From Bacteroidota bacterium (lineage in GTDB: Bacteria > Bacteroidota > Bacteroidia > UKL13-3), in the NCBI GenBank assembly GCA_027484685.1, contig JAIXSO010000047.1, positions 1-64,000 on the forward strand: 64,000 nucleotides of DNA. Reading direction: 5' to 3'. A program made the translations under genes and the position numbers. Positions 1-64,000 of the stretch are shown one piece after another (the stretch's first letter is position 1; each line of letters opens with the position of its first letter). The notes beneath the pieces are model-generated. The model made no database searches. It was not told the DNA's origin and saw only the letters and a program-made list of their open reading frames with translations.

Positions 1-605
1 CAACCTAATTTAGCACCCATTTTTTTAGCTGATGGATCTTCTGAATATTTGCTTGCTAACGAATCAAAGTTTTCGCCTTTTAAAGCACGTTTTCTAATAT
101 CTAATAACTTGTTATAAGCCGCTAAAGTATCAGCAGGGCTTGCATTTTCGTTGCAAAACAATAAAATATGGCTACCGTTAATTTCGGTTTTCATACGTTG
201 GTAAGCTTCTTGCATTAACGATTCAGTTACCTTTTTATCAGTTAAATAAGGATTACTTAATTGTTTTCTGTAACCAGCTAACTCAGTAACAAAATTGTTA
301 TTGGTATCTAATTTTAAAACTTTAGCTTCTTTAACTTTTAGTTTAAAATTAATGTATAAATCTAAATATTCACGAACTTCTTTTTCGCTCAACTTATCTT
401 TACTGGTTTTGTTTTTGTAAAGTAAACGTTCAAATTCGTTTTGGTAAACGGTATCAGTTCCGTAAATAAAAACTACTGGATTAGGCTTAGCTACCGGAGC
501 TAATTTTACTGTTGGTGCTGGGGCCTTTTTGCCTTTTTGAGCAAAAGTTTGATTGGTAATTGATAATACTAAAAATGATAATGCTAATGATGCAATTTTC
601 TTCAT
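1..605 (-). CDS. Peptidylprolyl isomerase, PpiC/SurA-like (partial, cut by window edge)
   Basis: The reading frame runs on the minus strand from ATG at 605 and is still open at base 1, so the C-terminus is outside the window. It begins with a signal peptide (MKKIASLALSFLVLSITNQ, then TFAQ) and a basic, Pro/Ala-rich linker. A 'PVVFIYGTDTVYQNEFER' stretch and a helical SurA_N-like segment follow, leading into 'ILLFCNEN' and 'YSEDPSAKKMGAKLG', which resemble the start of a rotamase (PpiC) domain. Proteins of this layout are periplasmic foldases for outer-membrane proteins. The family call rests on the visible N-terminal 200 residues only. Confidence 0.75.
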   Translation of the reverse strand, partial: MKKIASLALSFLVLSITNQTFAQKGKKAPAPTVKLAPVAKPNPVVFIYGTDTVYQNEFERLLYKNKTSKDKLSEKEVREYLDLYINFKLKVKEAKVLKLDTNNNFVTELAGYRKQLSNPYLTDKKVTESLMQEAYQRMKTEINGSHILLFCNENASPADTLAAYNKLLDIRKRALKGENFDSLASKYSEDPSAKKMGAKLG

Positions 606-756
606 ATACTTTTATTTTTTCTTTTTTATTAAAAGGATTGCAAAAATATAAATTTAAAGCACGCTCACAAGTTTTAAAAAGTATTTACAAAACTCTATTA
701 GGCTAATTTTTAAGTAATTGTAAAAATTACTGTTTTCAAACAAAATTTAATTTTAT

Positions 757-1866
757 TTGCAAGCCGTGGAAATAGCCGTAACCCTCTTACTTTTTTGCTT
801 TGTTTGTTTACAATTTGCCTTATTTGTTTCGGTATTAAATTTACCAAAACCAACCCGAGTTTTTATTGATGATAACAACTTGCCTTCTATTTCCATTTTA
901 GTTGCTGCTCGAAATGAAGAAGAAAATATAATTAATTGTTTAAAATCGCTTGAGCTACTTGATTACTCTAAAAACAAGTTAGAGATATTAATTGGCAACG
1001 ATCAATCAACCGATAGAACAGCCGAATTAGTAGCTGAGTTTACCCAAAACAAAACCTATTTCAAAACCATTGAAATAACTGAAAACCTAGGAAATGCAAA
1101 GGCTAAAGCCAATGTTTTAGCACATTTATTTAACCAAAGTACTGGCCAAATTATTTTTGTAACCGATGCCGATATTCAAGTAAAACCAACATGGGTAAAA
1201 AGTATTTTGCCTTACTTTAATAATTCAAATGTAGGTATAGTTTCAGGAACAACAGTGGTTAACGGAAAAAATTTATTCGGTAAAATGCAAAGCATTGATT
1301 GGCTTTATTTTTCGGGTTTGCTTACCGCTTTTGATAATTTGGGTTTAAAAAGCACTGCAGTTGGCAATAATATGGCCATTACCAAAAAAGCTTACTTAGC
1401 CACAGGCGGCTACCCTACTTTTAACTTTAGTGTTACCGAAGATTTAGCCCTTTTTACTGCTATAACCAAACAAGGATTCAAAGCAGTTAATTTATTAGAA
1501 TCCAATAACTTAAATTTTTCAAAACCACAAATTTCCTTTAAAAACTTTTTGCACCAACGCAAGCGCTGGCTTATTGGTGCACAAGACTTAAATTTAAAAT
1601 GGAAAATGCTTTTTGCTTTAATGGGTTTATTTTACCCTTGTTTGTTTGTGCTTTTATTTTTTAGTTATAAAAATGCAGTTGCACTTTTGCTTTGCAAATT
1701 TTTAATTCAAACGGGTATTTCAATATTGGTTTCAAAACGTTTGCAAATAAAAACCAGCATTTTTCATTTAATTTTATTCGAAATTTACTCAATAATAAGC
1801 ACCTTTGCCATATCTATATTTTATGTTTTGCCCATTAAAATGATTTGGAAAGAGCGTAATTATTAA
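757..1866 (+). CDS. Membrane-associated family 2 glycosyltransferase
   Basis: A 369-aa processive-type GT2 enzyme. An N-terminal membrane helix is followed by the GT-A core: 'SISILVAARNEEENI' for nucleotide binding, the DxD-type 'DADIQ', and the acceptor/catalytic 'QRKRW' motif near residue 270. Two or more C-terminal membrane segments follow. Such proteins transfer sugars from nucleotide donors at the inner membrane; the substrate cannot be read from sequence. No ATG lies near the N-terminus. TTG at 757 or in-frame GTG at 766 are the candidates, and both keep the first helix. The MBL gene starts 11 bp downstream, so the two may be co-transcribed. Confidence 0.8.
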   Translation: MQAVEIAVTLLLFCFVCLQFALFVSVLNLPKPTRVFIDDNNLPSISILVAARNEEENIINCLKSLELLDYSKNKLEILIGNDQSTDRTAELVAEFTQNKTYFKTIEITENLGNAKAKANVLAHLFNQSTGQIIFVTDADIQVKPTWVKSILPYFNNSNVGIVSGTTVVNGKNLFGKMQSIDWLYFSGLLTAFDNLGLKSTAVGNNMAITKKAYLATGGYPTFNFSVTEDLALFTAITKQGFKAVNLLESNNLNFSKPQISFKNFLHQRKRWLIGAQDLNLKWKMLFALMGLFYPCLFVLLFFSYKNAVALLLCKFLIQTGISILVSKRLQIKTSIFHLILFEIYSIISTFAISIFYVLPIKMIWKERNY

Positions 1867-1877
1867 CAAAAAAACAA

Positions 1878-2519
1878 ATGATTCATATACAACAATTTAC
1901 ATTTAACGTATTTCAAGAAAACACTTATATACTTTACGATGAAACCAACGAAGCCATTATAATTGATGCAGGCTGTATGACAGCTGATGAACAAAAAACA
2001 TTGGTTAAATTCATGGAGGATAACCGGTTAAAACCTGTAAAATTAGTAAATACCCATTGTCATATTGACCATGTGTTGGGCAATGAATTTGTATTAAATA
2101 AATACAATATTCCACTTTATTTGCATAAAGATGAAATCATTACCTATAAAGAAACCAGGCGCTGGACTGTTATGTTTAATATGCCAGATTTGTTTATTCC
2201 AGAAAATGTAAATTTTATTGATGAAACTTCAGAAATTACATTTGGAAACTCCAAATTAAGTTGCCTTTTGGTGCCTGGCCATTCCATTGCAAGCATTGCA
2301 TTTTACTGCAAAGAGCAAAACTTTTTAATTGGCGGTGATGTAATTTTTTACATGAGTATTGGCAGAACCGATTTGCCGGGAGGTGATTTAACCACATTAT
2401 TACAAAGTATAAGCACAAAAGTATTTACCTTGCCAAACGAAACCAAAATATACAGTGGACATGGAGAACCAACCACTGTAGGTTTTGAAAAACAACATAA
2501 TCCTTACACTAAAAACTAA
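1878..2519 (+). CDS. MBL-fold metallo-hydrolase (glyoxalase II-like)
   Basis: A 213-aa metallo-beta-lactamase-fold hydrolase. The metal-binding motif is THCHIDH (H60, H62, D64, H65). Further ligands are the His of 'VPGHS', the Asp of 'GGDVIF' and the His of 'YSGHG'. Short stand-alone proteins of this kind hydrolyse thioesters such as S-lactoylglutathione, or related small molecules; the true substrate is not evident. It lies 11 bp after the glycosyltransferase and 4 bp before the small Cys-rich membrane protein, which looks like one transcription unit. It should not be confused with the MBL-fold exonuclease that often accompanies the DNA ligase type found at 7541. Confidence 0.85.
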   Translation: MIHIQQFTFNVFQENTYILYDETNEAIIIDAGCMTADEQKTLVKFMEDNRLKPVKLVNTHCHIDHVLGNEFVLNKYNIPLYLHKDEIITYKETRRWTVMFNMPDLFIPENVNFIDETSEITFGNSKLSCLLVPGHSIASIAFYCKEQNFLIGGDVIFYMSIGRTDLPGGDLTTLLQSISTKVFTLPNETKIYSGHGEPTTVGFEKQHNPYTKN

Positions 2520-2523
2520 CAAC

Positions 2524-2643
2524 ATGATTCAATACATAATAGTTGGAATTTTATTTGTGGCAGCCATATTTTTTATGGTTTACAAATTGGTGAGTGCTCC
2601 AAAAAAAAGTAATTGTGGTGAAGGAAACTGTGGCTGTAAATAA
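2524..2643 (+). CDS. Small Cys-rich single-pass membrane protein (FeoB-associated type)
   Basis: A 39-residue open frame starting at ATG 2524. One hydrophobic helix (MIQYIIVGILFVAAIFFMVY) is followed by a basic turn and a Cys-rich tail, CGEGNCGCK. This is the layout of the FeoB-associated Cys-rich membrane proteins that usually follow the ferrous iron transporter gene. No feoB is present here, so a link to iron is by family resemblance only. The start lies 4 bp after the stop of the MBL-fold gene, which argues for translation from the same message. Confidence 0.65.
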   Translation: MIQYIIVGILFVAAIFFMVYKLVSAPKKSNCGEGNCGCK

Positions 2644-2659
2644 ATTGAATTTTTTACTT

Positions 2660-2706
2660 ATAAAAATAAATTTGCTAGAAGCTAGTTGCTAGAAGCCAGC
2701 AGCAAA
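2660..2706. repeat. Short direct repeats of the 'ctagaagctag' type
   Basis: The gap upstream of the thioesterase holds tandem near-copies built on 'gctagaagctagttgctag'. Related words recur at about 4583 and 17400, so this is a dispersed intergenic repeat family. Confidence 0.5.
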
Positions 2707-2719
2707 TGTTATAAAAAAA

Positions 2720-3139
2720 ATGAAACTAAATACGAATAAATACGAAACCACGTTAATGGTTAGACCTGACGATATAGATATGAATAACCATGTGCACAGT
2801 AGTAAATATATGGATTATGTTCTTTTTGCGCGTTACGACCAAATGCACCGCTGTTACAAAATGAGCATGGACGAATTTATAAAAGAAGGTTATGGTTGGG
2901 TAATAAAAAGCACACAATTAGAGTTCAAACGTTCGTTGGTTTTAGGCGATACTTGCCATATTTACACGTGGCTTGAAAACATGGAAGGCAGCAGTTGCAA
3001 AGTAAATTTTGAAATAAAAAAAGCCAATGGAAAAGAAAGCTGTACTGGTTATTTTATTTATACCATGGTAAATTTAAATACTGGTCGTTCTGAAAAGGTG
3101 CCTCAATGGATTATTGACCGTTATTCAATTGCAGATTAA
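2720..3139 (+). CDS. Acyl-CoA thioesterase, 4HBT hotdog fold
   Basis: A 139-aa single-domain protein. 'VRPDDIDMNNHVHSSKYMDY' matches the hotdog signature in which an Asp and the following 'NNHVH' form the active-site region of YbgC/FadM-like 4-hydroxybenzoyl-CoA thioesterases. The next part, 'TQLEFKRSLVLGDTCHI', fits the central hotdog strands. It probably hydrolyses acyl-CoA or acyl-ACP in the cytoplasm; the chain length is unknown. The lipoprotein gene at 3155 starts 15 bp downstream and may be co-transcribed. Confidence 0.85.
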   Translation: MKLNTNKYETTLMVRPDDIDMNNHVHSSKYMDYVLFARYDQMHRCYKMSMDEFIKEGYGWVIKSTQLEFKRSLVLGDTCHIYTWLENMEGSSCKVNFEIKKANGKESCTGYFIYTMVNLNTGRSEKVPQWIIDRYSIAD

Positions 3140-3154
3140 TACAAAAAATAGTTA

Positions 3155-4573
3155 ATGAAATACATTTTATATATAGTTTTTATAAGCATAGTAATTGGTA
3201 GCTGTCGCAAAGACGATGTTTTTACCAACTCACCTGTTTCGCTTAATTTCAGTACCGATTCAATTGATTTTGATACTATTTTTAGTTTAAAAGATAGTGG
3301 CGTAATTGGCACACCAAGGTCAATAACATTAAGATTAATTGTTACCAATCCAAACGAAAATGCTGTAAAAACAAATATTCAAATGGAAGGAAACCAATAT
3401 GGTTTATTTAAACTAAATGCAGATGGTATTCCAGGTTCAGGCAATTTACAAAAAATTGATAATGTAGAAATTAGAGGCAAAGATAGTATTTATATTTTTA
3501 TTCAAACCTATATAAATCCTGATGTATCAAACCAGTTTCAGGTAACGGATAATATTTTATTTAACACCAACGGAAATTTACAAAAAGTATTGGCTTTAAC
3601 TTATGCCATGAATGCCAATTATTTTAAAAACAATACCATTTCGGCTGAAACCACTTGGAATGATTCAAAACCTTATGTAATTTATAATGATATTTTGGTG
3701 GAAAAGGGAGTAAAACTAACCATAAATCCTGGAGTAAAAATATACAGTCATAACAATTCAACTATTTACGTGGCTGGAACTTTAGTAATAGATGGAACAG
3801 TTGACAATCCAGTAATTTTGCAAGGCGATAGACTAGATGATGATTATAAAGAAGTACCAAATCAATGGAATGGAATTCATTTTTTACAAAGCAGTATAAA
3901 TAATAAAATACAAGGTGCAATTATTAAAAATGGTTTTGTGGGTGTAAGGGTTGATTCTGTTTCATTAAATGGAAATCCTAAATTAACACTAACCCAAACC
4001 ATTATTCAAGATATGGGCGCGGTTGGATTATTAAGTTATTCAGGATACATCAAAGCTGAAAATAATTTAATCAGTAATTGCGGCCAATATTCGGTTTTAG
4101 GCGACTTAGGTGGCCGGTACGATTTAACCTTCAATACCTTTGTAGCCCTTGGTGCATCGGGTGCGCGCAAAAACGCAACAGTTACATTTACCAATACGCC
4201 TTACAAAGATGATAAAGGAGTAATTACCATTTTTCCTTTAAGTTATACACTGCGCAATAATATAATTTGGGGTAGTAACGAAGATGAAATAAACTTTGTT
4301 CGTGATGAATTAGGTGTTACACAAACTAGTATTGTTAAATACAATAACATAAAAACACAATTATTTTTAGATGAATTAGCACAAAGCAACTCAACTGTTC
4401 AGAACAACCAACTTAATTTTGATCCGCTTTTTGTTGATTACTTAAAGAAAAACTACAAAATAAAAGGAGGTTCGCCTTGCTCAGGTGCGGCAGACCAAAC
4501 TACCGGAATTCCAACTGACTTAGCAGATAAAGTTAGACTCAATCCTTCTATTGGTGCTTACGAACCTGATTAG
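3155..4573 (+). CDS. Lipoprotein with right-handed beta-helix, unknown function
   Basis: A 472-aa protein with a lipoprotein signal peptide (MKYILYIVFISIVIGSCRKD, lipobox Cys at 17). An all-beta N-terminal domain is followed from about residue 170 by short repeating strands ('GVKIYSHNNSTIYVAGTLVI', 'QWNGIHFLQSS') typical of a parallel beta-helix. The C-terminal 'GSPCSGAADQTTGIPTDLAD' leading to 'IGAYEPD' is the ending of the choice-of-anchor Q/NosD-like family. It is probably exposed at the cell surface or in the periplasm. The binding partner or enzymatic activity, if any, is unknown. Confidence 0.7.
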   Translation: MKYILYIVFISIVIGSCRKDDVFTNSPVSLNFSTDSIDFDTIFSLKDSGVIGTPRSITLRLIVTNPNENAVKTNIQMEGNQYGLFKLNADGIPGSGNLQKIDNVEIRGKDSIYIFIQTYINPDVSNQFQVTDNILFNTNGNLQKVLALTYAMNANYFKNNTISAETTWNDSKPYVIYNDILVEKGVKLTINPGVKIYSHNNSTIYVAGTLVIDGTVDNPVILQGDRLDDDYKEVPNQWNGIHFLQSSINNKIQGAIIKNGFVGVRVDSVSLNGNPKLTLTQTIIQDMGAVGLLSYSGYIKAENNLISNCGQYSVLGDLGGRYDLTFNTFVALGASGARKNATVTFTNTPYKDDKGVITIFPLSYTLRNNIIWGSNEDEINFVRDELGVTQTSIVKYNNIKTQLFLDELAQSNSTVQNNQLNFDPLFVDYLKKNYKIKGGSPCSGAADQTTGIPTDLADKVRLNPSIGAYEPD

Positions 4574-4582
4574 TTTTTATTC

Positions 4583-4701
4583 ATTGCTAGTTGCTAGTTG
4601 ACAGTTGATAGTTGATAGTAATTGATTTACAACAATCATAATTCAACAATCATAATTCAACAATCATAATTCAACAATCATAATTCAACATTCATAATTC
4701 A
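4583..4701. repeat. Tandem repeats after the beta-helix lipoprotein gene
   Basis: First comes a block of 'gctagttgctag' and 'gttgatagttgatag' words (about 4583-4619). Then follow about five copies of a 14-bp unit, 'aacaatcataattc', from 4631 to 4701, the last with one change. The same words appear upstream of ruvB (about 9300-9330). Confidence 0.8.
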
Positions 4702-4791
4702 TTGTTATTTTATGACAAAAAAGCTCATTAACAGTTATTTAATGAAATAAGATAGTCGATTATTTCAAAAAAATAATAACTTGCATTTATT

Positions 4792-5217
4792 ATGGGAAAA
4801 ATAAACATAAAAATTATTTGTTTCTTTATAACCTTTTTTGTTGTTAAAAGCATTTATTGTCAAACAGATAGTATTGCCCCAAAAAAGCTATTTATACAAA
4901 AAGGAAATGCAAGTTATTACGCTCGTAAATTTGAAGGACGAAGAACTGCAAGTGGAGAAAAATACCGCAGAAAACTATTAACGGCTGCCCACAGAACTCT
5001 ACCATTTAATACCAAAGTAAAAGTTACAAATCCTAAAAATGGAAGATGGGTTATTGTAAGAATAAATGACAGAGGCCCTTTCCATAGAAAACGAATTATT
5101 GATGTGTCGGAAAGAGCCGCTAGACATTTAGGAATGTTTGGGCGAGGACATTTAAAAGTAATTATTCATGAAGTGCCCGATAGTGCTCAGGTTTGGGTAA
5201 ACCAATCGCAGAATTAA
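4792..5217 (+). CDS. RlpA-like double-psi beta-barrel protein
   Basis: A 141-aa exported protein with an N-terminal signal peptide ending near 'KSIYCQ'. The domain begins 'GNASYYARKFEGRRTASGEK' and continues with 'LTAAHRTLPFNTKVKVTN' and 'VIVRINDRGPFHRKRIIDVS', the RlpA/expansin-like double-psi barrel. RlpA proteins act as lytic transglycosylases on denuded peptidoglycan at septa. This one lacks the SPOR domain found in the E. coli protein, as is common for short Bacteroidota versions. Its ATG is preceded by an AT-rich, repeat-containing gap, so it probably has its own promoter. Confidence 0.85.
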   Translation: MGKINIKIICFFITFFVVKSIYCQTDSIAPKKLFIQKGNASYYARKFEGRRTASGEKYRRKLLTAAHRTLPFNTKVKVTNPKNGRWVIVRINDRGPFHRKRIIDVSERAARHLGMFGRGHLKVIIHEVPDSAQVWVNQSQN

Positions 5218-5232
5218 TTTATTGATTATATT

Positions 5233-5991
5233 TTATTTACCAAAAACTCTTTTTAAAATATCGGTTACTTGGTGTAATGGATCTTGACGAATTTGTTTTT
5301 CTTCTTGTTCTAGTTTTAAAAATAAACCATCAAGTGCTTTTTGAGTGGTGTATGTGGCTAATGAGTTTTGTTTAACTTGTGGAAACAACATACCATTTAC
5401 CGAAGCCAAATTATAACCATCAATTAAATTTTTATAAGCAGTCTCAGCTGAATAACCAAGCACCAATGGTTTGCTTAACGATGTTCTAATTTTTGGAGCA
5501 AAAGCATCGGTAAGTTGCTGGTAAGTATTATTTTTTAAGAATACAGTTGCCGCATTTTGATTTCCATTTAAAATATTAAATCCATCTTGAATACTCATTT
5601 TAGTAATGGCATTTACAAATATACTTTTAGCTTGAGGAGCAGCATCTTCGGCAGCTTTATTAATTGCTACAATGGCATCGTTTAATAATTTTTGACCACC
5701 AGGTATTTTAGCTAAATTAGTAACAATTGGCTGCGCTTCAGGTGGCAAAGCAAGTTTTACTAACTCATTACCTAAGTAACCATTTACCCTACTTAACGAA
5801 AACACTGAACTATCAATACCAACACTTAAAGCATTTTTTAAACCTTTAATTACCTCTTCGTTGGTTAACGGAATTTTGATATTCCCAACATTGCCAATTC
5901 CCGGCTGTTTAGCTAATTCATTTAAAACATCGCACGATGACATGCTACCAATAGCTAAAAATGTACTTACATATATAATTAATTTCTTCAT
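5233..5991 (-). CDS. DUF4197 lipoprotein
   Basis: A 252-aa protein starting at ATG 5991 (MKKLIIYVSTFLAIGSMSSC, lipobox Cys 20). An upstream in-frame ATG at 6045 would place 18 non-signal residues before the signal peptide and is rejected. The mature part is mostly alpha-helical: 'IPLTNEEVIKGLKNALSVGI', 'LPPEAQPIV', 'NKAAEDAAPQAKSIFVNAIT' and 'GILNGNQNAAT'-like segments match the DUF4197 family of periplasmic lipoproteins of unknown role. It converges with the RlpA-like gene, with only 15 bp between stops. Confidence 0.8.
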   Translation of the reverse strand: MKKLIIYVSTFLAIGSMSSCDVLNELAKQPGIGNVGNIKIPLTNEEVIKGLKNALSVGIDSSVFSLSRVNGYLGNELVKLALPPEAQPIVTNLAKIPGGQKLLNDAIVAINKAAEDAAPQAKSIFVNAITKMSIQDGFNILNGNQNAATVFLKNNTYQQLTDAFAPKIRTSLSKPLVLGYSAETAYKNLIDGYNLASVNGMLFPQVKQNSLATYTTQKALDGLFLKLEQEEKQIRQDPLHQVTDILKRVFGK

Positions 5992-6089
5992 AGGCTGCAA
6001 TTTTAGTATTTTATTTTCACAAATAATTGGAATTAAACACATCATTTATATATTGCACGCAACAAAAAACTAAAACATACAAATAAATT

Positions 6090-7472
6090 ATGAGTGATTC
6101 ATCTACAGGACATCCAAAAGGATTGTACTTATTGTTTGGAACTGAAATGTGGGAAAGATTTAGCTACTACGGAATGCGTGGCTTATTAACCCTTTATTTA
6201 ACTAAAGCAACTATTGAAGGTGGCTTGGGTTTTGACGATGCCAATGCAGGCTTACTTTATGGAATATACACAGGTTTAGTATATTTAACTCCTATTTTTG
6301 GTGGATATCTTGCCGATAATTTTATTGGTCAACGTAAATCAATTACAATTGGTGGTATTTTAATGGCCTTAGGTCAGTTTAGTTTATTTATGTCATCGGC
6401 TAATGCCTTACCTTTCTTTTACTTAGGATTAATTTTATTAATTATTGGTAATGGCTTTTTTAAGCCAAATATTTCAACCATTGTTGGTCAATTATATCCT
6501 GCAGGTGACTCAAGAAAAGATGCTGCATTTACCATTTTTTATATGGGTATTAACCTAGGAGCGTTTTTAGCCCCATTAGTTTGTGGTTATTTAGCAGAAG
6601 ATTACTTTGCTGTAAAAGATGCAACTACTGGTAGTATTTTATCATATGGTTACAACTATGGATTTTTAGCGGCAGGAATAGGAATGGTTTTGGGTCAAAT
6701 TATGTTTAATACACTTGGTCAAAAATATCTTGGAGATTTAGGTATTGAGCCAGGAGCTAAAGTTTTAAAAGCACAAGCTTTAGCCGAAGGAAGAGTAGAC
6801 CCACCTTTAACCAAAGAGGAAAAAAATCGTTTAACAGTAATTGTAATTATGATGTTATTTAATATTTTCTTCTGGGCTGGATTTGAACAAGCCGGAAGCT
6901 CAATTTCATTATATACTGATAGATATATAGATAGAAGTATTGGCGATTGGACTGTTCCAACCTCTTGGTTCCAATCTGTTAACCCTTTATTTATAGTTTT
7001 ATTAGGCCCTGTATTTACTATACTTTGGACAGTTTTAGCTAAGAAAAAGAAAGAGCCAAATACCATCATAAAAATGGGATTAGGAATGATTTTATTAGGT
7101 GTTGGTTTCTTTTTTATGATTGGTGCAGCACTTCAACGTGGTGGTGATGTGGCAGATACTGCCGTAAAAGCTAACTTAATGTGGTTAGTAGGAACTTATT
7201 TAATACATACTATGGGAGAACTTTGTTTGTCTCCAGTTGGATTATCAATGGTTACTAAATTAGCTCCAATTCGTTTAGGTTCATTAATGATGGGTGTTTG
7301 GTTCTTAAGTAGTTTTATTGCAAATTTCTTATCGGGTTACTTAGTTCAGTTTTTTGCTACTATGGGCGCACAGGCTATTTTTACAATTATTTCAATTGTA
7401 GTAATTGTTCTTGGCTTAACTGTACTCATAATCTCAAATCAACTAAAGAAAATGATGCACGGAGTGCAATAA
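6090..7472 (+). CDS. POT/PTR2-family proton-dependent peptide transporter
   Basis: A 460-aa inner-membrane protein with about 12-14 membrane segments. The N-terminal 'GTEMWERFSYYGMRGLL' (residues 17-33) carries the ExxERFxYYG motif that couples protons to di- and tripeptide uptake. 'GNGFFKPNISTIVGQLY' is the second PTR2 signature. The loop with 'LTKEEKNRLTVI' and the terminal 'GELCLSPVGLSMVTKL' are also characteristic. It lies alone between the divergent DUF4197 gene and a bidirectional terminator, so it is likely monocistronic. Confidence 0.92.
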   Translation: MSDSSTGHPKGLYLLFGTEMWERFSYYGMRGLLTLYLTKATIEGGLGFDDANAGLLYGIYTGLVYLTPIFGGYLADNFIGQRKSITIGGILMALGQFSLFMSSANALPFFYLGLILLIIGNGFFKPNISTIVGQLYPAGDSRKDAAFTIFYMGINLGAFLAPLVCGYLAEDYFAVKDATTGSILSYGYNYGFLAAGIGMVLGQIMFNTLGQKYLGDLGIEPGAKVLKAQALAEGRVDPPLTKEEKNRLTVIVIMMLFNIFFWAGFEQAGSSISLYTDRYIDRSIGDWTVPTSWFQSVNPLFIVLLGPVFTILWTVLAKKKKEPNTIIKMGLGMILLGVGFFFMIGAALQRGGDVADTAVKANLMWLVGTYLIHTMGELCLSPVGLSMVTKLAPIRLGSLMMGVWFLSSFIANFLSGYLVQFFATMGAQAIFTIISIVVIVLGLTVLIISNQLKKMMHGVQ

Positions 7473-7489
7473 CTTTTAAATAATAAAAC

Positions 7490-7529
7490 CAAAAAGCCTT
7501 ATAATCATTGAGATTGTAAGGCTTTTTTT
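7490..7529. terminator. Bidirectional intrinsic terminator
   Basis: 'aaaaagccttataatc' pairs with 'gattgtaaggcttttttt' around a 5-base loop, with an A-run on one side and a T-run on the other. It sits between the convergent peptide transporter and DNA ligase genes and can serve both. Confidence 0.85.
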
Positions 7530-7540
7530 ATGGCTTTATT

Positions 7541-9127
7541 TTAAACCTCAATAAGTTTTACCAATTCACTTAATTTATCAGCATCTTCTTTCTTCTTATC
7601 AGTACGCCAACGCAAAATACGCGGAAACCTCAATGCAATGCCACTTTTATGCCTTGACGAATAGTTAATTCCTTCAAAACCTAACTCAAAAACCAACTCC
7701 GCATTTACACTCCTAACTGGCCCAAACTTTTCGCGAGTATTTTGTTTTATCCAAGCATCTACTGCCACTAATTCTTTATCGGTTAAGCCGCTGTATGCTT
7801 TAGTAAAGGGCACCAACTCACCTTCATTATTCCAAATAGCAAAAGTATAATCAGTATATAAATTAGCTCTTCTGCCATGTCCTTTTTGCGCATAAATTAA
7901 AACGGCATCTACTGTGTAAGGTTCTAGCTTCCATTTGTACCAATCGCCTTTTTTGCGCCCTACTTGATAAACCGAAGTTTTGTTTTTAAGCATCAATCCT
8001 TCGGCCATTAACTGCCTTGCATTTGCTCTTATTGCTGTTAATTCTTCCCAATTATTAAACTCAATAGTTGGCGATATTTTCAAATAATCATTACTAGCCG
8101 CTTGTACTATTTCTGCTAATCTAAGCCTTCTTTCGGCTAAAGGTTGTTGCCTGTAATCTTTACCATCTAACTCCAATAAGTCATAAGCTATAATGGCCAC
8201 AGGCACATCGGTTAAATACTTTTTCGAAACATTTTTGCGGGTAATACGGGTTTGCAAATCGTTAAAATTGAGTATTTTATTGTTTTTATACCCCACCAAT
8301 TCGCCATCGATTACGGTTCCATTAGGTAAATTATGAACCAAACTTAACAACTCTGGAAATTTATTGGTAACCAACTCCTCGCCCCTACTCCATATATAAA
8401 TTTGATTGTTTCTCACAATTAATTGCGACCTTATTCCATCCCATTTGTATTCAGCTTGCCAATTATTTGCTAAGCCCAAATTATTTAATTCATCATCTAA
8501 GGCATAAGCTAGATAAAACGGATATGGTTTTGATAAATCATCGCTGTTATTTTGAGTAAAAAGCAGTTCGTTAAAAGTAGTATGCTGCGCATCCCAATTA
8601 CCCATTAACCTATGAGCAAAAGCATTTTCAGTAATATTAAATGCTTTAGCCAAAGCCTTAACCACCAATTTTTGTGACACACCAATTCTAAAACCACCAG
8701 TACAAAGTTTATTAAATACAAAACGTTGGTTAACATCTAACTGCAACCAAGTATTACAAATAAATTCTTTTCTTAATGGTTCTTCCGCTCCTTTAAGTTG
8801 AACCATTTCATCAATCCAAACATGCAAAGGTTTTTCAATAACAGTTTTACTTAATGGTAAAATATTGCTAATGGTTTCGGCTAAATCGCCTACTATTTGA
8901 TACGTTTCATCAAAAAGCCATTGTGGTATTTCGGCTAATTGCGCAGCCCAAAGTTTTAGTTCCGATGTTTTGGCAATTGATTTAAATTTTCTATCACATA
9001 AAATGGCCAATACCCAAATTTTATCCAACTCATTAGCTTGTAAAAAATACTGGCACAAGGCATCTACCTTTTCGTTGGTTTTGGTAGTTTGGTCTAAGGT
9101 TTTATATAATTCGGCAAAATGTTGCAA
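7541..9127 (-). CDS. ATP-dependent DNA ligase
   Basis: A 528-aa ligase. The N-terminal about 200 residues form the DNA-binding domain. The adenylation domain starts with motif I 'EYKWDGIR', placing the AMP-accepting lysine at K228. Later motifs visible are 'IYIWSRGEELVT', 'GTVIDGELVG', 'AYDLLELDGKDYRQQPLAER', 'AEGLMLKN' and 'KGDWYKWKLE'; the OB-fold ends with 'LRFPRILRWRTDK'. This is the repair-type ligase of many Bacteroidota, used in addition to the NAD-dependent LigA. Its usual companions, an MBL-fold exonuclease and an Lhr-like helicase, are not next to it. Confidence 0.93.
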   Translation of the reverse strand: MQHFAELYKTLDQTTKTNEKVDALCQYFLQANELDKIWVLAILCDRKFKSIAKTSELKLWAAQLAEIPQWLFDETYQIVGDLAETISNILPLSKTVIEKPLHVWIDEMVQLKGAEEPLRKEFICNTWLQLDVNQRFVFNKLCTGGFRIGVSQKLVVKALAKAFNITENAFAHRLMGNWDAQHTTFNELLFTQNNSDDLSKPYPFYLAYALDDELNNLGLANNWQAEYKWDGIRSQLIVRNNQIYIWSRGEELVTNKFPELLSLVHNLPNGTVIDGELVGYKNNKILNFNDLQTRITRKNVSKKYLTDVPVAIIAYDLLELDGKDYRQQPLAERRLRLAEIVQAASNDYLKISPTIEFNNWEELTAIRANARQLMAEGLMLKNKTSVYQVGRKKGDWYKWKLEPYTVDAVLIYAQKGHGRRANLYTDYTFAIWNNEGELVPFTKAYSGLTDKELVAVDAWIKQNTREKFGPVRSVNAELVFELGFEGINYSSRHKSGIALRFPRILRWRTDKKKEDADKLSELVKLIEV

Positions 9128-9363
9128 GGCAATAAATTTAATTATAATAAAGCATTTGTTGTAAAATAGTTTTTGCTTTGGGTTGTTTGTTAATAAGGTT
9201 AATAAGTTAATGGAGATAATTTGTTCATTGGTTTTTGAGTTAAGTAATTCATTTCCCTTGCCGAAGGCTTTCTAAATACTTCGGCTACGTTCAGCAGCCA
9301 TAATTCAACATTCATAATTTATAATTCATATTTCCCTTATTTAATAAAAGCAAAGAAAATTAC
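9128..9363. repeat. AT-rich intergenic stretch with short inverted and direct repeats
   Basis: No gene is seen between the divergent ligase and ruvB genes. The stretch holds an inverted repeat, 'gccgaag' (9260-9266) with 'cttcggc' (9279-9285), followed by 'cataattcaacattcataat' words that match the tandem unit at 4631-4701. Confidence 0.5.
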
Positions 9364-9371
9364 TACATTCG
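9364..9371 (+). promoter_or_regulatory. Possible -7 promoter element for ruvB
   Basis: 'tacattcg' matches the Bacteroidota -7 consensus TAnnTTTG at all but one base. It ends 5 bases before the ruvB GTG, so a transcript from it would be leaderless or nearly so. No clear -33 box is seen, so this is tentative. Confidence 0.35.
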
Positions 9372-9376
9372 CGCTT

Positions 9377-10399
9377 GTGCGAAATCCAAATTTAGACCCT
9401 GAAGATAGCCATTTAACCAACGCTGAAAAAGAGCTTGAACGAGTGTTGCGTCCGCGATTATTTGATGATTTTACTGGACAAGAAAAAACCATTGAAAACC
9501 TAAAAATATTTGTACAAGCTGCCAAACAACGTGGCGAGGCTTTAGACCATGTGCTTTTACATGGCCCTCCAGGTTTAGGTAAAACTACTTTAAGCATTAT
9601 TATAGCCAACGAATTAGGTGCTAATATAAAAACTACCAGCGGCCCTGTGTTAGAAAAAGCAGGCGATTTAGCAGGATTATTGACCAATTTAGAAAAAGGT
9701 GATGTACTTTTTATTGATGAAATACATCGTTTAAGTCCGGTAGTAGAAGAGTTTTTATACTCGGCTATGGAAGACTATAAAATTGATATTATGATTGATA
9801 GCGGCCCCAATGCGCGCAGCATACAGTTAGAAATTGAACCGTTTACTTTAATTGGTGCCACTACCCGATCAGGTTTGTTAACATCGCCATTACGAGCACG
9901 TTTTGGAATAAACTCGCGTTTGGAGTATTACGATAAAAAGTTAATGAAAACTATTATTGAACGTAGTTCAACCATTATGAACTCAATAATAGATGAAGAA
10001 GCCGCTTGGGAAATAGCTCGCAGAAGCAGAGGAACCCCGCGTATAGGCAATGCCCTTTTGCGCAGAACACGCGATTTTGCGCAAGTTAAAAGCAATGGGG
10101 TAATTACATTAGATATTGCCCAATTTGCCTTAAATGCCTTAAATGTAGATAGCGAAGGTTTAGACGAAATGGATAGCCGAATTTTAAAAACCTTGATTGA
10201 AAAGTTTAAAGGTGGCCCTGTGGGCTTAAACACTTTAGCCACTGCCATTGGCGAAGATGGCGGAACCATTGAAGAAGTGTATGAACCTTATTTAATTCAA
10301 GAAGGATTTTTAATGCGCACCCCTCGCGGTAGAGAAGCCACCGAAAAAGCTTACGCACACATGGGTTTTACACCTACGTATAAGAATAAGTTGTTTTAA
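9377..10399 (+). CDS. ruvB: Holliday junction branch migration helicase RuvB
   Basis: A 340-aa AAA+ motor that forms a hexamer with RuvA on Holliday junctions and drives branch migration. Visible are '[13 protein letters not shown]' (box II region), Walker A 'GPPGLGKTT' at 63-71, Walker B '[10 protein letters not shown]' near 115, sensor 1 'IGATTRSG', the arginine-finger region 'PLRARFG', and the C-terminal winged helix ending '[17 protein letters not shown]'. The start is GTG at 9377; the N-terminal 'NPNLDP' aligns with RuvB starts in the phylum. Neither ruvA nor ruvC is adjacent. Confidence 0.96.
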
Positions 10400-10640
10400 C
10401 GGAGTTCGAAGTGCGAAGTTTCAAGTTCGAAGTTTTTAAACAAATGCGGAATGCGAAGTTTCGAGTGCGAAGTAAAATGCAAATGATTTAGTAAATAATT
10501 AATAACATTGCTTATTGCCCATTGCTTATTGTCTATTGCCTATTCCTGCATTTCATTCACTTCGCACTTTTGGCATTCAGCATTCCGAACTTTGCATTTC
10601 ATTTACTTCGAACTTTTGGCACTTCGAACTTCGCACTTTA
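10400..10640. repeat. Long inverted intergenic repeat of 'ttcgaagtgcgaag' words
   Basis: The left half carries copies of 'gttcgaagtgcgaagtttc' and 'gaatgcgaag'. The right half carries their complements ('cacttcgaacttcgcacttt', 'attcagcattccgaac'). The two halves could fold on each other across about 230 bp. A block of 'cattgcttattgcc' direct repeats lies in the middle. No coding frame is present. Confidence 0.75.
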
Positions 10641-10656
10641 AACGTGCAAATCACGT

Positions 10657-11712
10657 TTATTCCTCTTCTTTAAAGTACAATTTATAAAACTTTCTTCCGT
10701 CAGGGTCTACGCCTTGTTCTATTAAGTTTCTATCGCCATGAATGTATACATGGAAGTTTTTATCGAGCTTAAGCACGCTTTTAAATACCTTGGCTTGTTT
10801 TTTTACAGCTTGGGTAGATATATCAAAACTATCCATCATGTCTAACTCATTGCTTTTGCGGTAAGCTTCATCAAAGGTGCGGAACGATTCAATTACATTT
10901 TCATCGGCAAAAACTTGTTTTTCAAATTCTTGTTTATCAAAGGTATCATTGGTTTTAAAATAATCAACCGAGCGGTTTAGGTAATCAATTTGATCGGCTT
11001 TACTTACCTCAAACTCTTCGTTTAGCTGTTTGGTAACAAAGTTTTTGGCAATATTCATAAACTCCTTGGTGTGGTTATAATTATTGCTACAAGGTTTTAG
11101 CTGCAAAAAACTATCTTTCCAATACTGAGCCTCACTGCCTTTATTACCTTTATCTACTATACATACTTTATAACCTTGGTCGGCTTGGGTATTAAATATA
11201 AGGCAACCTTTGTCTAGTTTATCTATATTTATACCATCGTTATAAGTAACATCAAATTGATCGTTTGCGGCATTAATATTTAAAAAATCGTATTTATTTT
11301 CCGATTTAAAAATACCAATGGCTTCCACATCTTCATCTTCTACCTGAATATTGGCAAAATAGGCCACAAACAAATCGCCACTTTTTATTTGCGGATGAGT
11401 AGCCAAATTATACAAATGTTTGGCCACGTTTACACTATTTATATGAAAAGAGCTGCCATGCTCAAAGGCTTGAAAAGCGTAATTATAAATGGGGTTAAGT
11501 TTAAAATCGTTATTGCTAAAACTAAAGTTATAAAACTCAGGACTGTTAAACGATGAAACAAAAAAACGCACCAATAATTCCTTTAATTTATCATCGGTTA
11601 TGTCTAATAAATCTTTCGAAACCACTAAATCCTCGTTATTGGTTTGGTTACCTACTTGGTGCACCGATACTTTTTCTAACCTAATGGTTTCTATTTCAAA
11701 TTTTTCTGCCAT
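10657..11712 (-). CDS. NdpA/YejK-like nucleoid-associated protein
   Basis: A 351-aa cytoplasmic protein matching the 37-kDa nucleoid-associated family (E. coli YejK). Supporting parts are the N-terminal 'IETIRLEKVSVHQVGNQ', 'LLVRFFVSSFNSPEFYNF', the acidic central region 'LFVAYFANIQVEDEDVEAIG', 'KGCLIFNTQ' and the C-terminal 'KSVLKLDKNFHVYIHGDR' followed by 'IEQGVDPDGRKFYKLYF'. Family members associate with the nucleoid; their biochemical role is poorly defined. The gene stands alone, with repeat-rich gaps on both sides. Confidence 0.85.
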   Translation of the reverse strand: MAEKFEIETIRLEKVSVHQVGNQTNNEDLVVSKDLLDITDDKLKELLVRFFVSSFNSPEFYNFSFSNNDFKLNPIYNYAFQAFEHGSSFHINSVNVAKHLYNLATHPQIKSGDLFVAYFANIQVEDEDVEAIGIFKSENKYDFLNINAANDQFDVTYNDGINIDKLDKGCLIFNTQADQGYKVCIVDKGNKGSEAQYWKDSFLQLKPCSNNYNHTKEFMNIAKNFVTKQLNEEFEVSKADQIDYLNRSVDYFKTNDTFDKQEFEKQVFADENVIESFRTFDEAYRKSNELDMMDSFDISTQAVKKQAKVFKSVLKLDKNFHVYIHGDRNLIEQGVDPDGRKFYKLYFKEEE

Positions 11713-11859
11713 ATTTTAACTAAAATAATGGTTGTAAATATAGGTTGATTTTTGAATGTATATTACTCAAGGCGTGAATGAATTGTTGATTTATGGATGA
11801 TGTATGAAATTAGAAAGATAATAATGATGTTAACGGGAAGGCCAACATCGGCTAAAAAA

Positions 11860-12965
11860 CACTTTTTTGTTGCAGTCTAAGAATGCCTTCAAAGGCTCGA
11901 ATGGTTTTTCCTATTTAAACAAAAATTTTGGCTAAAGCCAATTTCTGTTTCTATTATTCCGTGCCCTAAAGGGCACGGCAATGGATACTTTCTAACAATC
12001 CTTCTCAAAACTGATTGGCCTTGAATTTCTATTTTTGGCAATGTCTAAACAAATTATTCATTCCAATTGACTTGGCTGTATTGCCACGCCCTTCAGGGCG
12101 TGGAGAAGATGAGCAGAAAAAATGGCTTTAGCCAAATTCTTCTTTATTTAAACATCAATTTTGGCTAAAACTAATTTGGATGTCTTTTTATTGCCGCGCC
12201 CTAAAGGGCACGGCAATGGATTCTTCAATTAATCCTTTTCAAAACTAGTTGTCTTTTAAACTGATGCCTTCGCTTTCAGCGAAGGCATCAGTTATTACGA
12301 ATGCTATGCAGCGCTTCTCCTTAATTTGGCAACGAGTTAGCTAATGGATAGTAATCATTTATAGCCAAGAAGATGCTTTCAGCATGACCCCGATGTTGCA
12401 GGATTTTAGTTTTGGCTTAAGCCAACTTGCATATTTTTTTATTCCGTGCCCTAAAGGGCACGGCAATGGATACTTTCTAAAGTCCATTTCAAAACTGATT
12501 GGCTTTGATTGTTGTTTTTGGCAATGTCTAAACAAATTATTCATTCCAATTGACTTGGCTGTATAGAAGGATTAATTGCCACGCCCTTCAGGGCGTGGAG
12601 AAGATGAGCAGAAAAAAATGGCTTTAGCCAAATTCTTCTTTATTTAAACATCAATTTTGGCTAAAGCTAATTTAGATGTCTTTTTATTCCATGCCCTAAA
12701 GGGCACGGCAATGGATTCTATTAATTAATCATTTTCAAAACTAGTTGGCTTTGATTTTTATTTTTTGGCAATGGCCTTGATTAATTGCCACGCCCTTCAG
12801 GGCGTGGAGAAGATGATTAGAAATAAATGGCTTAAGCCAAATTAAAACTAATGGCACTATAAGTTTTGAAAAATGCCGGTATGAATTTCCACGCCCTTTA
12901 GGGCGTGGAAAACATGATTACAAACAAATGGCTTTAGCCAAATGCTGTTTTAACATAAAATAGAG
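11860..12965. repeat. Array of alternating REP/BIME-like hairpin elements
   Basis: A gene-free 1.1 kb block. Plus-oriented elements consist of 'ttttggctaaagcca', about 20 bp, then a hairpin with arms ccgtgccc/gggcacgg and loop TAAA (11959-11978, 12194-12213, 12444-12463, 12689-12708; some arms carry one mismatch). Inverted elements have hairpin ccacgccc/gggcgtgg with loop TTCA or TTTA (12084-12103, 12579-12598, 12788-12807, 12889-12908), then 'tggctttagcca'. A compound unit of about 490 bp is present twice (about 11920-12250 and 12400-12760). The layout resembles bacterial interspersed mosaic elements. No RAYT-type transposase gene is in the window. Confidence 0.9.
12261..12291. repeat. Perfect 14-bp hairpin within the repeat array
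   Basis: Arms 'ctgatgccttcgct' and 'agcgaaggcatcag' surround a 3-base loop. It belongs to a different sequence family from the hairpins around it and lies between the two compound units. Confidence 0.85.
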
Positions 12966-12972
12966 TGTACTT

Positions 12973-15405
12973 TTATTTTATACCTGTTATGGTTTTAAAC
13001 TGTAAGTTATCTTGCTTTAACAAATCTTTATTTAACTGCGAAATAAGTATTTGGCAAATATCTTTTACCAAAACATAATTATTAGCCATTAAAGCTTTTT
13101 CACCATCGCTCATTATTGAGGCCAAATTATCGGTTTTAGCATAATTGGTTATGGGCATTGATTTTAAGTTCAAAAATATTTTACCATAATTTTGGGCATT
13201 GCTATAAAAATTGGTTGATTCTATGTCACTCAATATTTTTGTTTTACCATCTATCCAATGCCTGTCGCCTGAGTTTAGCATATCATTTTCACTTTGAATA
13301 ATAGCTTCTACTTCAGCTTTTTGATTACCATTCAACTCATTTATTATAAGCAAAACACCTTGTTTGGCTAAATGCCATTCCTCTATTATAGCTTGTAGTT
13401 TTACAGCCCTATCCAAACTATCTAATGCTTTAAGTAATGTACGTTTTTGTTCGTCTAATTTATATAAATTATCGTCATTTACTTGGTTTAACAGCGCATG
13501 TAATTCAGTTAATCCGTCAGAACAATTTTGATATTTTTGCACTAATTCAAAGTTTTGATCTTGTATAGCCGAGGTAATTTTAGGTGTAATTTGTTCAATG
13601 GCCAATTGAATTTCTATTTGAACTTTATGCTTATTAACCAGTTTGGTATTTGGGTTAAAAACACTTTTTAACTTTAAATCAGCCGATGGAATATTTACTC
13701 CTACTTCCAAATCTCTCGATTCTGAAATACTGATATTAAGTTCAATGGGAGTGCCTTTTACTAAATCGTGTTTAAGGGCGCTGCCTTCAATATTTATCAT
13801 ACCAATACTTAAATTAGAGGCAGGCAGGGTACCACGTTTTCCTTCTAACACGTTAATAAACACATGGTCGTTGGAACCAGCCAATACTGTTTTTGAAAGT
13901 GTTTTATAAACTGTTTTCTTAAGTGGTAATAAAGTATTTTTCAAAAAAATAGGCTCTAGCAAAGTTTCCCCACCTTCATTATCTAACTCTAAACAGATAT
14001 CAGCCGGCAGTGGTTGACCATTTATACTAAAGTTTCCTTGATTAATAGCTACCTCAAAACTACCTGCTATTTTTTTTGAACTGTTAAGTAATGAAATATG
14101 AAACGTATTGAGTGTGTTTGGTAATAAAGGTACAAATACTTGTATATGATTGTTAAACGCCTCTAAAGGCTGTAATAAATGGTCGTTTAACCTTTCTATT
14201 TGAATAAAACCATTAAAGTTGGTCTTCGTTTTTATGTCAATTAATTCTTCATCATCTCTCGAGTTATTTTCATAAAGCAAATTTACATTTACTTTATTTT
14301 CCAATTTATCATTGTTTGTAGCTATTTGAGCTAATTTAGAACCTGCATAATAAGCAGCACCTTTAACCACAGCCGTAGTTGGGTCTATGCTACTATCAAT
14401 TGTTAATCCAGTTTGAAGTTTTAAATTTTCTCTAATAAATGGAATATAAGTAGTACCTCCTACCAATATGATGCGGTTTAAATTATGATATTGTAAACCA
14501 CATTGTTCTAGCATTTCGGCTAATAACAACATTGATTCATTAAAAAAAGGTATTACCAAATCGTTGAATTCATTTATGGAAATTGGAATTTCTTTAAATA
14601 AATCTAACTCATCGTACTCTATTTCAATCAGTGCATGATTGGCTACTGAAAGCTCTTTTTTAGCATCTTCTATCTTAGCAATTAAATAAGAGTGCAAAGT
14701 GCTTAACTCCTCTTGATTTAATTTTTCAAGTAATTGTTTGTCAATTTGAGGCAACACCACTTTATTCAAAACAGCTTGATCTATATCAAAACCTCCTAAA
14801 AAATTATTGCCTAAATGGTTAATTGTTTTTAACTCACGGTTGTTTATTGCTATCAATGCGCAATCAAAAGTACCACCTCCAAAATCGTAAACCACCCAAT
14901 ACTGCTTTTCGGTTAAATCAATATTATTTTCGTTAGCATAAGCTAAGCAAGCAGCTATAGGTTCTTGTAACAATAACACTTCTTTTAACCCAGCCATTTC
15001 GCCAGCTTTTTTAGTAGCGTTCGACTGAACAGTATCAAACGAAGCAGGAATAGTTATTACGCATGATTGTATGGTTTTATCACGCTCAAATGCCAATAAA
15101 GTTGAAAGTATTTGGGCTGATAATGCAATAGGATTTACCTCGATATTTTCAGCTTCAATCTTATATATTTTATCAGTACCCATATTACGTTTAAAACTAC
15201 TAATAACCAACTGAGGATTAGTTTTTAGTAATTCCAACGCTTTTTCACCAATAAAAATTCTTCCATTTTTAAAACCAACAGCCGAAGGCAATAGCTCTCT
15301 AAAACCTTTTGGATTTTTTAACAACACAACCTTACCTTCCATATACACCCCTATTGCCGAGTTTGTTGTACCTAAATCTATTCCAAAATTTATATTATAT
15401 TGCAT
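12973..15405 (-). CDS. Hsp70-family protein with an extended C-terminus
   Basis: An 810-aa Hsp70 relative; DnaK is about 640 aa. The actin-like ATPase half is complete: 'GIDLGTTNSAIGV' (phosphate 1, residues 8-20), 'VITIPASFDTVQSNATKKAG', 'LLQEPIAACLAYA', 'VYDFGGGTFDCALI' (phosphate 2) and 'ILVGGTTYIPFIRENL' (adenosine site). The region after about 380 is beta-rich but poorly matches the DnaK substrate domain. Residues 580-810 are helical and do not end in a DnaK-type tail. It is therefore a specialised Hsp70, not the housekeeping DnaK; no J-protein or GrpE gene is nearby. It diverges from the membrane protein at 15465. Confidence 0.85.
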   Translation of the reverse strand: MQYNINFGIDLGTTNSAIGVYMEGKVVLLKNPKGFRELLPSAVGFKNGRIFIGEKALELLKTNPQLVISSFKRNMGTDKIYKIEAENIEVNPIALSAQILSTLLAFERDKTIQSCVITIPASFDTVQSNATKKAGEMAGLKEVLLLQEPIAACLAYANENNIDLTEKQYWVVYDFGGGTFDCALIAINNRELKTINHLGNNFLGGFDIDQAVLNKVVLPQIDKQLLEKLNQEELSTLHSYLIAKIEDAKKELSVANHALIEIEYDELDLFKEIPISINEFNDLVIPFFNESMLLLAEMLEQCGLQYHNLNRIILVGGTTYIPFIRENLKLQTGLTIDSSIDPTTAVVKGAAYYAGSKLAQIATNNDKLENKVNVNLLYENNSRDDEELIDIKTKTNFNGFIQIERLNDHLLQPLEAFNNHIQVFVPLLPNTLNTFHISLLNSSKKIAGSFEVAINQGNFSINGQPLPADICLELDNEGGETLLEPIFLKNTLLPLKKTVYKTLSKTVLAGSNDHVFINVLEGKRGTLPASNLSIGMINIEGSALKHDLVKGTPIELNISISESRDLEVGVNIPSADLKLKSVFNPNTKLVNKHKVQIEIQLAIEQITPKITSAIQDQNFELVQKYQNCSDGLTELHALLNQVNDDNLYKLDEQKRTLLKALDSLDRAVKLQAIIEEWHLAKQGVLLIINELNGNQKAEVEAIIQSENDMLNSGDRHWIDGKTKILSDIESTNFYSNAQNYGKIFLNLKSMPITNYAKTDNLASIMSDGEKALMANNYVLVKDICQILISQLNKDLLKQDNLQFKTITGIK

Positions 15406-15441
15406 TTAATTCTTCAAAATATATTTAATTCAATAATAACT

Positions 15442-15449
15442 TAATTTTG
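15442..15449 (+). promoter_or_regulatory. -7 promoter element for the 15465 gene
   Basis: 'taattttg' matches TAnnTTTG exactly. It ends 15 bases before ATG 15465, giving a leader of roughly 10-12 bases. The alternative TTG start at 15447 lies inside this element, which favours the ATG as the true start. Confidence 0.5.
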
Positions 15450-15464
15450 CCAGTAAAACCAATT

Positions 15465-17123
15465 ATGAATTTGATAAATAAATTGTTTAGTTTTAATAAA
15501 AAAGACAAACAATTACGACCTCAATTTTTTATTCAACTTGAAAAATTGGGCATTAATAAAACAAATATTGCTACACTTGATGAAAAAGAAATTATTAGAA
15601 TTGAGAAGATTTTAAAAATTCAATCAAAAACAGAAGCAGGATTTAATCAAGCATACAATGATAAAATAGTGGCAGCCCTCCGCCATCATAAAAGGGCCAT
15701 TGCTTGTTTTTTTGAAGATGAAATGTTGTTTCACTTAATACAAGCATTGCCACTTAAAGAAAATCAATTCATACCTTTTTTACCAAATGATAAAACAGAT
15801 TTGGAAAAAGTAAAAGTGTTTTTTAGTGAATTTATTGAACCCGATTTAATTGAACAGTTTAAAGATGCATTTAACAAAAACCGATTAAAGCAAGTGGAAA
15901 GATGGCATTATTCCGATAACATTTTCTCTGCAAATTTTAAACAACAAATTGCGCAAATTATTAAGCTAAAACTAGAGCAAATTTCGGAAAATATAATTTT
16001 GTACACCAAAGGTAACAGCACGTTTGATAAAATTCCTTTTGCCACCAATAAACTGTTTCATAATCTTTTACATCAATATGCAAATAATGAAACCGATGAA
16101 TGGGTAAACAAGTTTTTATTATATTGTTTAGAAAATAGTGGCTGTTTTAGTGGGGTTGATTTTACTGATTCCATATTTTTTAGATTATCTGATTATCCAT
16201 CAAAACACCAAAACTTTGGTTATTTACATTATTTAACTGTAACCAAAGCAGGAGGCAGTAATAAAGTGGCAGCAATAGCCATTGTTGTAATTTTAGCAGT
16301 TATTTTTATTCCTATTGTAATTTTATCTATTCAAGCAAGTTATACGCCACCAAAAGGGTTTACTATGCCTACTGACCCCTACTCACAAAATGAAATAATT
16401 AGAGAGTTTTATAACCAAAGAAGTAAAAAAGAAAAGTATGTAGAAAATTATAAATATCTAGACTGTGATTCCGTTAATCTAAACTCTAACTACCTAGCTT
16501 TCTTTGCGGCAACTGGTGCAAAATTTAAAATAGAACCTACTATCAATAAATTTAAAACTGGAGATTTTATTAATGAGGCTAATGGCTTTAACCAAATATT
16601 ACCTACAACACCCGATCAATTTTATTTTGTAAACCACCACAAAAAACCAGTAATTTTATTGGTGTATTTTAGTGTTTGTAAATATCTAAGATTTGATGAG
16701 CTATACCCATGCAAATATCCATTTGCGTGGAACGAAATATATGTTTCACCAAATGATTCTATCAAACTTTCAGCTAGCGCCTTAGATTATTTTTCAGTAA
16801 AAACTGGTGGAGAATTCAATAAAGTAAATGTAATATTTGGATACGATTCAACCATAAAAAAACATGATTATCAATGGTGCAATGAAACAATAAACGATAT
16901 AGTATTATACAAACACACCTTTGTGCTCAGCAACAAAAATTTAATGAATGGTGGCAAATTGATTTTAAATACATCAAAAAACGGGTTTCAGTTAAACTGG
17001 CTCGGAAATTCCAATGCCCTTTATATTAATGAACAAAAGCGCTACTTTGATAAAAACGAAACACTAACCATAACTAAAAACTTAAAATTATATAAAAATC
17101 CTATGTTCCAAAAACCTTATTAA
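15465..17123 (+). CDS. Single-pass membrane protein of unknown function, divergent to Hsp70-like gene
   Basis: A 552-aa protein not recognised as a known family. Residues about 1-260 are soluble, charged and helical ('ALRHHKRAIACFFEDEMLFH', 'ERWHYSDNIF'). One strong membrane helix (AAIAIVVILAVIFIPIVILS) lies at about 267-289. The remaining 260 residues look beta-rich and carry several cysteines ('SVCKYLRFDELYPCKYPF'). The topology suggests a cytoplasmic helical domain linked to an outer domain. It is transcribed divergently from the Hsp70-like gene, with 59 bp between starts, so the two may share regulation. Confidence 0.6.
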   Translation: MNLINKLFSFNKKDKQLRPQFFIQLEKLGINKTNIATLDEKEIIRIEKILKIQSKTEAGFNQAYNDKIVAALRHHKRAIACFFEDEMLFHLIQALPLKENQFIPFLPNDKTDLEKVKVFFSEFIEPDLIEQFKDAFNKNRLKQVERWHYSDNIFSANFKQQIAQIIKLKLEQISENIILYTKGNSTFDKIPFATNKLFHNLLHQYANNETDEWVNKFLLYCLENSGCFSGVDFTDSIFFRLSDYPSKHQNFGYLHYLTVTKAGGSNKVAAIAIVVILAVIFIPIVILSIQASYTPPKGFTMPTDPYSQNEIIREFYNQRSKKEKYVENYKYLDCDSVNLNSNYLAFFAATGAKFKIEPTINKFKTGDFINEANGFNQILPTTPDQFYFVNHHKKPVILLVYFSVCKYLRFDELYPCKYPFAWNEIYVSPNDSIKLSASALDYFSVKTGGEFNKVNVIFGYDSTIKKHDYQWCNETINDIVLYKHTFVLSNKNLMNGGKLILNTSKNGFQLNWLGNSNALYINEQKRYFDKNETLTITKNLKLYKNPMFQKPY

Positions 17124-17327
17124 ACCATTTAAATAAGGCGTAAACAAGTAAACTAAAAAATGGAACAATAAAGTGATAATTAATGCAACTGTTTCAGGTG
17201 GATAAATAATAGTATGCCAACCAGGAGTAACGCAAAACATGGTATCAATTATAAAAAACCTTACCAAAACGTATATTAATAAACTAGTACTAATAATAAT
17301 TATAAAGTAGGTATATATTTTTTTCAT
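17088..17327 (-). CDS. Small two-helix membrane protein, hypothetical
   Basis: A 79-aa frame with ATG at 17327. Two hydrophobic segments (YTYFIIIISTSLLIYVLVRF and a second starting 'TVALIITLLFHFLVYLF') flank a short loop 'CVTPGWHTIIYPPE'. The Lys-rich start and charged C-terminus look like a real membrane protein, but no family was recognised. Its 3' end overlaps the convergent 15465 gene by 36 bp, which lowers confidence. Confidence 0.5.
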   Translation of the reverse strand: MKKIYTYFIIIISTSLLIYVLVRFFIIDTMFCVTPGWHTIIYPPETVALIITLLFHFLVYLFTPYLNGLIRFLEHRIFI

Positions 17328-17351
17328 TTATACTTAATTAACGATATTAAT

Positions 17352-17390
17352 AAAAAAGCCAAACGTTTTCACATTTGGCTTTTAATATTT
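17352..17390. terminator. Intrinsic terminator downstream of nuoN
   Basis: 'aaaaagccaaa' pairs with 'tttggctttt' around a 10-base loop. The A-run on one side and T-run on the other allow use from both directions. It lies just beyond the minus-strand nuo genes. Confidence 0.75.
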
Positions 17391-17419
17391 TTCTATTTGC
17401 CAGAGGCCAGAAGCTAGTC

Positions 17420-18802
17420 TTATAATAACTTAGTAAATACGCCTGGATATAAACCTAGAACAATGCTTATAATTAAACATACGGCTATAACCATTTGGTA
17501 TGCAAAAGTAGGTTTAATTTCAAATTCATTAGCTGGTTTACTATACATAGCCACAATTACTTTCATGTAATAAAACACACCAATAATTGAACTGATAATG
17601 GCTACAAATACCATATTTTGCCATCCATTTCTAAATGCTTCGCTAAATATAAAGTATTTACCAAAAAAGCCTGCAAACGGAGGAATACCAGCTAAACTTA
17701 ACATAGCCATGGTTAAACTAGCCGCCAATAAAGGATTCTTTTTAGCTAATCCATTAAAACCACTTATACTTTCAGTTCCAGTTGCTTTAAAAACGGTGAT
17801 AGCAATTGCAAAAGCAGCTAAACTAGCTACTGCATAACCTACCGAGTATAAAAATAATGCACTATCAGTTCTACCCTGTAAACTAATAATTGCTAAAAGC
17901 ATATAACCAGCATGGCTAATACCTGAATAAGCCAAAAGGCGTTTAAAGTTATCTTGAACCAACGCTACCAAGTTTCCTACCAATAATGTAGCAGCACAAG
18001 ATACGGTTAAAACAATTTCGGCTTTGCCTAAAGCAAATACAAAACATGTTGATAACAAACGGTAAAAGGCAGCAAAAGCAGCTATTTTAACCAATGTACT
18101 CATTAATGCTGTAATTAAGCTTGGCGCACCTTCATATACATCTGGAGCCCAAAAGTGAAAAGGGGCAGCAGAAACTTTAAACAACATTGCGAATATCATT
18201 AGCAACATACCTACAATAAATAAAGGATCTAATTTATCAGCATGCATGCGCATGTAATTACCAATTCCGTCAATGCTAAAAGTACCAGTTACACCAAATA
18301 CCAAAGCTATTCCAAACAATAAAAATGCACTGGCAAATGAACCCATTAAAAAGTATTTGAAACCTGCTTCGTTTGATTTTACTTCAAACCTGCGACTTCC
18401 GGCCATTACATATAATGAAATAGATAAAGTTTCAATTCCTAAAAACAACATGGCCATGTTTGAAAAACTAAACATCATTAATGCGCCACAAAGCGTAAAC
18501 ATTAATATGGCCATATAATCACTGATGTGTTTTTCATCATCGGTGCTGGTATAAAAATCGCCAGAAAGAATTAAAATTATAAGCATGATAAACAATGCCA
18601 AACCGCTAAAAGCAGTTGAAAAATTGCTATCGCTCAACATGCCGTTAAAATGCGTTTGCGGATTGTTCCAAGTTTGTAAGTTTAAGCTAAAAATAACAGC
18701 TAAACCCAATACTAAAATTGGAATTAAATATTTACGTAAATTAAATATTTCGGCTAGTAAGCCAAATAATCCTAAACAAGCTGTATATATTAAAGTATTC
18801 AT
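17420..18802 (-). CDS. nuoN: NADH-quinone oxidoreductase subunit N
   Basis: A 460-aa polytopic membrane protein, one of the three antiporter-like proton-pumping subunits of complex I. Typical segments are 'LFLGIETLSISLYVMAGSRR', with its conserved membrane Glu, 'AGFKYFLMGSFASAFLLFGI', 'FKVSAAPFHFWAPDVYEGAP', 'LLAYSGISHAGYMLLA' and 'AMLSLAGIPPFAGFFGKYFI'. It is the last gene of the nuoJKLMN run, 28 bp after nuoM, and is followed by a terminator. Confidence 0.95.
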   Translation of the reverse strand: MNTLIYTACLGLFGLLAEIFNLRKYLIPILVLGLAVIFSLNLQTWNNPQTHFNGMLSDSNFSTAFSGLALFIMLIILILSGDFYTSTDDEKHISDYMAILMFTLCGALMMFSFSNMAMLFLGIETLSISLYVMAGSRRFEVKSNEAGFKYFLMGSFASAFLLFGIALVFGVTGTFSIDGIGNYMRMHADKLDPLFIVGMLLMIFAMLFKVSAAPFHFWAPDVYEGAPSLITALMSTLVKIAAFAAFYRLLSTCFVFALGKAEIVLTVSCAATLLVGNLVALVQDNFKRLLAYSGISHAGYMLLAIISLQGRTDSALFLYSVGYAVASLAAFAIAITVFKATGTESISGFNGLAKKNPLLAASLTMAMLSLAGIPPFAGFFGKYFIFSEAFRNGWQNMVFVAIISSIIGVFYYMKVIVAMYSKPANEFEIKPTFAYQMVIAVCLIISIVLGLYPGVFTKLL

Positions 18803-18830
18803 TAATGAATGGTATATTTAAAATGTAAAA

Positions 18831-20294
18831 TTATCTAACAAAACTAAGTCTATAAATTTGCTCCGAAATAGGTGCAACTAATTCTAATATAGGTTTAGGG
18901 AAAATTCCAAATGCAAAAATTAAAATGGCAATGGTAGCTAATACCAATTCTTCGTTCCACTTTAAATCTTCAAAAATAGTAACGTTTTCATTTACATCAC
19001 CTAACATTACTTTTTGATACATGCGTAACATATAAACTGCACCTAAAATTACTGTTAAACCAGCAAAAATTGCCGCCCAACTATGGTACTCAAATAAACC
19101 TAATAAAAGCATAAACTCACCTATAAAACTATTGGTTAAAGGCAAAGCTACTGAACCTAAAACTATTATAAGAAAATAAGTAGCAAATCGTGGTGATAAT
19201 ACGCGAATACCTCCTAATGTATTTATATCTGAACTTCCGGTTCTATTAATAATAATATCAGCACAATAAAACACTCCAACTACATTAATACCATGCGCTA
19301 ACATTTGAACCAATCCACCTTGAATACCTTGAACATTTAATGCAAATATACCTGCTGCTATAAGTCCAACGTGGGCAATTGATGAGTAAGCAAATAGTTT
19401 CTTTAAGTCGGTTTGCATAATGGCAATTACCGAAGCGTAAACCACTCCAATAAAACACATAGCAATAACGTAGGGAGTATATTCAGCTGTTCCCATTGGA
19501 AGAATTGGTAATAACCAACGTAATAAACTGTATAAACCCATTTTTAGCATGATACCAGAAAGTAACATAGTACCTTGAGTTGGTGCTGAACTATAAGTAT
19601 CTGGCTGCCAAGTATGGAAAGGAATAATTGGAATTTTAATGGCATAAGCTAAAAAGAACATCCAAAAAATAAACCCTTGTTTACATGAGCAAATATGGTT
19701 CATGGTTAAATCAAACCAACTTAAACTATGGCTGGCAGTATTCCAGTATAAGAATAAGAAACCAAACAACATTAATAAACTACCTGCTAAGGTATAAATA
19801 AAGAATTTTAATGTAACTGTTGCTCTATTTACCCCACCCCAATTTAACGAAATAAAATAAATTGGAATCAATGCTAACTCCCAAAAAATGTAATATAAAA
19901 ATCCATCGAACGATACAAAAACACCAATTAATGCAAAGTGCATCAAAAGCATCAATGAGTACATAATATGTGTACGCTCTTGGTTACGGTTAAAGCCCGC
20001 CAATACTATTAAAGGCATTAATAAGTTGGTTAAAATAACCATCAATAAACTCATGCCATCTAAACCAATATTGAAATTTATTTTAGGAGTATTTATCCAA
20101 TCAATATTTAATGATAAAAGGCTATTGGTAACCTCTGGAGCATTAGGTGCTTTAAAAACTGTAAATACATAAACTGTAAATGCTAATTGGACAACAGTAG
20201 CAATTAAACTAAACCATTTAACCAATTCTCCTCTTAAAAATAAAGCAATAATGCTTGCTACTAAAGGTATAAGTAATAATATAAGTGTTAACAT
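18831..20294 (-). CDS. nuoM: NADH-quinone oxidoreductase subunit M
   Basis: A 487-aa antiporter-like subunit of complex I. 'NIDWINTPKINFNIGLDGMS' and 'FWELALIPIYFISLNWG' (conserved membrane Glu) lie in the first half. 'YAIKIPIIPFHTWQPDTYSS', 'LKKLFAYSSIAHVGLIAAGI' and 'ALPLTNSFIGEFMLLLGLFE' follow. The start ATG overlaps the stop of nuoL by one base (TAATG), so the two are translationally coupled. Confidence 0.96.
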   Translation of the reverse strand: MLTLILLLIPLVASIIALFLRGELVKWFSLIATVVQLAFTVYVFTVFKAPNAPEVTNSLLSLNIDWINTPKINFNIGLDGMSLLMVILTNLLMPLIVLAGFNRNQERTHIMYSLMLLMHFALIGVFVSFDGFLYYIFWELALIPIYFISLNWGGVNRATVTLKFFIYTLAGSLLMLFGFLFLYWNTASHSLSWFDLTMNHICSCKQGFIFWMFFLAYAIKIPIIPFHTWQPDTYSSAPTQGTMLLSGIMLKMGLYSLLRWLLPILPMGTAEYTPYVIAMCFIGVVYASVIAIMQTDLKKLFAYSSIAHVGLIAAGIFALNVQGIQGGLVQMLAHGINVVGVFYCADIIINRTGSSDINTLGGIRVLSPRFATYFLIIVLGSVALPLTNSFIGEFMLLLGLFEYHSWAAIFAGLTVILGAVYMLRMYQKVMLGDVNENVTIFEDLKWNEELVLATIAILIFAFGIFPKPILELVAPISEQIYRLSFVR

Positions 20295-22255
20295 TATTTA
20301 TGAGTATAAAGTGATTCAAAAAAACCTAAAACATCGAAAACTTGTGCAACTAGTAATACAATCATGCCAATAACCATAGCAAACATGTAAAAACCAACAT
20401 GGCCACTTTGGAATAAACGCAATAATCGCCCAACTTGGCTTGTAATAAATGCTACTGCATGTACCAATAAATCAATAATTAATTTATCAATAATTACTAA
20501 AAACAAATCGCTTAAAAGCATAACTGGTTTTACAAAAACAGCATTATAAATTTCATCAATATAAAATTTGTTAGCTACCACTTTACTTAAGCCACTTAAT
20601 TGCTCATCTTCAACCGGAGTTTGTTTTTGCATAACATATTTATTGTAAGCAAATGCAATACTTACCAAAGCTAACCCAACAGCTGTTCCTATTAAAATCC
20701 ATTCCATAGAATGACTCATTTCGTGGCCAGCAGGCATAATGGTTTTTGATTGTGCAAATACACTTGATAAATAGGTTTTAAAACTATGCGTATGGCTTAA
20801 CACTGGGGGTAAACCAATAAAACCAACTACAATTGAGCAAACTGCTAAAATCATCAAAGGTAAAGTCATTACTATTGGACTTTCGTGAATATGGTGTTTT
20901 ACTTCATCAGTTCCTCTAAAAGAAGTAGAGAAAGTTAAATACAATAAACGGAACATGTAAAATGCAGTTAGCATAGAGCTAAATGATAATAGGCCCCAAA
21001 TAATTTTATTATGTTCAAATGCGGTTGCTAAAATTTCATCTTTACTAAAGAAACCAGCAAATGGAGGAATACCTGAAATGGCAACAGTTCCAATTAAGAA
21101 TGTAGCAAAAGTAATTTTTATGTATTTACCTAAACCACCCATTCTGCGCATATCTTGTTCTCCACTTAAAGCATGGATAACAGAACCTGCTCCTAAAAAT
21201 AATAGTGCTTTAAAAAATGCATGAGTAACTACATGGAACATACCACTTTCAAAAGCACCCATTCCTAAAGCAGCAAACATTAAACCTAATTGAGAAACAG
21301 TAGAATAAGCCAATACTTTCTTGATATCGTTTTGTAATAACCCAATAATGGCTGCAAAAATTGAGGTGGCTGTTCCTACAATTAAAATTACATCTAACGT
21401 ATGAGGAGCTAATGAATATAAAATATTAGAACGAGCTATCATGTAAATACCAGCCGTAACCATTGTTGCAGCATGAATCAATGCAGAAACTGGAGTTGGA
21501 CCAGCCATTGCATCTGGTAACCAAGTGTATAATGGTAATTGAGCCGATTTTCCCATTGCTCCGATAAATAAAGCCAATGTAATTCCAACTATAGTAATAT
21601 TACCTATTCCTAAATTCAAAGCTCCAATTGCTACTTGATCGTAGTTTAAAGTTTTAAAATGGAACAACATCATAAACATACCAACTAAAAAGCCTAAGTC
21701 ACCAATGCGGTTCATGATAAATGCTTTTTTAGCTGCATCGTTATAAGCTTGGTTTTTAAACCAGAATCCAATTAATAAATAACTGCATAAACCTACACCT
21801 TCCCAACCAATAAACATCATTAAATAGTTATTTCCCATTACTAAAATAAGCATGAAAAACACAAATAAATTTAAGTAGGTAAAGAATCTTGAAAAGCCTT
21901 CATCATCATGCATGTAGCCAATTGAATACAGGTGAATTAAACTTCCTATTCCAGTAACTACCAAAAGCATGGTAATGGTTAATGGGTCAATTAAAAAAGC
22001 AAATGGAATGAAAATATCTTTAAAGTAGAACCAATTGCTTAAAACTACTGTTTCTGAACCACCCGCAGGAAGGTTAAAAAACAAAAATAATGAACATGCA
22101 AACGATGCCAAAAGCATGGTGGTCGCAATCCAACCCGAAGCATGACCTAATTTTTTGCCAAATAAACCATTGATAATAAAACCTAGTAGCGGCAACAGTG
22201 GTATTAATATTGTTGGCATAAATAAGTTTGATGTTTGTATAACTGTCTCTGTCAT
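20294..22255 (-). CDS. nuoL: NADH-quinone oxidoreductase subunit L
   Basis: A 653-aa subunit, the distal proton-pumping arm of complex I. Signature parts are 'FFMLILVMGNNYLMMFIGWE' leading to 'GVGLCSYLLIGFW', 'GAMGKSAQLPLYTWLPDAMA' followed by 'GPTPVSALIHAATMVTAG', and 'VLAYSTVSQLGLMFAALG'. The C-terminal third holds the lateral helix region that spans NuoM and NuoN. The annotated start is ATG 22255; an internal Met 13 codons later (MPTILIPLLP) is an alternative. A 114-bp gap with a small hairpin separates it from nuoK. Confidence 0.96.
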   Translation of the reverse strand: MTETVIQTSNLFMPTILIPLLPLLGFIINGLFGKKLGHASGWIATTMLLASFACSLFLFFNLPAGGSETVVLSNWFYFKDIFIPFAFLIDPLTITMLLVVTGIGSLIHLYSIGYMHDDEGFSRFFTYLNLFVFFMLILVMGNNYLMMFIGWEGVGLCSYLLIGFWFKNQAYNDAAKKAFIMNRIGDLGFLVGMFMMLFHFKTLNYDQVAIGALNLGIGNITIVGITLALFIGAMGKSAQLPLYTWLPDAMAGPTPVSALIHAATMVTAGIYMIARSNILYSLAPHTLDVILIVGTATSIFAAIIGLLQNDIKKVLAYSTVSQLGLMFAALGMGAFESGMFHVVTHAFFKALLFLGAGSVIHALSGEQDMRRMGGLGKYIKITFATFLIGTVAISGIPPFAGFFSKDEILATAFEHNKIIWGLLSFSSMLTAFYMFRLLYLTFSTSFRGTDEVKHHIHESPIVMTLPLMILAVCSIVVGFIGLPPVLSHTHSFKTYLSSVFAQSKTIMPAGHEMSHSMEWILIGTAVGLALVSIAFAYNKYVMQKQTPVEDEQLSGLSKVVANKFYIDEIYNAVFVKPVMLLSDLFLVIIDKLIIDLLVHAVAFITSQVGRLLRLFQSGHVGFYMFAMVIGMIVLLVAQVFDVLGFFESLYTHK

Positions 22256-22288
22256 TTTTAAGTTCTTAGTTTTAAGTTCGAAGTACTT

Positions 22289-22303
22289 TCACGCCTTGCG
22301 TGA
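22289..22303. repeat. Small hairpin between nuoK and nuoL
   Basis: 'tcacgc-ctt-gcgtga' lies in the only sizeable gap inside the nuo run, next to 'ttcgaagta' words of the 10400 repeat family. A similar 'tcacgaattgcgtga' occurs near 36826. It looks like a dispersed repeat rather than a terminator, because no T-run follows in the nuo direction. Confidence 0.5.
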
Positions 22304-22369
22304 TTTAGTTTTTTATTGTTTGAAATATTGCTATTCGAATTTAATTTTTAGTATTTCGAGTTAATAATC

Positions 22370-22690
22370 TTACCACTTCATTCTATTTAAAATATCAATA
22401 TCGGTAGAGGCTACATTACGGTAAATACTCACCAATAAAGCCAAACCAACGGCAACTTCTGCGGCAGCTACCACCATAATGAAAAACACAAACACTTGCC
22501 CTTCAGCATTTCCAGCATAGCTGCTGTAACTTACTAGTAACAAGTTAACTGCATTAAGCATTAGCTCTATACACATTAATATAATAATGGCATTTCTACG
22601 TAATAATACGCCCATTACTCCAATACAAAACATAAATGTGCTTAGTAATAAATACCAATTTTGAGGAACTGATTGAATGCTGTTTTCCAT
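22370..22690 (-). CDS. nuoK: NADH-quinone oxidoreductase subunit K
   Basis: A 106-aa membrane subunit of complex I with three helices. 'GVMGVLLRRNAIIILMCIEL' followed by 'MLNAVNLLLV' carries the conserved membrane Glu of the MrpC-like family. 'VFVFFIMVVAAAEVAVGLAL' carries the second one. It begins one base after the nuoJ stop, so the two are coupled. Confidence 0.96.
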   Translation of the reverse strand: MENSIQSVPQNWYLLLSTFMFCIGVMGVLLRRNAIIILMCIELMLNAVNLLLVSYSSYAGNAEGQVFVFFIMVVAAAEVAVGLALLVSIYRNVASTDIDILNRMKW

Positions 22691-22691
22691 A

Positions 22692-23198
22692 TTAATTAAA
22701 ACGTTCTTTTTTAGCTAAAACTACCGAACCAATCATGGCTGATAAAAATAATATTGATGCCACTTCAAATGGTAAGGTATAATCGCGATACAATTTCATA
22801 CCTATATTTTTTACATAACCTACCTCAGATAATTGCGGAGCTACATAAGGTGCCGGCATGGTGCTACGAACAGCAGCAATAATTATTAAAAACAGTGCGC
22901 CACCTGAAAGAACTGCTGCAAACTTTAATAAAGTTGGTTTATGAGGTTCGGTTTCGCTATTTAAATTTAAAAGCATTACGGTAAATAAGAATAAAACCAT
23001 AATTGCGCCAGAGTAAACTATAATGTGTACCACAGCCAAAAACTGTGCATTTAACATTACAAAATGGCCCGCTATTGAAAAAAAACACAAAATAAGCCAT
23101 AAAACGCTGTAAATTGGATTTTTACTAAACACTACAAACAGCGCACTTAACAACGTAAATGCTGCTAGCATGTAAAATATAATTTGACTAATTCCCAT
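22692..23198 (-). CDS. nuoJ: NADH-quinone oxidoreductase subunit J
   Basis: A 168-aa membrane subunit of complex I with five helices. 'VVFSKNPIYSVLWLILCFFS', 'LNAQFLAVVHIIVYSGAIMV' and 'LFLFTVMLLNLN' match the NuoJ core, including the pi-bulge helix region. It is the first gene of this run. Upstream there is a 266-bp non-coding gap and then a histidine kinase on the other strand, so nuoA-I must lie elsewhere. Confidence 0.95.
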   Translation of the reverse strand: MGISQIIFYMLAAFTLLSALFVVFSKNPIYSVLWLILCFFSIAGHFVMLNAQFLAVVHIIVYSGAIMVLFLFTVMLLNLNSETEPHKPTLLKFAAVLSGGALFLIIIAAVRSTMPAPYVAPQLSEVGYVKNIGMKLYRDYTLPFEVASILFLSAMIGSVVLAKKERFN

Positions 23199-23464
23199 AA
23201 TATTTTATTAAAAGCCCGCAATAATACTAATTACTACCAAATTTTCTAAACACTTTATGAAAGGTTTAGTTTTTGTGGAAAGATTTTAGTTGTTGTACAA
23301 AAAAACAAAATATTTACTAGTATAAGGAATTAAAAAAACTAAAAAAATCTATTTTTATATAAAAGTTGAAAATCTATTTTGTTGTTGTAACAAATAAATA
23401 TTTAATTAGCCAATTATAAAATAACTAATAATCATCATTTACTTATTTTATAATGATTTAGAAT

Positions 23465-26278
23465 ATGCATAAAAAAGATTCACTAGAATTTGAAATTTTA
23501 CAAAAAGTAACGCTTAATACTGCAATTATGTCGGTATTAGCTACTTTTGCCAATTTGGTTGTAAAATTGTATGCTACTGCCTTGGTTACTGTAATAGGAG
23601 CGCTATTTTATTTTGTGGTTTATTACATTTTAAAGAAAAAACAAATTATTAGATTAACCAATCTAAGCGTAGTTTTATCCTTTTTTATTTATTGTATTTT
23701 TCTTTGGTTTTATAATTCTGGGTCACTTGGTAGTACCACCTTACTAATATTTGTTCTTTATTTTATTTCATCATTTATTATTCAAATAAAAAATCAAAAT
23801 AAGTTTTTTGTTTTATCTATAACTATTATAGTTGCTTTACATATAATTGAATACCAAAGACCTGATTATATTTTACAAACATATCCTAATAGATTTGATA
23901 GGTTCTTAGATATTACATTTGGCTGTATTTTAGCAATGGTAATGCTTAAAATACTGGTTAATAGTGTTAAAAGAAGTTATAATGAAGAACGAAAATTAGT
24001 TCAATCAAAAAATGAGGAGCTGGAAAAAAGTAAACAAGATTTAATTGAAAGTAAGAATTTTTTCAACAAACTAGCCGAAAATTTACCTGGTGTTAGCTAT
24101 CAATTTGAATTAACTAAAAAAGGGGAAGTAAAATATAATTATATTAGTGGTACAGTAAATAGTATTTATGAAGTTACACCTGAACAGGTTTATGCTGATG
24201 GTTATATTCTATATAATATGATTACCAAAGATACTATTAATCAGTTTGATAACGACCTTAGAGATTCCTTCAAAAAAATTACTTATTTTACTAATGAACA
24301 CAAAATTAAAACACCAAGTGGTATTGTAAAACATATTCTAATATTAGCAAAACCCGAAAAACAACCAGATGGTTCTGTGGTTTGGTACGGCTATAATAAG
24401 GATATTACTGATAGAAAATTAGAAGAAGAAAAATTATTAGCCAGTGAGGAAAAGTTCAGGTTTATAAGCGAAAACACTTCAGATGGAATTGTGGTTTTAG
24501 ATACCGAAAAGGTTACTTATGTTTCAAAATCATACATCGATATGTTTGGGTATTCTGAAGAAGAACATTACGGAAGAACTGAAGCAGAAATTTTAAACTT
24601 AATTCACCCTGATGATAGAAAAAAAATGCTTCAAACCATTGAAAACGTGGTGAGTAAAAAAGGTGAAAACTTAGTTTATGAATACCGTTATTTACACAAA
24701 AAAGGTTATTACGTTTGGCGTGAGGATACTTTTAGTTTTTTTTATGATGAAAATGGTAAAAACATAAAAGACATAATTGTAGCAAGAGATATAACTGAAC
24801 AAAAAAAGACAAGGATTGAATTTGAGCAACTAAATAGCATGCTTGAACAAACCAGTTTTTTGGCAAAAGTTGGTGGTTGGGAAGTAAACATGAATACCAA
24901 AGAAGTTATTTGGACAGATCTAATTTACGAAATGTACGACCTTGATAAAAAAGATTTTAAACCAAATATTTATTCCATTCTTCGATATTTTAAAAGAGGC
25001 CCAAGCAGAATCAAAATAACAGAATTTTTTAACCAAGCTGTTACCGATGGAAAAGAGTATGACGAAGAGCTGGAGTTAATTACCGCCAAAGGCAATCATA
25101 AATGGGTTAGAGCTATTGGTAAAGCGCTATTAGAGAATGGTGAGTGCATTAAAGTTTATGGCACTTTACAGGATATTACCATTCAAAAACAAAAAGACGA
25201 AAAAATAAAAGAATTAGCGCTTGTAGCCTCTAAAACCACCGATGCAGTAATTCTTACCGATGCAAATGCTAAAATACTTTGGGTTAATAATGCATTTGAA
25301 AAAATGACTGAATACACCTTTGAAGAGGTAATAGGCAAAGAACAAAAAGATTTATTAGTAGGACCTAAAACAGATTGGGAAACTATTCACGAAATGATGG
25401 ATGCAACCAAAATTTATGAACCTACCAACGCTACATTATTAAATTATACTAAAACAGGTAAACCAATTTGGTTCGATATTTCAATTACGCCAGTTTTTGA
25501 CGAAAATGGTATTTGCACCAACTTTATTGATGTAAAAAAGGATGTAACTGAGCGAATGGAAAAGCAAGAACAGTTGCAAGCTTTAACTGATGTAACTGCC
25601 GACCAAAATAAACGCCTTTTAAACTTTACTTATATAGTCTCTCATAATATTCGTTCACATTCAGCTAACTTAACTGGTTTAATTAATTTAATAGACCAAA
25701 CAGATAATGAAGAAGAAAAACTAACTTTATTTAAAATGCTAAAAACCAGCACCAATAAATTAGAAGAAACCATTCAAAACTTAAATGAAATTATTTCGGT
25801 ACAAAATAACTTAAACCAAGCAAAAAGTATATTAAACTTAAAACAAGAAATTGAAAGAACTTTTTTAGTGGTAAATGATGTAATGTTGGAATCGGGAGTT
25901 ACTATTAAAAATAATGTAGCCGATAATATTAATTTGGAAGTAATCCCTGCCTATTTAGATAGTATTTTATTAAACCTAGTTACCAATGCCATTAAATATC
26001 GCTCACCTGAAAGACAACCAATTATTGAAATTTCAACACAAACCGAAGGTGATTACTTGGTACTTTTAGTAAAAGACAATGGCTTAGGGCTTGATTTAAA
26101 TAAATTTAAAGACAAACTCTTTGGTATGTATAAAACCTTTCATAATAATCCCAATTCACGCGGAATAGGATTATTTATTACCAAAAATCAAATTGAAGCC
26201 ATGAATGGAAAAATAGATGTAGAAAGCCAAGTAAACGTTGGTTCAACATTTAAAATTTACTTTCCAAAAATGAAATAA
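23465..26278 (+). CDS. Hybrid-less multi-PAS sensor histidine kinase
   Basis: A 937-aa inner-membrane sensor kinase. Residues 1-175 hold about six membrane helices. A short coiled coil (EERKLVQSKNEELEKSKQDL) leads into four PAS/PAC units, at about 200-315, 325-450, 455-580 and 585-705, each closing with a 'DITxxK' type PAC end. The phosphoacceptor region is 'YIVSHNIRSHSANLTGLINL' with His727. The ATPase domain has 'LVTNAIKYRSPE' (N box), 'VKDNGLGLDL' (G1) and 'NSRGIGLFITK' (G2). No receiver domain is attached and no response-regulator gene is adjacent, so the partner and signal are unknown. Confidence 0.9.
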   Translation: MHKKDSLEFEILQKVTLNTAIMSVLATFANLVVKLYATALVTVIGALFYFVVYYILKKKQIIRLTNLSVVLSFFIYCIFLWFYNSGSLGSTTLLIFVLYFISSFIIQIKNQNKFFVLSITIIVALHIIEYQRPDYILQTYPNRFDRFLDITFGCILAMVMLKILVNSVKRSYNEERKLVQSKNEELEKSKQDLIESKNFFNKLAENLPGVSYQFELTKKGEVKYNYISGTVNSIYEVTPEQVYADGYILYNMITKDTINQFDNDLRDSFKKITYFTNEHKIKTPSGIVKHILILAKPEKQPDGSVVWYGYNKDITDRKLEEEKLLASEEKFRFISENTSDGIVVLDTEKVTYVSKSYIDMFGYSEEEHYGRTEAEILNLIHPDDRKKMLQTIENVVSKKGENLVYEYRYLHKKGYYVWREDTFSFFYDENGKNIKDIIVARDITEQKKTRIEFEQLNSMLEQTSFLAKVGGWEVNMNTKEVIWTDLIYEMYDLDKKDFKPNIYSILRYFKRGPSRIKITEFFNQAVTDGKEYDEELELITAKGNHKWVRAIGKALLENGECIKVYGTLQDITIQKQKDEKIKELALVASKTTDAVILTDANAKILWVNNAFEKMTEYTFEEVIGKEQKDLLVGPKTDWETIHEMMDATKIYEPTNATLLNYTKTGKPIWFDISITPVFDENGICTNFIDVKKDVTERMEKQEQLQALTDVTADQNKRLLNFTYIVSHNIRSHSANLTGLINLIDQTDNEEEKLTLFKMLKTSTNKLEETIQNLNEIISVQNNLNQAKSILNLKQEIERTFLVVNDVMLESGVTIKNNVADNINLEVIPAYLDSILLNLVTNAIKYRSPERQPIIEISTQTEGDYLVLLVKDNGLGLDLNKFKDKLFGMYKTFHNNPNSRGIGLFITKNQIEAMNGKIDVESQVNVGSTFKIYFPKMK

Positions 26279-26320
26279 AACTCAACTTATTAATTAATCA
26301 ACAATTTAAAAATTCTTTAC

Positions 26321-26350
26321 TTGTGAATTTAACTTTCACACCTATTTTTG
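26321..26350 (+). promoter_or_regulatory. Bacteroidota-type promoter for the PaaN gene
   Basis: A 'ttg' -33-like box at 26321 and 'tatttttg' (26343-26350), an exact TAnnTTTG -7 box, are 19 bases apart. The ATG follows only 7 bases after the -7 box, so the predicted transcript has almost no leader. Confidence 0.55.
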
Positions 26351-26357
26351 CCACATT

Positions 26358-28022
26358 ATGACAAACCAAACAATGAATCTTTTTGAAAAACACAAAAATA
26401 CTTTAAGCACTGCTATTACAGCATTAGCCGAACGTACTTATTATACTCCATATCCTGAAAATCCTAAGGCTTATGCCGAAGATGCAGATGCAAAAGCAAA
26501 AGCTTGGATTAGCGCTGCTATGAACAACGATTTTAAAGGTTTGAAACAAACTGGCGAAACTGCTTGGCATGGCGAAGAAATTTCACCATTTTTACAAGTA
26601 GGTGTTGGCATAAAATATCCAATTTTTTCGGTTGATACATTAATCAACAACGCTAATGCTGCACAAAAAAGCTGGAGCAAAACCAGTGCTAGTATTCGTG
26701 CAGGTATTTTAATTGAAACATTAGAAAGAATCAGTGCTCGTTTTTTTGACATAGCTTATGCTACCATGCATACCACCGGACAAGCTTATATGATGAGTTT
26801 TCAAGCTAGCGGACCACATGCTAACGATAGAGCTTTAGAAGCAATAGCAGCAGGTTATCAAGAACTTACTCGTTACCCTGAGCAAGTAGAATGGGTAAAA
26901 AACTTTGGTAAATTCGATTTAAAAGTAAATAAAGATTTTAAGCCTGTGGCTAAAGGTGTAGGTTTGGTTATTGGTTGCTCTACCTTCCCTATTTGGAACA
27001 CAGTTCCGGGTTTATACGCTACATTAATTACAGGAAATGCGTGTATTGTTAAGCCTCATCCAAAAGCTATTTTACCTATTGCTATTGTAATTGAAGAAAT
27101 TCAAAATGTATTAGCCGAAAACGGTTTTGATACCAATATTGTGCAATTAGCTGCCGATAGTTCAACAAACCCAATTACTAAACAATTAGCAGAAAACAAT
27201 ACTATAAAAATGGTAGATTTTACTGGTAGTTCAGAGTTTGGAAATTATGTAGAAAGTTTGTCGAAATTAACTTTTACTGAAAAAGCAGGTGTTAATAGTA
27301 TGATTTTAGATTCAGTTAACGATTTACAACCAGTATTAGCCAATATCGCATTTTCGGCAAGTTTATATAGCGGCCAAATGTGCACTGCTCCACAAAATAT
27401 ATTTGTAAGCAAAAATGGTGTTGAAACGGCCAATGGTTTAGTGAGTTACGATGAAGTGGTAAAAGGAATTGCTGCTGCCATTACAGGTTTGGTTGATAAC
27501 CCAAAAGCTGGTCCGGGCACTTTAGGAGCTATTCAAGCTGAAGCTACCTATAAAAGAACCAACGAAGCAAAAAACTTAGGTGGTAATTTAGTTTTAGATA
27601 CCAAAGCCATCAAAAATGAAGAGTTTGCTGATGCACGCATTGCCACTCCAGTAGTAATAGAAGTAGATAAAAGCCAAAAAGACATTTATAACCGCGAGTG
27701 CTTTGGTCCGGTATTATTTATAGTAAAAACCGATTCGGTCGAAGATTCATTGGAATTGTGTAAAGCATTGGTAATGGAAAAAGGAGCTTTAACTTGTGGT
27801 GCATATACTACCAACCAAGCTACTAAAGAAATGATAGCAGATGAAATGAACGAAGCTTTTGTTCCTGTTACCTTTAACTTTACAGGTGCAGGTTTTATTA
27901 ACTCTCACGCTGCCTTTAGCGATTTCCATTTAACTGGAGGAAACCCAGCAGGAAACGCTAGTTTTACTAATACAGAATTTGTAAGCAAACGTTTTGTTTG
28001 GGTAGGAAACAGATATATGTAA
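26358..28022 (+). CDS. paaN: PaaN-type aldehyde dehydrogenase (phenylacetate degradation family)
   Basis: A 554-aa aldehyde-dehydrogenase-fold protein of the PaaN family. The N-terminal 'LAERTYYTPYPENPKAY' and 'TGETAWHGEEISPF' are typical of that family. 'AKGVGLVIGCSTFPIWNTVP' and 'ACIVKPHPKAILP' form the NAD(P) site, and 'SGQMCTAPQNIFV' carries the catalytic Cys342. PaaN/PaaZ oxidises the semialdehyde formed after ring opening in phenylacetyl-CoA breakdown. No paaABCDE or other paa gene is in the window, so its pathway here is uncertain. It has its own promoter and a terminator at 28043. Confidence 0.85.
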   Translation: MTNQTMNLFEKHKNTLSTAITALAERTYYTPYPENPKAYAEDADAKAKAWISAAMNNDFKGLKQTGETAWHGEEISPFLQVGVGIKYPIFSVDTLINNANAAQKSWSKTSASIRAGILIETLERISARFFDIAYATMHTTGQAYMMSFQASGPHANDRALEAIAAGYQELTRYPEQVEWVKNFGKFDLKVNKDFKPVAKGVGLVIGCSTFPIWNTVPGLYATLITGNACIVKPHPKAILPIAIVIEEIQNVLAENGFDTNIVQLAADSSTNPITKQLAENNTIKMVDFTGSSEFGNYVESLSKLTFTEKAGVNSMILDSVNDLQPVLANIAFSASLYSGQMCTAPQNIFVSKNGVETANGLVSYDEVVKGIAAAITGLVDNPKAGPGTLGAIQAEATYKRTNEAKNLGGNLVLDTKAIKNEEFADARIATPVVIEVDKSQKDIYNRECFGPVLFIVKTDSVEDSLELCKALVMEKGALTCGAYTTNQATKEMIADEMNEAFVPVTFNFTGAGFINSHAAFSDFHLTGGNPAGNASFTNTEFVSKRFVWVGNRYM

Positions 28023-28042
28023 TCAACTAATAATAAATTTAT

Positions 28043-28079
28043 AAAAAAGCGGTTTACCATTGTTGGTAGCCGCTTTTTT
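28043..28079 (+). terminator. Intrinsic terminator after paaN
   Basis: 'aaaaaagcggtttacca' pairs with 'tggtagccgcttttttt' around 'ttgt', with one bulged base and a T-run at the 3' side. Confidence 0.85.
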
Positions 28080-28104
28080 GCTTGTAAAAACATTTAAAAT
28101 AAAT

Positions 28105-28632
28105 ATGAATATAAAAAACTTTGAGTTTAAGGCAAAGGTTGACCAAATAGCAACTTATGAAAATAAATTACTTACGCTAAATCCTATTTTTAAAGGAATT
28201 GACCACCAAATAGATACTTATTTTAACGCAACCACAGGAAGGTTAAAACTAAGGGAAGGAAATATTGAAAATGCTTTGATTAATTACGATAGAGCTGATT
28301 ACGCTGGAGCCAAAGAATCACAAATTATTTTATACAAACATCCTGCAGATTTGGCACTGAAAAATATTTTAACTAAACAGCTAGGCGTTAAAATAGTAGT
28401 GGATAAAAGGAGAAAAATTTACTTCATCAATAATGTTAAATTCCATTTTGACATGGTTGAAAACTTAGGTGCTTTTATTGAAGTGGAGGCCATTGATACC
28501 GATAATGCGTTTACTATTGATGAGCTGAAAAAACAGTGCGATTTTTATTTTGATTTCTTTGAATTAACCCCTCTACAAATTATGGAAAAATCATACAGCG
28601 ATATGATTTTAGATTTACAAATTGAAAAATAA
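28105..28632 (+). CDS. CYTH-domain protein (class IV adenylate cyclase-like)
   Basis: A 175-aa protein starting at ATG 28105. In-frame codons upstream lie inside the paaN terminator and are rejected. 'NFEFKAKVD' gives the ExExK-like N-terminal motif (here FEFKAK), 'QIDTYFNATTGRLKLREG' the next strands, 'VVDKRRKIYFINNVKFHFD' and 'LGAFIEVEAI' the metal and phosphate-binding strands of the CYTH tunnel. Members include CyaB-type adenylate cyclases and triphosphatases; which activity applies here cannot be told. It is a soluble, probably monocistronic gene. Confidence 0.8.
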   Translation: MNIKNFEFKAKVDQIATYENKLLTLNPIFKGIDHQIDTYFNATTGRLKLREGNIENALINYDRADYAGAKESQIILYKHPADLALKNILTKQLGVKIVVDKRRKIYFINNVKFHFDMVENLGAFIEVEAIDTDNAFTIDELKKQCDFYFDFFELTPLQIMEKSYSDMILDLQIEK

Positions 28633-28741
28633 AATTGGTCAGAATTTGGCGTCCTCATCAACTTCTCCAATTCGGTAGGTGAGAATATTAATATAGGAAC
28701 AATTTGAATGTTTTTGTTTCAAAATCTTGAAAAAAGTTAGT

Positions 28742-28749
28742 TAAGTTTG
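28742..28749 (+). promoter_or_regulatory. Possible -7 promoter element for the 28772 gene
   Basis: 'taagtttg' is an exact TAnnTTTG match 22 bases before ATG 28772. The best upstream T-rich box (tttgtttc, about 28713-28720) is spaced loosely, so confidence is modest. Confidence 0.4.
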
Positions 28750-28771
28750 TTACAAAAATCCCAACTGTTTC

Positions 28772-29803
28772 ATGAAACTCCATTTCCAATCAAAATTACT
28801 GTTTGTAATTATTGTTTTAGGGCTATTGAATGCCTGCAAATCAGATAAAAATAAAGCGCCTATAACCAATGGTGTGTATTGGTGGAATGGCGATATGACC
28901 CGTTATAACAGTAATTTCGAATCGTATTTGCCATGGCTTAAAACCAATCAAGTAACTAAAATTTATTTTAAACAATACGATATAGATTGGAACAATGCAC
29001 GAGGAATATTCCCAATAAATGGCGTGAACGAAGCGCCTAATGATGTTGCAATTAGGTTGTACCATCAATTTATTCCTTGCATTTTTATTACCAACAAAGT
29101 TTTTGAAAATGCCAATGAAGCTGAACTAAAGGAACTTTCGGAACGATTGGCTGCTAAAATTGATACTTCATTTTTGGAATATCAAATTGATTGCGATTGG
29201 TCGGCTGGGACTAAAGATAAATACTTTTTGTTTCTAAACTTTTTAAAACAAAAACTACCCAAACATATTCAATCGGTTACCATTCGACTTTATCAATATA
29301 AATATCCTGATAAAACTGGGGTTCCTCCAGCCGACAGAGGCGCATTGATGTTGTATAATTTTAACTCTCCAAAGAATTATAGCGAGCAAAATTCCATTTT
29401 TAACAAAGAAGAAGCTTTAAAATATGTAAACACTGAAAAGTACAAACTTCCACTCGATTTTATTCTGCCTTCATTCTCGTGGAGCGTTATTTATGCCAAT
29501 AAAGTTTTTGTTGGTTTGCTTCGTAATTTTGATGCTACAAGTACTTTAACTTTTTGCAATCAAAAAAGTAAAAACATTTATGAAAGTAAATTAGATACAG
29601 TAATAGAAGACTTTTACATTAGAAAAGGGAATGAAATAAAAGTAGAAGATATGGATGCAAAATCATTACAAGAAGCCAATGATTTAATTTCAAAATTTAA
29701 AAACACAGACCAATATACTGTATCCATTTTTAGTTTAACAGAAAAAACAAAATCAACCATTCATCATGAAGTTGCAAAAAATATTTATCGTATTACTGAG
29801 TAG
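28772..29803 (+). CDS. Lipoprotein, unknown function (possibly DUF3142-like barrel)
   Basis: A 343-aa protein with a lipoprotein signal peptide (lipobox 'LLNAC', Cys22). 'VYWWNGDMTRYNSNFESYLP' and the strand-helix pattern continuing through 'FLEYQIDCDWSAGTKDKYFL' and 'SVTIRLYQYKYPDKTGVPPA' suggest a TIM-barrel fold. The 'QIDCDW' strand followed by a fixed-length helix and 'LMLYNF' recall DUF3142 glycosidase-like proteins, but the match is loose. Its last 38 bp overlap the next gene, so the two form an operon. Function unknown. Confidence 0.6.
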   Translation: MKLHFQSKLLFVIIVLGLLNACKSDKNKAPITNGVYWWNGDMTRYNSNFESYLPWLKTNQVTKIYFKQYDIDWNNARGIFPINGVNEAPNDVAIRLYHQFIPCIFITNKVFENANEAELKELSERLAAKIDTSFLEYQIDCDWSAGTKDKYFLFLNFLKQKLPKHIQSVTIRLYQYKYPDKTGVPPADRGALMLYNFNSPKNYSEQNSIFNKEEALKYVNTEKYKLPLDFILPSFSWSVIYANKVFVGLLRNFDATSTLTFCNQKSKNIYESKLDTVIEDFYIRKGNEIKVEDMDAKSLQEANDLISKFKNTDQYTVSIFSLTEKTKSTIHHEVAKNIYRITE

Positions 29804-32111
29804 TTTTTTTGCTGTTTTTCCAATAAAAACGGCCTTCAATTGTGTTGATTTTGCTGATGCAAATAGCATTCGTGTAAGTCATTTTTTTAGCGATATTTTA
29901 CCATTTAACGAACTCATCAATTTTTATTATGAACCAGAACATTACACTTACAGCACTGATAACGAAAACATTGTTTTGTCGGAAGCGGATGAATTAAATG
30001 TGCAAGAATGGAAGCAAAAACTGAATGATAAAAACATTACCGATAAGGATGTGATTAGTTTTTTGTATGAATTAAAGCCCGAAAATTATTGGAAAAACAA
30101 ATCTGCTTGGGATTTAAATAATCGTTTTTTACACACAGCCAAAACCAAATTTCCAGAAGCATTTAATTATTTACAATTACTAAAAGATGTAAATTTTGAT
30201 ATTGGTGAAAGAAATTTGTTTAACAACTGGAATTACAATGAGGCCATTACTTATAAAGATCAGCATTTAAAGGAAAAATTAGAAGAACTATACCATAAAA
30301 CTGCTGATTCATTCTTGAAAAGAAGGTACGCTTATAAACTTATTTCGTTACAATATTATGAGCAATGGAAGGATGAAAAAGACTCTTTAAAAACCAACGC
30401 TAAAAATAAATTAGTGCAACTTTTTGAAAACGAATTTGAAAAAGGAAATAAAGATTGGATGTATTATTCGGCTAAACATTATTTTGCATTACTGCAAAGT
30501 GAAGATGCGATGTTGGAAGTCTATATAAATGCCAAAGACAAAAGGGCAAGAATGGCTGATTTATTGCCTAAAACCTATTTGCAAACTAAGTTTAAGCAAA
30601 GTAATAATCCTATTGAAAAAGCAACTTGTTTAGCAATTCAAATGTTCAGAAATCCTGGTCCTTGTTTAAACGAAATAAAAACAATTTACAACCTTCAACC
30701 CACCAACAGAGATTTTAAATTTTTAGTTACACGCGAGGTAAATAAATTAGAAAATTGGCTTTGGAGTAAACAAATTAGTGGAATGAACTTTAATGATGAA
30801 TTTTGGTATGACGAAAATGAAAAACACTTTGTGGTGAATTACAAAAATGATTTGGCTTATGCAGGAAAAGTAAATCAGTTTTTAAAAAAAGTGTATCATC
30901 AAAAAACTACCAGTAATGATGATAAATTATTTTTATCACTTGCCATTTCATATATCGATATTTTGCGAGGAAGTTATACTTCAGCCAACAGTTATTTAAA
31001 AGATTTGAGCACCTATAAAGACAATAAATATGCGCTACAAGCAAAGGTGATTTTGTTTTTATTAGATTTACATACCAAAGAAATTGACAAAAATTTTGAA
31101 CCTAATTTATTGAATTTATTAGCTGAAATTAAGCAAAATAATAAATTAGATGCTGCACAATATTATGTGCAACAATTAACCAGAACGGTTGCTGAATTTT
31201 TGAAAACAAAACCCGCTTATAGAGCCAAAGGATTTTTATTAAATACGCAAAATGATTTAATCAGGTCGAAGGAATATTACTATTTTTCTGAAATATATAA
31301 AGATGCAAGTGTGAATGATATTGATGAAATATTGGCCATTATTCGCAAACAAAATAAAACCAATTTTGAAACCATGATTACACAAGGTGTTTATTATGAA
31401 TACTTTGATGATACAGAACAGAGAGTTCCTATTGATACACTCAGATTGATTGACTACAAAGGATTGAAACTGATGAGGCAAAATAAACTTTCAGAAGCTT
31501 ATCAAGTTTATGCCAGCTTAAGCGATAGCATTTTAAATACTGAACCTTTTAGTTATGTAAGAGATGATGTGTTTATGTTTAGGTACCAACATGCTGATGA
31601 ATTTATTTATAACAAAAAAACTTTTTTAGCACAATTGATAAAATACAAACAACAATTACTTAGAGAACCCAATAATGCTTTGGTTAATTTTTATGTTGGC
31701 AATGCTTATATGAACATGACCATTTATGGAAATGCTTGGCCCATGATGAGTAATTATATTTCGAGTAGTGTAGAAAATAAAGAATATGCCAAATTAATTA
31801 ACCATCATTATGTTTATGGCGATTGGGCCTTGCCTTTTTACAAAAAAGCGTTGCAAAATGTAAAAGACGAAAAGTTAAAAGTTTTGATTCAAATAAACAT
31901 AGCTTTTATAAAAAATATTGATAAAGATCCATCGTTTGATGAAGAGTTAGGTACTTTAAAATTGTTGTGTAACAACACCAAAGAATTTGATAATTTACTA
32001 TTAGTTTATACCAATTGCGATATGTATTACGACTACACCAATAACTTTGTTAGAAAAGGAAATAGAATTGCCAAGCAACGTTATTGGAATAGAAATTATT
32101 ACTATTATTAA
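29766..32111 (+). CDS. Large exported helical protein, unknown function
   Basis: A 781-aa protein with a signal peptide (MKLQKIFIVLLSSFFAVFPI) and a mature N-terminus 'FNCVDFADANSIRVSHFFSD'. The rest is strongly helical, with TPR-like helix pairs ('LKLMRQNKLSEAYQVYASLS', 'LPFYKKALQNVKDEKLKVLI') and many aromatic residues. No enzyme motif was found. It overlaps the upstream lipoprotein by 38 bp in another frame, implying translational coupling and a shared role at the cell envelope. No family was recognised. Confidence 0.65.
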   Translation: MKLQKIFIVLLSSFFAVFPIKTAFNCVDFADANSIRVSHFFSDILPFNELINFYYEPEHYTYSTDNENIVLSEADELNVQEWKQKLNDKNITDKDVISFLYELKPENYWKNKSAWDLNNRFLHTAKTKFPEAFNYLQLLKDVNFDIGERNLFNNWNYNEAITYKDQHLKEKLEELYHKTADSFLKRRYAYKLISLQYYEQWKDEKDSLKTNAKNKLVQLFENEFEKGNKDWMYYSAKHYFALLQSEDAMLEVYINAKDKRARMADLLPKTYLQTKFKQSNNPIEKATCLAIQMFRNPGPCLNEIKTIYNLQPTNRDFKFLVTREVNKLENWLWSKQISGMNFNDEFWYDENEKHFVVNYKNDLAYAGKVNQFLKKVYHQKTTSNDDKLFLSLAISYIDILRGSYTSANSYLKDLSTYKDNKYALQAKVILFLLDLHTKEIDKNFEPNLLNLLAEIKQNNKLDAAQYYVQQLTRTVAEFLKTKPAYRAKGFLLNTQNDLIRSKEYYYFSEIYKDASVNDIDEILAIIRKQNKTNFETMITQGVYYEYFDDTEQRVPIDTLRLIDYKGLKLMRQNKLSEAYQVYASLSDSILNTEPFSYVRDDVFMFRYQHADEFIYNKKTFLAQLIKYKQQLLREPNNALVNFYVGNAYMNMTIYGNAWPMMSNYISSSVENKEYAKLINHHYVYGDWALPFYKKALQNVKDEKLKVLIQINIAFIKNIDKDPSFDEELGTLKLLCNNTKEFDNLLLVYTNCDMYYDYTNNFVRKGNRIAKQRYWNRNYYYY

Positions 32112-32177
32112 TTAATTAAATTAGAGACTAGTGATGCCTTTTCTTCACAGCGTGTAAAATTTTTCCAAACAGTTGTT

Positions 32178-32244
32178 CGACCCCTTCTGGGTCGCATATT
32201 TGTAACATAATTTTTTCTATAAACATACGACCCCTAAGGGGTCG
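32178..32244. repeat. Pair of hairpins, 'cgacccc' type
   Basis: Two hairpins, 'cgacccctt-ctgggtcg' (32178-32194) and 'cgacccctaaggggtcg' (32228-32244), lie 33 bp apart in the gap between convergent genes. The GC-rich arms and small loops copy the design of the 11860-12965 array with another sequence. Confidence 0.8.
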
Positions 32245-32359
32245 AACACTACTACAATAATTTCTGTTTACATGGTAGCTTCAAGGCATGCTATATCTCT
32301 GCAGCACATATATAGCAATTCTGCTAATCCTAAAATCCGATTATTTAATGTTCGACTAG

Positions 32360-33256
32360 TTATTTTGCAATATTATCAATTTTAACTAATTCATTCTTTG
32401 AAGCAATCACATAAAAATTTGCAATTGCTTTTGTATACAGCGATTTTGAACCTTTAAATTTGTCATAAAAATCTTTATTACAGAATATTTGTAAAATAAT
32501 TTCATCATTAAACTTTTTACCAACGCTTGGAAAGACGTTTTGAACATGGCCAACTGTTTCAATTTTAAAAGAGTCATTAGGATATTCAAAAAATAAATCA
32601 ACGTGAACATCTGTTTCCTTCATCACTTCATTTTCTTTTGTTATTTTCAATTTAAAATCACCATCAAAATTCATCCATTCCTTTGAGATTTTATAATTAT
32701 TTACAATTGGTAAATTATTTTTGATAGTGTAATTATAAATTTTTCTGGCAGTTTTAATATCAGAAATAAAATACTCTTTTACACTAATCTTATTTAGTTT
32801 GTTCAAAAATTTTAACCATTTTTTCTTCTCAACAATGTACGAGAATTGAAAGCTTTGTTCATAAATTCTAACTTTATCTTTGAACTCAACAGTATCAACC
32901 CAATAACTCAAGTAGTAATTGGTTTTATCGTAAAATGCTAGGGTATAAAAGCTAGAAGGAGGGCAACAACAATAACTCGTTTTTTGGGCTTCATTTGTCA
33001 TCTTCTCAAAATCATCTAATACTTTTTGTTCAGAAGTTTCATAAATAAATTCACTTGAAAATCGATAATAGTGATTGAAACGAAAACTAGCAGAACTTGT
33101 ACCATCTTGAAAAACAATAATTCTGTTGCAATGATATTCGGGATTCGGTTTTACTTTTAATTTTTCTAATACTAATTTGGGAGTTTCGTTGGTGTTACAC
33201 TGAAAACCTAAAACTAATAGTAAAATTGATACTCCATAAATTTTTTGTATTGTCAT
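32360..33256 (-). CDS. Lipoprotein, unknown function
   Basis: A 298-aa protein with a lipoprotein signal (lipobox 'LGFQC', Cys20). The mature part is of mixed strand and helix type, with an unusual 'SYCCCPPSSFY' stretch of three adjacent cysteines. Aromatic residues are frequent ('FRFNHYYRFSSEFIYE'). No family was recognised and no neighbour shares its direction. It converges with the exported 781-aa protein and lies next to the left copy of the direct repeat at 33289. Confidence 0.55.
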   Translation of the reverse strand: MTIQKIYGVSILLLVLGFQCNTNETPKLVLEKLKVKPNPEYHCNRIIVFQDGTSSASFRFNHYYRFSSEFIYETSEQKVLDDFEKMTNEAQKTSYCCCPPSSFYTLAFYDKTNYYLSYWVDTVEFKDKVRIYEQSFQFSYIVEKKKWLKFLNKLNKISVKEYFISDIKTARKIYNYTIKNNLPIVNNYKISKEWMNFDGDFKLKITKENEVMKETDVHVDLFFEYPNDSFKIETVGHVQNVFPSVGKKFNDEIILQIFCNKDFYDKFKGSKSLYTKAIANFYVIASKNELVKIDNIAK

Positions 33257-33288
33257 AAAATTATTGACTTGTGTTTGTTTGTTTTTAC

Positions 33289-33417
33289 TTTAATCAGCAC
33301 AACGGCTAACGACTACGGAAAAACGCCCAACGGCTAAAAAACTAAATCATAAAAACTAAGTACTTGGTTCTTTAAACTAAATAAACCAAAGTTCCGTAGG
33401 AGCGAAAGTATGGTAAC
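33289..33417. repeat. Left copy of a 130-bp direct repeat flanking the fucose cassette
   Basis: Begins 'tttaatcagcacaac' and ends at the hairpin-like 'gttccgtaggagcgaaagta' plus 'tggtaac'. It matches 36939-37068 in order and spacing with scattered differences. The 482-bp gap from 33257 to 33738 otherwise holds AT-rich sequence without a gene. Confidence 0.85.
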
Positions 33418-33738
33418 CATGAAAGCACACCACTTACCAAAAACCTCAAAGGGGCGACACTTTCCTACTTCATTTATAAACTAAACTAAAAATTAAATAC
33501 TACCATTTTCCCAAATTTCATCTATTTACTGCTCGTTAATTGTTTGTTGGATGGTTATGTTGATTCAACATTCCCATTTCTCCTTTCATCCTTCCACGTA
33601 AATAAATCAAACCATCCCAGTAAAATTACTTTGCATTATACCTTGTTGAATAGCACTTTTTAACTTGTGGCTTTAACATCTATTATATATTTTGCGCCAA
33701 ATAATAATTCGAATTACATAAATTCAATTATCAAATTA

Positions 33739-34692
33739 ATGATAAATTACAATTCCAAAATTTATATTGCTGGCCACAACGGAATGGTTGGTGCTGCCAT
33801 AAAAAGATTATTAATCAAAAATGGTTTTATCAATATTATTGGAAAAAGCAGCAAAGAATTAGATTTAAGAGATCAGGCAGCTGTAAAAACGTTCTTTATA
33901 AACGAAAAGCCAACTGTAGTAATAGATGCAGCTGCCCGTGTTGGTGGTATTTTAGCCAATAATAATTATCCCTATCAGTTTTTAATGGATAATATGCTCA
34001 TTCAAAATAACTTGATTCATACTGCTCATGAAAATAATGTTCAGAAATTCATTTTTTTAGGTAGCTCTTGCATTTATCCTAAACTTGCCCCTCAACCATT
34101 AAAAGAAGAATATCTTTTAACCAGTAGTTTAGAACCTACTAATGAATGGTATGCCATAGCTAAAATTACAGGAGTAAAATTATGCCAAGCCATTAGAAAA
34201 CAGTACAATAAAGATTTTGTAAGTTTAATGCCCACTAATTTATATGGCCCTTACGATAATTTTGATTTAGAAACATCACATGTTTTACCAGCTATGATTC
34301 GTAAGTTTCATGATTCCAAGTTAAACGGTCACACTCCTGTTCAATTATGGGGTAGCGGAACTCCCATGAGAGAGTTTTTACATGTGGATGATATGGCTAA
34401 AGCCGTTTTGTTTGCCTTAGAAAATGTTTTACCAGAATACTTGTATAATGTAGGTACTGGAATTGATTTGACAATTAAAGAATTAGCAGAAACCATTCAA
34501 AAAGCAGTTGGACACCAAGGAGAAATTATTTGGGATGCATCAAAACCTGATGGCACACCCAGAAAACTAATGGATAATTCAAAAATGGAAAACCTTGGTT
34601 GGAAAGCTGAAATAACACTTGAAGATGGCATCAAAGAAACATACAAATGGTTTTTGGAACATGTAAAAGAAGTGAAGGAAGTGAAAATGTGA
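33739..34692 (+). CDS. fcl: GDP-L-fucose synthase
   Basis: A 317-aa short-chain dehydrogenase/reductase. It turns GDP-4-keto-6-deoxy-D-mannose into GDP-L-fucose by epimerising C3 and C5 and reducing C4. 'IYIAGHNGMVGAAI' is the NADP-binding GxxGxxG; 'GSSCIYPKLAPQPLKE' and 'NEWYAIAKITG' contain the Ser-Tyr-Lys catalytic set; 'MPTNLYGPYDNFD' and 'WGSGTPMREFLHVDDMA' are family signatures. The start ATG 33739 is chosen; a GTG 24 codons upstream adds residues unlike the family. Its partner gmd follows at 35327, with a four-helix-bundle gene between. Confidence 0.95.
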   Translation: MINYNSKIYIAGHNGMVGAAIKRLLIKNGFINIIGKSSKELDLRDQAAVKTFFINEKPTVVIDAAARVGGILANNNYPYQFLMDNMLIQNNLIHTAHENNVQKFIFLGSSCIYPKLAPQPLKEEYLLTSSLEPTNEWYAIAKITGVKLCQAIRKQYNKDFVSLMPTNLYGPYDNFDLETSHVLPAMIRKFHDSKLNGHTPVQLWGSGTPMREFLHVDDMAKAVLFALENVLPEYLYNVGTGIDLTIKELAETIQKAVGHQGEIIWDASKPDGTPRKLMDNSKMENLGWKAEITLEDGIKETYKWFLEHVKEVKEVKM

Positions 34693-34693
34693 G

Positions 34694-34784
34694 ACCGTTT
34701 ATCGATTACCGTTGACCGAAAATCGTTTATTGAAAAACGTCAAACGAACAACAAATAACGAACATCAAATAACGAAAAACGACT
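34694..34784. repeat. Intergenic repeat of 'gaccgttt' and 'cgaacaacaaataacg' words
   Basis: A run of short related words between fcl and the four-helix-bundle gene. It closely resembles the block at 35139-35326 on the other side of that gene, so the small gene is bracketed by the same repeat type. Confidence 0.7.
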
Positions 34785-35138
34785 ATGGAATCTAATTTAG
34801 AAGTTTGGAAATTATCTCATCAGTTAGTTTTATCTATTTATAAAATTACTGAAACATTTCTCAAAACGGAACAGTTTGGTCTTGTTAGCCAAATCAGAAG
34901 AAGTGCTATTAGCATTCCAACCAATATTATTGAAGGACAAGCAAGACAATATAAAAAAGAATTTATTCAATTTTTATATATTGCAAAAGGTTCTCTTGAA
35001 GAAACTAATTATCATTTATTTTTAGCTAAATACCTAGTCTTTATTTCTGAAGAAATATACCAAGAGCTTTCAGAAATTTGTACTAGAATAAAAATGATGT
35101 TACATAAACTAATTAAATCAATGCAAACGGAACGTTGA
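34785..35138 (+). CDS. Four-helix-bundle protein (S23/23S rRNA-IVP, bAvd-like)
   Basis: A 117-aa helical protein. 'LEVWKLSHQLVLSIYKIT', 'GLVSQIRRSAISIPTNIIEG' and 'KEFIQFLYIAKGSLEETNYH' are the three hallmark segments of the TIGR02436-type four-helix-bundle family, first found as intervening sequences of 23S rRNA and related to the Avd protein of retroelements. The usual 'NIAEG' reads 'NIIEG' here. Members are frequent in Bacteroidota polysaccharide loci; their role is unknown. Repeat blocks flank it on both sides. Confidence 0.88.
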   Translation: MESNLEVWKLSHQLVLSIYKITETFLKTEQFGLVSQIRRSAISIPTNIIEGQARQYKKEFIQFLYIAKGSLEETNYHLFLAKYLVFISEEIYQELSEICTRIKMMLHKLIKSMQTER

Positions 35139-35326
35139 CCGTTTAACGTTGGCCGATGACCGTTTATCGTTGACCGAAAATCGAATAAAATTAGCATTCA
35201 CTTCGGCTTCGCTCAGTGACCGTTAAAAGAATAACAAATAATGAACAACGACAAACAAGCAACGAACAACGAACATCGAATAACAAACAACGTAAAACGA
35301 GCAACGAAAAACGAAAAACGAAAAAA
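35139..35326. repeat. Intergenic repeat block upstream of gmd
   Basis: Contains 'gaccgtt' words, the imperfect palindrome 'cacttcggcttcgctcagtg' (35199-35218), and a long run of 'cgaacaacgaacatcg' and 'acgaaaaacg' units reaching the gmd start. Translated in the gmd frame it would give a low-complexity Asn/Gln/Arg/Lys peptide, which is why the upstream start at 35216 is rejected. Confidence 0.8.
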
Positions 35327-36460
35327 ATGAAAACAGCACTTATAACAGGAATTACAGGACAAGATGGAGCTTATTTAGCCGAATTTCTATTAAAAAAAGG
35401 ATACTTTGTGCATGGTATCAAGCGTAGAAGCTCTTTGTTTAACACAGATAGGATCGATCATTTGTATCAGGATCCACACGATAAAAATGTAAAACTTAAA
35501 TTACATTATGGCGATTTAACAGATAGTAGTAATTTAATTCGCATTATACAAGAAACACAGCCAGACGAAATTTATAACCTAGCTGCTATGAGCCATGTGC
35601 ATGTAAGTTTCGAAGAGCCCGAATATACTGCTAATGCTGATGGTATTGGAACTTTGCGTATTTTGGAAGCTTTACGCATTTGTGGATTAACACAAAAAAC
35701 AAAAGTTTACCAAGCCTCAACTTCCGAATTATATGGTTTGGTGCAAGCTGTACCTCAAAGCGAAACTACGCCTTTTTATCCACGCTCCCCTTATGCAGTG
35801 GCTAAAATGTATGCTTATTGGATTACAGTAAATTACCGTGAGGCTTATAATATGTTTGCTTGTAATGGTATTTTGTTCAACCACGAAAGTCCTTTACGCG
35901 GAGAAACTTTTGTTACCCGTAAAATTACCCGAGCAGCAAGCAAAATTGTATTAGGCATGCAAGACAAATTATACTTAGGTAATTTAAACGCACAACGCGA
36001 TTGGGGGCATGCCAAAGATTATGTAGAAGCCATGTACCTTATTTTACAGCAAGAAAAACCTGAAGATTATGTAATTGCAACAGGCGTAACTACCACCATT
36101 CGTAAGTTTGTGCAAATGGCATTTGCTGAAGTAGGCATAACCATAGCTTTTAAAGGTGAAAACGAAAATGAAATAGGTTTTGTTGAAAGTATAAATACAG
36201 ATTTATTAACTACAAAAAACATAAATACTTCTTTAAAAATTGGTGATGAAGTAGTTGCTGTTGACCCTCGTTACTTCCGCCCTACCGAAGTTGAATTATT
36301 AATTGGCGACCCAACTAAAAGCCAGACTAAATTAGGTTGGAAACCAAAATACGACTTACCAATGTTGGTAGAAGACATGATGCAATCAGATTTAAAACTA
36401 ATGCAACGCGAATTATTTTTAAAACAATCAGGACATAAAGTATTAAGTCAGTTTGAATAA
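35327..36460 (+). CDS. gmd: GDP-mannose 4,6-dehydratase
   Basis: A 377-aa SDR enzyme making GDP-4-keto-6-deoxy-D-mannose, the first step to GDP-L-fucose. '[19 protein letters not shown]' is the N-terminal NADP site, '[15 protein letters not shown]', '[13 protein letters not shown]', the Thr-Ser and YxxxK catalytic parts 'QASTSELYG' and '[12 protein letters not shown]', and '[20 protein letters not shown]' are near-invariant in Gmd. The start is ATG 35327; the 37-codon upstream extension is translated repeat. A strong hairpin terminator follows at 36488. Confidence 0.97.
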
Positions 36461-36487
36461 AAGTTGATTTTACTTGGTATAATTAGC

Positions 36488-36524
36488 ACACCTGACAGGT
36501 TTTAAAATATGTCAGGTGTTTTAG
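36488..36524 (+). terminator. Intrinsic terminator after gmd
   Basis: 'acacctgaca' (36488-36497) and 'tgtcaggtgt' (36510-36519) form a 10-bp perfect stem with a 12-base loop, followed by 'tttagttta'. Confidence 0.8.
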
Positions 36525-36938
36525 TTTATTTAGGTCAACCCAAATTAATCCCACCATTAATTTTAGTTGTAATGATTAACATGATATTTCATCGAACATT
36601 GTTGAAACGTCATAGCAATCAAGCCTTAGGGTGAGAAGCAATCTCAAGCGAACAAAAGTTTCCCGCTTTCCGATGTGTCGGAAGCAGATTACGCAGAGTT
36701 TCCCGCACATTATTTAGTTGCATAGACCTAACAACCTATGTTGTTTTATAACGCCCTTTCAGGGCTAATCCTCTAAATAGGCATCCATACCTTGCAGTCT
36801 ATCCTGGTGATTGTTCGAACCATGTCACGAATTGCGTGATAGAAAGAGGATTGAAATGATTTCAACTCAAACCGTGCGAGAACGTCCTCCTGAGTGTGCC
36901 TTGGTGTGAGAAGGAACTCATACAATGAATACTTCCGC
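36525..36938. other. Non-coding stretch with decayed repeat fragments
   Basis: No gene is seen. Recognisable pieces are 'gaagcaatctcaagcg', a hairpin 'gccctttcagggc' near 36750 and 'tcacgaattgcgtga' near 36826. These resemble interspersed repeat fragments of this phylum. Confidence 0.5.
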
Positions 36939-37068
36939 TTTAATCAGCACAACTGCTAACGACTAACGAAAAACGCCCTACGGCTAACAAAAACAAATCA
37001 TCAAAACTAAGTACTTGGTACTTTGAAATAAATAACCCAAAGCTCCGTAGGAGCGAAAGTATGGTAAC
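36939..37068. repeat. Right copy of the 130-bp direct repeat flanking the fucose cassette
   Basis: Begins 'tttaatcagcacaac' and ends with the perfect hairpin 'gctccgtaggagc' (37042-37054) plus 'gaaagtatggtaac'. Same order of blocks as 33289-33417. From 37069 to 37556 the sequence is AT-rich and no gene is seen. Confidence 0.85.
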
Positions 37069-37556
37069 GAAACAAGCAACACCAACCAGCCAGATCCTTG
37101 TAGGGACTGCACTTACCCACCCCTACCCCAACAAAACTTTACCAAACCCCTATTTAAATACACCAAATTTCAATTTCATTTAACTAAAAAACGATGTGAA
37201 TAATTATACTTGAAACATAAAAATCTGAAAATCTTTTTATTACATAAATATCATTATTAATAAAATATTATGGATGGTTATAAATTTTGGATTTTGTAAC
37301 AATTGTACTAATATTGAGCAATAAAAGTACTCAAAATCTTTTCTTTTTTGGTACTTGATACATCTTTTTGACACAGCCAAACCTGTGACTCACCAAGCGA
37401 AGCTGTGAAAAAAATAGACACGAGAATTCAGACGAAAGAACACAGACAAGATAATTCACTGTGAAGTTAATGTAATAATTTTTTTTGCTTTAATTGGGTT
37501 TCTGTCTTTATATATTAATAATCAAATAGGAGTTAAGAAAAATAATAACAACAACA

Positions 37557-37916
37557 TTGAGTCATAATTTTCAAAACCTCCAAGTGTATCAAAGAAGTTT
37601 ATTAGTTGGAGTTAAAATTATGTCTGTTATTGATGAAGTTAAACCATACAGACTAGCAAAACAAATCGTAAGTTCGTCCATTTCCATTCCTTCAAACATT
37701 GCATAAGGTGCCGAAAGAGGTTCTGAAAAAGAATTTATAAGATTTTTAGGATATGCAAGTGGTTCAGCAGCCGAATTAATTACACAATTAACCATTATCG
37801 AATTGTCTGGAAAAAAAATAAACCTTGACTTGCCTTCATTAATAACTGAACTAAAAGAGATAAATGCAATGTTGAGGGCACTTATAAATAAACATAAAGC
37901 TCTTTTAGATAAATAG
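37557..37916 (+). pseudogene. Broken four-helix-bundle gene (single in-frame stop)
   Basis: Reading from TTG 37557, the frame encodes 'SHNFQNLQVYQRSLL', 'EVKPYRLAKQIVSSSISIPS' and 'NIA', then TAA at 37704-37706, then continues in the same frame with 'GAERGSEKEFIRFLGYASGS' and 'AAELITQLTIIELSGKKINL' to a normal stop at 37916. The full 119-codon length equals that of intact relatives at 34785 and 41285. The stop replaces the Glu of the conserved NIAEG motif, one base from GAA. No frameshift is needed, so the inactivation looks recent. Confidence 0.82.
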
Positions 37917-37984
37917 TACTTTCTGATTTTTGTAAGAGAATTCAAAGTAGGGAATCCAAAAGCCAGAGTAGAAAAATTTAAAAT

Positions 37985-38080
37985 TATCTGTAATCTGTAA
38001 TCTGTAATCTGGAATCTGGAATCTTTTATCTGGAATCTTCTATCTGGAATCTTTTATCTGACATCTTTTATCTGACATCT
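37985..38080. repeat. Tandem repeat of 'atctggaatctt'-type units
   Basis: About eight units of 7-12 bp ('taatctg', 'gaatctg', 'gaatcttttatctg', 'acatcttttatctg') lie directly upstream of the ArsR-like regulator gene and reach to within 20 bp of its start. Confidence 0.85.
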
Positions 38081-38099
38081 TAAAACTTAAAACTCCCAT

Positions 38100-38633
38100 T
38101 TGCTAGACGCACTCATTACATCTAAAACCCGAATTAAATTACTACTTAAGTTTTTCTTAAATAGCAATAACAGGGATTATTTGCGTGGATTAGAAAGTGA
38201 ATTTGGTGATTCTTCAAATTCAATTAGACAAGAATTAAACAAACTAGAAACAGCAGGGTTACTAGAAAGTAATAATGAAGGGAATAAAAAAATTTTCAAC
38301 GCAAATACCAAACATCCACTATTTCCTGAAATAAATAGTATTTTGATGAAATTTACTGGACTTGATCAATTAATTATTCATGTAATAGATAGGCTAGGTG
38401 ATGTTAATGAAGTATATCTAATTGGTGATTTAGGAAGAGGTGTAGAAAGTGAATTAATTGATTTGGTTTTTGTAGGAAATATTGATAGAGATTATCTAAA
38501 TCAATTGATATTGAAAGCTGAAAAACACATCAAAAAGAAAATAAGGTACGTATATTATTCTTTAGAAGAATTCTCAAATAAAAAGGATAAAATAGTTTCA
38601 GAACATGATTTATTGCTTTGGAAAGCGAATTAA
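38100..38633 (+). CDS. ArsR-like winged-helix regulator with degenerate nucleotidyltransferase-like domain
   Basis: A 177-aa protein. The N-terminal winged helix, 'MLDALITSKTRIKLLLKFFL' and 'LRGLESEFGDSSNSIRQELN', is followed by 'KLETAGLLESNNEGNKKIF'. The C-terminal half ('EVYLIGDLGRGVESELIDLV', 'FVGNIDRDYLNQLI') resembles an MNT-type nucleotidyltransferase fold without a full catalytic set. Proteins of this layout recur in Bacteroidota surface-polysaccharide loci next to UDP-sugar dehydrogenase genes and are thought to regulate them. The start is TTG 38100; homologues begin with the same 'MLD.LITSKTRIKLL'. Tandem repeats abut the start. Confidence 0.75.
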   Translation: MLDALITSKTRIKLLLKFFLNSNNRDYLRGLESEFGDSSNSIRQELNKLETAGLLESNNEGNKKIFNANTKHPLFPEINSILMKFTGLDQLIIHVIDRLGDVNEVYLIGDLGRGVESELIDLVFVGNIDRDYLNQLILKAEKHIKKKIRYVYYSLEEFSNKKDKIVSEHDLLLWKAN

Positions 38634-38667
38634 ATTGAGTGTAAGTTTTAAATAGGACACTTTGCCT

Positions 38668-38745
38668 TTGAATGGATGCCGATGGCTATCAGCATTCATC
38701 AATCCATATAAAATTAATTATTGGTGACGCTTCGCCAAAACACCA
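38668..38745. repeat. Left copy of an imperfect direct repeat flanking fic
   Basis: 'ggatgccgatggctatc', 'catcaatcc' and 'ggtgacgcttcgcc' occur in the same order as 'ggttgccgatagctatc', 'caccaatcc' and 'ggtgccgtttcac' at about 39722-39795. An internal 'gg-attgat/atcaatcc'-like inverted pairing is also possible. Confidence 0.6.
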
Positions 38746-38830
38746 ACAATGGCGAAAAACACTATATAAAACTAAAATGTGGCATTAGCCCATTTAAAAA
38801 ACAAAAAAGACCTTTGTATCAATTGCCACT

Positions 38831-38850
38831 ATCCCGAAAGCTTTCGGGAT
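38831..38850. repeat. Perfect 20-bp palindrome upstream of fic
   Basis: 'atcccgaaagctttcgggat' reads the same on both strands. It is flanked by 'ccact' and 'agtgg', so the symmetry extends imperfectly. It lies 31 bp before the fic start and could be an operator or a repeat element. Confidence 0.8.
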
Positions 38851-38881
38851 TAACTAGTGGAATACAAAAACACAAACACAA

Positions 38882-39676
38882 TTGGACTTAACAGAATTAA
38901 TTAATAAATACAATTCCTTAGGAATAAATTTAATCATTGATTTTGATAAATTCAATCATATTTCATTGGTACATCACTCCACTAAATTGGAAGGATCAAC
39001 CTTAACGGAAAGTGAAACACAAGTATTAATATTAAATGGTTTAACCCCAAAAGGAAAACCACTTCATGATAGTTTAATGGTAACAGATCATGCGGCTGCC
39101 TTAGCATTTATTATTAATTCGGCTAAAGAAAAAAAAACAATTACTGTTGAATTTATTCAACAAATAAATGCCTTGGTGGTTAAAAATACTGCTAAAATTT
39201 ATCATACTGTTTTAGGAAATATAGATGCTAGCACAGGTGCTTTCAGAAAAGGGAATGTTGTAGCTGGTGTTTCCTATTTTCCTAATTACAATAAAGTTGA
39301 AAAGTTGGTATTAGAATTAGTAAATAACATTAATGAGACATTGGATAAAGACTTATCATTGATTGAAAAAATAAATTTATCATTTGCAGCACATTTTAAC
39401 TTAGTAAGTATTCATCCTTTTTATGATGGAAATGGAAGAACATCTAGGTTATTAATGAATTATATTCAAGCAATATTTCAACTACCTCTTGCAATAGTTC
39501 ACAACGAATCCAAAGTTGAATATATCAACGCATTGGTTGAATCGAGAGAATCAAATAATATAGATTTTTTTTATCGCTTCATGACTCAAGAATATAGCCA
39601 ACTTTTAACTTCAGAAATTACAAAATTTGAAGCGTTAAATAATAAATCAACCACTAAATTTAATTTATTATTTTAA
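38882..39676 (+). CDS. Fic-domain protein, probable AMP-transferase (class II)
   Basis: A 264-aa single-domain Fic protein. The catalytic loop 'HPFYDGNGRTSR' (178-189) has every active-site residue, including His178 and the Arg pair that holds nucleotide phosphates. The inhibitory helix motif [ST]xxxE[GN] is present near the N-terminus as 'STKLEG' (33-38), the placement of autoinhibited class II Fic proteins. It would transfer AMP from ATP to a protein hydroxyl when uninhibited. The target is unknown. The start is TTG 38882. Imperfect direct repeats flank the gene. Confidence 0.88.
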   Translation: MDLTELINKYNSLGINLIIDFDKFNHISLVHHSTKLEGSTLTESETQVLILNGLTPKGKPLHDSLMVTDHAAALAFIINSAKEKKTITVEFIQQINALVVKNTAKIYHTVLGNIDASTGAFRKGNVVAGVSYFPNYNKVEKLVLELVNNINETLDKDLSLIEKINLSFAAHFNLVSIHPFYDGNGRTSRLLMNYIQAIFQLPLAIVHNESKVEYINALVESRESNNIDFFYRFMTQEYSQLLTSEITKFEALNNKSTTKFNLLF

Positions 39677-39721
39677 AAATCGCCTGTCACCCTGAACTAG
39701 TAGAACTAAGAATTTGACCAA

Positions 39722-39795
39722 GATTGGTTGCCGATAGCTATCTGTCTCCACCAATCCTTCTAAAAAATAAATTGTCGGTGCCGTTTCACTAAAAA
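39722..39795. repeat. Right copy of the imperfect direct repeat flanking fic
   Basis: Same blocks and order as 38668-38745 ('ggttgccgatagctatc', 'caccaatcc', 'ggtgccgtttcac'). It is followed by 'aaaaacttagaactaaaaac' words before the dehydrogenase gene. Confidence 0.6.
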
Positions 39796-39869
39796 ATGCA
39801 CAAAATCCCAGTAACCCAATAAATAATAAAAACTAGGTACTAAAAACTTAGAACTAAAAACTTCAAAAA

Positions 39870-41144
<1,275 letters not shown>

Positions 41145-41149
41145 TGAGT

Positions 41150-41284
41150 AGTTTGGAAGTTGGGAGGTTAGTTGGTTGGGGAGTTTGTGAGTTGGACAAA
41201 CCTTTTCAAACTCTCAAACCTTTTTACAAACCTCCAAACCTTTTTACAAACCCTCAAACCTTTCATCCACCCAAACCTTTCATA
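41150..41284. repeat. 'caaacctccaaacc' repeat block, copy 1
   Basis: The left part has 'gtttggaagttgggagg' and 'gagtttgtgagttgg'; the right part has 'aaacctttttacaaacctcc' units. The two parts are complementary in places and can fold. Translation in the frame of the downstream gene would give a low-complexity peptide, so that gene starts at 41285. Confidence 0.85.
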
Positions 41285-41647
41285 ATGGTAACATACAGTT
41301 TTGAAAAATTAGAAGTTTGGAAAGAGTCAAGAATATTAGTTAAACTTATCTATCAGCATACTAAATTATTTCCAAAAGAAGAAATTTTTGGTATTACAAG
41401 CCAAATGAGAAGAGCCGCAATTTCGGTAAGTTCCAATATAGCTGAAGGTGCTGGAAGAAAAACACAGAAAAATCAGGCTCAGTTTTATACCATCGCTTAT
41501 GGAAGTTTAATGGAGCTGCTGAATCAATTAATTATTTCAGTTGATTTAGAATTTCTTGAAGAATCAAAATTAGAAAATGAATTCCGACCATTAATCAATA
41601 AAATAAGTCTTAAATTATATAACTTAAAAAATAAAGAGGTTGAATAA
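41285..41647 (+). CDS. Four-helix-bundle protein (S23/23S rRNA-IVP, bAvd-like)
   Basis: A 120-aa relative of the genes at 34785 and 37557. 'FEKLEVWKESRILVKLIYQ', 'FPKEEIFGITSQMRRAAISV' and 'SSNIAEGAGRKTQKNQAQFY' match the family closely, including the intact NIAEG. The ATG at 41285 fits the usual family N-terminus. An upstream in-frame start at 41144 would add 47 residues of translated repeat and overlap the dehydrogenase stop. The same repeat type bounds the gene on both sides. Confidence 0.9.
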   Translation: MVTYSFEKLEVWKESRILVKLIYQHTKLFPKEEIFGITSQMRRAAISVSSNIAEGAGRKTQKNQAQFYTIAYGSLMELLNQLIISVDLEFLEESKLENEFRPLINKISLKLYNLKNKEVE

Positions 41648-41654
41648 AGAAATT

Positions 41655-41808
41655 TTGTGAGTTTGCAGGTTTGTAGGTTTGTTTGTTTTTAGGTTTACTT
41701 TTCAAACTTCCAAACCTCCAAACCTTTTGCCCAACCTTTTCCAAACCTCCAAACCTTCTTCAAAACAACCAAACTCCCAAACACTTTCACAAACCTCCCA
41801 ACCTTCCA
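41655..41808. repeat. 'caaacctccaaacc' repeat block, copy 2
   Basis: 'gtgagtttgcaggtttgtag' type words are followed by many 'aaacctccaaacc' units, ending at the start of the epimerase gene. This is the same family as 41150-41284 and as the insertion at 42569-42659. Confidence 0.85.
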
Positions 41809-41809
41809 A

Positions 41810-42907
41810 ATGTTCAACCCAAAATTATACAACACTCCCTACCACACCACAGACTTATATAAATTCAAATTTTTAGTAACTGGAGGTGCGGGATTTATTG
41901 GTTCTAACATTGTTGAGTACCTAATTAAATACAATGCAGGACATGTGCGTGTACTTGACAATTTATCGAATGGTTACTTCGAAAATATCAAAGATTTTAT
42001 GGGCTTACCTAATTTCGAATTTATTTTAGGAGATATAAGAAATTTAGAAACTTGTAAAAAAGCGGTAGAAGGTATGGACTTTGTAAGCCATCAAGCGGCC
42101 TTAGGTTCAGTGCCACGTTCAATTGCAGACCCCATTACTTCTAATGACGTAAATGTAAAAGGTTTTTTAAATATGCTTACTGTGGTAAAAGATGCACCAA
42201 ATATAAAACAAATGGTGTATGCAGCTTCTTCATCTACTTATGGTGACAGCCCTACCCTTCCTAAAGTGGAAGGTAACGAAGGTAACCCTTTATCACCCTA
42301 TGCTGTAACCAAGTTAGTAAACGAATTGTATGCTGATGTATATAGTAAAGTTTATGGACTGCATGCCATTGGCTTGAGGTACTTTAACGTTTTTGGACCT
42401 AAACAAAATCCAAATAATCCTTATGCTGCGGTAATTCCAATTTTCTGCAAAGCATTTATTGAAGGAAAACAACCTACTATAAACGGTGATGGATTAACTA
42501 GCCGAGATTTCACCTTTGTTGAAAATGCAGTACAAGCGAACATCAAAGCAATGCTTATTGGAGTTGAAGAAAGTTTGGAGGTTCGTGAGTTGGGAGGTTT
42601 GAACACCTCAAACCAACAAACCTCCAAACCAACAAACGTTATAAATCCAAACCCTCTACAAAAGCACGAAGTATTCAACATGGCTTGTGGCGATCAAGTT
42701 ACCTTGAATGAGATGATTGATATATTAAATCAGTTAAGCGGCCAACAAATTAAACCTATTTATGGCCCTGAACGCAAAGGAGACGTAAAGCACTCTAAAG
42801 CAAGTATTGATAAAATTTCCAATTTCTTAAATTACGAACCACTATTTCGTTTCCAAAAAGGTTTAGAAATTGTTTTTGAATGGTATAATGAGCAATTTAG
42901 TTATTAA
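41810..42907 (+). CDS. NAD-dependent UDP-sugar 4-epimerase (TviC/WbpP-like) with repeat-derived insertion
   Basis: A 365-aa extended SDR. 'KFLVTGGAGFIGSNIVEYLI' holds the NAD motif (25-31), 'QAALGSVPRSIADP' and 'AASSSTYGDSP' with 'YAVTK' give the catalytic Ser, Tyr and Lys, and 'RYFNVFGPKQNPNNPYAAVI' is typical of UDP-GlcNAc C4-epimerases. Residues about 254-283 interrupt a stretch that is normally short in this family. They are encoded by a copy of the intergenic 'caaacctccaaacc' repeat (42569-42659). The motif after it, 'EVFNMACGDQVTLNEMIDIL', is intact, so the enzyme may still work. Confidence 0.88.
   Translation: MFNPKLYNTPYHTTDLYKFKFLVTGGAGFIGSNIVEYLIKYNAGHVRVLDNLSNGYFENIKDFMGLPNFEFILGDIRNLETCKKAVEGMDFVSHQAALGSVPRSIADPITSNDVNVKGFLNMLTVVKDAPNIKQMVYAASSSTYGDSPTLPKVEGNEGNPLSPYAVTKLVNELYADVYSKVYGLHAIGLRYFNVFGPKQNPNNPYAAVIPIFCKAFIEGKQPTINGDGLTSRDFTFVENAVQANIKAMLIGVEESLEVRELGGLNTSNQQTSKPTNVINPNPLQKHEVFNMACGDQVTLNEMIDILNQLSGQQIKPIYGPERKGDVKHSKASIDKISNFLNYEPLFRFQKGLEIVFEWYNEQFSY
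42569..42659. repeat. In-frame copy of the 'aacctccaaacc' repeat inside the epimerase gene
   Basis: 'tttggaggtt' (42573-42582) and 'aacctccaaa' (42619-42628) form the outer arms of an imperfect hairpin; 'gtgagttgggaggtttg' and 'cctcaaaccaacaaacctcc' fill it. The same words form the intergenic blocks at 41150 and 41655. The insertion keeps the reading frame. Confidence 0.85.
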
Positions 42908-44925
42908 TGTGTGGTATTTCGGGTATAATTAGTAAAAACGCTACTATTACACCTCAGCAGTTAGAAGCGTTTAATAATATTACCAAACATCGCGGTCCTG
43001 ACGATGAAGGCTATGTTTTATTTGATACTAATACACAACAACATCATATATTATTTGGAGTTGACACACCTTTAGAAGTAAAAAACACTTCCCTTTTATA
43101 TAAACCAACTGAATCAATTCAAACCAATAAAGAATCTTTCCATATTGCGCTTGGCCATAGACGCTTATCCATTTTAGATTTATCTCCTTTAGGCCATTTG
43201 CCTATGTGTGACCATAACCAAAGATTTTGGATAACCTACAATGGCGAAGTATATAACTTTATTGAAATAAAAGAAGAATTGATGAGTGTTGGATATACTT
43301 TCAAATCATCATCCGATACTGAAGTAATATTAAATGCCTACATAGAGTGGGGCGAAAAATGCCTGAATAAAATGATGGGAATGTTTGCCATTGCTATTTT
43401 TGACAAACAAAAGGAAGAGATTTTTTTAGCCAGAGACCGGTTTGGAATAAAACCACTTTATTATTATACCGACCAAAATCAAAATTTTTATTTTGGAAGT
43501 GAAATAAAACAATTTACCACCTCTCCTACTTGGCAAGCTATTTTAAACAAACAAAAAGCTTACGATTATTTATTTTATAATTTAACCGATCATAGTGATG
43601 AAACTATGTTTGAAGGGGTTTACCATTTACCTCCAGGTTGTTATTATAAAAGTACCTTAACTAATTTTAGCTTTTCAGGCAAATTACCAGTTATTAATTG
43701 GTACCAAATTCCTAAAATAAAAACTAATTTAAGTTTTGAAGCCGCAGCGAACCAATTTAAAGATATGTTCAAAAATGTGGTTAAAATGCACCTACGTTCA
43801 GATGTAACAGTTGGATCCGCTTTGAGTGGAGGTTTAGATTCATCTGCTATTGTATGCCAAATAAATGAATTATTAACAGCTCAAAATAAAGCCGATATTC
43901 AAAAAACTTTTTCATCAGTAGCAAATGATGAACGTTTTAGCGAAAAAAAGTGGATGGATGAAGTGATTAACTTTACCAATGTTGATGCTCATTTCGTGTA
44001 TCCAAGTGGTGCAAATTTATTTGAATTAACACCTAAAATTTTATGGCACATGGACGAACCTTATAATTCGCAAAGTGCCTACTTAGGTTACCATGTTTTT
44101 CAAAATGCTGCTCAAAATGGAGTAAAAGTTTTGCTTAACGGACAAGGGGCTGACGAGTATTTGAGTGGTTATACTGATTTTAGGTCGTTGCGTTGGAAAT
44201 TGTTATTTCAAAAATTTCAATTGACAACTTTATTAGATGAGTTAAAAGAAAATGGCTTTTCTTCAATTACAAACAGGGTTAGTCATTTATTTAAAATTGG
44301 GTTAAGTTTGCTAGTACCCGACAAATGGACTACCAATTATTTATCAACCCTAAAATCTGATTATCAACAAATAAAAAACTTAGTAAATTTAGAAAAACTT
44401 ACTAACAGTAAAAAACTTACCCATCCCCTGGCAAATTTAAATGCTGACAATAATTCGGTATATAATATTGCTAATAAGCAACTTTTTTATACCTCATTAC
44501 CTAAATATTTAAGATGGGAAGATCGCAATTCTATGGCACATGCAGTAGAAGCAAGGGTTCCTTTTTTAGACCACAGATTAGTAGAGTATACCTTATCATT
44601 GCCAGTCAATTTTTTAGATAGTAAAACCGAAACAAAAAAATTACTTGTAAATGGTTTAAAAAACTTATTACCAAAGGCTATTTCAAACCGAACAGATAAA
44701 AAAGGGTTTATAACACCTGAAGAAATTTGGGTAAAACAAGAATATACTCGAGAAATAAGAGCTCAATTAGCCCAATCCATCAAACATAGCCAAGGAATTA
44801 TTAAACCTGAAGCATTGAGTTATTTTGATGATGTAGTAGCTGGCAAAAAACCATTTAACTACAACTATTGGAGATTGATTTTATTGGGTATGTGGATGAA
44901 TTTATATAATGTAAAATTATTATAA
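42907..44925 (+). CDS. asnB: Asparagine synthase (glutamine-hydrolysing)-like amidotransferase
   Basis: A 672-aa two-domain enzyme. The glutaminase domain begins with the nucleophile Cys2 ('MCGISGII') and has 'KHRGPDDEGYV', 'LGHRRLSILDLSPLGHLPM' and 'YNGEVYNF'. The synthetase domain has the PP-loop 'VGSALSGGLDSSAIVCQI', 'LLNGQGADEYLSGY' and 'HAVEARVPFLDHRLVEYTLS'. AsnB paralogues in polysaccharide loci may amidate sugar carboxyl groups, which would fit the uronic acid genes upstream; plain asparagine synthesis is the alternative. Its ATG shares one base with the epimerase stop (TAATG). Confidence 0.9.
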   Translation: MCGISGIISKNATITPQQLEAFNNITKHRGPDDEGYVLFDTNTQQHHILFGVDTPLEVKNTSLLYKPTESIQTNKESFHIALGHRRLSILDLSPLGHLPMCDHNQRFWITYNGEVYNFIEIKEELMSVGYTFKSSSDTEVILNAYIEWGEKCLNKMMGMFAIAIFDKQKEEIFLARDRFGIKPLYYYTDQNQNFYFGSEIKQFTTSPTWQAILNKQKAYDYLFYNLTDHSDETMFEGVYHLPPGCYYKSTLTNFSFSGKLPVINWYQIPKIKTNLSFEAAANQFKDMFKNVVKMHLRSDVTVGSALSGGLDSSAIVCQINELLTAQNKADIQKTFSSVANDERFSEKKWMDEVINFTNVDAHFVYPSGANLFELTPKILWHMDEPYNSQSAYLGYHVFQNAAQNGVKVLLNGQGADEYLSGYTDFRSLRWKLLFQKFQLTTLLDELKENGFSSITNRVSHLFKIGLSLLVPDKWTTNYLSTLKSDYQQIKNLVNLEKLTNSKKLTHPLANLNADNNSVYNIANKQLFYTSLPKYLRWEDRNSMAHAVEARVPFLDHRLVEYTLSLPVNFLDSKTETKKLLVNGLKNLLPKAISNRTDKKGFITPEEIWVKQEYTREIRAQLAQSIKHSQGIIKPEALSYFDDVVAGKKPFNYNYWRLILLGMWMNLYNVKLL

Positions 44926-45087
44926 TTCATATTGAGTGGTTAAAATGGATATTAATTTTTAGGGTTATAAAGTTGATAAATTGAATTTAGACAATATTTT
45001 TGATTTACATAGTTCTATAAATATGTCAACTTAAGAAAAAAAAGTAAAATAAGAAAACAAGTTATACAATTTAAATATATCTCACTA

Positions 45088-46236
45088 TTGGAATTAAATA
45101 TACCATTTAATAAACCTTACTTAACGGGTAAAGAAACTGAATATATTAACCAATCGGTTATTTCTGGTAAAATATCAGGAGATGGTGTATTCACAAAAAA
45201 ATGCCATCAATGGTTTGAAGAAAATTTACAGGTAAAAAAAGCATTGTTAACTACATCATGCACTGATGCATTAGAAATGGCGGCATTGCTAATAAATATT
45301 AAACCTGGCGATGAGGTAATTATGCCTTCTTATACATTTGTTTCTACTGCTAATGCATTTGTATTAAGGGGTGCTAAAATCATATTTGCAGATAGTCATA
45401 AAAATCATCCTGGCATTGATGAAAGTAAAATTGAATCTTTAATTACTACTAAAACAAAAGCCATAGTTCCTGTACATTACGCTGGTGTGGCTTGTAATAT
45501 GGATGTAATTATGGATTTGGCAAATAAATATGACCTTTATGTTATAGAAGATGCTGCGCAAGCCATTGATAGTTATTATCTTGGTAAAGATGGTATAAAA
45601 AAAACTTTAGGTTCGATTGGCCACTTAGCTGCTTTTTCTTTTCATGAAACTAAAAATATTATGAGTGGTGAAGGTGGATTATTGGTTATTAATGATGATA
45701 AATTTGTAAAAAGGGCCGAAATTATTCGAGAAAAAGGAACTAACCGTTCGGCATTTTTTAGAGGTGAGGTGGACAAATATAATTGGGTTGATGTAGGTTC
45801 TTCCTTTTTACCATCTGACATTATTGCTGCATTTTTATATGCACAATTAGAAAATATTGAAAAAATCCAGAAACAGCGAAAACTAATTTGGGACTTATAT
45901 CATAGATTGTTAACTCCTCTATCGGTAAAAGGAAAAATTAATTTGCCAGAAGTTCCTCTTTACGCTACCAATAATGGACATATGTTTTATCTTGATTGCA
46001 AAACCTTAGCTAATAGAACGAAAATTATTGATGTACTCAAATTAAATGGTGTATTAGCCGTATTTCATTATTTAAGTTTACACAAAAGTACATTCTATCA
46101 AAATAATCATGATGGAAGAGCGTTAACTTACAGCGACTATTATACCGATACACTTTTAAGATTACCTTTATATTTTGAGTTAACAGAAAAAGAGGTAACA
46201 TTAATAGCTAACATTATTACTAAAATTTTTGAATAA
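45088..46236 (+). CDS. rffA: dTDP-4-amino-4,6-dideoxygalactose transaminase (WecE/RffA-like)
   Basis: A 382-aa PLP-dependent DegT-family aminotransferase. It uses glutamate to aminate dTDP-4-keto-6-deoxyglucose, giving dTDP-Fuc4N. 'IPFNKPYLTGKETEYI', 'SGKISGDGVFTKKC', 'TTSCTDALEMAALL' and 'VEDAAQAIDSYY'-type motifs (here VIEDAAQAIDSYY) match WecE. The PLP lysine is K189 in 'FSFHETKNIMSGEGG'. The start is TTG 45088, preceded by a 162-bp AT-rich gap. The next gene overlaps it by 8 bp and encodes the matching WecF-like transferase. No GNAT-type WecD acetyltransferase is nearby. Confidence 0.9.
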   Translation: MELNIPFNKPYLTGKETEYINQSVISGKISGDGVFTKKCHQWFEENLQVKKALLTTSCTDALEMAALLINIKPGDEVIMPSYTFVSTANAFVLRGAKIIFADSHKNHPGIDESKIESLITTKTKAIVPVHYAGVACNMDVIMDLANKYDLYVIEDAAQAIDSYYLGKDGIKKTLGSIGHLAAFSFHETKNIMSGEGGLLVINDDKFVKRAEIIREKGTNRSAFFRGEVDKYNWVDVGSSFLPSDIIAAFLYAQLENIEKIQKQRKLIWDLYHRLLTPLSVKGKINLPEVPLYATNNGHMFYLDCKTLANRTKIIDVLKLNGVLAVFHYLSLHKSTFYQNNHDGRALTYSDYYTDTLLRLPLYFELTEKEVTLIANIITKIFE

Positions 46237-47287
46237 AAATATTTTACATGTAATGCATGCTGATAAATTCACCTTACCATTAATTAAATGGCTAGCAGAT
46301 GAATTTGAAAGCAAAACAAATCAACATTTTTTATTATTAGATGCGGAAAATATTGAACTAACCAACAATGGTTCATATACAATTTTGAAACATCCGTTAA
46401 AAAAAAACATAATTAATAATACTATTCTGATATTTAAGTCCTTTCAAAAGGCTGACCAAATTATCATGCATGGTAATCCATTATTATTTTACTTATTTAT
46501 TTTTAGTTTTTGGGTAAAAAAATTAGGTTGGATTATTTATGGTGGAGTTGATATGGAAAATACCAGTAAACCTGGATTAACAAACGTCTTGAACAAATGG
46601 ATAAAAAATCAAGTTTTAAAAAAAGTATTATTTCATTATACCCATATAGAAGGAGATAGCAAATGGTGTAATCAAATTTACCACTCTAAAGCAAAATTTA
46701 TTTATTCACCCGTTTACTTAAGTAATATACCTAATTTAGAAAACTTTTCGCCACTTACAACCATCAGTAATCAAGAATCAATCAATATATTAGTTGGAAG
46801 TTCAAATGACTCAAGTAATAACCACCTTGAAATTTTGGATTGGTTAAAAAACATTGATTCACAGAATTTAACTATTTACAGCCCATTGTCTTATGGTGGA
46901 ACACTAGAATATAAAGAAAAAATAAAAGCCGCTGGATTTCAATTTTTTAATGAGCGTTTTATTCCACTTGAAAATTTTATGAATTACCAGGAATACCAAA
47001 ATTTCCTAAAAAAAATACATTGGGCAGTTTTTAACCATAAGCGACAAGAGGCTATGGGTGTTACTTTAAGTTTATTAGGCAATGGAAAAGTAGTTTATTT
47101 GTATCCTCATACTACTGCTTTCCAATCATTCAAAGAAAGAGGTTTTGTAGTTTTTGATAATACTTTAATTCAAAATAAAAATAACATTTACGCCTATCAT
47201 AATACTTATCCCAATAAAGAACTATTAGAAAAATATTACAGCTTAACTACTTTAAAAAATAGTTGGACCAATATATATAATTGTTAA
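46229..47287 (+). CDS. wecF: WecF-like Fuc4NAc transferase (GT56 family)
   Basis: A 352-aa glycosyltransferase resembling TDP-N-acetylfucosamine:lipid II N-acetylfucosaminyltransferase. 'ILHVMHADKFTLPLIKWLAD' starts the protein. 'LGWIIYGGVDMEN', 'ILVGSSNDSSNNHLEIL', 'SPLSYGGTLEYKEKI' and 'WAVFNHKRQEAMGVTLSLLG' correspond to the conserved regions of the family. It adds Fuc4NAc or Fuc4N to a lipid-linked acceptor on the inner face of the membrane. The TTG start at 46229 overlaps the end of the WecE-like gene, so the two work and are expressed together. Confidence 0.85.
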   Translation: MNKNILHVMHADKFTLPLIKWLADEFESKTNQHFLLLDAENIELTNNGSYTILKHPLKKNIINNTILIFKSFQKADQIIMHGNPLLFYLFIFSFWVKKLGWIIYGGVDMENTSKPGLTNVLNKWIKNQVLKKVLFHYTHIEGDSKWCNQIYHSKAKFIYSPVYLSNIPNLENFSPLTTISNQESINILVGSSNDSSNNHLEILDWLKNIDSQNLTIYSPLSYGGTLEYKEKIKAAGFQFFNERFIPLENFMNYQEYQNFLKKIHWAVFNHKRQEAMGVTLSLLGNGKVVYLYPHTTAFQSFKERGFVVFDNTLIQNKNNIYAYHNTYPNKELLEKYYSLTTLKNSWTNIYNC

Positions 47288-47294
47288 CCTTTAT

Positions 47295-47318
47295 CACCCT
47301 GAGCTTGTCGAATGGGTG
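47295..47318. repeat. Hairpin 'caccctgagcttgtcg' type
   Basis: 'caccc' (47295-47299) and 'gggtg' (47314-47318) enclose 'tgagcttgtcgaat'. It sits between the transferase stop and the flippase start and looks like a dispersed repeat; a 'caccctgaac' fragment occurs near 39688. Confidence 0.6.
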
Positions 47319-47351
47319 AACGAAGGATGAAAAAAAATTAAACTAAAAAAA

Positions 47352-48803
47352 TTGCCACAAACAGCAGCACAGCATAAACAAAAAACAATATCCAGCCTAA
47401 AATGGTCTGGTATTAACCAAATATTCAAACAAAGTTTGAATATTGGTATTGGTATTATGTTAGCCCGTTTATTATCTCCTACCGAATTTGGATTATTAGG
47501 TATGGTAACTGTAATTACTGGATTTATGCAATTATTCAATGATTTTGGCTTTGGTGCAGCACTGATTCATAAAAGCGATGCCAATGAAACGGATTATAAC
47601 AGTGTTTTTTGGTTTAACTTATTTACAGGTTTTATTTTTTCAGGCTTACTCATTATTGGTAGTACATTTATTGCTGCATTTTACCATAACCCTGATTTAA
47701 AAATAATTATTATTAGTATTTCGTTCTTATTTATTATTCAGGCATTTAGTTATGTACAATATACATTAATAAAAAAAGCGCTTAACTTTAAAGTACTGTT
47801 TTTTGCCGAACTAAGCGCTATCATAATTTCAGGATGCACCGCCTTGTATTTGGCATACAATCATTATGGAGTATATAGTTTAATTGTTCAAACACTTTTA
47901 AATAGTGCCATTTTAGGTATTATTATTTGGATTAATTCTCAATGGATGCCAAAATTTAAATTCTCCATAGTTGCCATCAAACAGCTACTTAAATACAGTG
48001 TACCATTAATGGGTTCTAATGCATTGGGGTATTTATTAGGAAATGTAGATAAAATTTTAATTGGCCGTTTTTTAGGAACAGCAAGCTTGGGACTTTATTC
48101 TCGAGCGTATTCTCTCATGATTTTTCCAGTTGGTCAAATAAGTGGGGTTATTTCACAAGTAATGTTTCCTTCATTGGCATTGATTCAAAATGATAAAGAA
48201 AAAATAAAAACCATTTATTTAAAAATGAATCAAGTAATTAGTTTCGTAACTTTCCCATTAATGGCATTGGCTTTTGTACTTGCCGAACCATTTGTAATGG
48301 TTGTTTTAGGGCCTCAATGGAAAGAAATGATTCCCATTTTTAAAATATTAACCATTGTTGGCGCTTTGCAATCTGTTGGGACCCTTGTTGGTAATATTTT
48401 TATGGCACTTGGTGAAACAAAATTATATTTAAAAGTAAATTTTTTTTCTGGAATAATACTGATATTAGCATCTATAATAGGACTTCAATTTGGAATTATT
48501 GGCGTTTCAATTGCACTTTTAATTGCCACAATTAGTATCGCTCTGCCGCAATGGTATTTAACCGGAACCCTAATCAATTTAGATTTAAAAAAATATACTA
48601 CTGCATTCGGGAAAAATATATTACAAGTTGTAATTTTAGTAGCTGTATTTTTGACACCAATTATTTTTAACATTCAATTGTCGTATCAAATTCAATTAGT
48701 TATTTTTCCTTTAATGGCAATCACTATTTATGCAATACTATCAATGATAATAAATAAAAATTTAGTGGAAAATATTATTGATACAATAAAAAACAAACTG
48801 TAG
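47352..48803 (+). CDS. Polysaccharide flippase, WzxC-like (MOP superfamily)
   Basis: A 483-aa inner-membrane protein with about 14 helices. 'SLKWSGINQIFKQSLNIGIG' and 'IMLARLLSPTEFGLLGMVTV' form the typical start of PST/WzxC transporters. 'LLKYSVPLMGSNALGYLLGN' and 'VDKILIGRFLGTASLGLYSR' lie in the middle. It would move lipid-linked oligosaccharide units to the periplasmic face. The start is TTG 47352. The methyltransferase begins 3 bp downstream. A second, different flippase is encoded at 54232. Confidence 0.88.
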   Translation: MPQTAAQHKQKTISSLKWSGINQIFKQSLNIGIGIMLARLLSPTEFGLLGMVTVITGFMQLFNDFGFGAALIHKSDANETDYNSVFWFNLFTGFIFSGLLIIGSTFIAAFYHNPDLKIIIISISFLFIIQAFSYVQYTLIKKALNFKVLFFAELSAIIISGCTALYLAYNHYGVYSLIVQTLLNSAILGIIIWINSQWMPKFKFSIVAIKQLLKYSVPLMGSNALGYLLGNVDKILIGRFLGTASLGLYSRAYSLMIFPVGQISGVISQVMFPSLALIQNDKEKIKTIYLKMNQVISFVTFPLMALAFVLAEPFVMVVLGPQWKEMIPIFKILTIVGALQSVGTLVGNIFMALGETKLYLKVNFFSGIILILASIIGLQFGIIGVSIALLIATISIALPQWYLTGTLINLDLKKYTTAFGKNILQVVILVAVFLTPIIFNIQLSYQIQLVIFPLMAITIYAILSMIINKNLVENIIDTIKNKL

Positions 48804-48806
48804 TTA

Positions 48807-49478
48807 ATGGATTTGAAAAGAGAACGATTTATCAATTGGATGATTACCGAAATATTTGAAAAATATTTTAAACAACAAACCAATAAATACTTAAAAGGCC
48901 GTTTAATTGATATAGGATGCGGAGTAAAGCCATACAAAGAAATGTTGAAGCATTTGGTTACCGAACATGTTGGTGTTGACCATGAAGGTACCACACACAA
49001 TAAATCAGAAGTAAATTTAATTGGTACCGCTTATGCCATTCCTGCTGAAAATGAAACTTTTGATAGCGCTATTTGCACCGCTGTTCTAGAACATCTAGAA
49101 GAGCCAGAAGCAGCTGTTAGAGAATGTTACAGAGTGCTTAAACCGGGAGGTCATGCCATTTATTCTATGCCGTTTATTTGGCATGTACACGAAGCACCTA
49201 GAGATTTTTACAGATATACAAGGTACGGATTACAATACCTATTTGAAAAAGCAGGATTTGAAATCATTGAAATAAAACCATTATCTGGTTTTGTAGTAAC
49301 TTTTTTACAACTGCACATTTATTTAGTTGATGGTAAATTTAACAAAGGTATTGTGCGTAAAATAAAAATATTAGATGCCTATATCTGGATTTGCCATAAA
49401 ATGGGATTATATTTAAACAAAAAAGACCATAGCCATGATTGGACTTGGATGTATGTAGTAACAGCTAAGAAAAAATAA
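48807..49478 (+). CDS. Class I SAM-dependent methyltransferase
   Basis: A 223-aa soluble enzyme. 'GRLIDIGCGVKPYKEML' is the SAM-binding motif I, 'EHVGVDHEGT' the following acidic strand, 'FDSAICTAVLEHLEEPEAAV' and 'ECYRVLKPGGHAIYSMPFIW' motifs of the Methyltransf_11 fold. It probably methylates a sugar or carrier-linked glycan; the acceptor is not evident. It lies tightly between the flippase (3 bp) and the first ketoisomerase (8 bp). Confidence 0.88.
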   Translation: MDLKRERFINWMITEIFEKYFKQQTNKYLKGRLIDIGCGVKPYKEMLKHLVTEHVGVDHEGTTHNKSEVNLIGTAYAIPAENETFDSAICTAVLEHLEEPEAAVRECYRVLKPGGHAIYSMPFIWHVHEAPRDFYRYTRYGLQYLFEKAGFEIIEIKPLSGFVVTFLQLHIYLVDGKFNKGIVRKIKILDAYIWICHKMGLYLNKKDHSHDWTWMYVVTAKKK

Positions 49479-49486
49479 AATTAACG

Positions 49487-49894
49487 ATGAAAGAAAAACC
49501 TGAAATTATTAATCTTCCCAAGTTTCTTGACCCAAGAGGTAATCTTTCTTTTATAGAGAATAATAAACAAATACCATTTAAAATTGCCAGAACTTATTGG
49601 ATTTACGATGTACCTGGTGGTGAAACTCGTGGAGGCCATGCATACCATCATTTACAAGAATTTATTGTGGCTTTAAGTGGTAGTTTTGATGTGGTTTTGA
49701 ATGATGGAAATAAAGAGTATCGATTTAATTTAAATCGTTCTTATTATGGTCTTTATGTTCCTAAAATGTTTTGGCGTAGTATGGAAAATTTCTCTACTAA
49801 TTCATTAGCTTTAGTTTTAGCTGATAACGATTATAAAGAAGCGGATTATATAAGAGATTTCGAAAAATTTAAACTACTAAAAAATGCAAAATAA
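49487..49894 (+). CDS. Sugar 3,4-ketoisomerase (FdtA/WxcM-like), paralogue 1
   Basis: A 135-aa cupin of the type that moves the keto group of dTDP-4-keto-6-deoxyglucose from C4 to C3. 'ARTYWIYDVPGGETRGGHAY' followed by 'HHLQEFIVALSGSFDVVLND' is the core. The usual catalytic 'RGxHAH' pair reads 'RGGHAY' here: His51 is kept, but the second His is Tyr53. This may change the stereochemical outcome or mark a partner subunit. It overlaps its paralogue by 11 bp. Confidence 0.85.
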   Translation: MKEKPEIINLPKFLDPRGNLSFIENNKQIPFKIARTYWIYDVPGGETRGGHAYHHLQEFIVALSGSFDVVLNDGNKEYRFNLNRSYYGLYVPKMFWRSMENFSTNSLALVLADNDYKEADYIRDFEKFKLLKNAK

Positions 49895-50303
49895 TATTAC
49901 AGTTTTTGATTGCAATCTTATTTATTTACCTAAAATAGAAAATAGAGCGGGTAATATTACTCCTATTCATAATAATATTGAAATTCCTTTTGCAGTGAAA
50001 AGAATTTTTTATTTATTTGATATTCCTGGTGGTGAATCCAGAGGTGCCCATGCACACAAAGAATGTCATCAGTTTTTAGTAGCAGTAAGTGGCTCATTCG
50101 AAATTCTGTTAGATGATGGAAAATCAAAAAGACTGATTCAACTTAACAGACCCTACATGGGTTTGCATATTCCTCCTGGTATCTGGGCATCAGAAATTAA
50201 CTTTTCTTCAGGCTCAATTTGTTTGGTTTTAGCATCGCATACCTACAACGAGGATGATTATATTAGAAATTATGAAGATTTTTTAAAGATCAAAACCAAA
50301 TGA
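49884..50303 (+). CDS. fdtA: Sugar 3,4-ketoisomerase (FdtA/WxcM-like), paralogue 2
   Basis: A 139-aa cupin with the full active-site signature '[20 protein letters not shown]' (His56 and His58). 'RIFYLFDIP' precedes it and '[15 protein letters not shown]' follows. In FdtA this enzyme yields dTDP-3-keto-6-deoxygalactose for Fuc3NAc; the QdtA relatives yield the glucose form for Qui3NAc. Which applies here cannot be decided by eye. The downstream acetyltransferase overlaps it by 4 bp (ATGA), and the FdtB-like aminotransferase follows. Confidence 0.88.
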
Positions 50304-50830
50304 TTCACGAAAAAGCTGAGGTTCAAACAAAAAATATAGGTAAAAATACCTTTGTTTGGCAGAACGCAATTATTTTATCAAAAGCCGTTATAGGGGATAA
50401 TTGTAATATTAACTGTCATACCTTTATTGAAAATGATGTAATACTTGGAAATAATGTAACCATTAAGTCTGGTGTATATTTATGGGATGGAATAAATATT
50501 GAAAATAATGTATTTATTGGACCTAACGTAACATTTACTAATGACAAATACCCTAAATCAAAATCATACCCTGAACAATTTCAAAAAACATTAATTAAAG
50601 AGTTTGCATCCATAGGTGCTGGAGCAATCATTTTAGGTGGAATTGAAATTGGAACTAATGCTTTAGTCGGTGCAGGTGCACTAGTTACTAAAAATGTTCC
50701 CCCTTTTGCTATAGTTAAAGGAAATCCAGCAAAAGTGGTGGGATTTATTAATAAAGATGGTTCTAAAATGAAACAAATAGACAATTATTTTATTTCGAAT
50801 TCAGGAGAAAAATTTTACATAAATTCTTAA
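50300..50830 (+). CDS. Left-handed beta-helix acetyltransferase (FdtC/QdtC-like)
   Basis: A 176-aa hexapeptide-repeat enzyme. Repeats such as '[20 protein letters not shown]' and '[20 protein letters not shown]' build the helix. '[17 protein letters not shown]' and '[20 protein letters not shown]' are the active-site edges, and '[18 protein letters not shown]' is the usual cap. It probably N-acetylates the 3-amino sugar produced by the neighbouring aminotransferase. It starts inside the preceding stop and ends directly before the aminotransferase ATG, so the gene group is compact. Confidence 0.88.
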
Positions 50831-51928
50831 ATGAAAATACCATTCTTAAATTTCACCCCAATGCATGTACCTATTAAACAGGAAATCATGCAAACTTTCG
50901 AAGCTTTTTACGACAGCAATTGGTATGTATTAGGCGATAAGGTAAAACAATTTGAAGCTGATTATGCGCAATTTAATCAAACTGAATATGCTGTTGGAAT
51001 AAGTAATGGTTTAGATGCATTACATATTGCACTCATGTCACTTGGAATTGGAAAAGGAGATGAAGTAATTGTGCCTTCAAATACCTATATAGCAACTGCA
51101 TTGGCAGTTTCATACGTAGGTGCTACACCCATTTTTGTAGAGCCTAATATTGAAACCTACAATATAGACCCTAATCTAATTGAAGCAGCCATTACTAATA
51201 AAACAAAAGCCATTATGCCCGTTCATTTGTACGGCCAAGCGTGCGAAATGGAAGCTATTAAAGCCATTGCAGTTAAGTATAATTTATACATTATAGAAGA
51301 TAATGCACAAAGCCAAGGCGCTCAGTTCAATAATATTTATACAGGTGCTTGGGGCGATATCAATGGAACAAGTTTTTACCCAGGTAAAAACCTAGGTGCT
51401 TTAGGCGATGCAGGTGCTATTACTACTAATAATAAAGATTTAGCACAAAAAGCCATGGTATTACGAAATTATGGTTCTCAAAAAAAATATTACAACGAAG
51501 TAATTGGCCATAATATGCGTATAGATGAATGCCAAGCAGCAATTTTAAGTGTTAAACTAAAATACTTAAATAATTGGACAGAACAACGCCAACAAATAGC
51601 CAATTGGTATCATGAAGAATTAGCAGGCATTGAACAAATCGTTTTACCCAAAACAGCATTAAAAGCTACTCATGTGTATCATTTATATGTTATTAGAACA
51701 AAAAAACGGGATGAATTGCAAAAACACTTAAATGATAGCCATATTGGAACATTAATCCACTACCCTATTCCACCTCATTTGCAACAAGCTTATGCACATT
51801 TAGGCCATAAAACAGGTGATTTCCCAATTGCTGAAGAAATAGCAAATACTTGCTTAAGCTTACCAATGTGGCCAGGTATGACAAAGGAAATGGTGGTCGA
51901 AATTAAAGATGTAATGAAACAATTTTGA
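50831..51928 (+). CDS. fdtB: dTDP-3-amino-3,6-dideoxyhexose transaminase (FdtB/QdtB-like)
   Basis: A 365-aa DegT-family PLP enzyme. 'IPFLNFTPMHVPIKQEI', 'GISNGLDALHIALMSLGIG', 'YIIEDNAQSQGAQF' and 'TSFYPGKNLGALGDAGAITT' (PLP lysine K186) match FdtB/QdtB. It aminates C3 of the 3-keto sugar from the ketoisomerases. Together with those and the acetyltransferase it gives dTDP-Fuc3NAc or dTDP-Qui3NAc. The rmlA and rmlB genes needed for the dTDP-4-keto precursor are not in this window. Confidence 0.92.
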   Translation: MKIPFLNFTPMHVPIKQEIMQTFEAFYDSNWYVLGDKVKQFEADYAQFNQTEYAVGISNGLDALHIALMSLGIGKGDEVIVPSNTYIATALAVSYVGATPIFVEPNIETYNIDPNLIEAAITNKTKAIMPVHLYGQACEMEAIKAIAVKYNLYIIEDNAQSQGAQFNNIYTGAWGDINGTSFYPGKNLGALGDAGAITTNNKDLAQKAMVLRNYGSQKKYYNEVIGHNMRIDECQAAILSVKLKYLNNWTEQRQQIANWYHEELAGIEQIVLPKTALKATHVYHLYVIRTKKRDELQKHLNDSHIGTLIHYPIPPHLQQAYAHLGHKTGDFPIAEEIANTCLSLPMWPGMTKEMVVEIKDVMKQF

Positions 51929-51995
51929 AACAAAAGTCAATCGAAAAACCACTTTATTAAAAACCGATATATATAAATTTTTTGAGCCTTACTTT

Positions 51996-53243
51996 ATGAG
52001 AAAAACTAGTAATATTGGTGTATTTTTGACTTTTTTATTTTGGCCTTTGCTTAGTTTAATTTTAACTTATAGGCATCTTAAGCAAAGTACAACGCAAAAT
52101 GCTATTTGGCTATACAATGTTTTTTTGGGATTAACATTTTCATTTTACACGTTTTCTGATTGCGCTAGATATGCTGAAGAATTAAAATTATATCATAGTC
52201 AGTTTAAATTTACCTTCTTAGAATTTATTAATCATGTTTTCTTTTCTGTTGATTCAAGAATCGATTTCATACAACCCCTAATTACTTATTTAGTTTCCTT
52301 ATTTACTGATAGCTCCTCAATACTTTTAGGTAGTTTTGGTTTATTTTACGGTTATTTTTATTCACGAAATATTTGGTTTGCAATAACTAGAATTAAGTCA
52401 AAAGTTAGAATTGAGGCGCTTTCGTATTTTTTAATTTTATTCATTCTTGTTCCTATGTGGAATATAAATGGATTCCGTTTTTATGCCGCAACTCATGTTT
52501 TTATTTATGGATTTAATTTGTTTGTATTCAAAAAAGAAAATTTTAAAGGGTTATTTTTTATAATTTTCAGTTTATTTGTTCATGATACATTCATAATAGC
52601 AATAAGTGTCTTTTTTTTTTTTTTTTTATTAAAGAATAAAACCCAAATAATATTTTATTTTTATTTAATTTCATTGATTTTTTCTAATATAGGAAGAAAT
52701 TTTGCTTCTGACTTTTTTGAAAAATTTTCAGGAAATTTGTTATTAAAGGACAGGTCGGGATACTTAAATGAAGAATATGCAATAACTGTTCAATCAAATG
52801 TAGATTCCTGGAATTGGTATGTTAAATATCACTATACACTTATTGATTCACTAGTAATGACGAGTATAATTTGGATTTATTTTTATAGAAAAAAAATATT
52901 ATTTTCAATTAGTCAAAATATGGATTTATTTTCATTTGGGCTATTAATGCTTGGAGTTGTCAATTTTTTAGGAGACATCCCCTCGATGAAAAGATTCCAA
53001 TATGTAGGTTATTTACCTTTATTATTGATGCTTTTTATTTTTTTTCAAGAAACAAATTTTAAAAGAAGACCAGATTGGTATAAAGTATTAAGTTTTTCAA
53101 TTACTTTGTTCTTTTTTATTTTGGAGATTTGGATTGGTTCTATAAATATCTCAGTGGCCTCTATTATTGGGAACCCTTTTAGTATGTATTTTTTTGATTT
53201 CACTTATTCAGTAAATCAATTAATTAAGGACATATTGAATTAG
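51996..53243 (+). CDS. EpsG/Wzy-like polysaccharide polymerase with a 17-T tract
   Basis: A 415-aa membrane protein with about 10 helices. 'YTFSDCARYAEELKLYHSQF' near the N-terminus, 'IDFIQPLITYLVSLF' and 'WNINGFRFYAATHVFIYGFN' are the conserved spots of EpsG-type O-unit polymerases. It would join repeat units in the periplasm. Bases 52611-52627 are an uninterrupted run of 17 T within the frame (encoding five Phe and the first bases of Leu), a strong candidate for slipped-strand length change. A change of one base would truncate the protein. Confidence 0.8.
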   Translation: MRKTSNIGVFLTFLFWPLLSLILTYRHLKQSTTQNAIWLYNVFLGLTFSFYTFSDCARYAEELKLYHSQFKFTFLEFINHVFFSVDSRIDFIQPLITYLVSLFTDSSSILLGSFGLFYGYFYSRNIWFAITRIKSKVRIEALSYFLILFILVPMWNINGFRFYAATHVFIYGFNLFVFKKENFKGLFFIIFSLFVHDTFIIAISVFFFFFLLKNKTQIIFYFYLISLIFSNIGRNFASDFFEKFSGNLLLKDRSGYLNEEYAITVQSNVDSWNWYVKYHYTLIDSLVMTSIIWIYFYRKKILFSISQNMDLFSFGLLMLGVVNFLGDIPSMKRFQYVGYLPLLLMLFIFFQETNFKRRPDWYKVLSFSITLFFFILEIWIGSINISVASIIGNPFSMYFFDFTYSVNQLIKDILN

Positions 53244-53617
53244 TTATATATGCATTATTATGGTTTCTTTTTTTTGAAAATTCAGTATTATTTAAATTGT
53301 TTATAGGATTTTAAATATTTGTGTTTTATAGTTTTGTGTTGTTATGAAAAATTATTTTACTTACAAAATTGTCAAATTACATATGATTTTCAATATAGCA
53401 ACTTGTGAATGAGCGTTAACCTTTTACTCTTTTGGGGACCTGTTAAGTTTAAAAGAGTAAAGTATTTCTTACTATAGTTAGTATTTCAGGAGCCAATTGT
53501 AAATTTTCTGATTTAAATTTTTAAGCACCATGTATTAATTCTCCTTTTATACCTACATTTTGATCAATATTATTATAGTTAATATTAATAATATATTTTA
53601 ATTTAAATCTTAAAGAC
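53244..53617. other. AT-rich gap with one inverted repeat
   Basis: No gene is seen in this 374-bp stretch. 'tttactctttt' (53423-53433) and 'aaaagagtaaa' (53451-53461) form an 11-bp inverted repeat with a 17-base loop. It could end transcription from the polymerase gene, but no T-run follows. Confidence 0.5.
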
Positions 53618-54235
53618 ATGGTAAAAAAAACAATAAAGGCCATTTATCATAAAATTAGAGATAGTTGGCAATTAATAAGTTATTATATAAAATATATTAA
53701 GAACTTTTATATCCCTAATTTTAGGAATATTTTTCATCATAAAATTAGTTTAAATGGTCATTGTAACTTTAACCAAACTACCCTGTTTCAGGGTTTAGGA
53801 AATGTTAAGATTGGGCATAATTGTAATTTTGGTTATTGGCTTGGAGGCTTTTTTAGATATGGAACTATTGAAATACAAGCAAGATATAGAGAATCTATTA
53901 TATTATTAGGTAATAATATTTTTACAAATAATAATGTATTTATTCTAGCCGCAAATTATATAGAAGTTGGTAATGAAACATTGATAGGACAAAATGTTGT
54001 AATAATGGATCATGAAGCACATGGAATTAATCCTTCAAAAAGGGGAACTATTGGACAAATTGGAGAAGTTATAATAGGAAAAAATGTTTGGATTGGAAAT
54101 AATGTTACAATTTTGAAAAATTCATTTATTGGGGCGAATTCAATTGTTGCCACAGGCGCTGTTGTTACTGGATATTTTCCAGAAAACGTCATTATTGGAG
54201 GAGTACCTGCCAAAGTCATTAAAAATATTGAATGA
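53618..54235 (+). CDS. Hexapeptide-repeat acetyltransferase
   Basis: A 205-aa left-handed beta-helix enzyme with a basic N-terminal extension (MVKKTIKAIYHKIRDSW). 'GNVKIGHNCNFGYWLGGFFR', 'NIFTNNNVFILAANYIEVGN', 'VVIMDHEAHGINPSKR', 'VWIGNNVTILKNSFIGANSI' and 'IIGGVPAKVIKNI' are typical of sugar O-acetyltransferases of the WbbJ/maltose type, with the catalytic His in 'MDHEAHG'. The acceptor is unknown. The flippase gene overlaps its end by 4 bp (ATGA). Confidence 0.88.
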   Translation: MVKKTIKAIYHKIRDSWQLISYYIKYIKNFYIPNFRNIFHHKISLNGHCNFNQTTLFQGLGNVKIGHNCNFGYWLGGFFRYGTIEIQARYRESIILLGNNIFTNNNVFILAANYIEVGNETLIGQNVVIMDHEAHGINPSKRGTIGQIGEVIIGKNVWIGNNVTILKNSFIGANSIVATGAVVTGYFPENVIIGGVPAKVIKNIE

Positions 54236-55713
54236 GTAATAAACAATCATCATATCGTCAAATTGTTAAAGCCACATCCATTTTTGGTGGTGTTCAAGTT
54301 TTTCAAATTATTATTGGCATTATTAGGTCAAAATTTATTGCAGTATTGTTGGGCCCAACAGGAATGGGAATTGCAGGTATACTAAACGCTACTTTGGGTT
54401 TTATTGCAGCATTAACAAATTTTGGGTTAGGAACAAGTGCTGTGAGGGATATTGCTGATGCACACAATTCAAATAACGAAAATAGGCTCATAGTTGTTTC
54501 AACCGTATTTAAACGTTGGATTTGGATTACAGGAACACTTGGTTTCATTCTAACAGCAGTTTTATCACCATGGCTAAGTGAACTTAGCTTTGGAAATCGA
54601 GACTATACATTTGCCTTTGTTTGGATTTCGATAACCCTATTAATTAATCAAATTAGCACAGGACAAGCGGTAATATTACGTGGGATGAGAAAAATTGGTT
54701 ACCTAGCGCAATCAAGTATGATTGGAAGTGTAATAGGGCTGTTAACTACACTTCCTTTGTACTATTTTTATGGATTGAAAGGAATTGTACCTGGAATTAT
54801 AATTACCGCTATCACTTCTTTAGCTCTTACTTGGTTTTATGAACAAAAACTAAATCTGAAATCAGTTTTTGTATCATTAAACCAAACAATAATAGAAGGT
54901 AAAGGCATGCTTAAAATTGGTTTTTTAATTAGTTTAAGCGGATTAATCACAGTTGGAGCATCTTTCGTGGTAAGAATATTTATAAATAATAATGGAGGAA
55001 TAGAACAGGTTGGATTATATAATGCAGGATTTACAGTGATTAACATGTATGTTGGAATGATTTTTACAGCAATGGCAACGGATTATTATCCAAGGCTTTC
55101 TTCAGTATCACATTGCAATACTGAAATGAAAGCTGTTGTAAATCAACAATCGGAGATTGCTATACTCATTATGGCTCCTGTTTTAATAATTTTTTTAGTG
55201 TTTATAGATTGGGTAGTTATTTTACTATATTCCGACCTCTTCTTGCCAATAACAAAAATGATTTATTGGGCGGCTCTTGGAATGTTTTTTAAGGCAGCAA
55301 CTTGGTCAGTTGGATTTATATTTTTGTCTAAAGGAGATAGTAAATTGTTTTTTAGGAATGAAGTTTTATTTAATTTTTATATGCTTGTTTTAAATATTAT
55401 TGGATACAAATATTGGGGTTTGTCTGGCCTTGGTGTATCATTTTTAATTGCCTATATATTATATTTCCTTCAAGTTTATTTGGTTTCTAAATCAAAATTT
55501 TCTTTTTCATTTAATTCATCTTTTATAAAAATATTTTTTTTCCAATTTACATTGGCAATAATAAGTTTTTTGGCAGTTCAAATTTTTAGTAGTTTCTGGG
55601 CTTATGGAATTGGTCTAATTTTGTTGGCTATTTCTAGTTGGTATTCATGGAAACAGCTAGATGAAAGATTAGATATTAAAGGCATATTATCAACTTTCAA
55701 ATCGAAATTTTAA
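54232..55713 (+). CDS. Wzx-like O-antigen flippase
   Basis: A 493-aa MOP-superfamily transporter with about 12-14 helices. 'IVKATSIFGGVQVFQIIIGI', 'IRSKFIAVLLGPTGMGIAGI' and 'NFGLGTSAVRDIADAHNSNN' are typical of Wzx/RfbX translocases in O-antigen loci. It is clearly different from the WzxC-like protein at 47352. It forms a coupled pair with the acetyltransferase before it; the putative glycosyltransferase follows after 21 bp. Confidence 0.88.
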   Translation: MSNKQSSYRQIVKATSIFGGVQVFQIIIGIIRSKFIAVLLGPTGMGIAGILNATLGFIAALTNFGLGTSAVRDIADAHNSNNENRLIVVSTVFKRWIWITGTLGFILTAVLSPWLSELSFGNRDYTFAFVWISITLLINQISTGQAVILRGMRKIGYLAQSSMIGSVIGLLTTLPLYYFYGLKGIVPGIIITAITSLALTWFYEQKLNLKSVFVSLNQTIIEGKGMLKIGFLISLSGLITVGASFVVRIFINNNGGIEQVGLYNAGFTVINMYVGMIFTAMATDYYPRLSSVSHCNTEMKAVVNQQSEIAILIMAPVLIIFLVFIDWVVILLYSDLFLPITKMIYWAALGMFFKAATWSVGFIFLSKGDSKLFFRNEVLFNFYMLVLNIIGYKYWGLSGLGVSFLIAYILYFLQVYLVSKSKFSFSFNSSFIKIFFFQFTLAIISFLAVQIFSSFWAYGIGLILLAISSWYSWKQLDERLDIKGILSTFKSKF

Positions 55714-55734
55714 AGTTTATATTTTTTAATAAAA

Positions 55735-56871
55735 ATGAATATTCTAATATTAGGTGAATATAGTGGTTTCGCAAAAAATTTAAAAAAAGGTTTTATCAAA
55801 CTAGGACATAATGTAATAATTGTAACTGATTGTAATGGCTCAAAAAAAATAACCTCAGATAAAAATGATATTTTATTTAATTTTTCAAAGACTTACTACA
55901 TTAAAGGTAGAGCTCTTCCTTTCATCAAAACATTTAATTGTATATACAATGCCCTATTACTTAATTTTAAAATTTTAAAATGTAACAAGTTCGATTTAAT
56001 TTTAATTGTAAATTCTGAGTTTATTTTTCACAATTTTCTCGAAGATGTTGGTGCATTTAAATGGGTTATTGCTAATAAATTGAATAAAGGAGGAAAAATA
56101 ATACTTAGTGCATGTAGCTACGATCCTGCATTTTATCAATTTCAAAAAGACCTAATTTATTCCCCTTTCTTAACTAATAATGCGAGCTATACATTAAAAT
56201 ATAGCACTGTGAACCACAATAACCTATTTAAGGATGTTGTTTCTTATGTGGACTTGATTGTTCCTACCGAATTTATGTATAGGCTAACAATGGTTAAATA
56301 TCTTAAAGATAATAATATAAATACCAGAATTTCAAAGTGTATAATGCTGCCTTATGAAACCGATATTAAAAATATTGAAACAGAAAAAAATGATAAAATT
56401 ATTATACTTCATGGAATTATAGCAGGTACTAACAGGGGACTGCTTAAAGGTTCTAACCATATTTTGAAAGGTTTAGATTTAGTAAAAAAAAAATATCCTG
56501 AAAAAGTTTCTATTGTTGTTCCAAAAGATTTAGGGTTCGATGAGTATATGAAAATTTTCAAAAGTGCTGATATAGTTATTGATCAAACTTATTCTTATGG
56601 TTTTGGTATGAATGCGGTTATTGCGCTTTCCTATGGAAAAGTATTATTGGGAGGTAATGAGCCCGAGTATAAATCATGTTTAGAAATTCACGATATCCCA
56701 GTAATAAATATTTTACCAGATGAAAATCAAATATTTTTAGAATTAGAAAAATTGATTTTAGATAGAAATAGAATTGAAACTTTAAAAATCGCATCTAGAA
56801 AATTTGCACTGGAAAATATCTCGTGTGAGATCGTTGCGGCCAAATATATTGAATTATTAAAAACCATATAA
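55735..56871 (+). CDS. Putative GT-B fold glycosyltransferase
   Basis: A 378-aa protein with Rossmann-like halves. The N-terminal 'MNILILGEYSGFAKNLKKGF' and 'LGHNVIIVTDCNG' start the acceptor domain. 'KIIILHGIIAGTNRGLLKGS' and 'FKSADIVIDQTYSYGFGMNA' with 'VIALSYGKVLLGGNEPEY' resemble the donor-binding end of GT4-type enzymes, with the usual EX7E region replaced. No specific family is certain. A run of 10 A at 56484-56493 lies in the coding sequence ('LVKKKYPEK'). Confidence 0.65.
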   Translation: MNILILGEYSGFAKNLKKGFIKLGHNVIIVTDCNGSKKITSDKNDILFNFSKTYYIKGRALPFIKTFNCIYNALLLNFKILKCNKFDLILIVNSEFIFHNFLEDVGAFKWVIANKLNKGGKIILSACSYDPAFYQFQKDLIYSPFLTNNASYTLKYSTVNHNNLFKDVVSYVDLIVPTEFMYRLTMVKYLKDNNINTRISKCIMLPYETDIKNIETEKNDKIIILHGIIAGTNRGLLKGSNHILKGLDLVKKKYPEKVSIVVPKDLGFDEYMKIFKSADIVIDQTYSYGFGMNAVIALSYGKVLLGGNEPEYKSCLEIHDIPVINILPDENQIFLELEKLILDRNRIETLKIASRKFALENISCEIVAAKYIELLKTI

Positions 56872-56945
56872 TTAAAATAAAAAAATATCATAAAATATAA
56901 ATTGTAACAAAAATATTTGATAGTTTAATTCAATAAAATTTCCAC

Positions 56946-58154
56946 ATGAATACATTGCATTATATTGGTAGAAAAAATCTACTTTTCACAAATGATATTA
57001 ATACAAACGAGCGTAAATTACAAGAAGTAGTTTCTTCCTCAGCTTTTCTTGTTATTGGTGGAGCGGGTTCTATTGGACAAGCCGTAACCAAAGAAATTTT
57101 TAAGCGTAATCCCCGAAAACTCCACGTGGTGGATATCAGTGAAAACAACATGGTTGAATTGGTAAGGGATATTAGAAGTTCATTTGGCTATATTGATGGG
57201 GATTTTCAAACTTTTGCTTTAGATATTGGGTCTCCAGAATATGACACTTTCATTGAGTCGGATGGAAAATATGACTATGTGCTTAACTTATCCGCTTTAA
57301 AACATGTTCGTTCAGAAAAAGATCCTTTTACATTGATGCGAATGATTAATGTGAATATCTTCAATACTGATAAAACCATTCAACAGTCGATAGCTAAAGG
57401 CGTAAAAAAATACTTTTGTGTTTCTACAGATAAAGCAGCAAACCCTGTAAATATGATGGGAGCATCAAAACGGATTATGGAAATGTTTTTGATGCGAAGA
57501 AGTAAAGATATTGCAATTTCTACTGCTCGTTTTGCCAATGTTGCCTTTTCTGATGGATCATTGTTGCATGGTTTTAATCAGCGTATTCAAAAACGCCAAC
57601 CCATTGTAGCACCTAATGATATCAAAAGATATTTTGTAGTACCACAAGAATCCGGAGAGCTATGCTTAATGTCTTGTATTTTCGGAGAAAATAGAGACAT
57701 TTTTTTTCCAAAACTAAGTGAAAGTTTGCACCTAATTACCTTTGCTGAAATAGCTATTAAATACCTTATAAGTTTGGGTTACGAACCTTATATCTGTTCC
57801 ACAGAAGAAGAGGCTCGTCAGTTTTTTGAAAATGAAAATATGAAAAATAGGTCACTGAGCGAAGTCGAAGTGTGGCCTTGTTTATTTACAACAAGTGATA
57901 CTACTGGTGAAAAAGATTTTGAAGAATTTTTTACGAAAGATGAGGTTTTAGATATGAGCCGATTTGAAAATTTAGGAATCATAAAAAATGAACTAAAAAT
58001 TGAAGAGGATAAATTAAACCATTTTACTAATATAATCAATGCTTTAAAGCAAAATGGTAAATGGAATAAAGAACAAATTGTAAATTTGTTTTTTGATATG
58101 ATACCAAACTTTGGACATAAAGAAACTGGTAAATATTTAGACGCAAAAATGTAA
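56946..58154 (+). CDS. legB: UDP/GDP-GlcNAc 4,6-dehydratase, LegB-like, with repeat-derived insertion
   Basis: A 402-aa extended SDR, first enzyme of the legionaminic acid branch (NDP-GlcNAc to the 4-keto-6-deoxy sugar). 'FLVIGGAGSIGQAVTKEIFK' binds NAD. 'NLSALKHVRSEKDPF', 'FCVSTDKAANPVNMMGASKR' and 'FANVAFSDGSLLHGF' match the PseB/CapD/LegB group. Residues 302-309 (RSLSEVEV) are encoded by a copy of the dispersed palindrome 'cactgagcgaagtcgaagtg' (57853-57872) inserted in frame between 'NMKN' and 'WPCLFTTSDTTGEKDFEEFF', a normally continuous region. The ATG follows an AT-rich 74-bp gap. Confidence 0.88.
   Translation: MNTLHYIGRKNLLFTNDINTNERKLQEVVSSSAFLVIGGAGSIGQAVTKEIFKRNPRKLHVVDISENNMVELVRDIRSSFGYIDGDFQTFALDIGSPEYDTFIESDGKYDYVLNLSALKHVRSEKDPFTLMRMINVNIFNTDKTIQQSIAKGVKKYFCVSTDKAANPVNMMGASKRIMEMFLMRRSKDIAISTARFANVAFSDGSLLHGFNQRIQKRQPIVAPNDIKRYFVVPQESGELCLMSCIFGENRDIFFPKLSESLHLITFAEIAIKYLISLGYEPYICSTEEEARQFFENENMKNRSLSEVEVWPCLFTTSDTTGEKDFEEFFTKDEVLDMSRFENLGIIKNELKIEEDKLNHFTNIINALKQNGKWNKEQIVNLFFDMIPNFGHKETGKYLDAKM
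57853..57872. repeat. Dispersed palindrome inserted in the legB-like gene
   Basis: 'cactgagcgaagtcgaagtg' is, in reverse complement, identical at 19 of 20 bases to the intergenic element at 35199-35218. Confidence 0.85.
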
Positions 58155-58159
58155 GCAAA

Positions 58160-59308
58160 ATGATGGATTCAAAAATAAACGACACGATTAAGTTTATAAA
58201 ATCGCAATTCAATCACCAAGATTTCACTCCTCTACATGTTCCGCATTTTGGTGGCAATGAAAAAAAATACTTAATTGATACAATTGATTCAACTTTTGTT
58301 TCTTCGGTTGGAGCCTATGTTGATCAATTTGAAAAATTAATGGCATCTATTGCCCAATCTCAAAAAGCAGTTGCTGTTGTTAATGGTACTGCCGCACTTC
58401 AAGTAGCTTTGCATTTAGCAGGTGTAAAACCAAATACCGAAGTAATAACACAAGCTTTAACTTTTGTGGCTACCGCCAATGCAATTGCCTACAATAATGC
58501 ACACCCAATTTTTTTAGATGTTGACTTAGACACTATGGGACTCTCTCCAATTGCGGTTGAAAATTTTCTGGAAGAATTTGGTGAATTACGTGAAGATGGT
58601 TGTTATAACAAAATAACACAACGAAAAATAACAGCCTGTTTGCCAATGCACACATTTGGATTTCCTGTGCATTTAGATCAATTAATGGAGGTTTGTTACA
58701 AATGGCAAATACCAATTGTAGAAGATGCTGCTGAATCTTTAGGTAGCACATATAAAGGTAAGCATACAGGAAGTTTTGGTCAATTAGGTGTATTTTCATT
58801 TAATGGCAATAAAATAGTAACATGTGGAGGCGGAGGTGCTATTGTTACCAATAATTTTAATCTAGGCGAAAAGGGAAAATACCTGACCACTACAGCAAAA
58901 ATACCGCATCCTTATGAATACGTGCATGATGAATTAGGATATAATTACAGAATGCCTAACTTAAACGCAGCCTTGGCTTGCGCGCAATTAGAACAGCTGG
59001 AAAGCTTTTTAGCGAATAAACGAACTTTAGCTCATGAGTATAATGGTTACTTTGCAAAAAATGGCATTTTATTTAGAACAGAAACACCAAACACCAAGGC
59101 TAACTATTGGCTTATGTGTGTGCAATTAGAAAATAAAGTTGAAAGGGATTTATTTCTAAAAACCACAAATGAAAATAAAGTGATGACGAGACCTATTTGG
59201 CAATTAATGTTTAGACTTCCAATGTACAATCAATGCCAAAAAGATGAACAAAAAAATGCGTTATTTTTAGAGGAACGAATAGTTAATATACCAAGTAGTG
59301 TTAGGTAA
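58160..59308 (+). CDS. legC: LegC-family aminotransferase (legionaminic acid pathway)
   Basis: A 382-aa DegT-family PLP enzyme. It aminates C4 of the keto sugar from the LegB-like enzyme. 'PLHVPHFGGNEKKYLIDTID', 'TFVSSVGAYVDQFE', 'VVNGTAALQVALHLAGV', 'TQALTFVATANAIAY', 'CLPMHTFGFPVHLDQLMEVC' and 'VFSFNGNKIVTCGGGGAIVT' (PLP lysine K218) are the LegC hallmarks. It starts 5 bp after legB, and the acetyltransferase gene overlaps its end by 11 bp. Confidence 0.93.
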   Translation: MMDSKINDTIKFIKSQFNHQDFTPLHVPHFGGNEKKYLIDTIDSTFVSSVGAYVDQFEKLMASIAQSQKAVAVVNGTAALQVALHLAGVKPNTEVITQALTFVATANAIAYNNAHPIFLDVDLDTMGLSPIAVENFLEEFGELREDGCYNKITQRKITACLPMHTFGFPVHLDQLMEVCYKWQIPIVEDAAESLGSTYKGKHTGSFGQLGVFSFNGNKIVTCGGGGAIVTNNFNLGEKGKYLTTTAKIPHPYEYVHDELGYNYRMPNLNAALACAQLEQLESFLANKRTLAHEYNGYFAKNGILFRTETPNTKANYWLMCVQLENKVERDLFLKTTNENKVMTRPIWQLMFRLPMYNQCQKDEQKNALFLEERIVNIPSSVR

Positions 59309-59921
59309 AGAAGTAGTTATAATTGGATATTCGGGACATGGTTTTGTTGTAGCTGATGCTGCAATTAATGGTGGTTTGAATTTAATGCATTATGCTGAAA
59401 TTACTCAATCAAGATACAACCCTTTTAATTTAAATTATCTTGGTTTTGAAGGCGATAAAAACTTTAATGGTTGGGAAAAAGATTATGAATTTACACTTGG
59501 TATTGGGGATAATAATCTAAGAAGAAAAATAGGTGACTTAGTAATTTCAAAAAAGCAGAAATTACTTAATGTAATTGATAAAACTGCAAGCATTACTAAA
59601 ACAGCAATTATTGGTAATGGTGTTTTTATTTCTAAGAACGTGAGCGTTAATGTTTTGTCTGAAATTAGTGACTATGTAATTCTTAATACAGGTTGTATTA
59701 TTGAACATGAATGTAAAATTGGAAAAGCTTCACATATTGCACCGGGTGCTGTTTTGGCTGGAAATGTGAGTGTTGGCGAAAATACTTTTATTGGAGCCAA
59801 CTCTGTAATTAGACAAGGAATAAAAATTGGAAACAATGTTATAGTTGGAGCTGGCAGTGTTATCGTTAAAGATATTGATGATAATTTAAAAATAATAGGA
59901 AATCCAGGAAGAAAATTATGA
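59298..59921 (+). CDS. NeuD/PglD-type sugar N-acetyltransferase (LegH role)
   Basis: A 207-aa enzyme with an N-terminal Rossmann-like lid (VVIIGYSGHGFVVADAAING) and a C-terminal left-handed beta-helix ('ISDYVILNTGCIIEHECKIG', 'ASHIAPGAVLAGNVSVGENT'). The catalytic His lies in 'IIEHECKIG' or 'ASHIAPG'. Position between legC and legI says that it acetylates the 4-amino group, the LegH step. Start is GTG 59298, overlapping legC; the stop overlaps the next ATG. Confidence 0.88.
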   Translation: MLGKEVVIIGYSGHGFVVADAAINGGLNLMHYAEITQSRYNPFNLNYLGFEGDKNFNGWEKDYEFTLGIGDNNLRRKIGDLVISKKQKLLNVIDKTASITKTAIIGNGVFISKNVSVNVLSEISDYVILNTGCIIEHECKIGKASHIAPGAVLAGNVSVGENTFIGANSVIRQGIKIGNNVIVGAGSVIVKDIDDNLKIIGNPGRKL

Positions 59922-60946
59922 ATCAAAAAGTTGTAATTATAGCAGAAGCTGGTGTAAATCATAACGGTGATTTTGACAGGGCCATTCAATTGATTGATGC
60001 GGCCGCAGAAGCTGGGGCTGATTACGTAAAGTTTCAAACCTTTAAAGCGGAAAATATAGTTAACCCTAATGCAATAAAGGCTGAATATCAAATTCAAAAC
60101 ATGGCAGGTGAAGAAGATAATACTCAGTTGGGTATGTTAAAAAAGTTGGAAATGCAAGATGAATGGTATCCTCATTTGATTTCACGTTGCACTGAAAAAG
60201 AAATCAAATTTTTATCTACGGGTTTTGATATTCAAAGTATTGACTTTTTGGATGGGATTGAAATTCCATTTTACAAAATTCCATCTGGTGAAATAACCAA
60301 TAAACCCTATTTACAGCATGTTGCACGAAAGGGTAAAGAAATAATTCTATCAACTGGTATGGCTAATTTACAAGAAATTAAAGAAGCCATTGAGGTAATA
60401 GAAGCTGAAGGAATAGCCAGAGAAAGGATAATTGTACTTCATTGCAATACCGAGTATCCAACTCCTATGAAAGATGTTAATTTATTAGCAATGAATCATA
60501 TTGCGAATGGGTTAAACATAAAAGTTGGCTATTCAGACCATACCTTAGGCATTGAAGTTCCTATTGCTGCTGTAGCATTGGGTGCTTGCGTTATTGAAAA
60601 GCATTTTACATTGGATAGAACTTTACCTGGGCCAGATCATGCGGCATCATTAGAACCAAATGAGTTAACAGCAATGGTTAAAGGAATTAGAAATATTGAA
60701 TTGGCTATTTCAGGTAGCGGAGTTAAAGAGCCTAGTAATAGTGAGAAAAAAAATATTGATATAGCACGAAAAAGTTTACATTTAAAAAAAGATTTAAAAA
60801 AAGAACATATTTTAATAACTGATGATTTGATTGCATTAAGGCCAGGCGATGGCATAAATCCTATGCTAATTGATGATATTATAGGTAAAAAACTAATTAA
60901 TGATTTATCTAAAGGACATAAAATTAATATAAATGATTTTGCATGA
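59918..60946 (+). CDS. legI: N,N'-diacetyllegionaminate synthase (NeuB family)
   Basis: A 342-aa condensing enzyme that joins the 6-deoxy-2,4-diacetamido-mannose with phosphoenolpyruvate. 'VIIAEAGVNHNGDFDRAIQL', 'GADYVKFQTFKAENIV', 'YKIPSGEITNKPYLQHVA', 'LHCNTEYPTPMKDVNLLAMN', 'GYSDHTLGIEVPIAAVALGA' and 'CVIEKHFTLDRTLPGPDHAA' are classical NeuB motifs. A C-terminal SAF (antifreeze-like) domain holds 'ARKSLHLKKDLKKEHILITD'. It overlaps both neighbours by 4 bp. Confidence 0.95.
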   Translation: MNQKVVIIAEAGVNHNGDFDRAIQLIDAAAEAGADYVKFQTFKAENIVNPNAIKAEYQIQNMAGEEDNTQLGMLKKLEMQDEWYPHLISRCTEKEIKFLSTGFDIQSIDFLDGIEIPFYKIPSGEITNKPYLQHVARKGKEIILSTGMANLQEIKEAIEVIEAEGIARERIIVLHCNTEYPTPMKDVNLLAMNHIANGLNIKVGYSDHTLGIEVPIAAVALGACVIEKHFTLDRTLPGPDHAASLEPNELTAMVKGIRNIELAISGSGVKEPSNSEKKNIDIARKSLHLKKDLKKEHILITDDLIALRPGDGINPMLIDDIIGKKLINDLSKGHKININDFA

Positions 60947-62058
60947 TTAGAATTGGTATTTTAACAAGTTCTAGAGCCGATTACGGAATATATCTTCCCA
61001 TGCTTCAAAAAATGAAAAGTGATTCTTTTTTTGAAATGGAAATAATTGCTTTCGGAACTCATTTATCTAAGAGCCACGGATTTACTTTAAAAGATATTGA
61101 AAAAGATGGATATAATTGTATTTATTCTATTTCATCACTAATTTCCAATGATGACACACAATCAATTTCATCTTCTTATGGCTTGACAGTGTTGAAGTTT
61201 GCTGACTTTTGGTCAACTCACAAGTTTGATTTGGTTTTTTGTTTGGGAGATCGTTTTGAAATGAGCGCTGCTGTGCAAGCGGGAATTCCTTTTGGTGTAA
61301 AATTTGCTCATATACATGGAGGAGAAACTACCTTAGGAGCAATTGACAATATTTACAGGCACCAAATTACTTTGGCGTCAAAGTTACATTTTACCGCTAC
61401 TGATGTTTTTAGGGAAAAGGTTATTAATTTATTAGGTTCTTCAGATGATGTTTATTCGGTTGGATCGCTAAGTTTGAGTGATATTAATTCCTTTGTCCCG
61501 ATAGATAAAATTACCTTTTTCGAAAAATTCAATATACCTAATGAAGAATTTGCCCTTGTTACTTTTCATCCGGAAACAATATCTCTAAAAGACAATGCAT
61601 TCTATGCCAAAGAGATGAAAAAAGCATTGGCAATAATTTCAGAAAAAATATTTGTTATTTTTACAATGCCTAATGCAGATACGCAAGGATCAGTTTATAG
61701 AGAAGTTATTGAGCAATTGAAAAATGAATTCCCAAATCGATTTTTATTGATTGAAAACTTTGGTAAAAATAATTATTTTTCAGCTATGCATTATGCGAAA
61801 ATTTTAATAGGAAATACTTCTAGTGGAATTATTGAAGCAGCTTCATTCGGTAAATTTGTGGTTAATGTTGGCAGCAGACAAAAAGGAAGAGTTCAGAGTG
61901 ATAATATTTTAAATTGTGAGTTTGAAGAAACAGCTATGATTGAAATTATAAACAAAACCATGAATTTTGAAAAATACCATGGCGAAAATGTATATTACAA
62001 AGATAGACCTGTAGATAAAATAATTAAAATTGTAAAAGAATATTATGAGAGTGTATAG
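60943..62058 (+). CDS. legG: NDP-sugar 2-epimerase, hydrolysing (NeuC/LegG)
   Basis: A 371-aa enzyme that releases NDP and inverts C2, giving the free manno-configured sugar for legI. 'RIGILTSSRADYGIYLPMLQ', 'FCLGDRFEMSAAVQAGI', 'AHIHGGETTLGAIDNIYRHQ', 'TFHPETISLKDN' and 'LIGNTSSGIIEAASFGKFVV' match NeuC/LegG. The end overlaps the next gene by 14 bp. Confidence 0.94.
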   Translation: MIRIGILTSSRADYGIYLPMLQKMKSDSFFEMEIIAFGTHLSKSHGFTLKDIEKDGYNCIYSISSLISNDDTQSISSSYGLTVLKFADFWSTHKFDLVFCLGDRFEMSAAVQAGIPFGVKFAHIHGGETTLGAIDNIYRHQITLASKLHFTATDVFREKVINLLGSSDDVYSVGSLSLSDINSFVPIDKITFFEKFNIPNEEFALVTFHPETISLKDNAFYAKEMKKALAIISEKIFVIFTMPNADTQGSVYREVIEQLKNEFPNRFLLIENFGKNNYFSAMHYAKILIGNTSSGIIEAASFGKFVVNVGSRQKGRVQSDNILNCEFEETAMIEIINKTMNFEKYHGENVYYKDRPVDKIIKIVKEYYESV

Positions 62059-63091
62059 AGACCATTTAATTCTTTTAGGAAGCAGTATAAAAGTAGCATT
62101 AATTAAATTCAATGAATTGGCTCCTGATGCCATATTATTTGTTGTTGATTCAAATGATAAATTAATTGGAGCACTAACGGATGGTGATGTTAGACGTGGT
62201 TTACTAAAAGGTTTTACAATAGATAGTAATATTGATGATATAATAGAAGAAAATCCAAGATACATAACCAAAGGTGAAAATAATCTAGAAAAAATTATTG
62301 AATACCGTGAAGGTGATTTAAGGATCATTCCAGTTATTGATGAAAATCATAAAGTGGTTAATGTTATTAATTTTAGAAAAATTAGATCGTATTTACCTAT
62401 TGATGCTGTGATTATGGCTGGCGGTAGAGGACAGCGTTTACAACCTTTAACTGATAAAATCCCTAAACCGCTATTGAAAGTAGGCAATAAAGCTATCATG
62501 GAACACAATCTGGATCGATTGGCTTTATTTGGAATAGATGATTTTTGGATTTCTTTAAAGTATTTGGGAGAACAGATTGAAAATCACTTTGGAAAAGGAA
62601 TAGAAAAAAACATTAAAATAGAATACGTTTGGGAAAACGAACCTTTAGGAACTATTGGAGCGGTTTCTAAAATTGAAAATTTTGAACATGATTATATATT
62701 GGTTACCAATTCAGATTTATTAACCAATATTGATTATGAACAATTTTTCCTCGAATTTACAAGGCAAGATGCAGATTTAGCCGTTTTAACTATTCCTTAT
62801 CAGGTTAGTATTCCCTATGCTGTTTTAGAAACGAACAATGGAATTGTAAAAAGTTTTAAAGAAAAACCAACATATACCTATTATTCTAATGGAGGAATTT
62901 ATTTAATGAAAAAGGAAATGTTGAAATTTATTCCCAAAAACACTTTTTTTGATGCTCCTGATTTGATGCAAGCGGTAATAAATAATAATTTAAAAGTTAT
63001 TTCTTTTCCTTTTTCAGGTTACTGGTTGGATGTAGGCAAGCATGAAGATTTTGAGAAAGCGCATATTGACATACACAATATAAAGTTTTAA
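62045..63091 (+). CDS. ptmE: CBS-domain sugar-1-phosphate nucleotidyltransferase (PtmE-like)
   Basis: A 348-aa protein. Residues 1-115 form two CBS units ('ILFVVDSNDKLIGALTDGDV', 'LRIIPVIDENHKVVNVINFR'). From about 118 the nucleotidyltransferase starts with 'DAVIMAGGRGQRLQPLTDKI' and 'PKPLLKVGNKAIMEHNL'; 'VTNSDLLTNIDYE' holds the metal-binding Asp. This layout is that of Campylobacter PtmE, which makes GDP-glucosamine as the entry to legionaminic acid. By analogy the pathway here runs on GDP-linked sugars. It overlaps legG by 14 bp and precedes legF by one base. Confidence 0.88.
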   Translation: MRVYRDHLILLGSSIKVALIKFNELAPDAILFVVDSNDKLIGALTDGDVRRGLLKGFTIDSNIDDIIEENPRYITKGENNLEKIIEYREGDLRIIPVIDENHKVVNVINFRKIRSYLPIDAVIMAGGRGQRLQPLTDKIPKPLLKVGNKAIMEHNLDRLALFGIDDFWISLKYLGEQIENHFGKGIEKNIKIEYVWENEPLGTIGAVSKIENFEHDYILVTNSDLLTNIDYEQFFLEFTRQDADLAVLTIPYQVSIPYAVLETNNGIVKSFKEKPTYTYYSNGGIYLMKKEMLKFIPKNTFFDAPDLMQAVINNNLKVISFPFSGYWLDVGKHEDFEKAHIDIHNIKF

Positions 63092-63092
63092 A

Positions 63093-63776
63093 ATGAAAAT
63101 ATTGTATATAATACCTGCAAGAGCTGGCTCAAAAGGATTGCCAGGAAAAAACACTAAAATGTTGGGGAATAAACCTCTTATTGTTCATTCAATTGATTTT
63201 GCAATGAAAAATATTAAAAGTGGTGACCAATTGTGTATATCAACAAATGATGACGAAGTAATCACAATTGCTTCAAATTTAGGAATTCAAGTTCCTTTTA
63301 AAAGACCCGAGGAGTTAGCGTCAGATATAGCAACCACTTATGATGTTATTATGCATGCAATAAAACATTATGAAGATCAAAATAAATTCTTTGATTTAGT
63401 ATTGCTTTTGCAACCTACATCTCCATTTAGAAACCAGGAAGATTTTGAAAATATAATTCATGCTTACAAAGATGATGTTGAAATGATAGTAAGTGTGAAA
63501 AAAGCAAAAGAAAATCCTTATTTTACTATTTTTGAAGAAAATGAATTAGGTTTTTTGGATAAAAGTAAGAAAGGTGATTTTCAAAGAAGACAAGATTGTC
63601 CAGATGTTTTTACTTTTAATGGATCAATGTATTTAATGAGTGTAAATGCTTTAAAAAATTCGAAAATCCAAGAATTTTCGAAAGTTAAGAAAATCATTAT
63701 GCCAGAAGAAAGAAGTATAGATATAGACACAATGGCAGATTGGACTTTAGCAGAATATTATTTGAATAAACAATGA
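63093..63776 (+). CDS. legF: CMP-legionaminate synthase (NeuA/LegF/PtmB-like)
   Basis: A 227-aa cytidylyltransferase. 'ILYIIPARAGSKGLPGKNTK' is the CTP-binding motif, 'LCISTNDDEVITIASNLGIQ', 'PFKRPEELASDIATTYDVIM', 'LVLLLQPTSPFRNQEDFENI' and 'IDIDTMADWTLAEYYL' are the conserved regions with the Asp residues for metal binding. It activates the sugar for transfer. Its TGA overlaps the ATG of the HisF-like gene (ATGA). Confidence 0.95.
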   Translation: MKILYIIPARAGSKGLPGKNTKMLGNKPLIVHSIDFAMKNIKSGDQLCISTNDDEVITIASNLGIQVPFKRPEELASDIATTYDVIMHAIKHYEDQNKFFDLVLLLQPTSPFRNQEDFENIIHAYKDDVEMIVSVKKAKENPYFTIFEENELGFLDKSKKGDFQRRQDCPDVFTFNGSMYLMSVNALKNSKIQEFSKVKKIIMPEERSIDIDTMADWTLAEYYLNKQ

Positions 63777-64000
63777 AAACAGTTAGAATTATACCAAGAT
63801 TAGATATCAAAGGGCCCAATTTAGTTAAGGGTATTCATTTAGAAGGATTAAGAGTATTAGGTAAACCTTCTGATTTTGCTAAATATTATTATGAGCAAGG
63901 TGCTGACGAATTAATGTTTATGGATGTTGTGGCCTCTCTTTATGAGCGAAATAGCCTACATGATATTATATCTGAAACAGCAAAAAAAATATTTATACCA
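63773..64000 (+). CDS. HisF-like amidotransferase subunit (partial, cut by window edge)
   Basis: Starts at ATG 63773 and is open to the last base (76 codons seen). 'VRIIPRLDIKGPNLVKGIHL' carries the Asp11 of the HisF barrel, and 'FAKYYYEQGADELMFMDVVA' the next strand. The 'KGPNLVKGIHLEGLRVLGKP' wording is that of HisF paralogues in glycan loci, not of the histidine operon enzyme. There they work with HisH and a PseA/WbpG-type enzyme to turn an acetamido into an acetamidino group. Coupling to legF suggests a modified legionaminic acid. Confidence 0.85.
   Translation, partial: MKTVRIIPRLDIKGPNLVKGIHLEGLRVLGKPSDFAKYYYEQGADELMFMDVVASLYERNSLHDIISETAKKIFIP

Follow-up and report, generated by a model that had tools for sequence, protein, structure and literature searches.

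In-frame palindromes are best known from Rickettsia, where the Rickettsia palindromic elements (RPE) are described as palindromic repeats lying in frame within open reading frames (ORFs) and encoding a tolerated peptide segment (PMC10969869). Repeats of other kinds have been reported as the enterobacterial RU-1, RU-2 and RU-3, small mobile intergenic sequences of 103–168 bp that are described as occurring also in frame in annotated genes (PMC2759123), and as the heptameric repeats of Xanthomonas and Nostoc, arrays of a 7-nt unit that are given as mostly intergenic (PMC4692102). The IVS of rRNA genes are described as an S23-family ORF bordered by complementary sequences (PMC4990558), and the 23S rRNA IVP is named among the association scores in a figure legend of PMC10910872. 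A literature search, with most subscription papers and all preprints out of its reach, returned no paper in which four-helix-bundle (4HB) genes are connected with inverted heptad arrays or with in-frame copies within the genes next to them; passages of papers naming such genes do no more than list them. At the locus described here, an in-frame palindromic array is tied to a neighbouring element that itself bears a gene.

The locus lies in a window of 64,000 nucleotides (the whole stretch of DNA analysed, positions 1 to 64,000 of contig JAIXSO010000047.1, assembly GCA_027484685.1, Bacteroidota bacterium), which is part of a 307-kb contig, C43, with 237 ORFs as found by a simple caller. The host genome comprises 4.53 Mb in 72 contigs and is 99.87% complete and 0.29% contaminated. 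Two blocks of CAAACC-type words surround a 4HB gene of the S23 (23S-rRNA IVS) family, which sits between two protein genes and not in an rRNA gene, and a third such block is found within the epimerase gene that follows (Table 1). The product of the 4HB gene scores above the cut-offs of both PF05635 and TIGR02436 and has one PDB sequence match, 2gsc. An earlier note on this DNA had placed the two intergenic blocks at 41150–41284 and 41655–41808, where they are indeed present with the limits measured in Table 1, and had read the third as a repeat inserted into the gene; this reading is supported, with the correction that the blocks also border a 4HB/S23 gene, which the note did not mention. Block 1 could itself be translated as an N-terminal extension of the 4HB protein, 47 residues long: starting at a GTG overlapping the upstream stop codon, it contains no stop in the reading frame of the 4HB gene.

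Table 1. Coordinates of the features around the epimerase gene and of the two other 4HB genes nearby (positions in the window).
Feature	Position	Strand	Remarks
4HB gene, another	34785..35138	+	own word arrays 34743–34780 and 35225–35325
4HB gene with internal TAA	37572..37877	+	array 37984–38074
UDP-sugar dehydrogenase-like ORF	39870..41144	+	upstream neighbour; named by eye from the ORF list
Block 1	41144..41284		left flank of the 4HB gene; a GT-rich arm is followed by a CA-rich one
4HB (S23 / 23S-rRNA IVS) gene, 120 aa	41285..41647	+	PF05635 4.4e-33; TIGR02436 1.3e-30
Block 2	41650..41808		right flank of the 4HB gene, able to pair with block 1; a GT-rich arm is followed by a CA-rich one
WbpP/TviC-like epimerase gene, 365 aa	41810..42907	+	Pfam Epimerase 168 bits
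Extra segment in the epimerase, residues 251–284	42560..42661	+	unaligned in PDB homologues
Hairpin of the in-gene word array	42573..42629		folding

The word CAAACCTCCAAACC showed four exact copies in the genome, at 41227, 41711, 41742 and 42617 of C43, a span of 1.4 kb in which the intergenic blocks together contain three and the epimerase gene one; an order-1 model of the contig predicts 0.033 copies in 4.5 Mb. The exact word of the in-gene array is common only to the blocks 0.8–1.4 kb away. When up to two mismatches were allowed, the whole genome gave 42 + 33 matches and a backwards control 43 + 33, which is no excess, so the signal is a local cluster and not a genome-wide one. The array within the gene folds into a 21-pair hairpin, interrupted by small internal loops; its both-strand folding energy is the lowest among the 16,887 windows of 90 nt inside ORFs of C43; with DNA parameters it gave z = −2.77, and 1 of 200 shuffles was equally good. 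Intergenic blocks 1 and 2, folded singly, were no better than shuffles (z = −0.67 each). The L046 and L202 stretches folded with DNA parameters had been cut off-register, and these are not to be counted as negatives.

The loop of the epimerase between N244 and N290 has 16–18 residues in 66 of 76 sequences, the remaining ones having 34 residues without such repeats (three Bacteroidales) or 23–56 residues (seven sequences); in the epimerase of the window it has 47. These 76 loops, the window's included, come from 28 of 30 loci of family genomes and 48 of 80 named loci, the other 2 and 32 having no readable epimerase ORF by the pattern used. Since the three Bacteroidales loops reach 34 residues, the site tolerates length. 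The PDB homologue 10ke aligns at residues 19–250 and 285–361, with 251–284 unmatched, and WbpP (1sb8) at residues 21–253 and 285–359. The AlphaFold model of the epimerase (mean pLDDT 86.5) has a sole stretch under 50, residues 255–277, and its extra segment forms a loop between helix 237–248 and strand 287–291; compared with WbpP (1sb9) it gives Z 47.6 and an rmsd of 1.7 over 325 residues, the family fold being kept outside the segment. We infer that the enzyme is still functional. Its score with the TviC equivalog model was 312 bits against a cut-off of 760, so this match does not fix which enzyme of the family it is.

Most of what the earlier note had proposed for this gene agrees with these data. 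The hairpin-forming copy of the intergenic words is present, both as an exact word and as the strongest coding hairpin of C43, and the genome search that had been suggested returned this single in-gene copy for the CAAACCTCCAAACC word family. The claimed addition of about 30 residues, 254–283, corresponds to nucleotides 42569–42659 (codons 254–283), with a gain of 29 residues over an 18-residue loop, and its placement in a loop is that of the predicted structure. The alignment to homologues, which was also its proposal, sets the segment apart from what is usual in this family, given the short loops of the 66 sequences and the split alignments of the PDB homologues, and 0 of the 75 other readable sequences carry the same residues, so that neither of the two outcomes named there as refutations was observed. 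The word "copied" implies a direction that goes beyond these data.

An epimerase match at E ≤ 1e-60 was obtained in 35 of 64 family genomes, five of them in the genus of the window. In all five the site is filled, each time with a different array: CAAACCTC words in G000, AGTTTAGAG/CTAAACAGCGAAGC words in G040, ATCAATAAATC words in G036, a quite different palindrome, GTCACTTCGAGCGGAGTCGAGAAG, in G039, and a short AGTTTAGAG...CTAAAC hairpin in G044. The arrays of G044, G040 and G000 have a common start of type AGTTTAGAG/AGTTTGGAG (AGTTTRGAG) in the same register. Outside the genus, two loci show a few extra residues at this site and the rest show none. Because all five genomes are filled, and each differently, an old, ever-changing insertion fits better than one fresh insertion.

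Upstream of the epimerase gene, the gap with the 4HB gene and its arrays measures 665 bp in G000, 663 bp in G036 and 712 bp in G010. In G018 only 3 bp separate the two genes, and in G005 and G006 their ORFs, as read, overlap; empty sites of an inserted element would have this appearance. In G010 the 4HB element is present and the epimerase loop is bare, and in G040 the in-gene array is present with no 4HB gene on that contig. A permutation test of own pairs at the epimerase site was not significant (36/120 and 46/120). In G040 and G036, the in-gene array resembles the element of a different species and not its own (own coverage of 8% each); 8-mers from the 4HB-flanking region of the sister genome G036 cover 83% of the G040 array. 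We read such cross-matching as a sign of turnover, but the matching at this site could equally be accidental.

A count of 7-mer palindromes in 140-bp windows separated real from resampled sequence poorly (152 vs 116 merged regions) and was replaced by folding, in which stems of at least 14 pairs were considered and the matches of C43 were sorted by eye. Folding revealed one more clear in-gene word array, at C43:105556–105690, in a gene for a DegT/WbpE-like aminotransferase. Another 4HB gene, carrying the same TGAG/CTCA words, lies immediately upstream. The alignment with WbpE (3nyu) covers residues 4–168 and 201–399 of the aminotransferase. This gene was found in 16 of 62 genomes at E ≤ 1e-80, with a readable loop in 14 of them once the matches in G036 and G044 (L214 and L213), without a readable loop, had been excluded. 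Nine loops contain in-frame arrays, which belong to three or more word families, and five are bare or nearly so (G002, G006, G009, G011, and G039). In G010, two word families are interleaved over 59 extra positions. No 4HB gene was present at the site in the three bare genomes examined; G011 has a GxxExxY-like ORF there (by eye), and G009 and G039 have arrays alone.

In seven genomes, the aminotransferase array and its upstream region were both on the contig. The summed similarity of own pairs in these genomes was reached by 8 of 5040 permutations, or by 12 of 5040 when 8-mer coverage was used, in a test designed after the likeness had been seen. Own 8-mer coverage was 74% in G000, 76% in G043, 72% in G013, and 70% in G016, where the upstream 4HB gene is intact, and 0, 12, and 8%, taken as no match, in the three genomes with either a broken 4HB gene (G014) or a GxxExxY gene (G005 and G010). 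The G013 array is covered to 80% by the upstream region of G043 versus 72% by its own. The words on either side in G043 resemble those of G013 and G016, but the coding stretch between them is nearest to that of its own genus (84.8 and 82.6% vs at most 77.3%). In addition, loci L202 and L207 (G016 and G012), whose aminotransferase arrays have different words, share 96–100% identity for 2 kb after the loop array and 76% over the 121 bp before it. This breakpoint at the array, seen in one pair with a contig end nearby, suggests that recombination acts there; it would correspond either to a recent exchange that ended at the array or to a misjoined contig.

GxxExxY genes (TIGR04256) were also noted at L201:1029–1415 and L217:1075–1449 and, in the genome of the window, at C14:48640 and C60:21143. 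They occupy the same gap as the 4HB gene of other genomes, with ACACAAAGG/TCTTTGTG-type words adjoining, and may represent a second, exchangeable cargo of such gaps.

The genome of the window contains 12 matches to PF05635, most of which, as read by eye, have locus-specific words (e.g., TGAGNNN, GTTGNNN, AGTTCTN). A profile built from 4 of these 12 proteins missed divergent 4HB genes that were found with the family models. In a first cross-pair comparison of flanks, orthologous or adjacent loci were among the "mismatched" pairs (maximum score 536), and it was discarded in favour of a test against resampled sequences, drawn from an order-1 Markov model and not exact dinucleotide shuffles, with windows elsewhere in the same loci as controls. 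Within the family, 52 distinct 4HB loci were available (59 of an earlier run minus seven repeated genes), and their flanks paired better than 95% of the resampled ones in 45 of 52 cases versus 7 of 104 control windows, and better than all 500 in 31 of 52 versus 0 of 104. Nine of the 12 loci of the window's genome pass this test, the three without pairing flanks being among 7 such loci of the 52; at the 41285–41647 gene (L004), the flanks beat all 500 resampled ones, or rank in the top 5%, and beat 100 of 100 in the earlier run. Own flank pairs of this genome average 33.3 and cross pairs 21.7, and in 8 of 12 rows the own pair scores highest. At a lag of 7 nt, identity was 0.414 at the 52 loci and 0.268 in controls. 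Across the phylum, where TIGR02436 is found in 114 of 148 genomes, flanks paired at 17 of 29 4HB loci versus 0 of 58 controls (lag-7 identity 0.321 vs 0.263). The loci tested were the best-scoring ones returned by the searches and not a random draw. As a comparison with REP/RAYT systems, whose repeats also border Y1 transposase genes, 15 Y1_Tnp matches were obtained, with paired flanks in 1 of 6 loci with full flanks (10 taken) and a lag-7 identity of 0.29. In general, 4HB/S23 genes are bordered by locus-specific inverted arrays of approximately 7-nt words.

Copies of such arrays inside genes are rarer. In 104 arms of about 1.1 kb around the 52 4HB genes, the only clear in-gene copies were those of the epimerase and the aminotransferase, and the two cases of the window's genome scored 56 and 34, versus at most 25 and 26, respectively, for words of foreign flanks. 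Four others among the best 16 of the 104 arms beat every foreign flank; three of them (L090, L236, and L229) are outside long ORFs, and the fourth, L074, is within an ORF, scores 27 vs 25, and shows no word array by eye. The 12 in-gene arrays compared across genomes (7 aminotransferase, 5 epimerase) have no stop codon in the frame of the gene and 38 and 37 in the other two frames, which shows that the array words are not inherently stop-free. The stop-free frame is no independent proof of selection, because the genes had been selected as intact and in-frame motifs served as end points for the length measurements.

We consider it fairly probable that tolerant loops of proteins house solo arrays of 4HB/S23 elements, and that these arrays are rewritten in step with the adjacent element. 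The 4HB gene and its two arrays would constitute an IVS-like element in the dehydrogenase–epimerase gap, and a "solo" copy of the inverted word array flanking this 4HB gene, one that lacks the cargo, would encode the extra residues of the epimerase. Such an element may leave arrays without cargo, some of them in gene loops. The array would have entered the length-tolerant loop of the epimerase probably once, in the ancestor of the genus, its words being since rewritten by slippage of 7–8-nt units, with the frame kept open, and also by exchange with the arrays of the neighbouring element, with which they would keep pace where the 4HB gene is intact. Sequence comparison establishes the shared words, their absence beyond the genus and its nearest kin, the different arrays of the congeners, the general arrays of 4HB genes, and the neighbour-matched second case. 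We infer in which direction copying went, that arrays were exchanged or were copied from the element, and any role of the 4HB protein. A bolder version, which we regard as doubtful, is that the 4HB/S23 genes of Bacteroidota, together with their private inverted heptad arrays, form an IVS-like class that writes its own array into the loop of the next gene and rewrites it there, in a template–target relation like that of diversity-generating retroelements (DGR) with no adjacent reverse transcriptase; if true, such rewriting diversifies neighbouring surface-sugar enzymes in frame.

An unlikely competitor is independent repeated insertion, with the loop as a hot spot into which different array families jump anew in each species and no rewriting in place. 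The quite different GTCACTTCGAGCGGAGTCGAGAAG palindrome of G039 at the same epimerase site would be easily accommodated, as would the three or more word families of the aminotransferase loop and the tolerance of both loops to length; the AGTTTRGAG start in the same register in G000, G040 and G044, however, and the filling of all five genus genomes, none of them empty, argue against it. Rewriting along with the neighbouring element also has to be weighed against coevolution at the RNA level, in which a single long mRNA, to which the 4HB protein may bind, would let the arrays of the element and of the next gene pair, their words being kept alike by selection on this pairing. The genes do lie on one strand, inverted arrays let any two of one word family pair, and S23 ORFs in rRNA are described as lying inside a stem (PMC4990558), but translation would open the part within the gene, and 3 of 7 aminotransferase and 2 of 5 epimerase arrays match their own upstream region poorly, so we find this improbable. 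A DGR-like process, in which the 4HB protein would be related to Avd and the array would be copied into the gene by a reverse transcriptase working in trans, is very improbable: the likeness of PF05635 to Avd has been published (PMC10053308) and the 4HB protein does match the DGR Avd model weakly (E 6.8e-4, 19.9 bits), but this is far below the cut-off of 80, and the four PF00078 matches of the genome (C4, C23, and C32; three over the cut-off) include none on C43. Finally, an ordinary variable loop or an assembly artefact, with low-complexity coding sequence merely resembling the intergenic words, is hardly credible despite the three Bacteroidales homologues with 34 residues and no such repeats, given the exact 14-mers common only to the neighbouring blocks, the strongest coding hairpin of the contig, the similar arrays in several separate assemblies, and the completeness and low contamination of the genome.

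If arrays of 4HB/S23 elements are indeed rewritten in protein loops together with their neighbours, genes seem to remain intact and working while repetitive DNA is written into them and rewritten there. Each locus and each species has words of its own, and one and the same enzyme loop is filled differently across species; genome comparison could test the role of S23/4HB genes outside rRNA and how repeat DNA becomes protein.

Other repeats were observed in this genome. A second in-frame palindrome, AGACGYATAATTATRCGTCT, has four copies with up to two mismatches (C43:209425–209444, C55:100510, C60:19764, and C60:62401; L295 to L298), 4/4 in ORFs of at least 120 codons and in the same frame, where it encodes VET(Y/H)NY(T/A)S; by eye, the host genes are those of alanyl- and aspartyl-tRNA synthetases, a cysteine-desulfurase-like protein and a Y1 transposase. 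The pattern GAGACGN{4,16}CGTCTC occurs at 13 sites (L299–L311), and of the 12 examined (C41:242 being left out) six are in ORFs of at least 150 codons and six are not, three of the former being in one tandem-repeat ORF that is maybe no gene. Within the window, further short-word arrays (7- or 14-nt tandem repeats and similar) were seen at 4584–4701, 10403–10639, and 39827–39863, and about 1 kb of repeated palindromes of CGTGCCCTAAAGGGCACG and TGGCTTTAGCCA types, another repeat family, at 11896–12975.

Compared with known systems, the heptamers of Xanthomonas and Nostoc are, as described, one G-rich sequence genome-wide and not locus-specific, with no S23 link in that description, and RU-1/2/3 are described as fixed sequence families, with no mention there of word arrays or a linked gene. 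DGRs, whose template and variable repeats are distinguished by adenine-specific changes, likewise combine a 4HB (Avd-like) gene with a nearby repeat that recurs in the variable part of a neighbouring gene, but C43 has no reverse transcriptase and the Avd score is below the cut-off. The 23S rRNA IVS, which RNase III excises from the RNA, share with this element the S23-family ORF and its complementary borders and differ from it in that the element lies here between protein genes, has arrays of short words as borders, and has related arrays inside genes. The closest known kind is the RPE, which the AGACGYATAATTATRCGTCT palindrome does resemble, and the epimerase segment is likewise a hairpin-forming repeat in frame within an ORF. 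However, RPE are sequence families found in many unrelated genes, whereas the words of the epimerase are private to one locus, 41227–42630, and to one gene, and are tied to the neighbouring 4HB gene.
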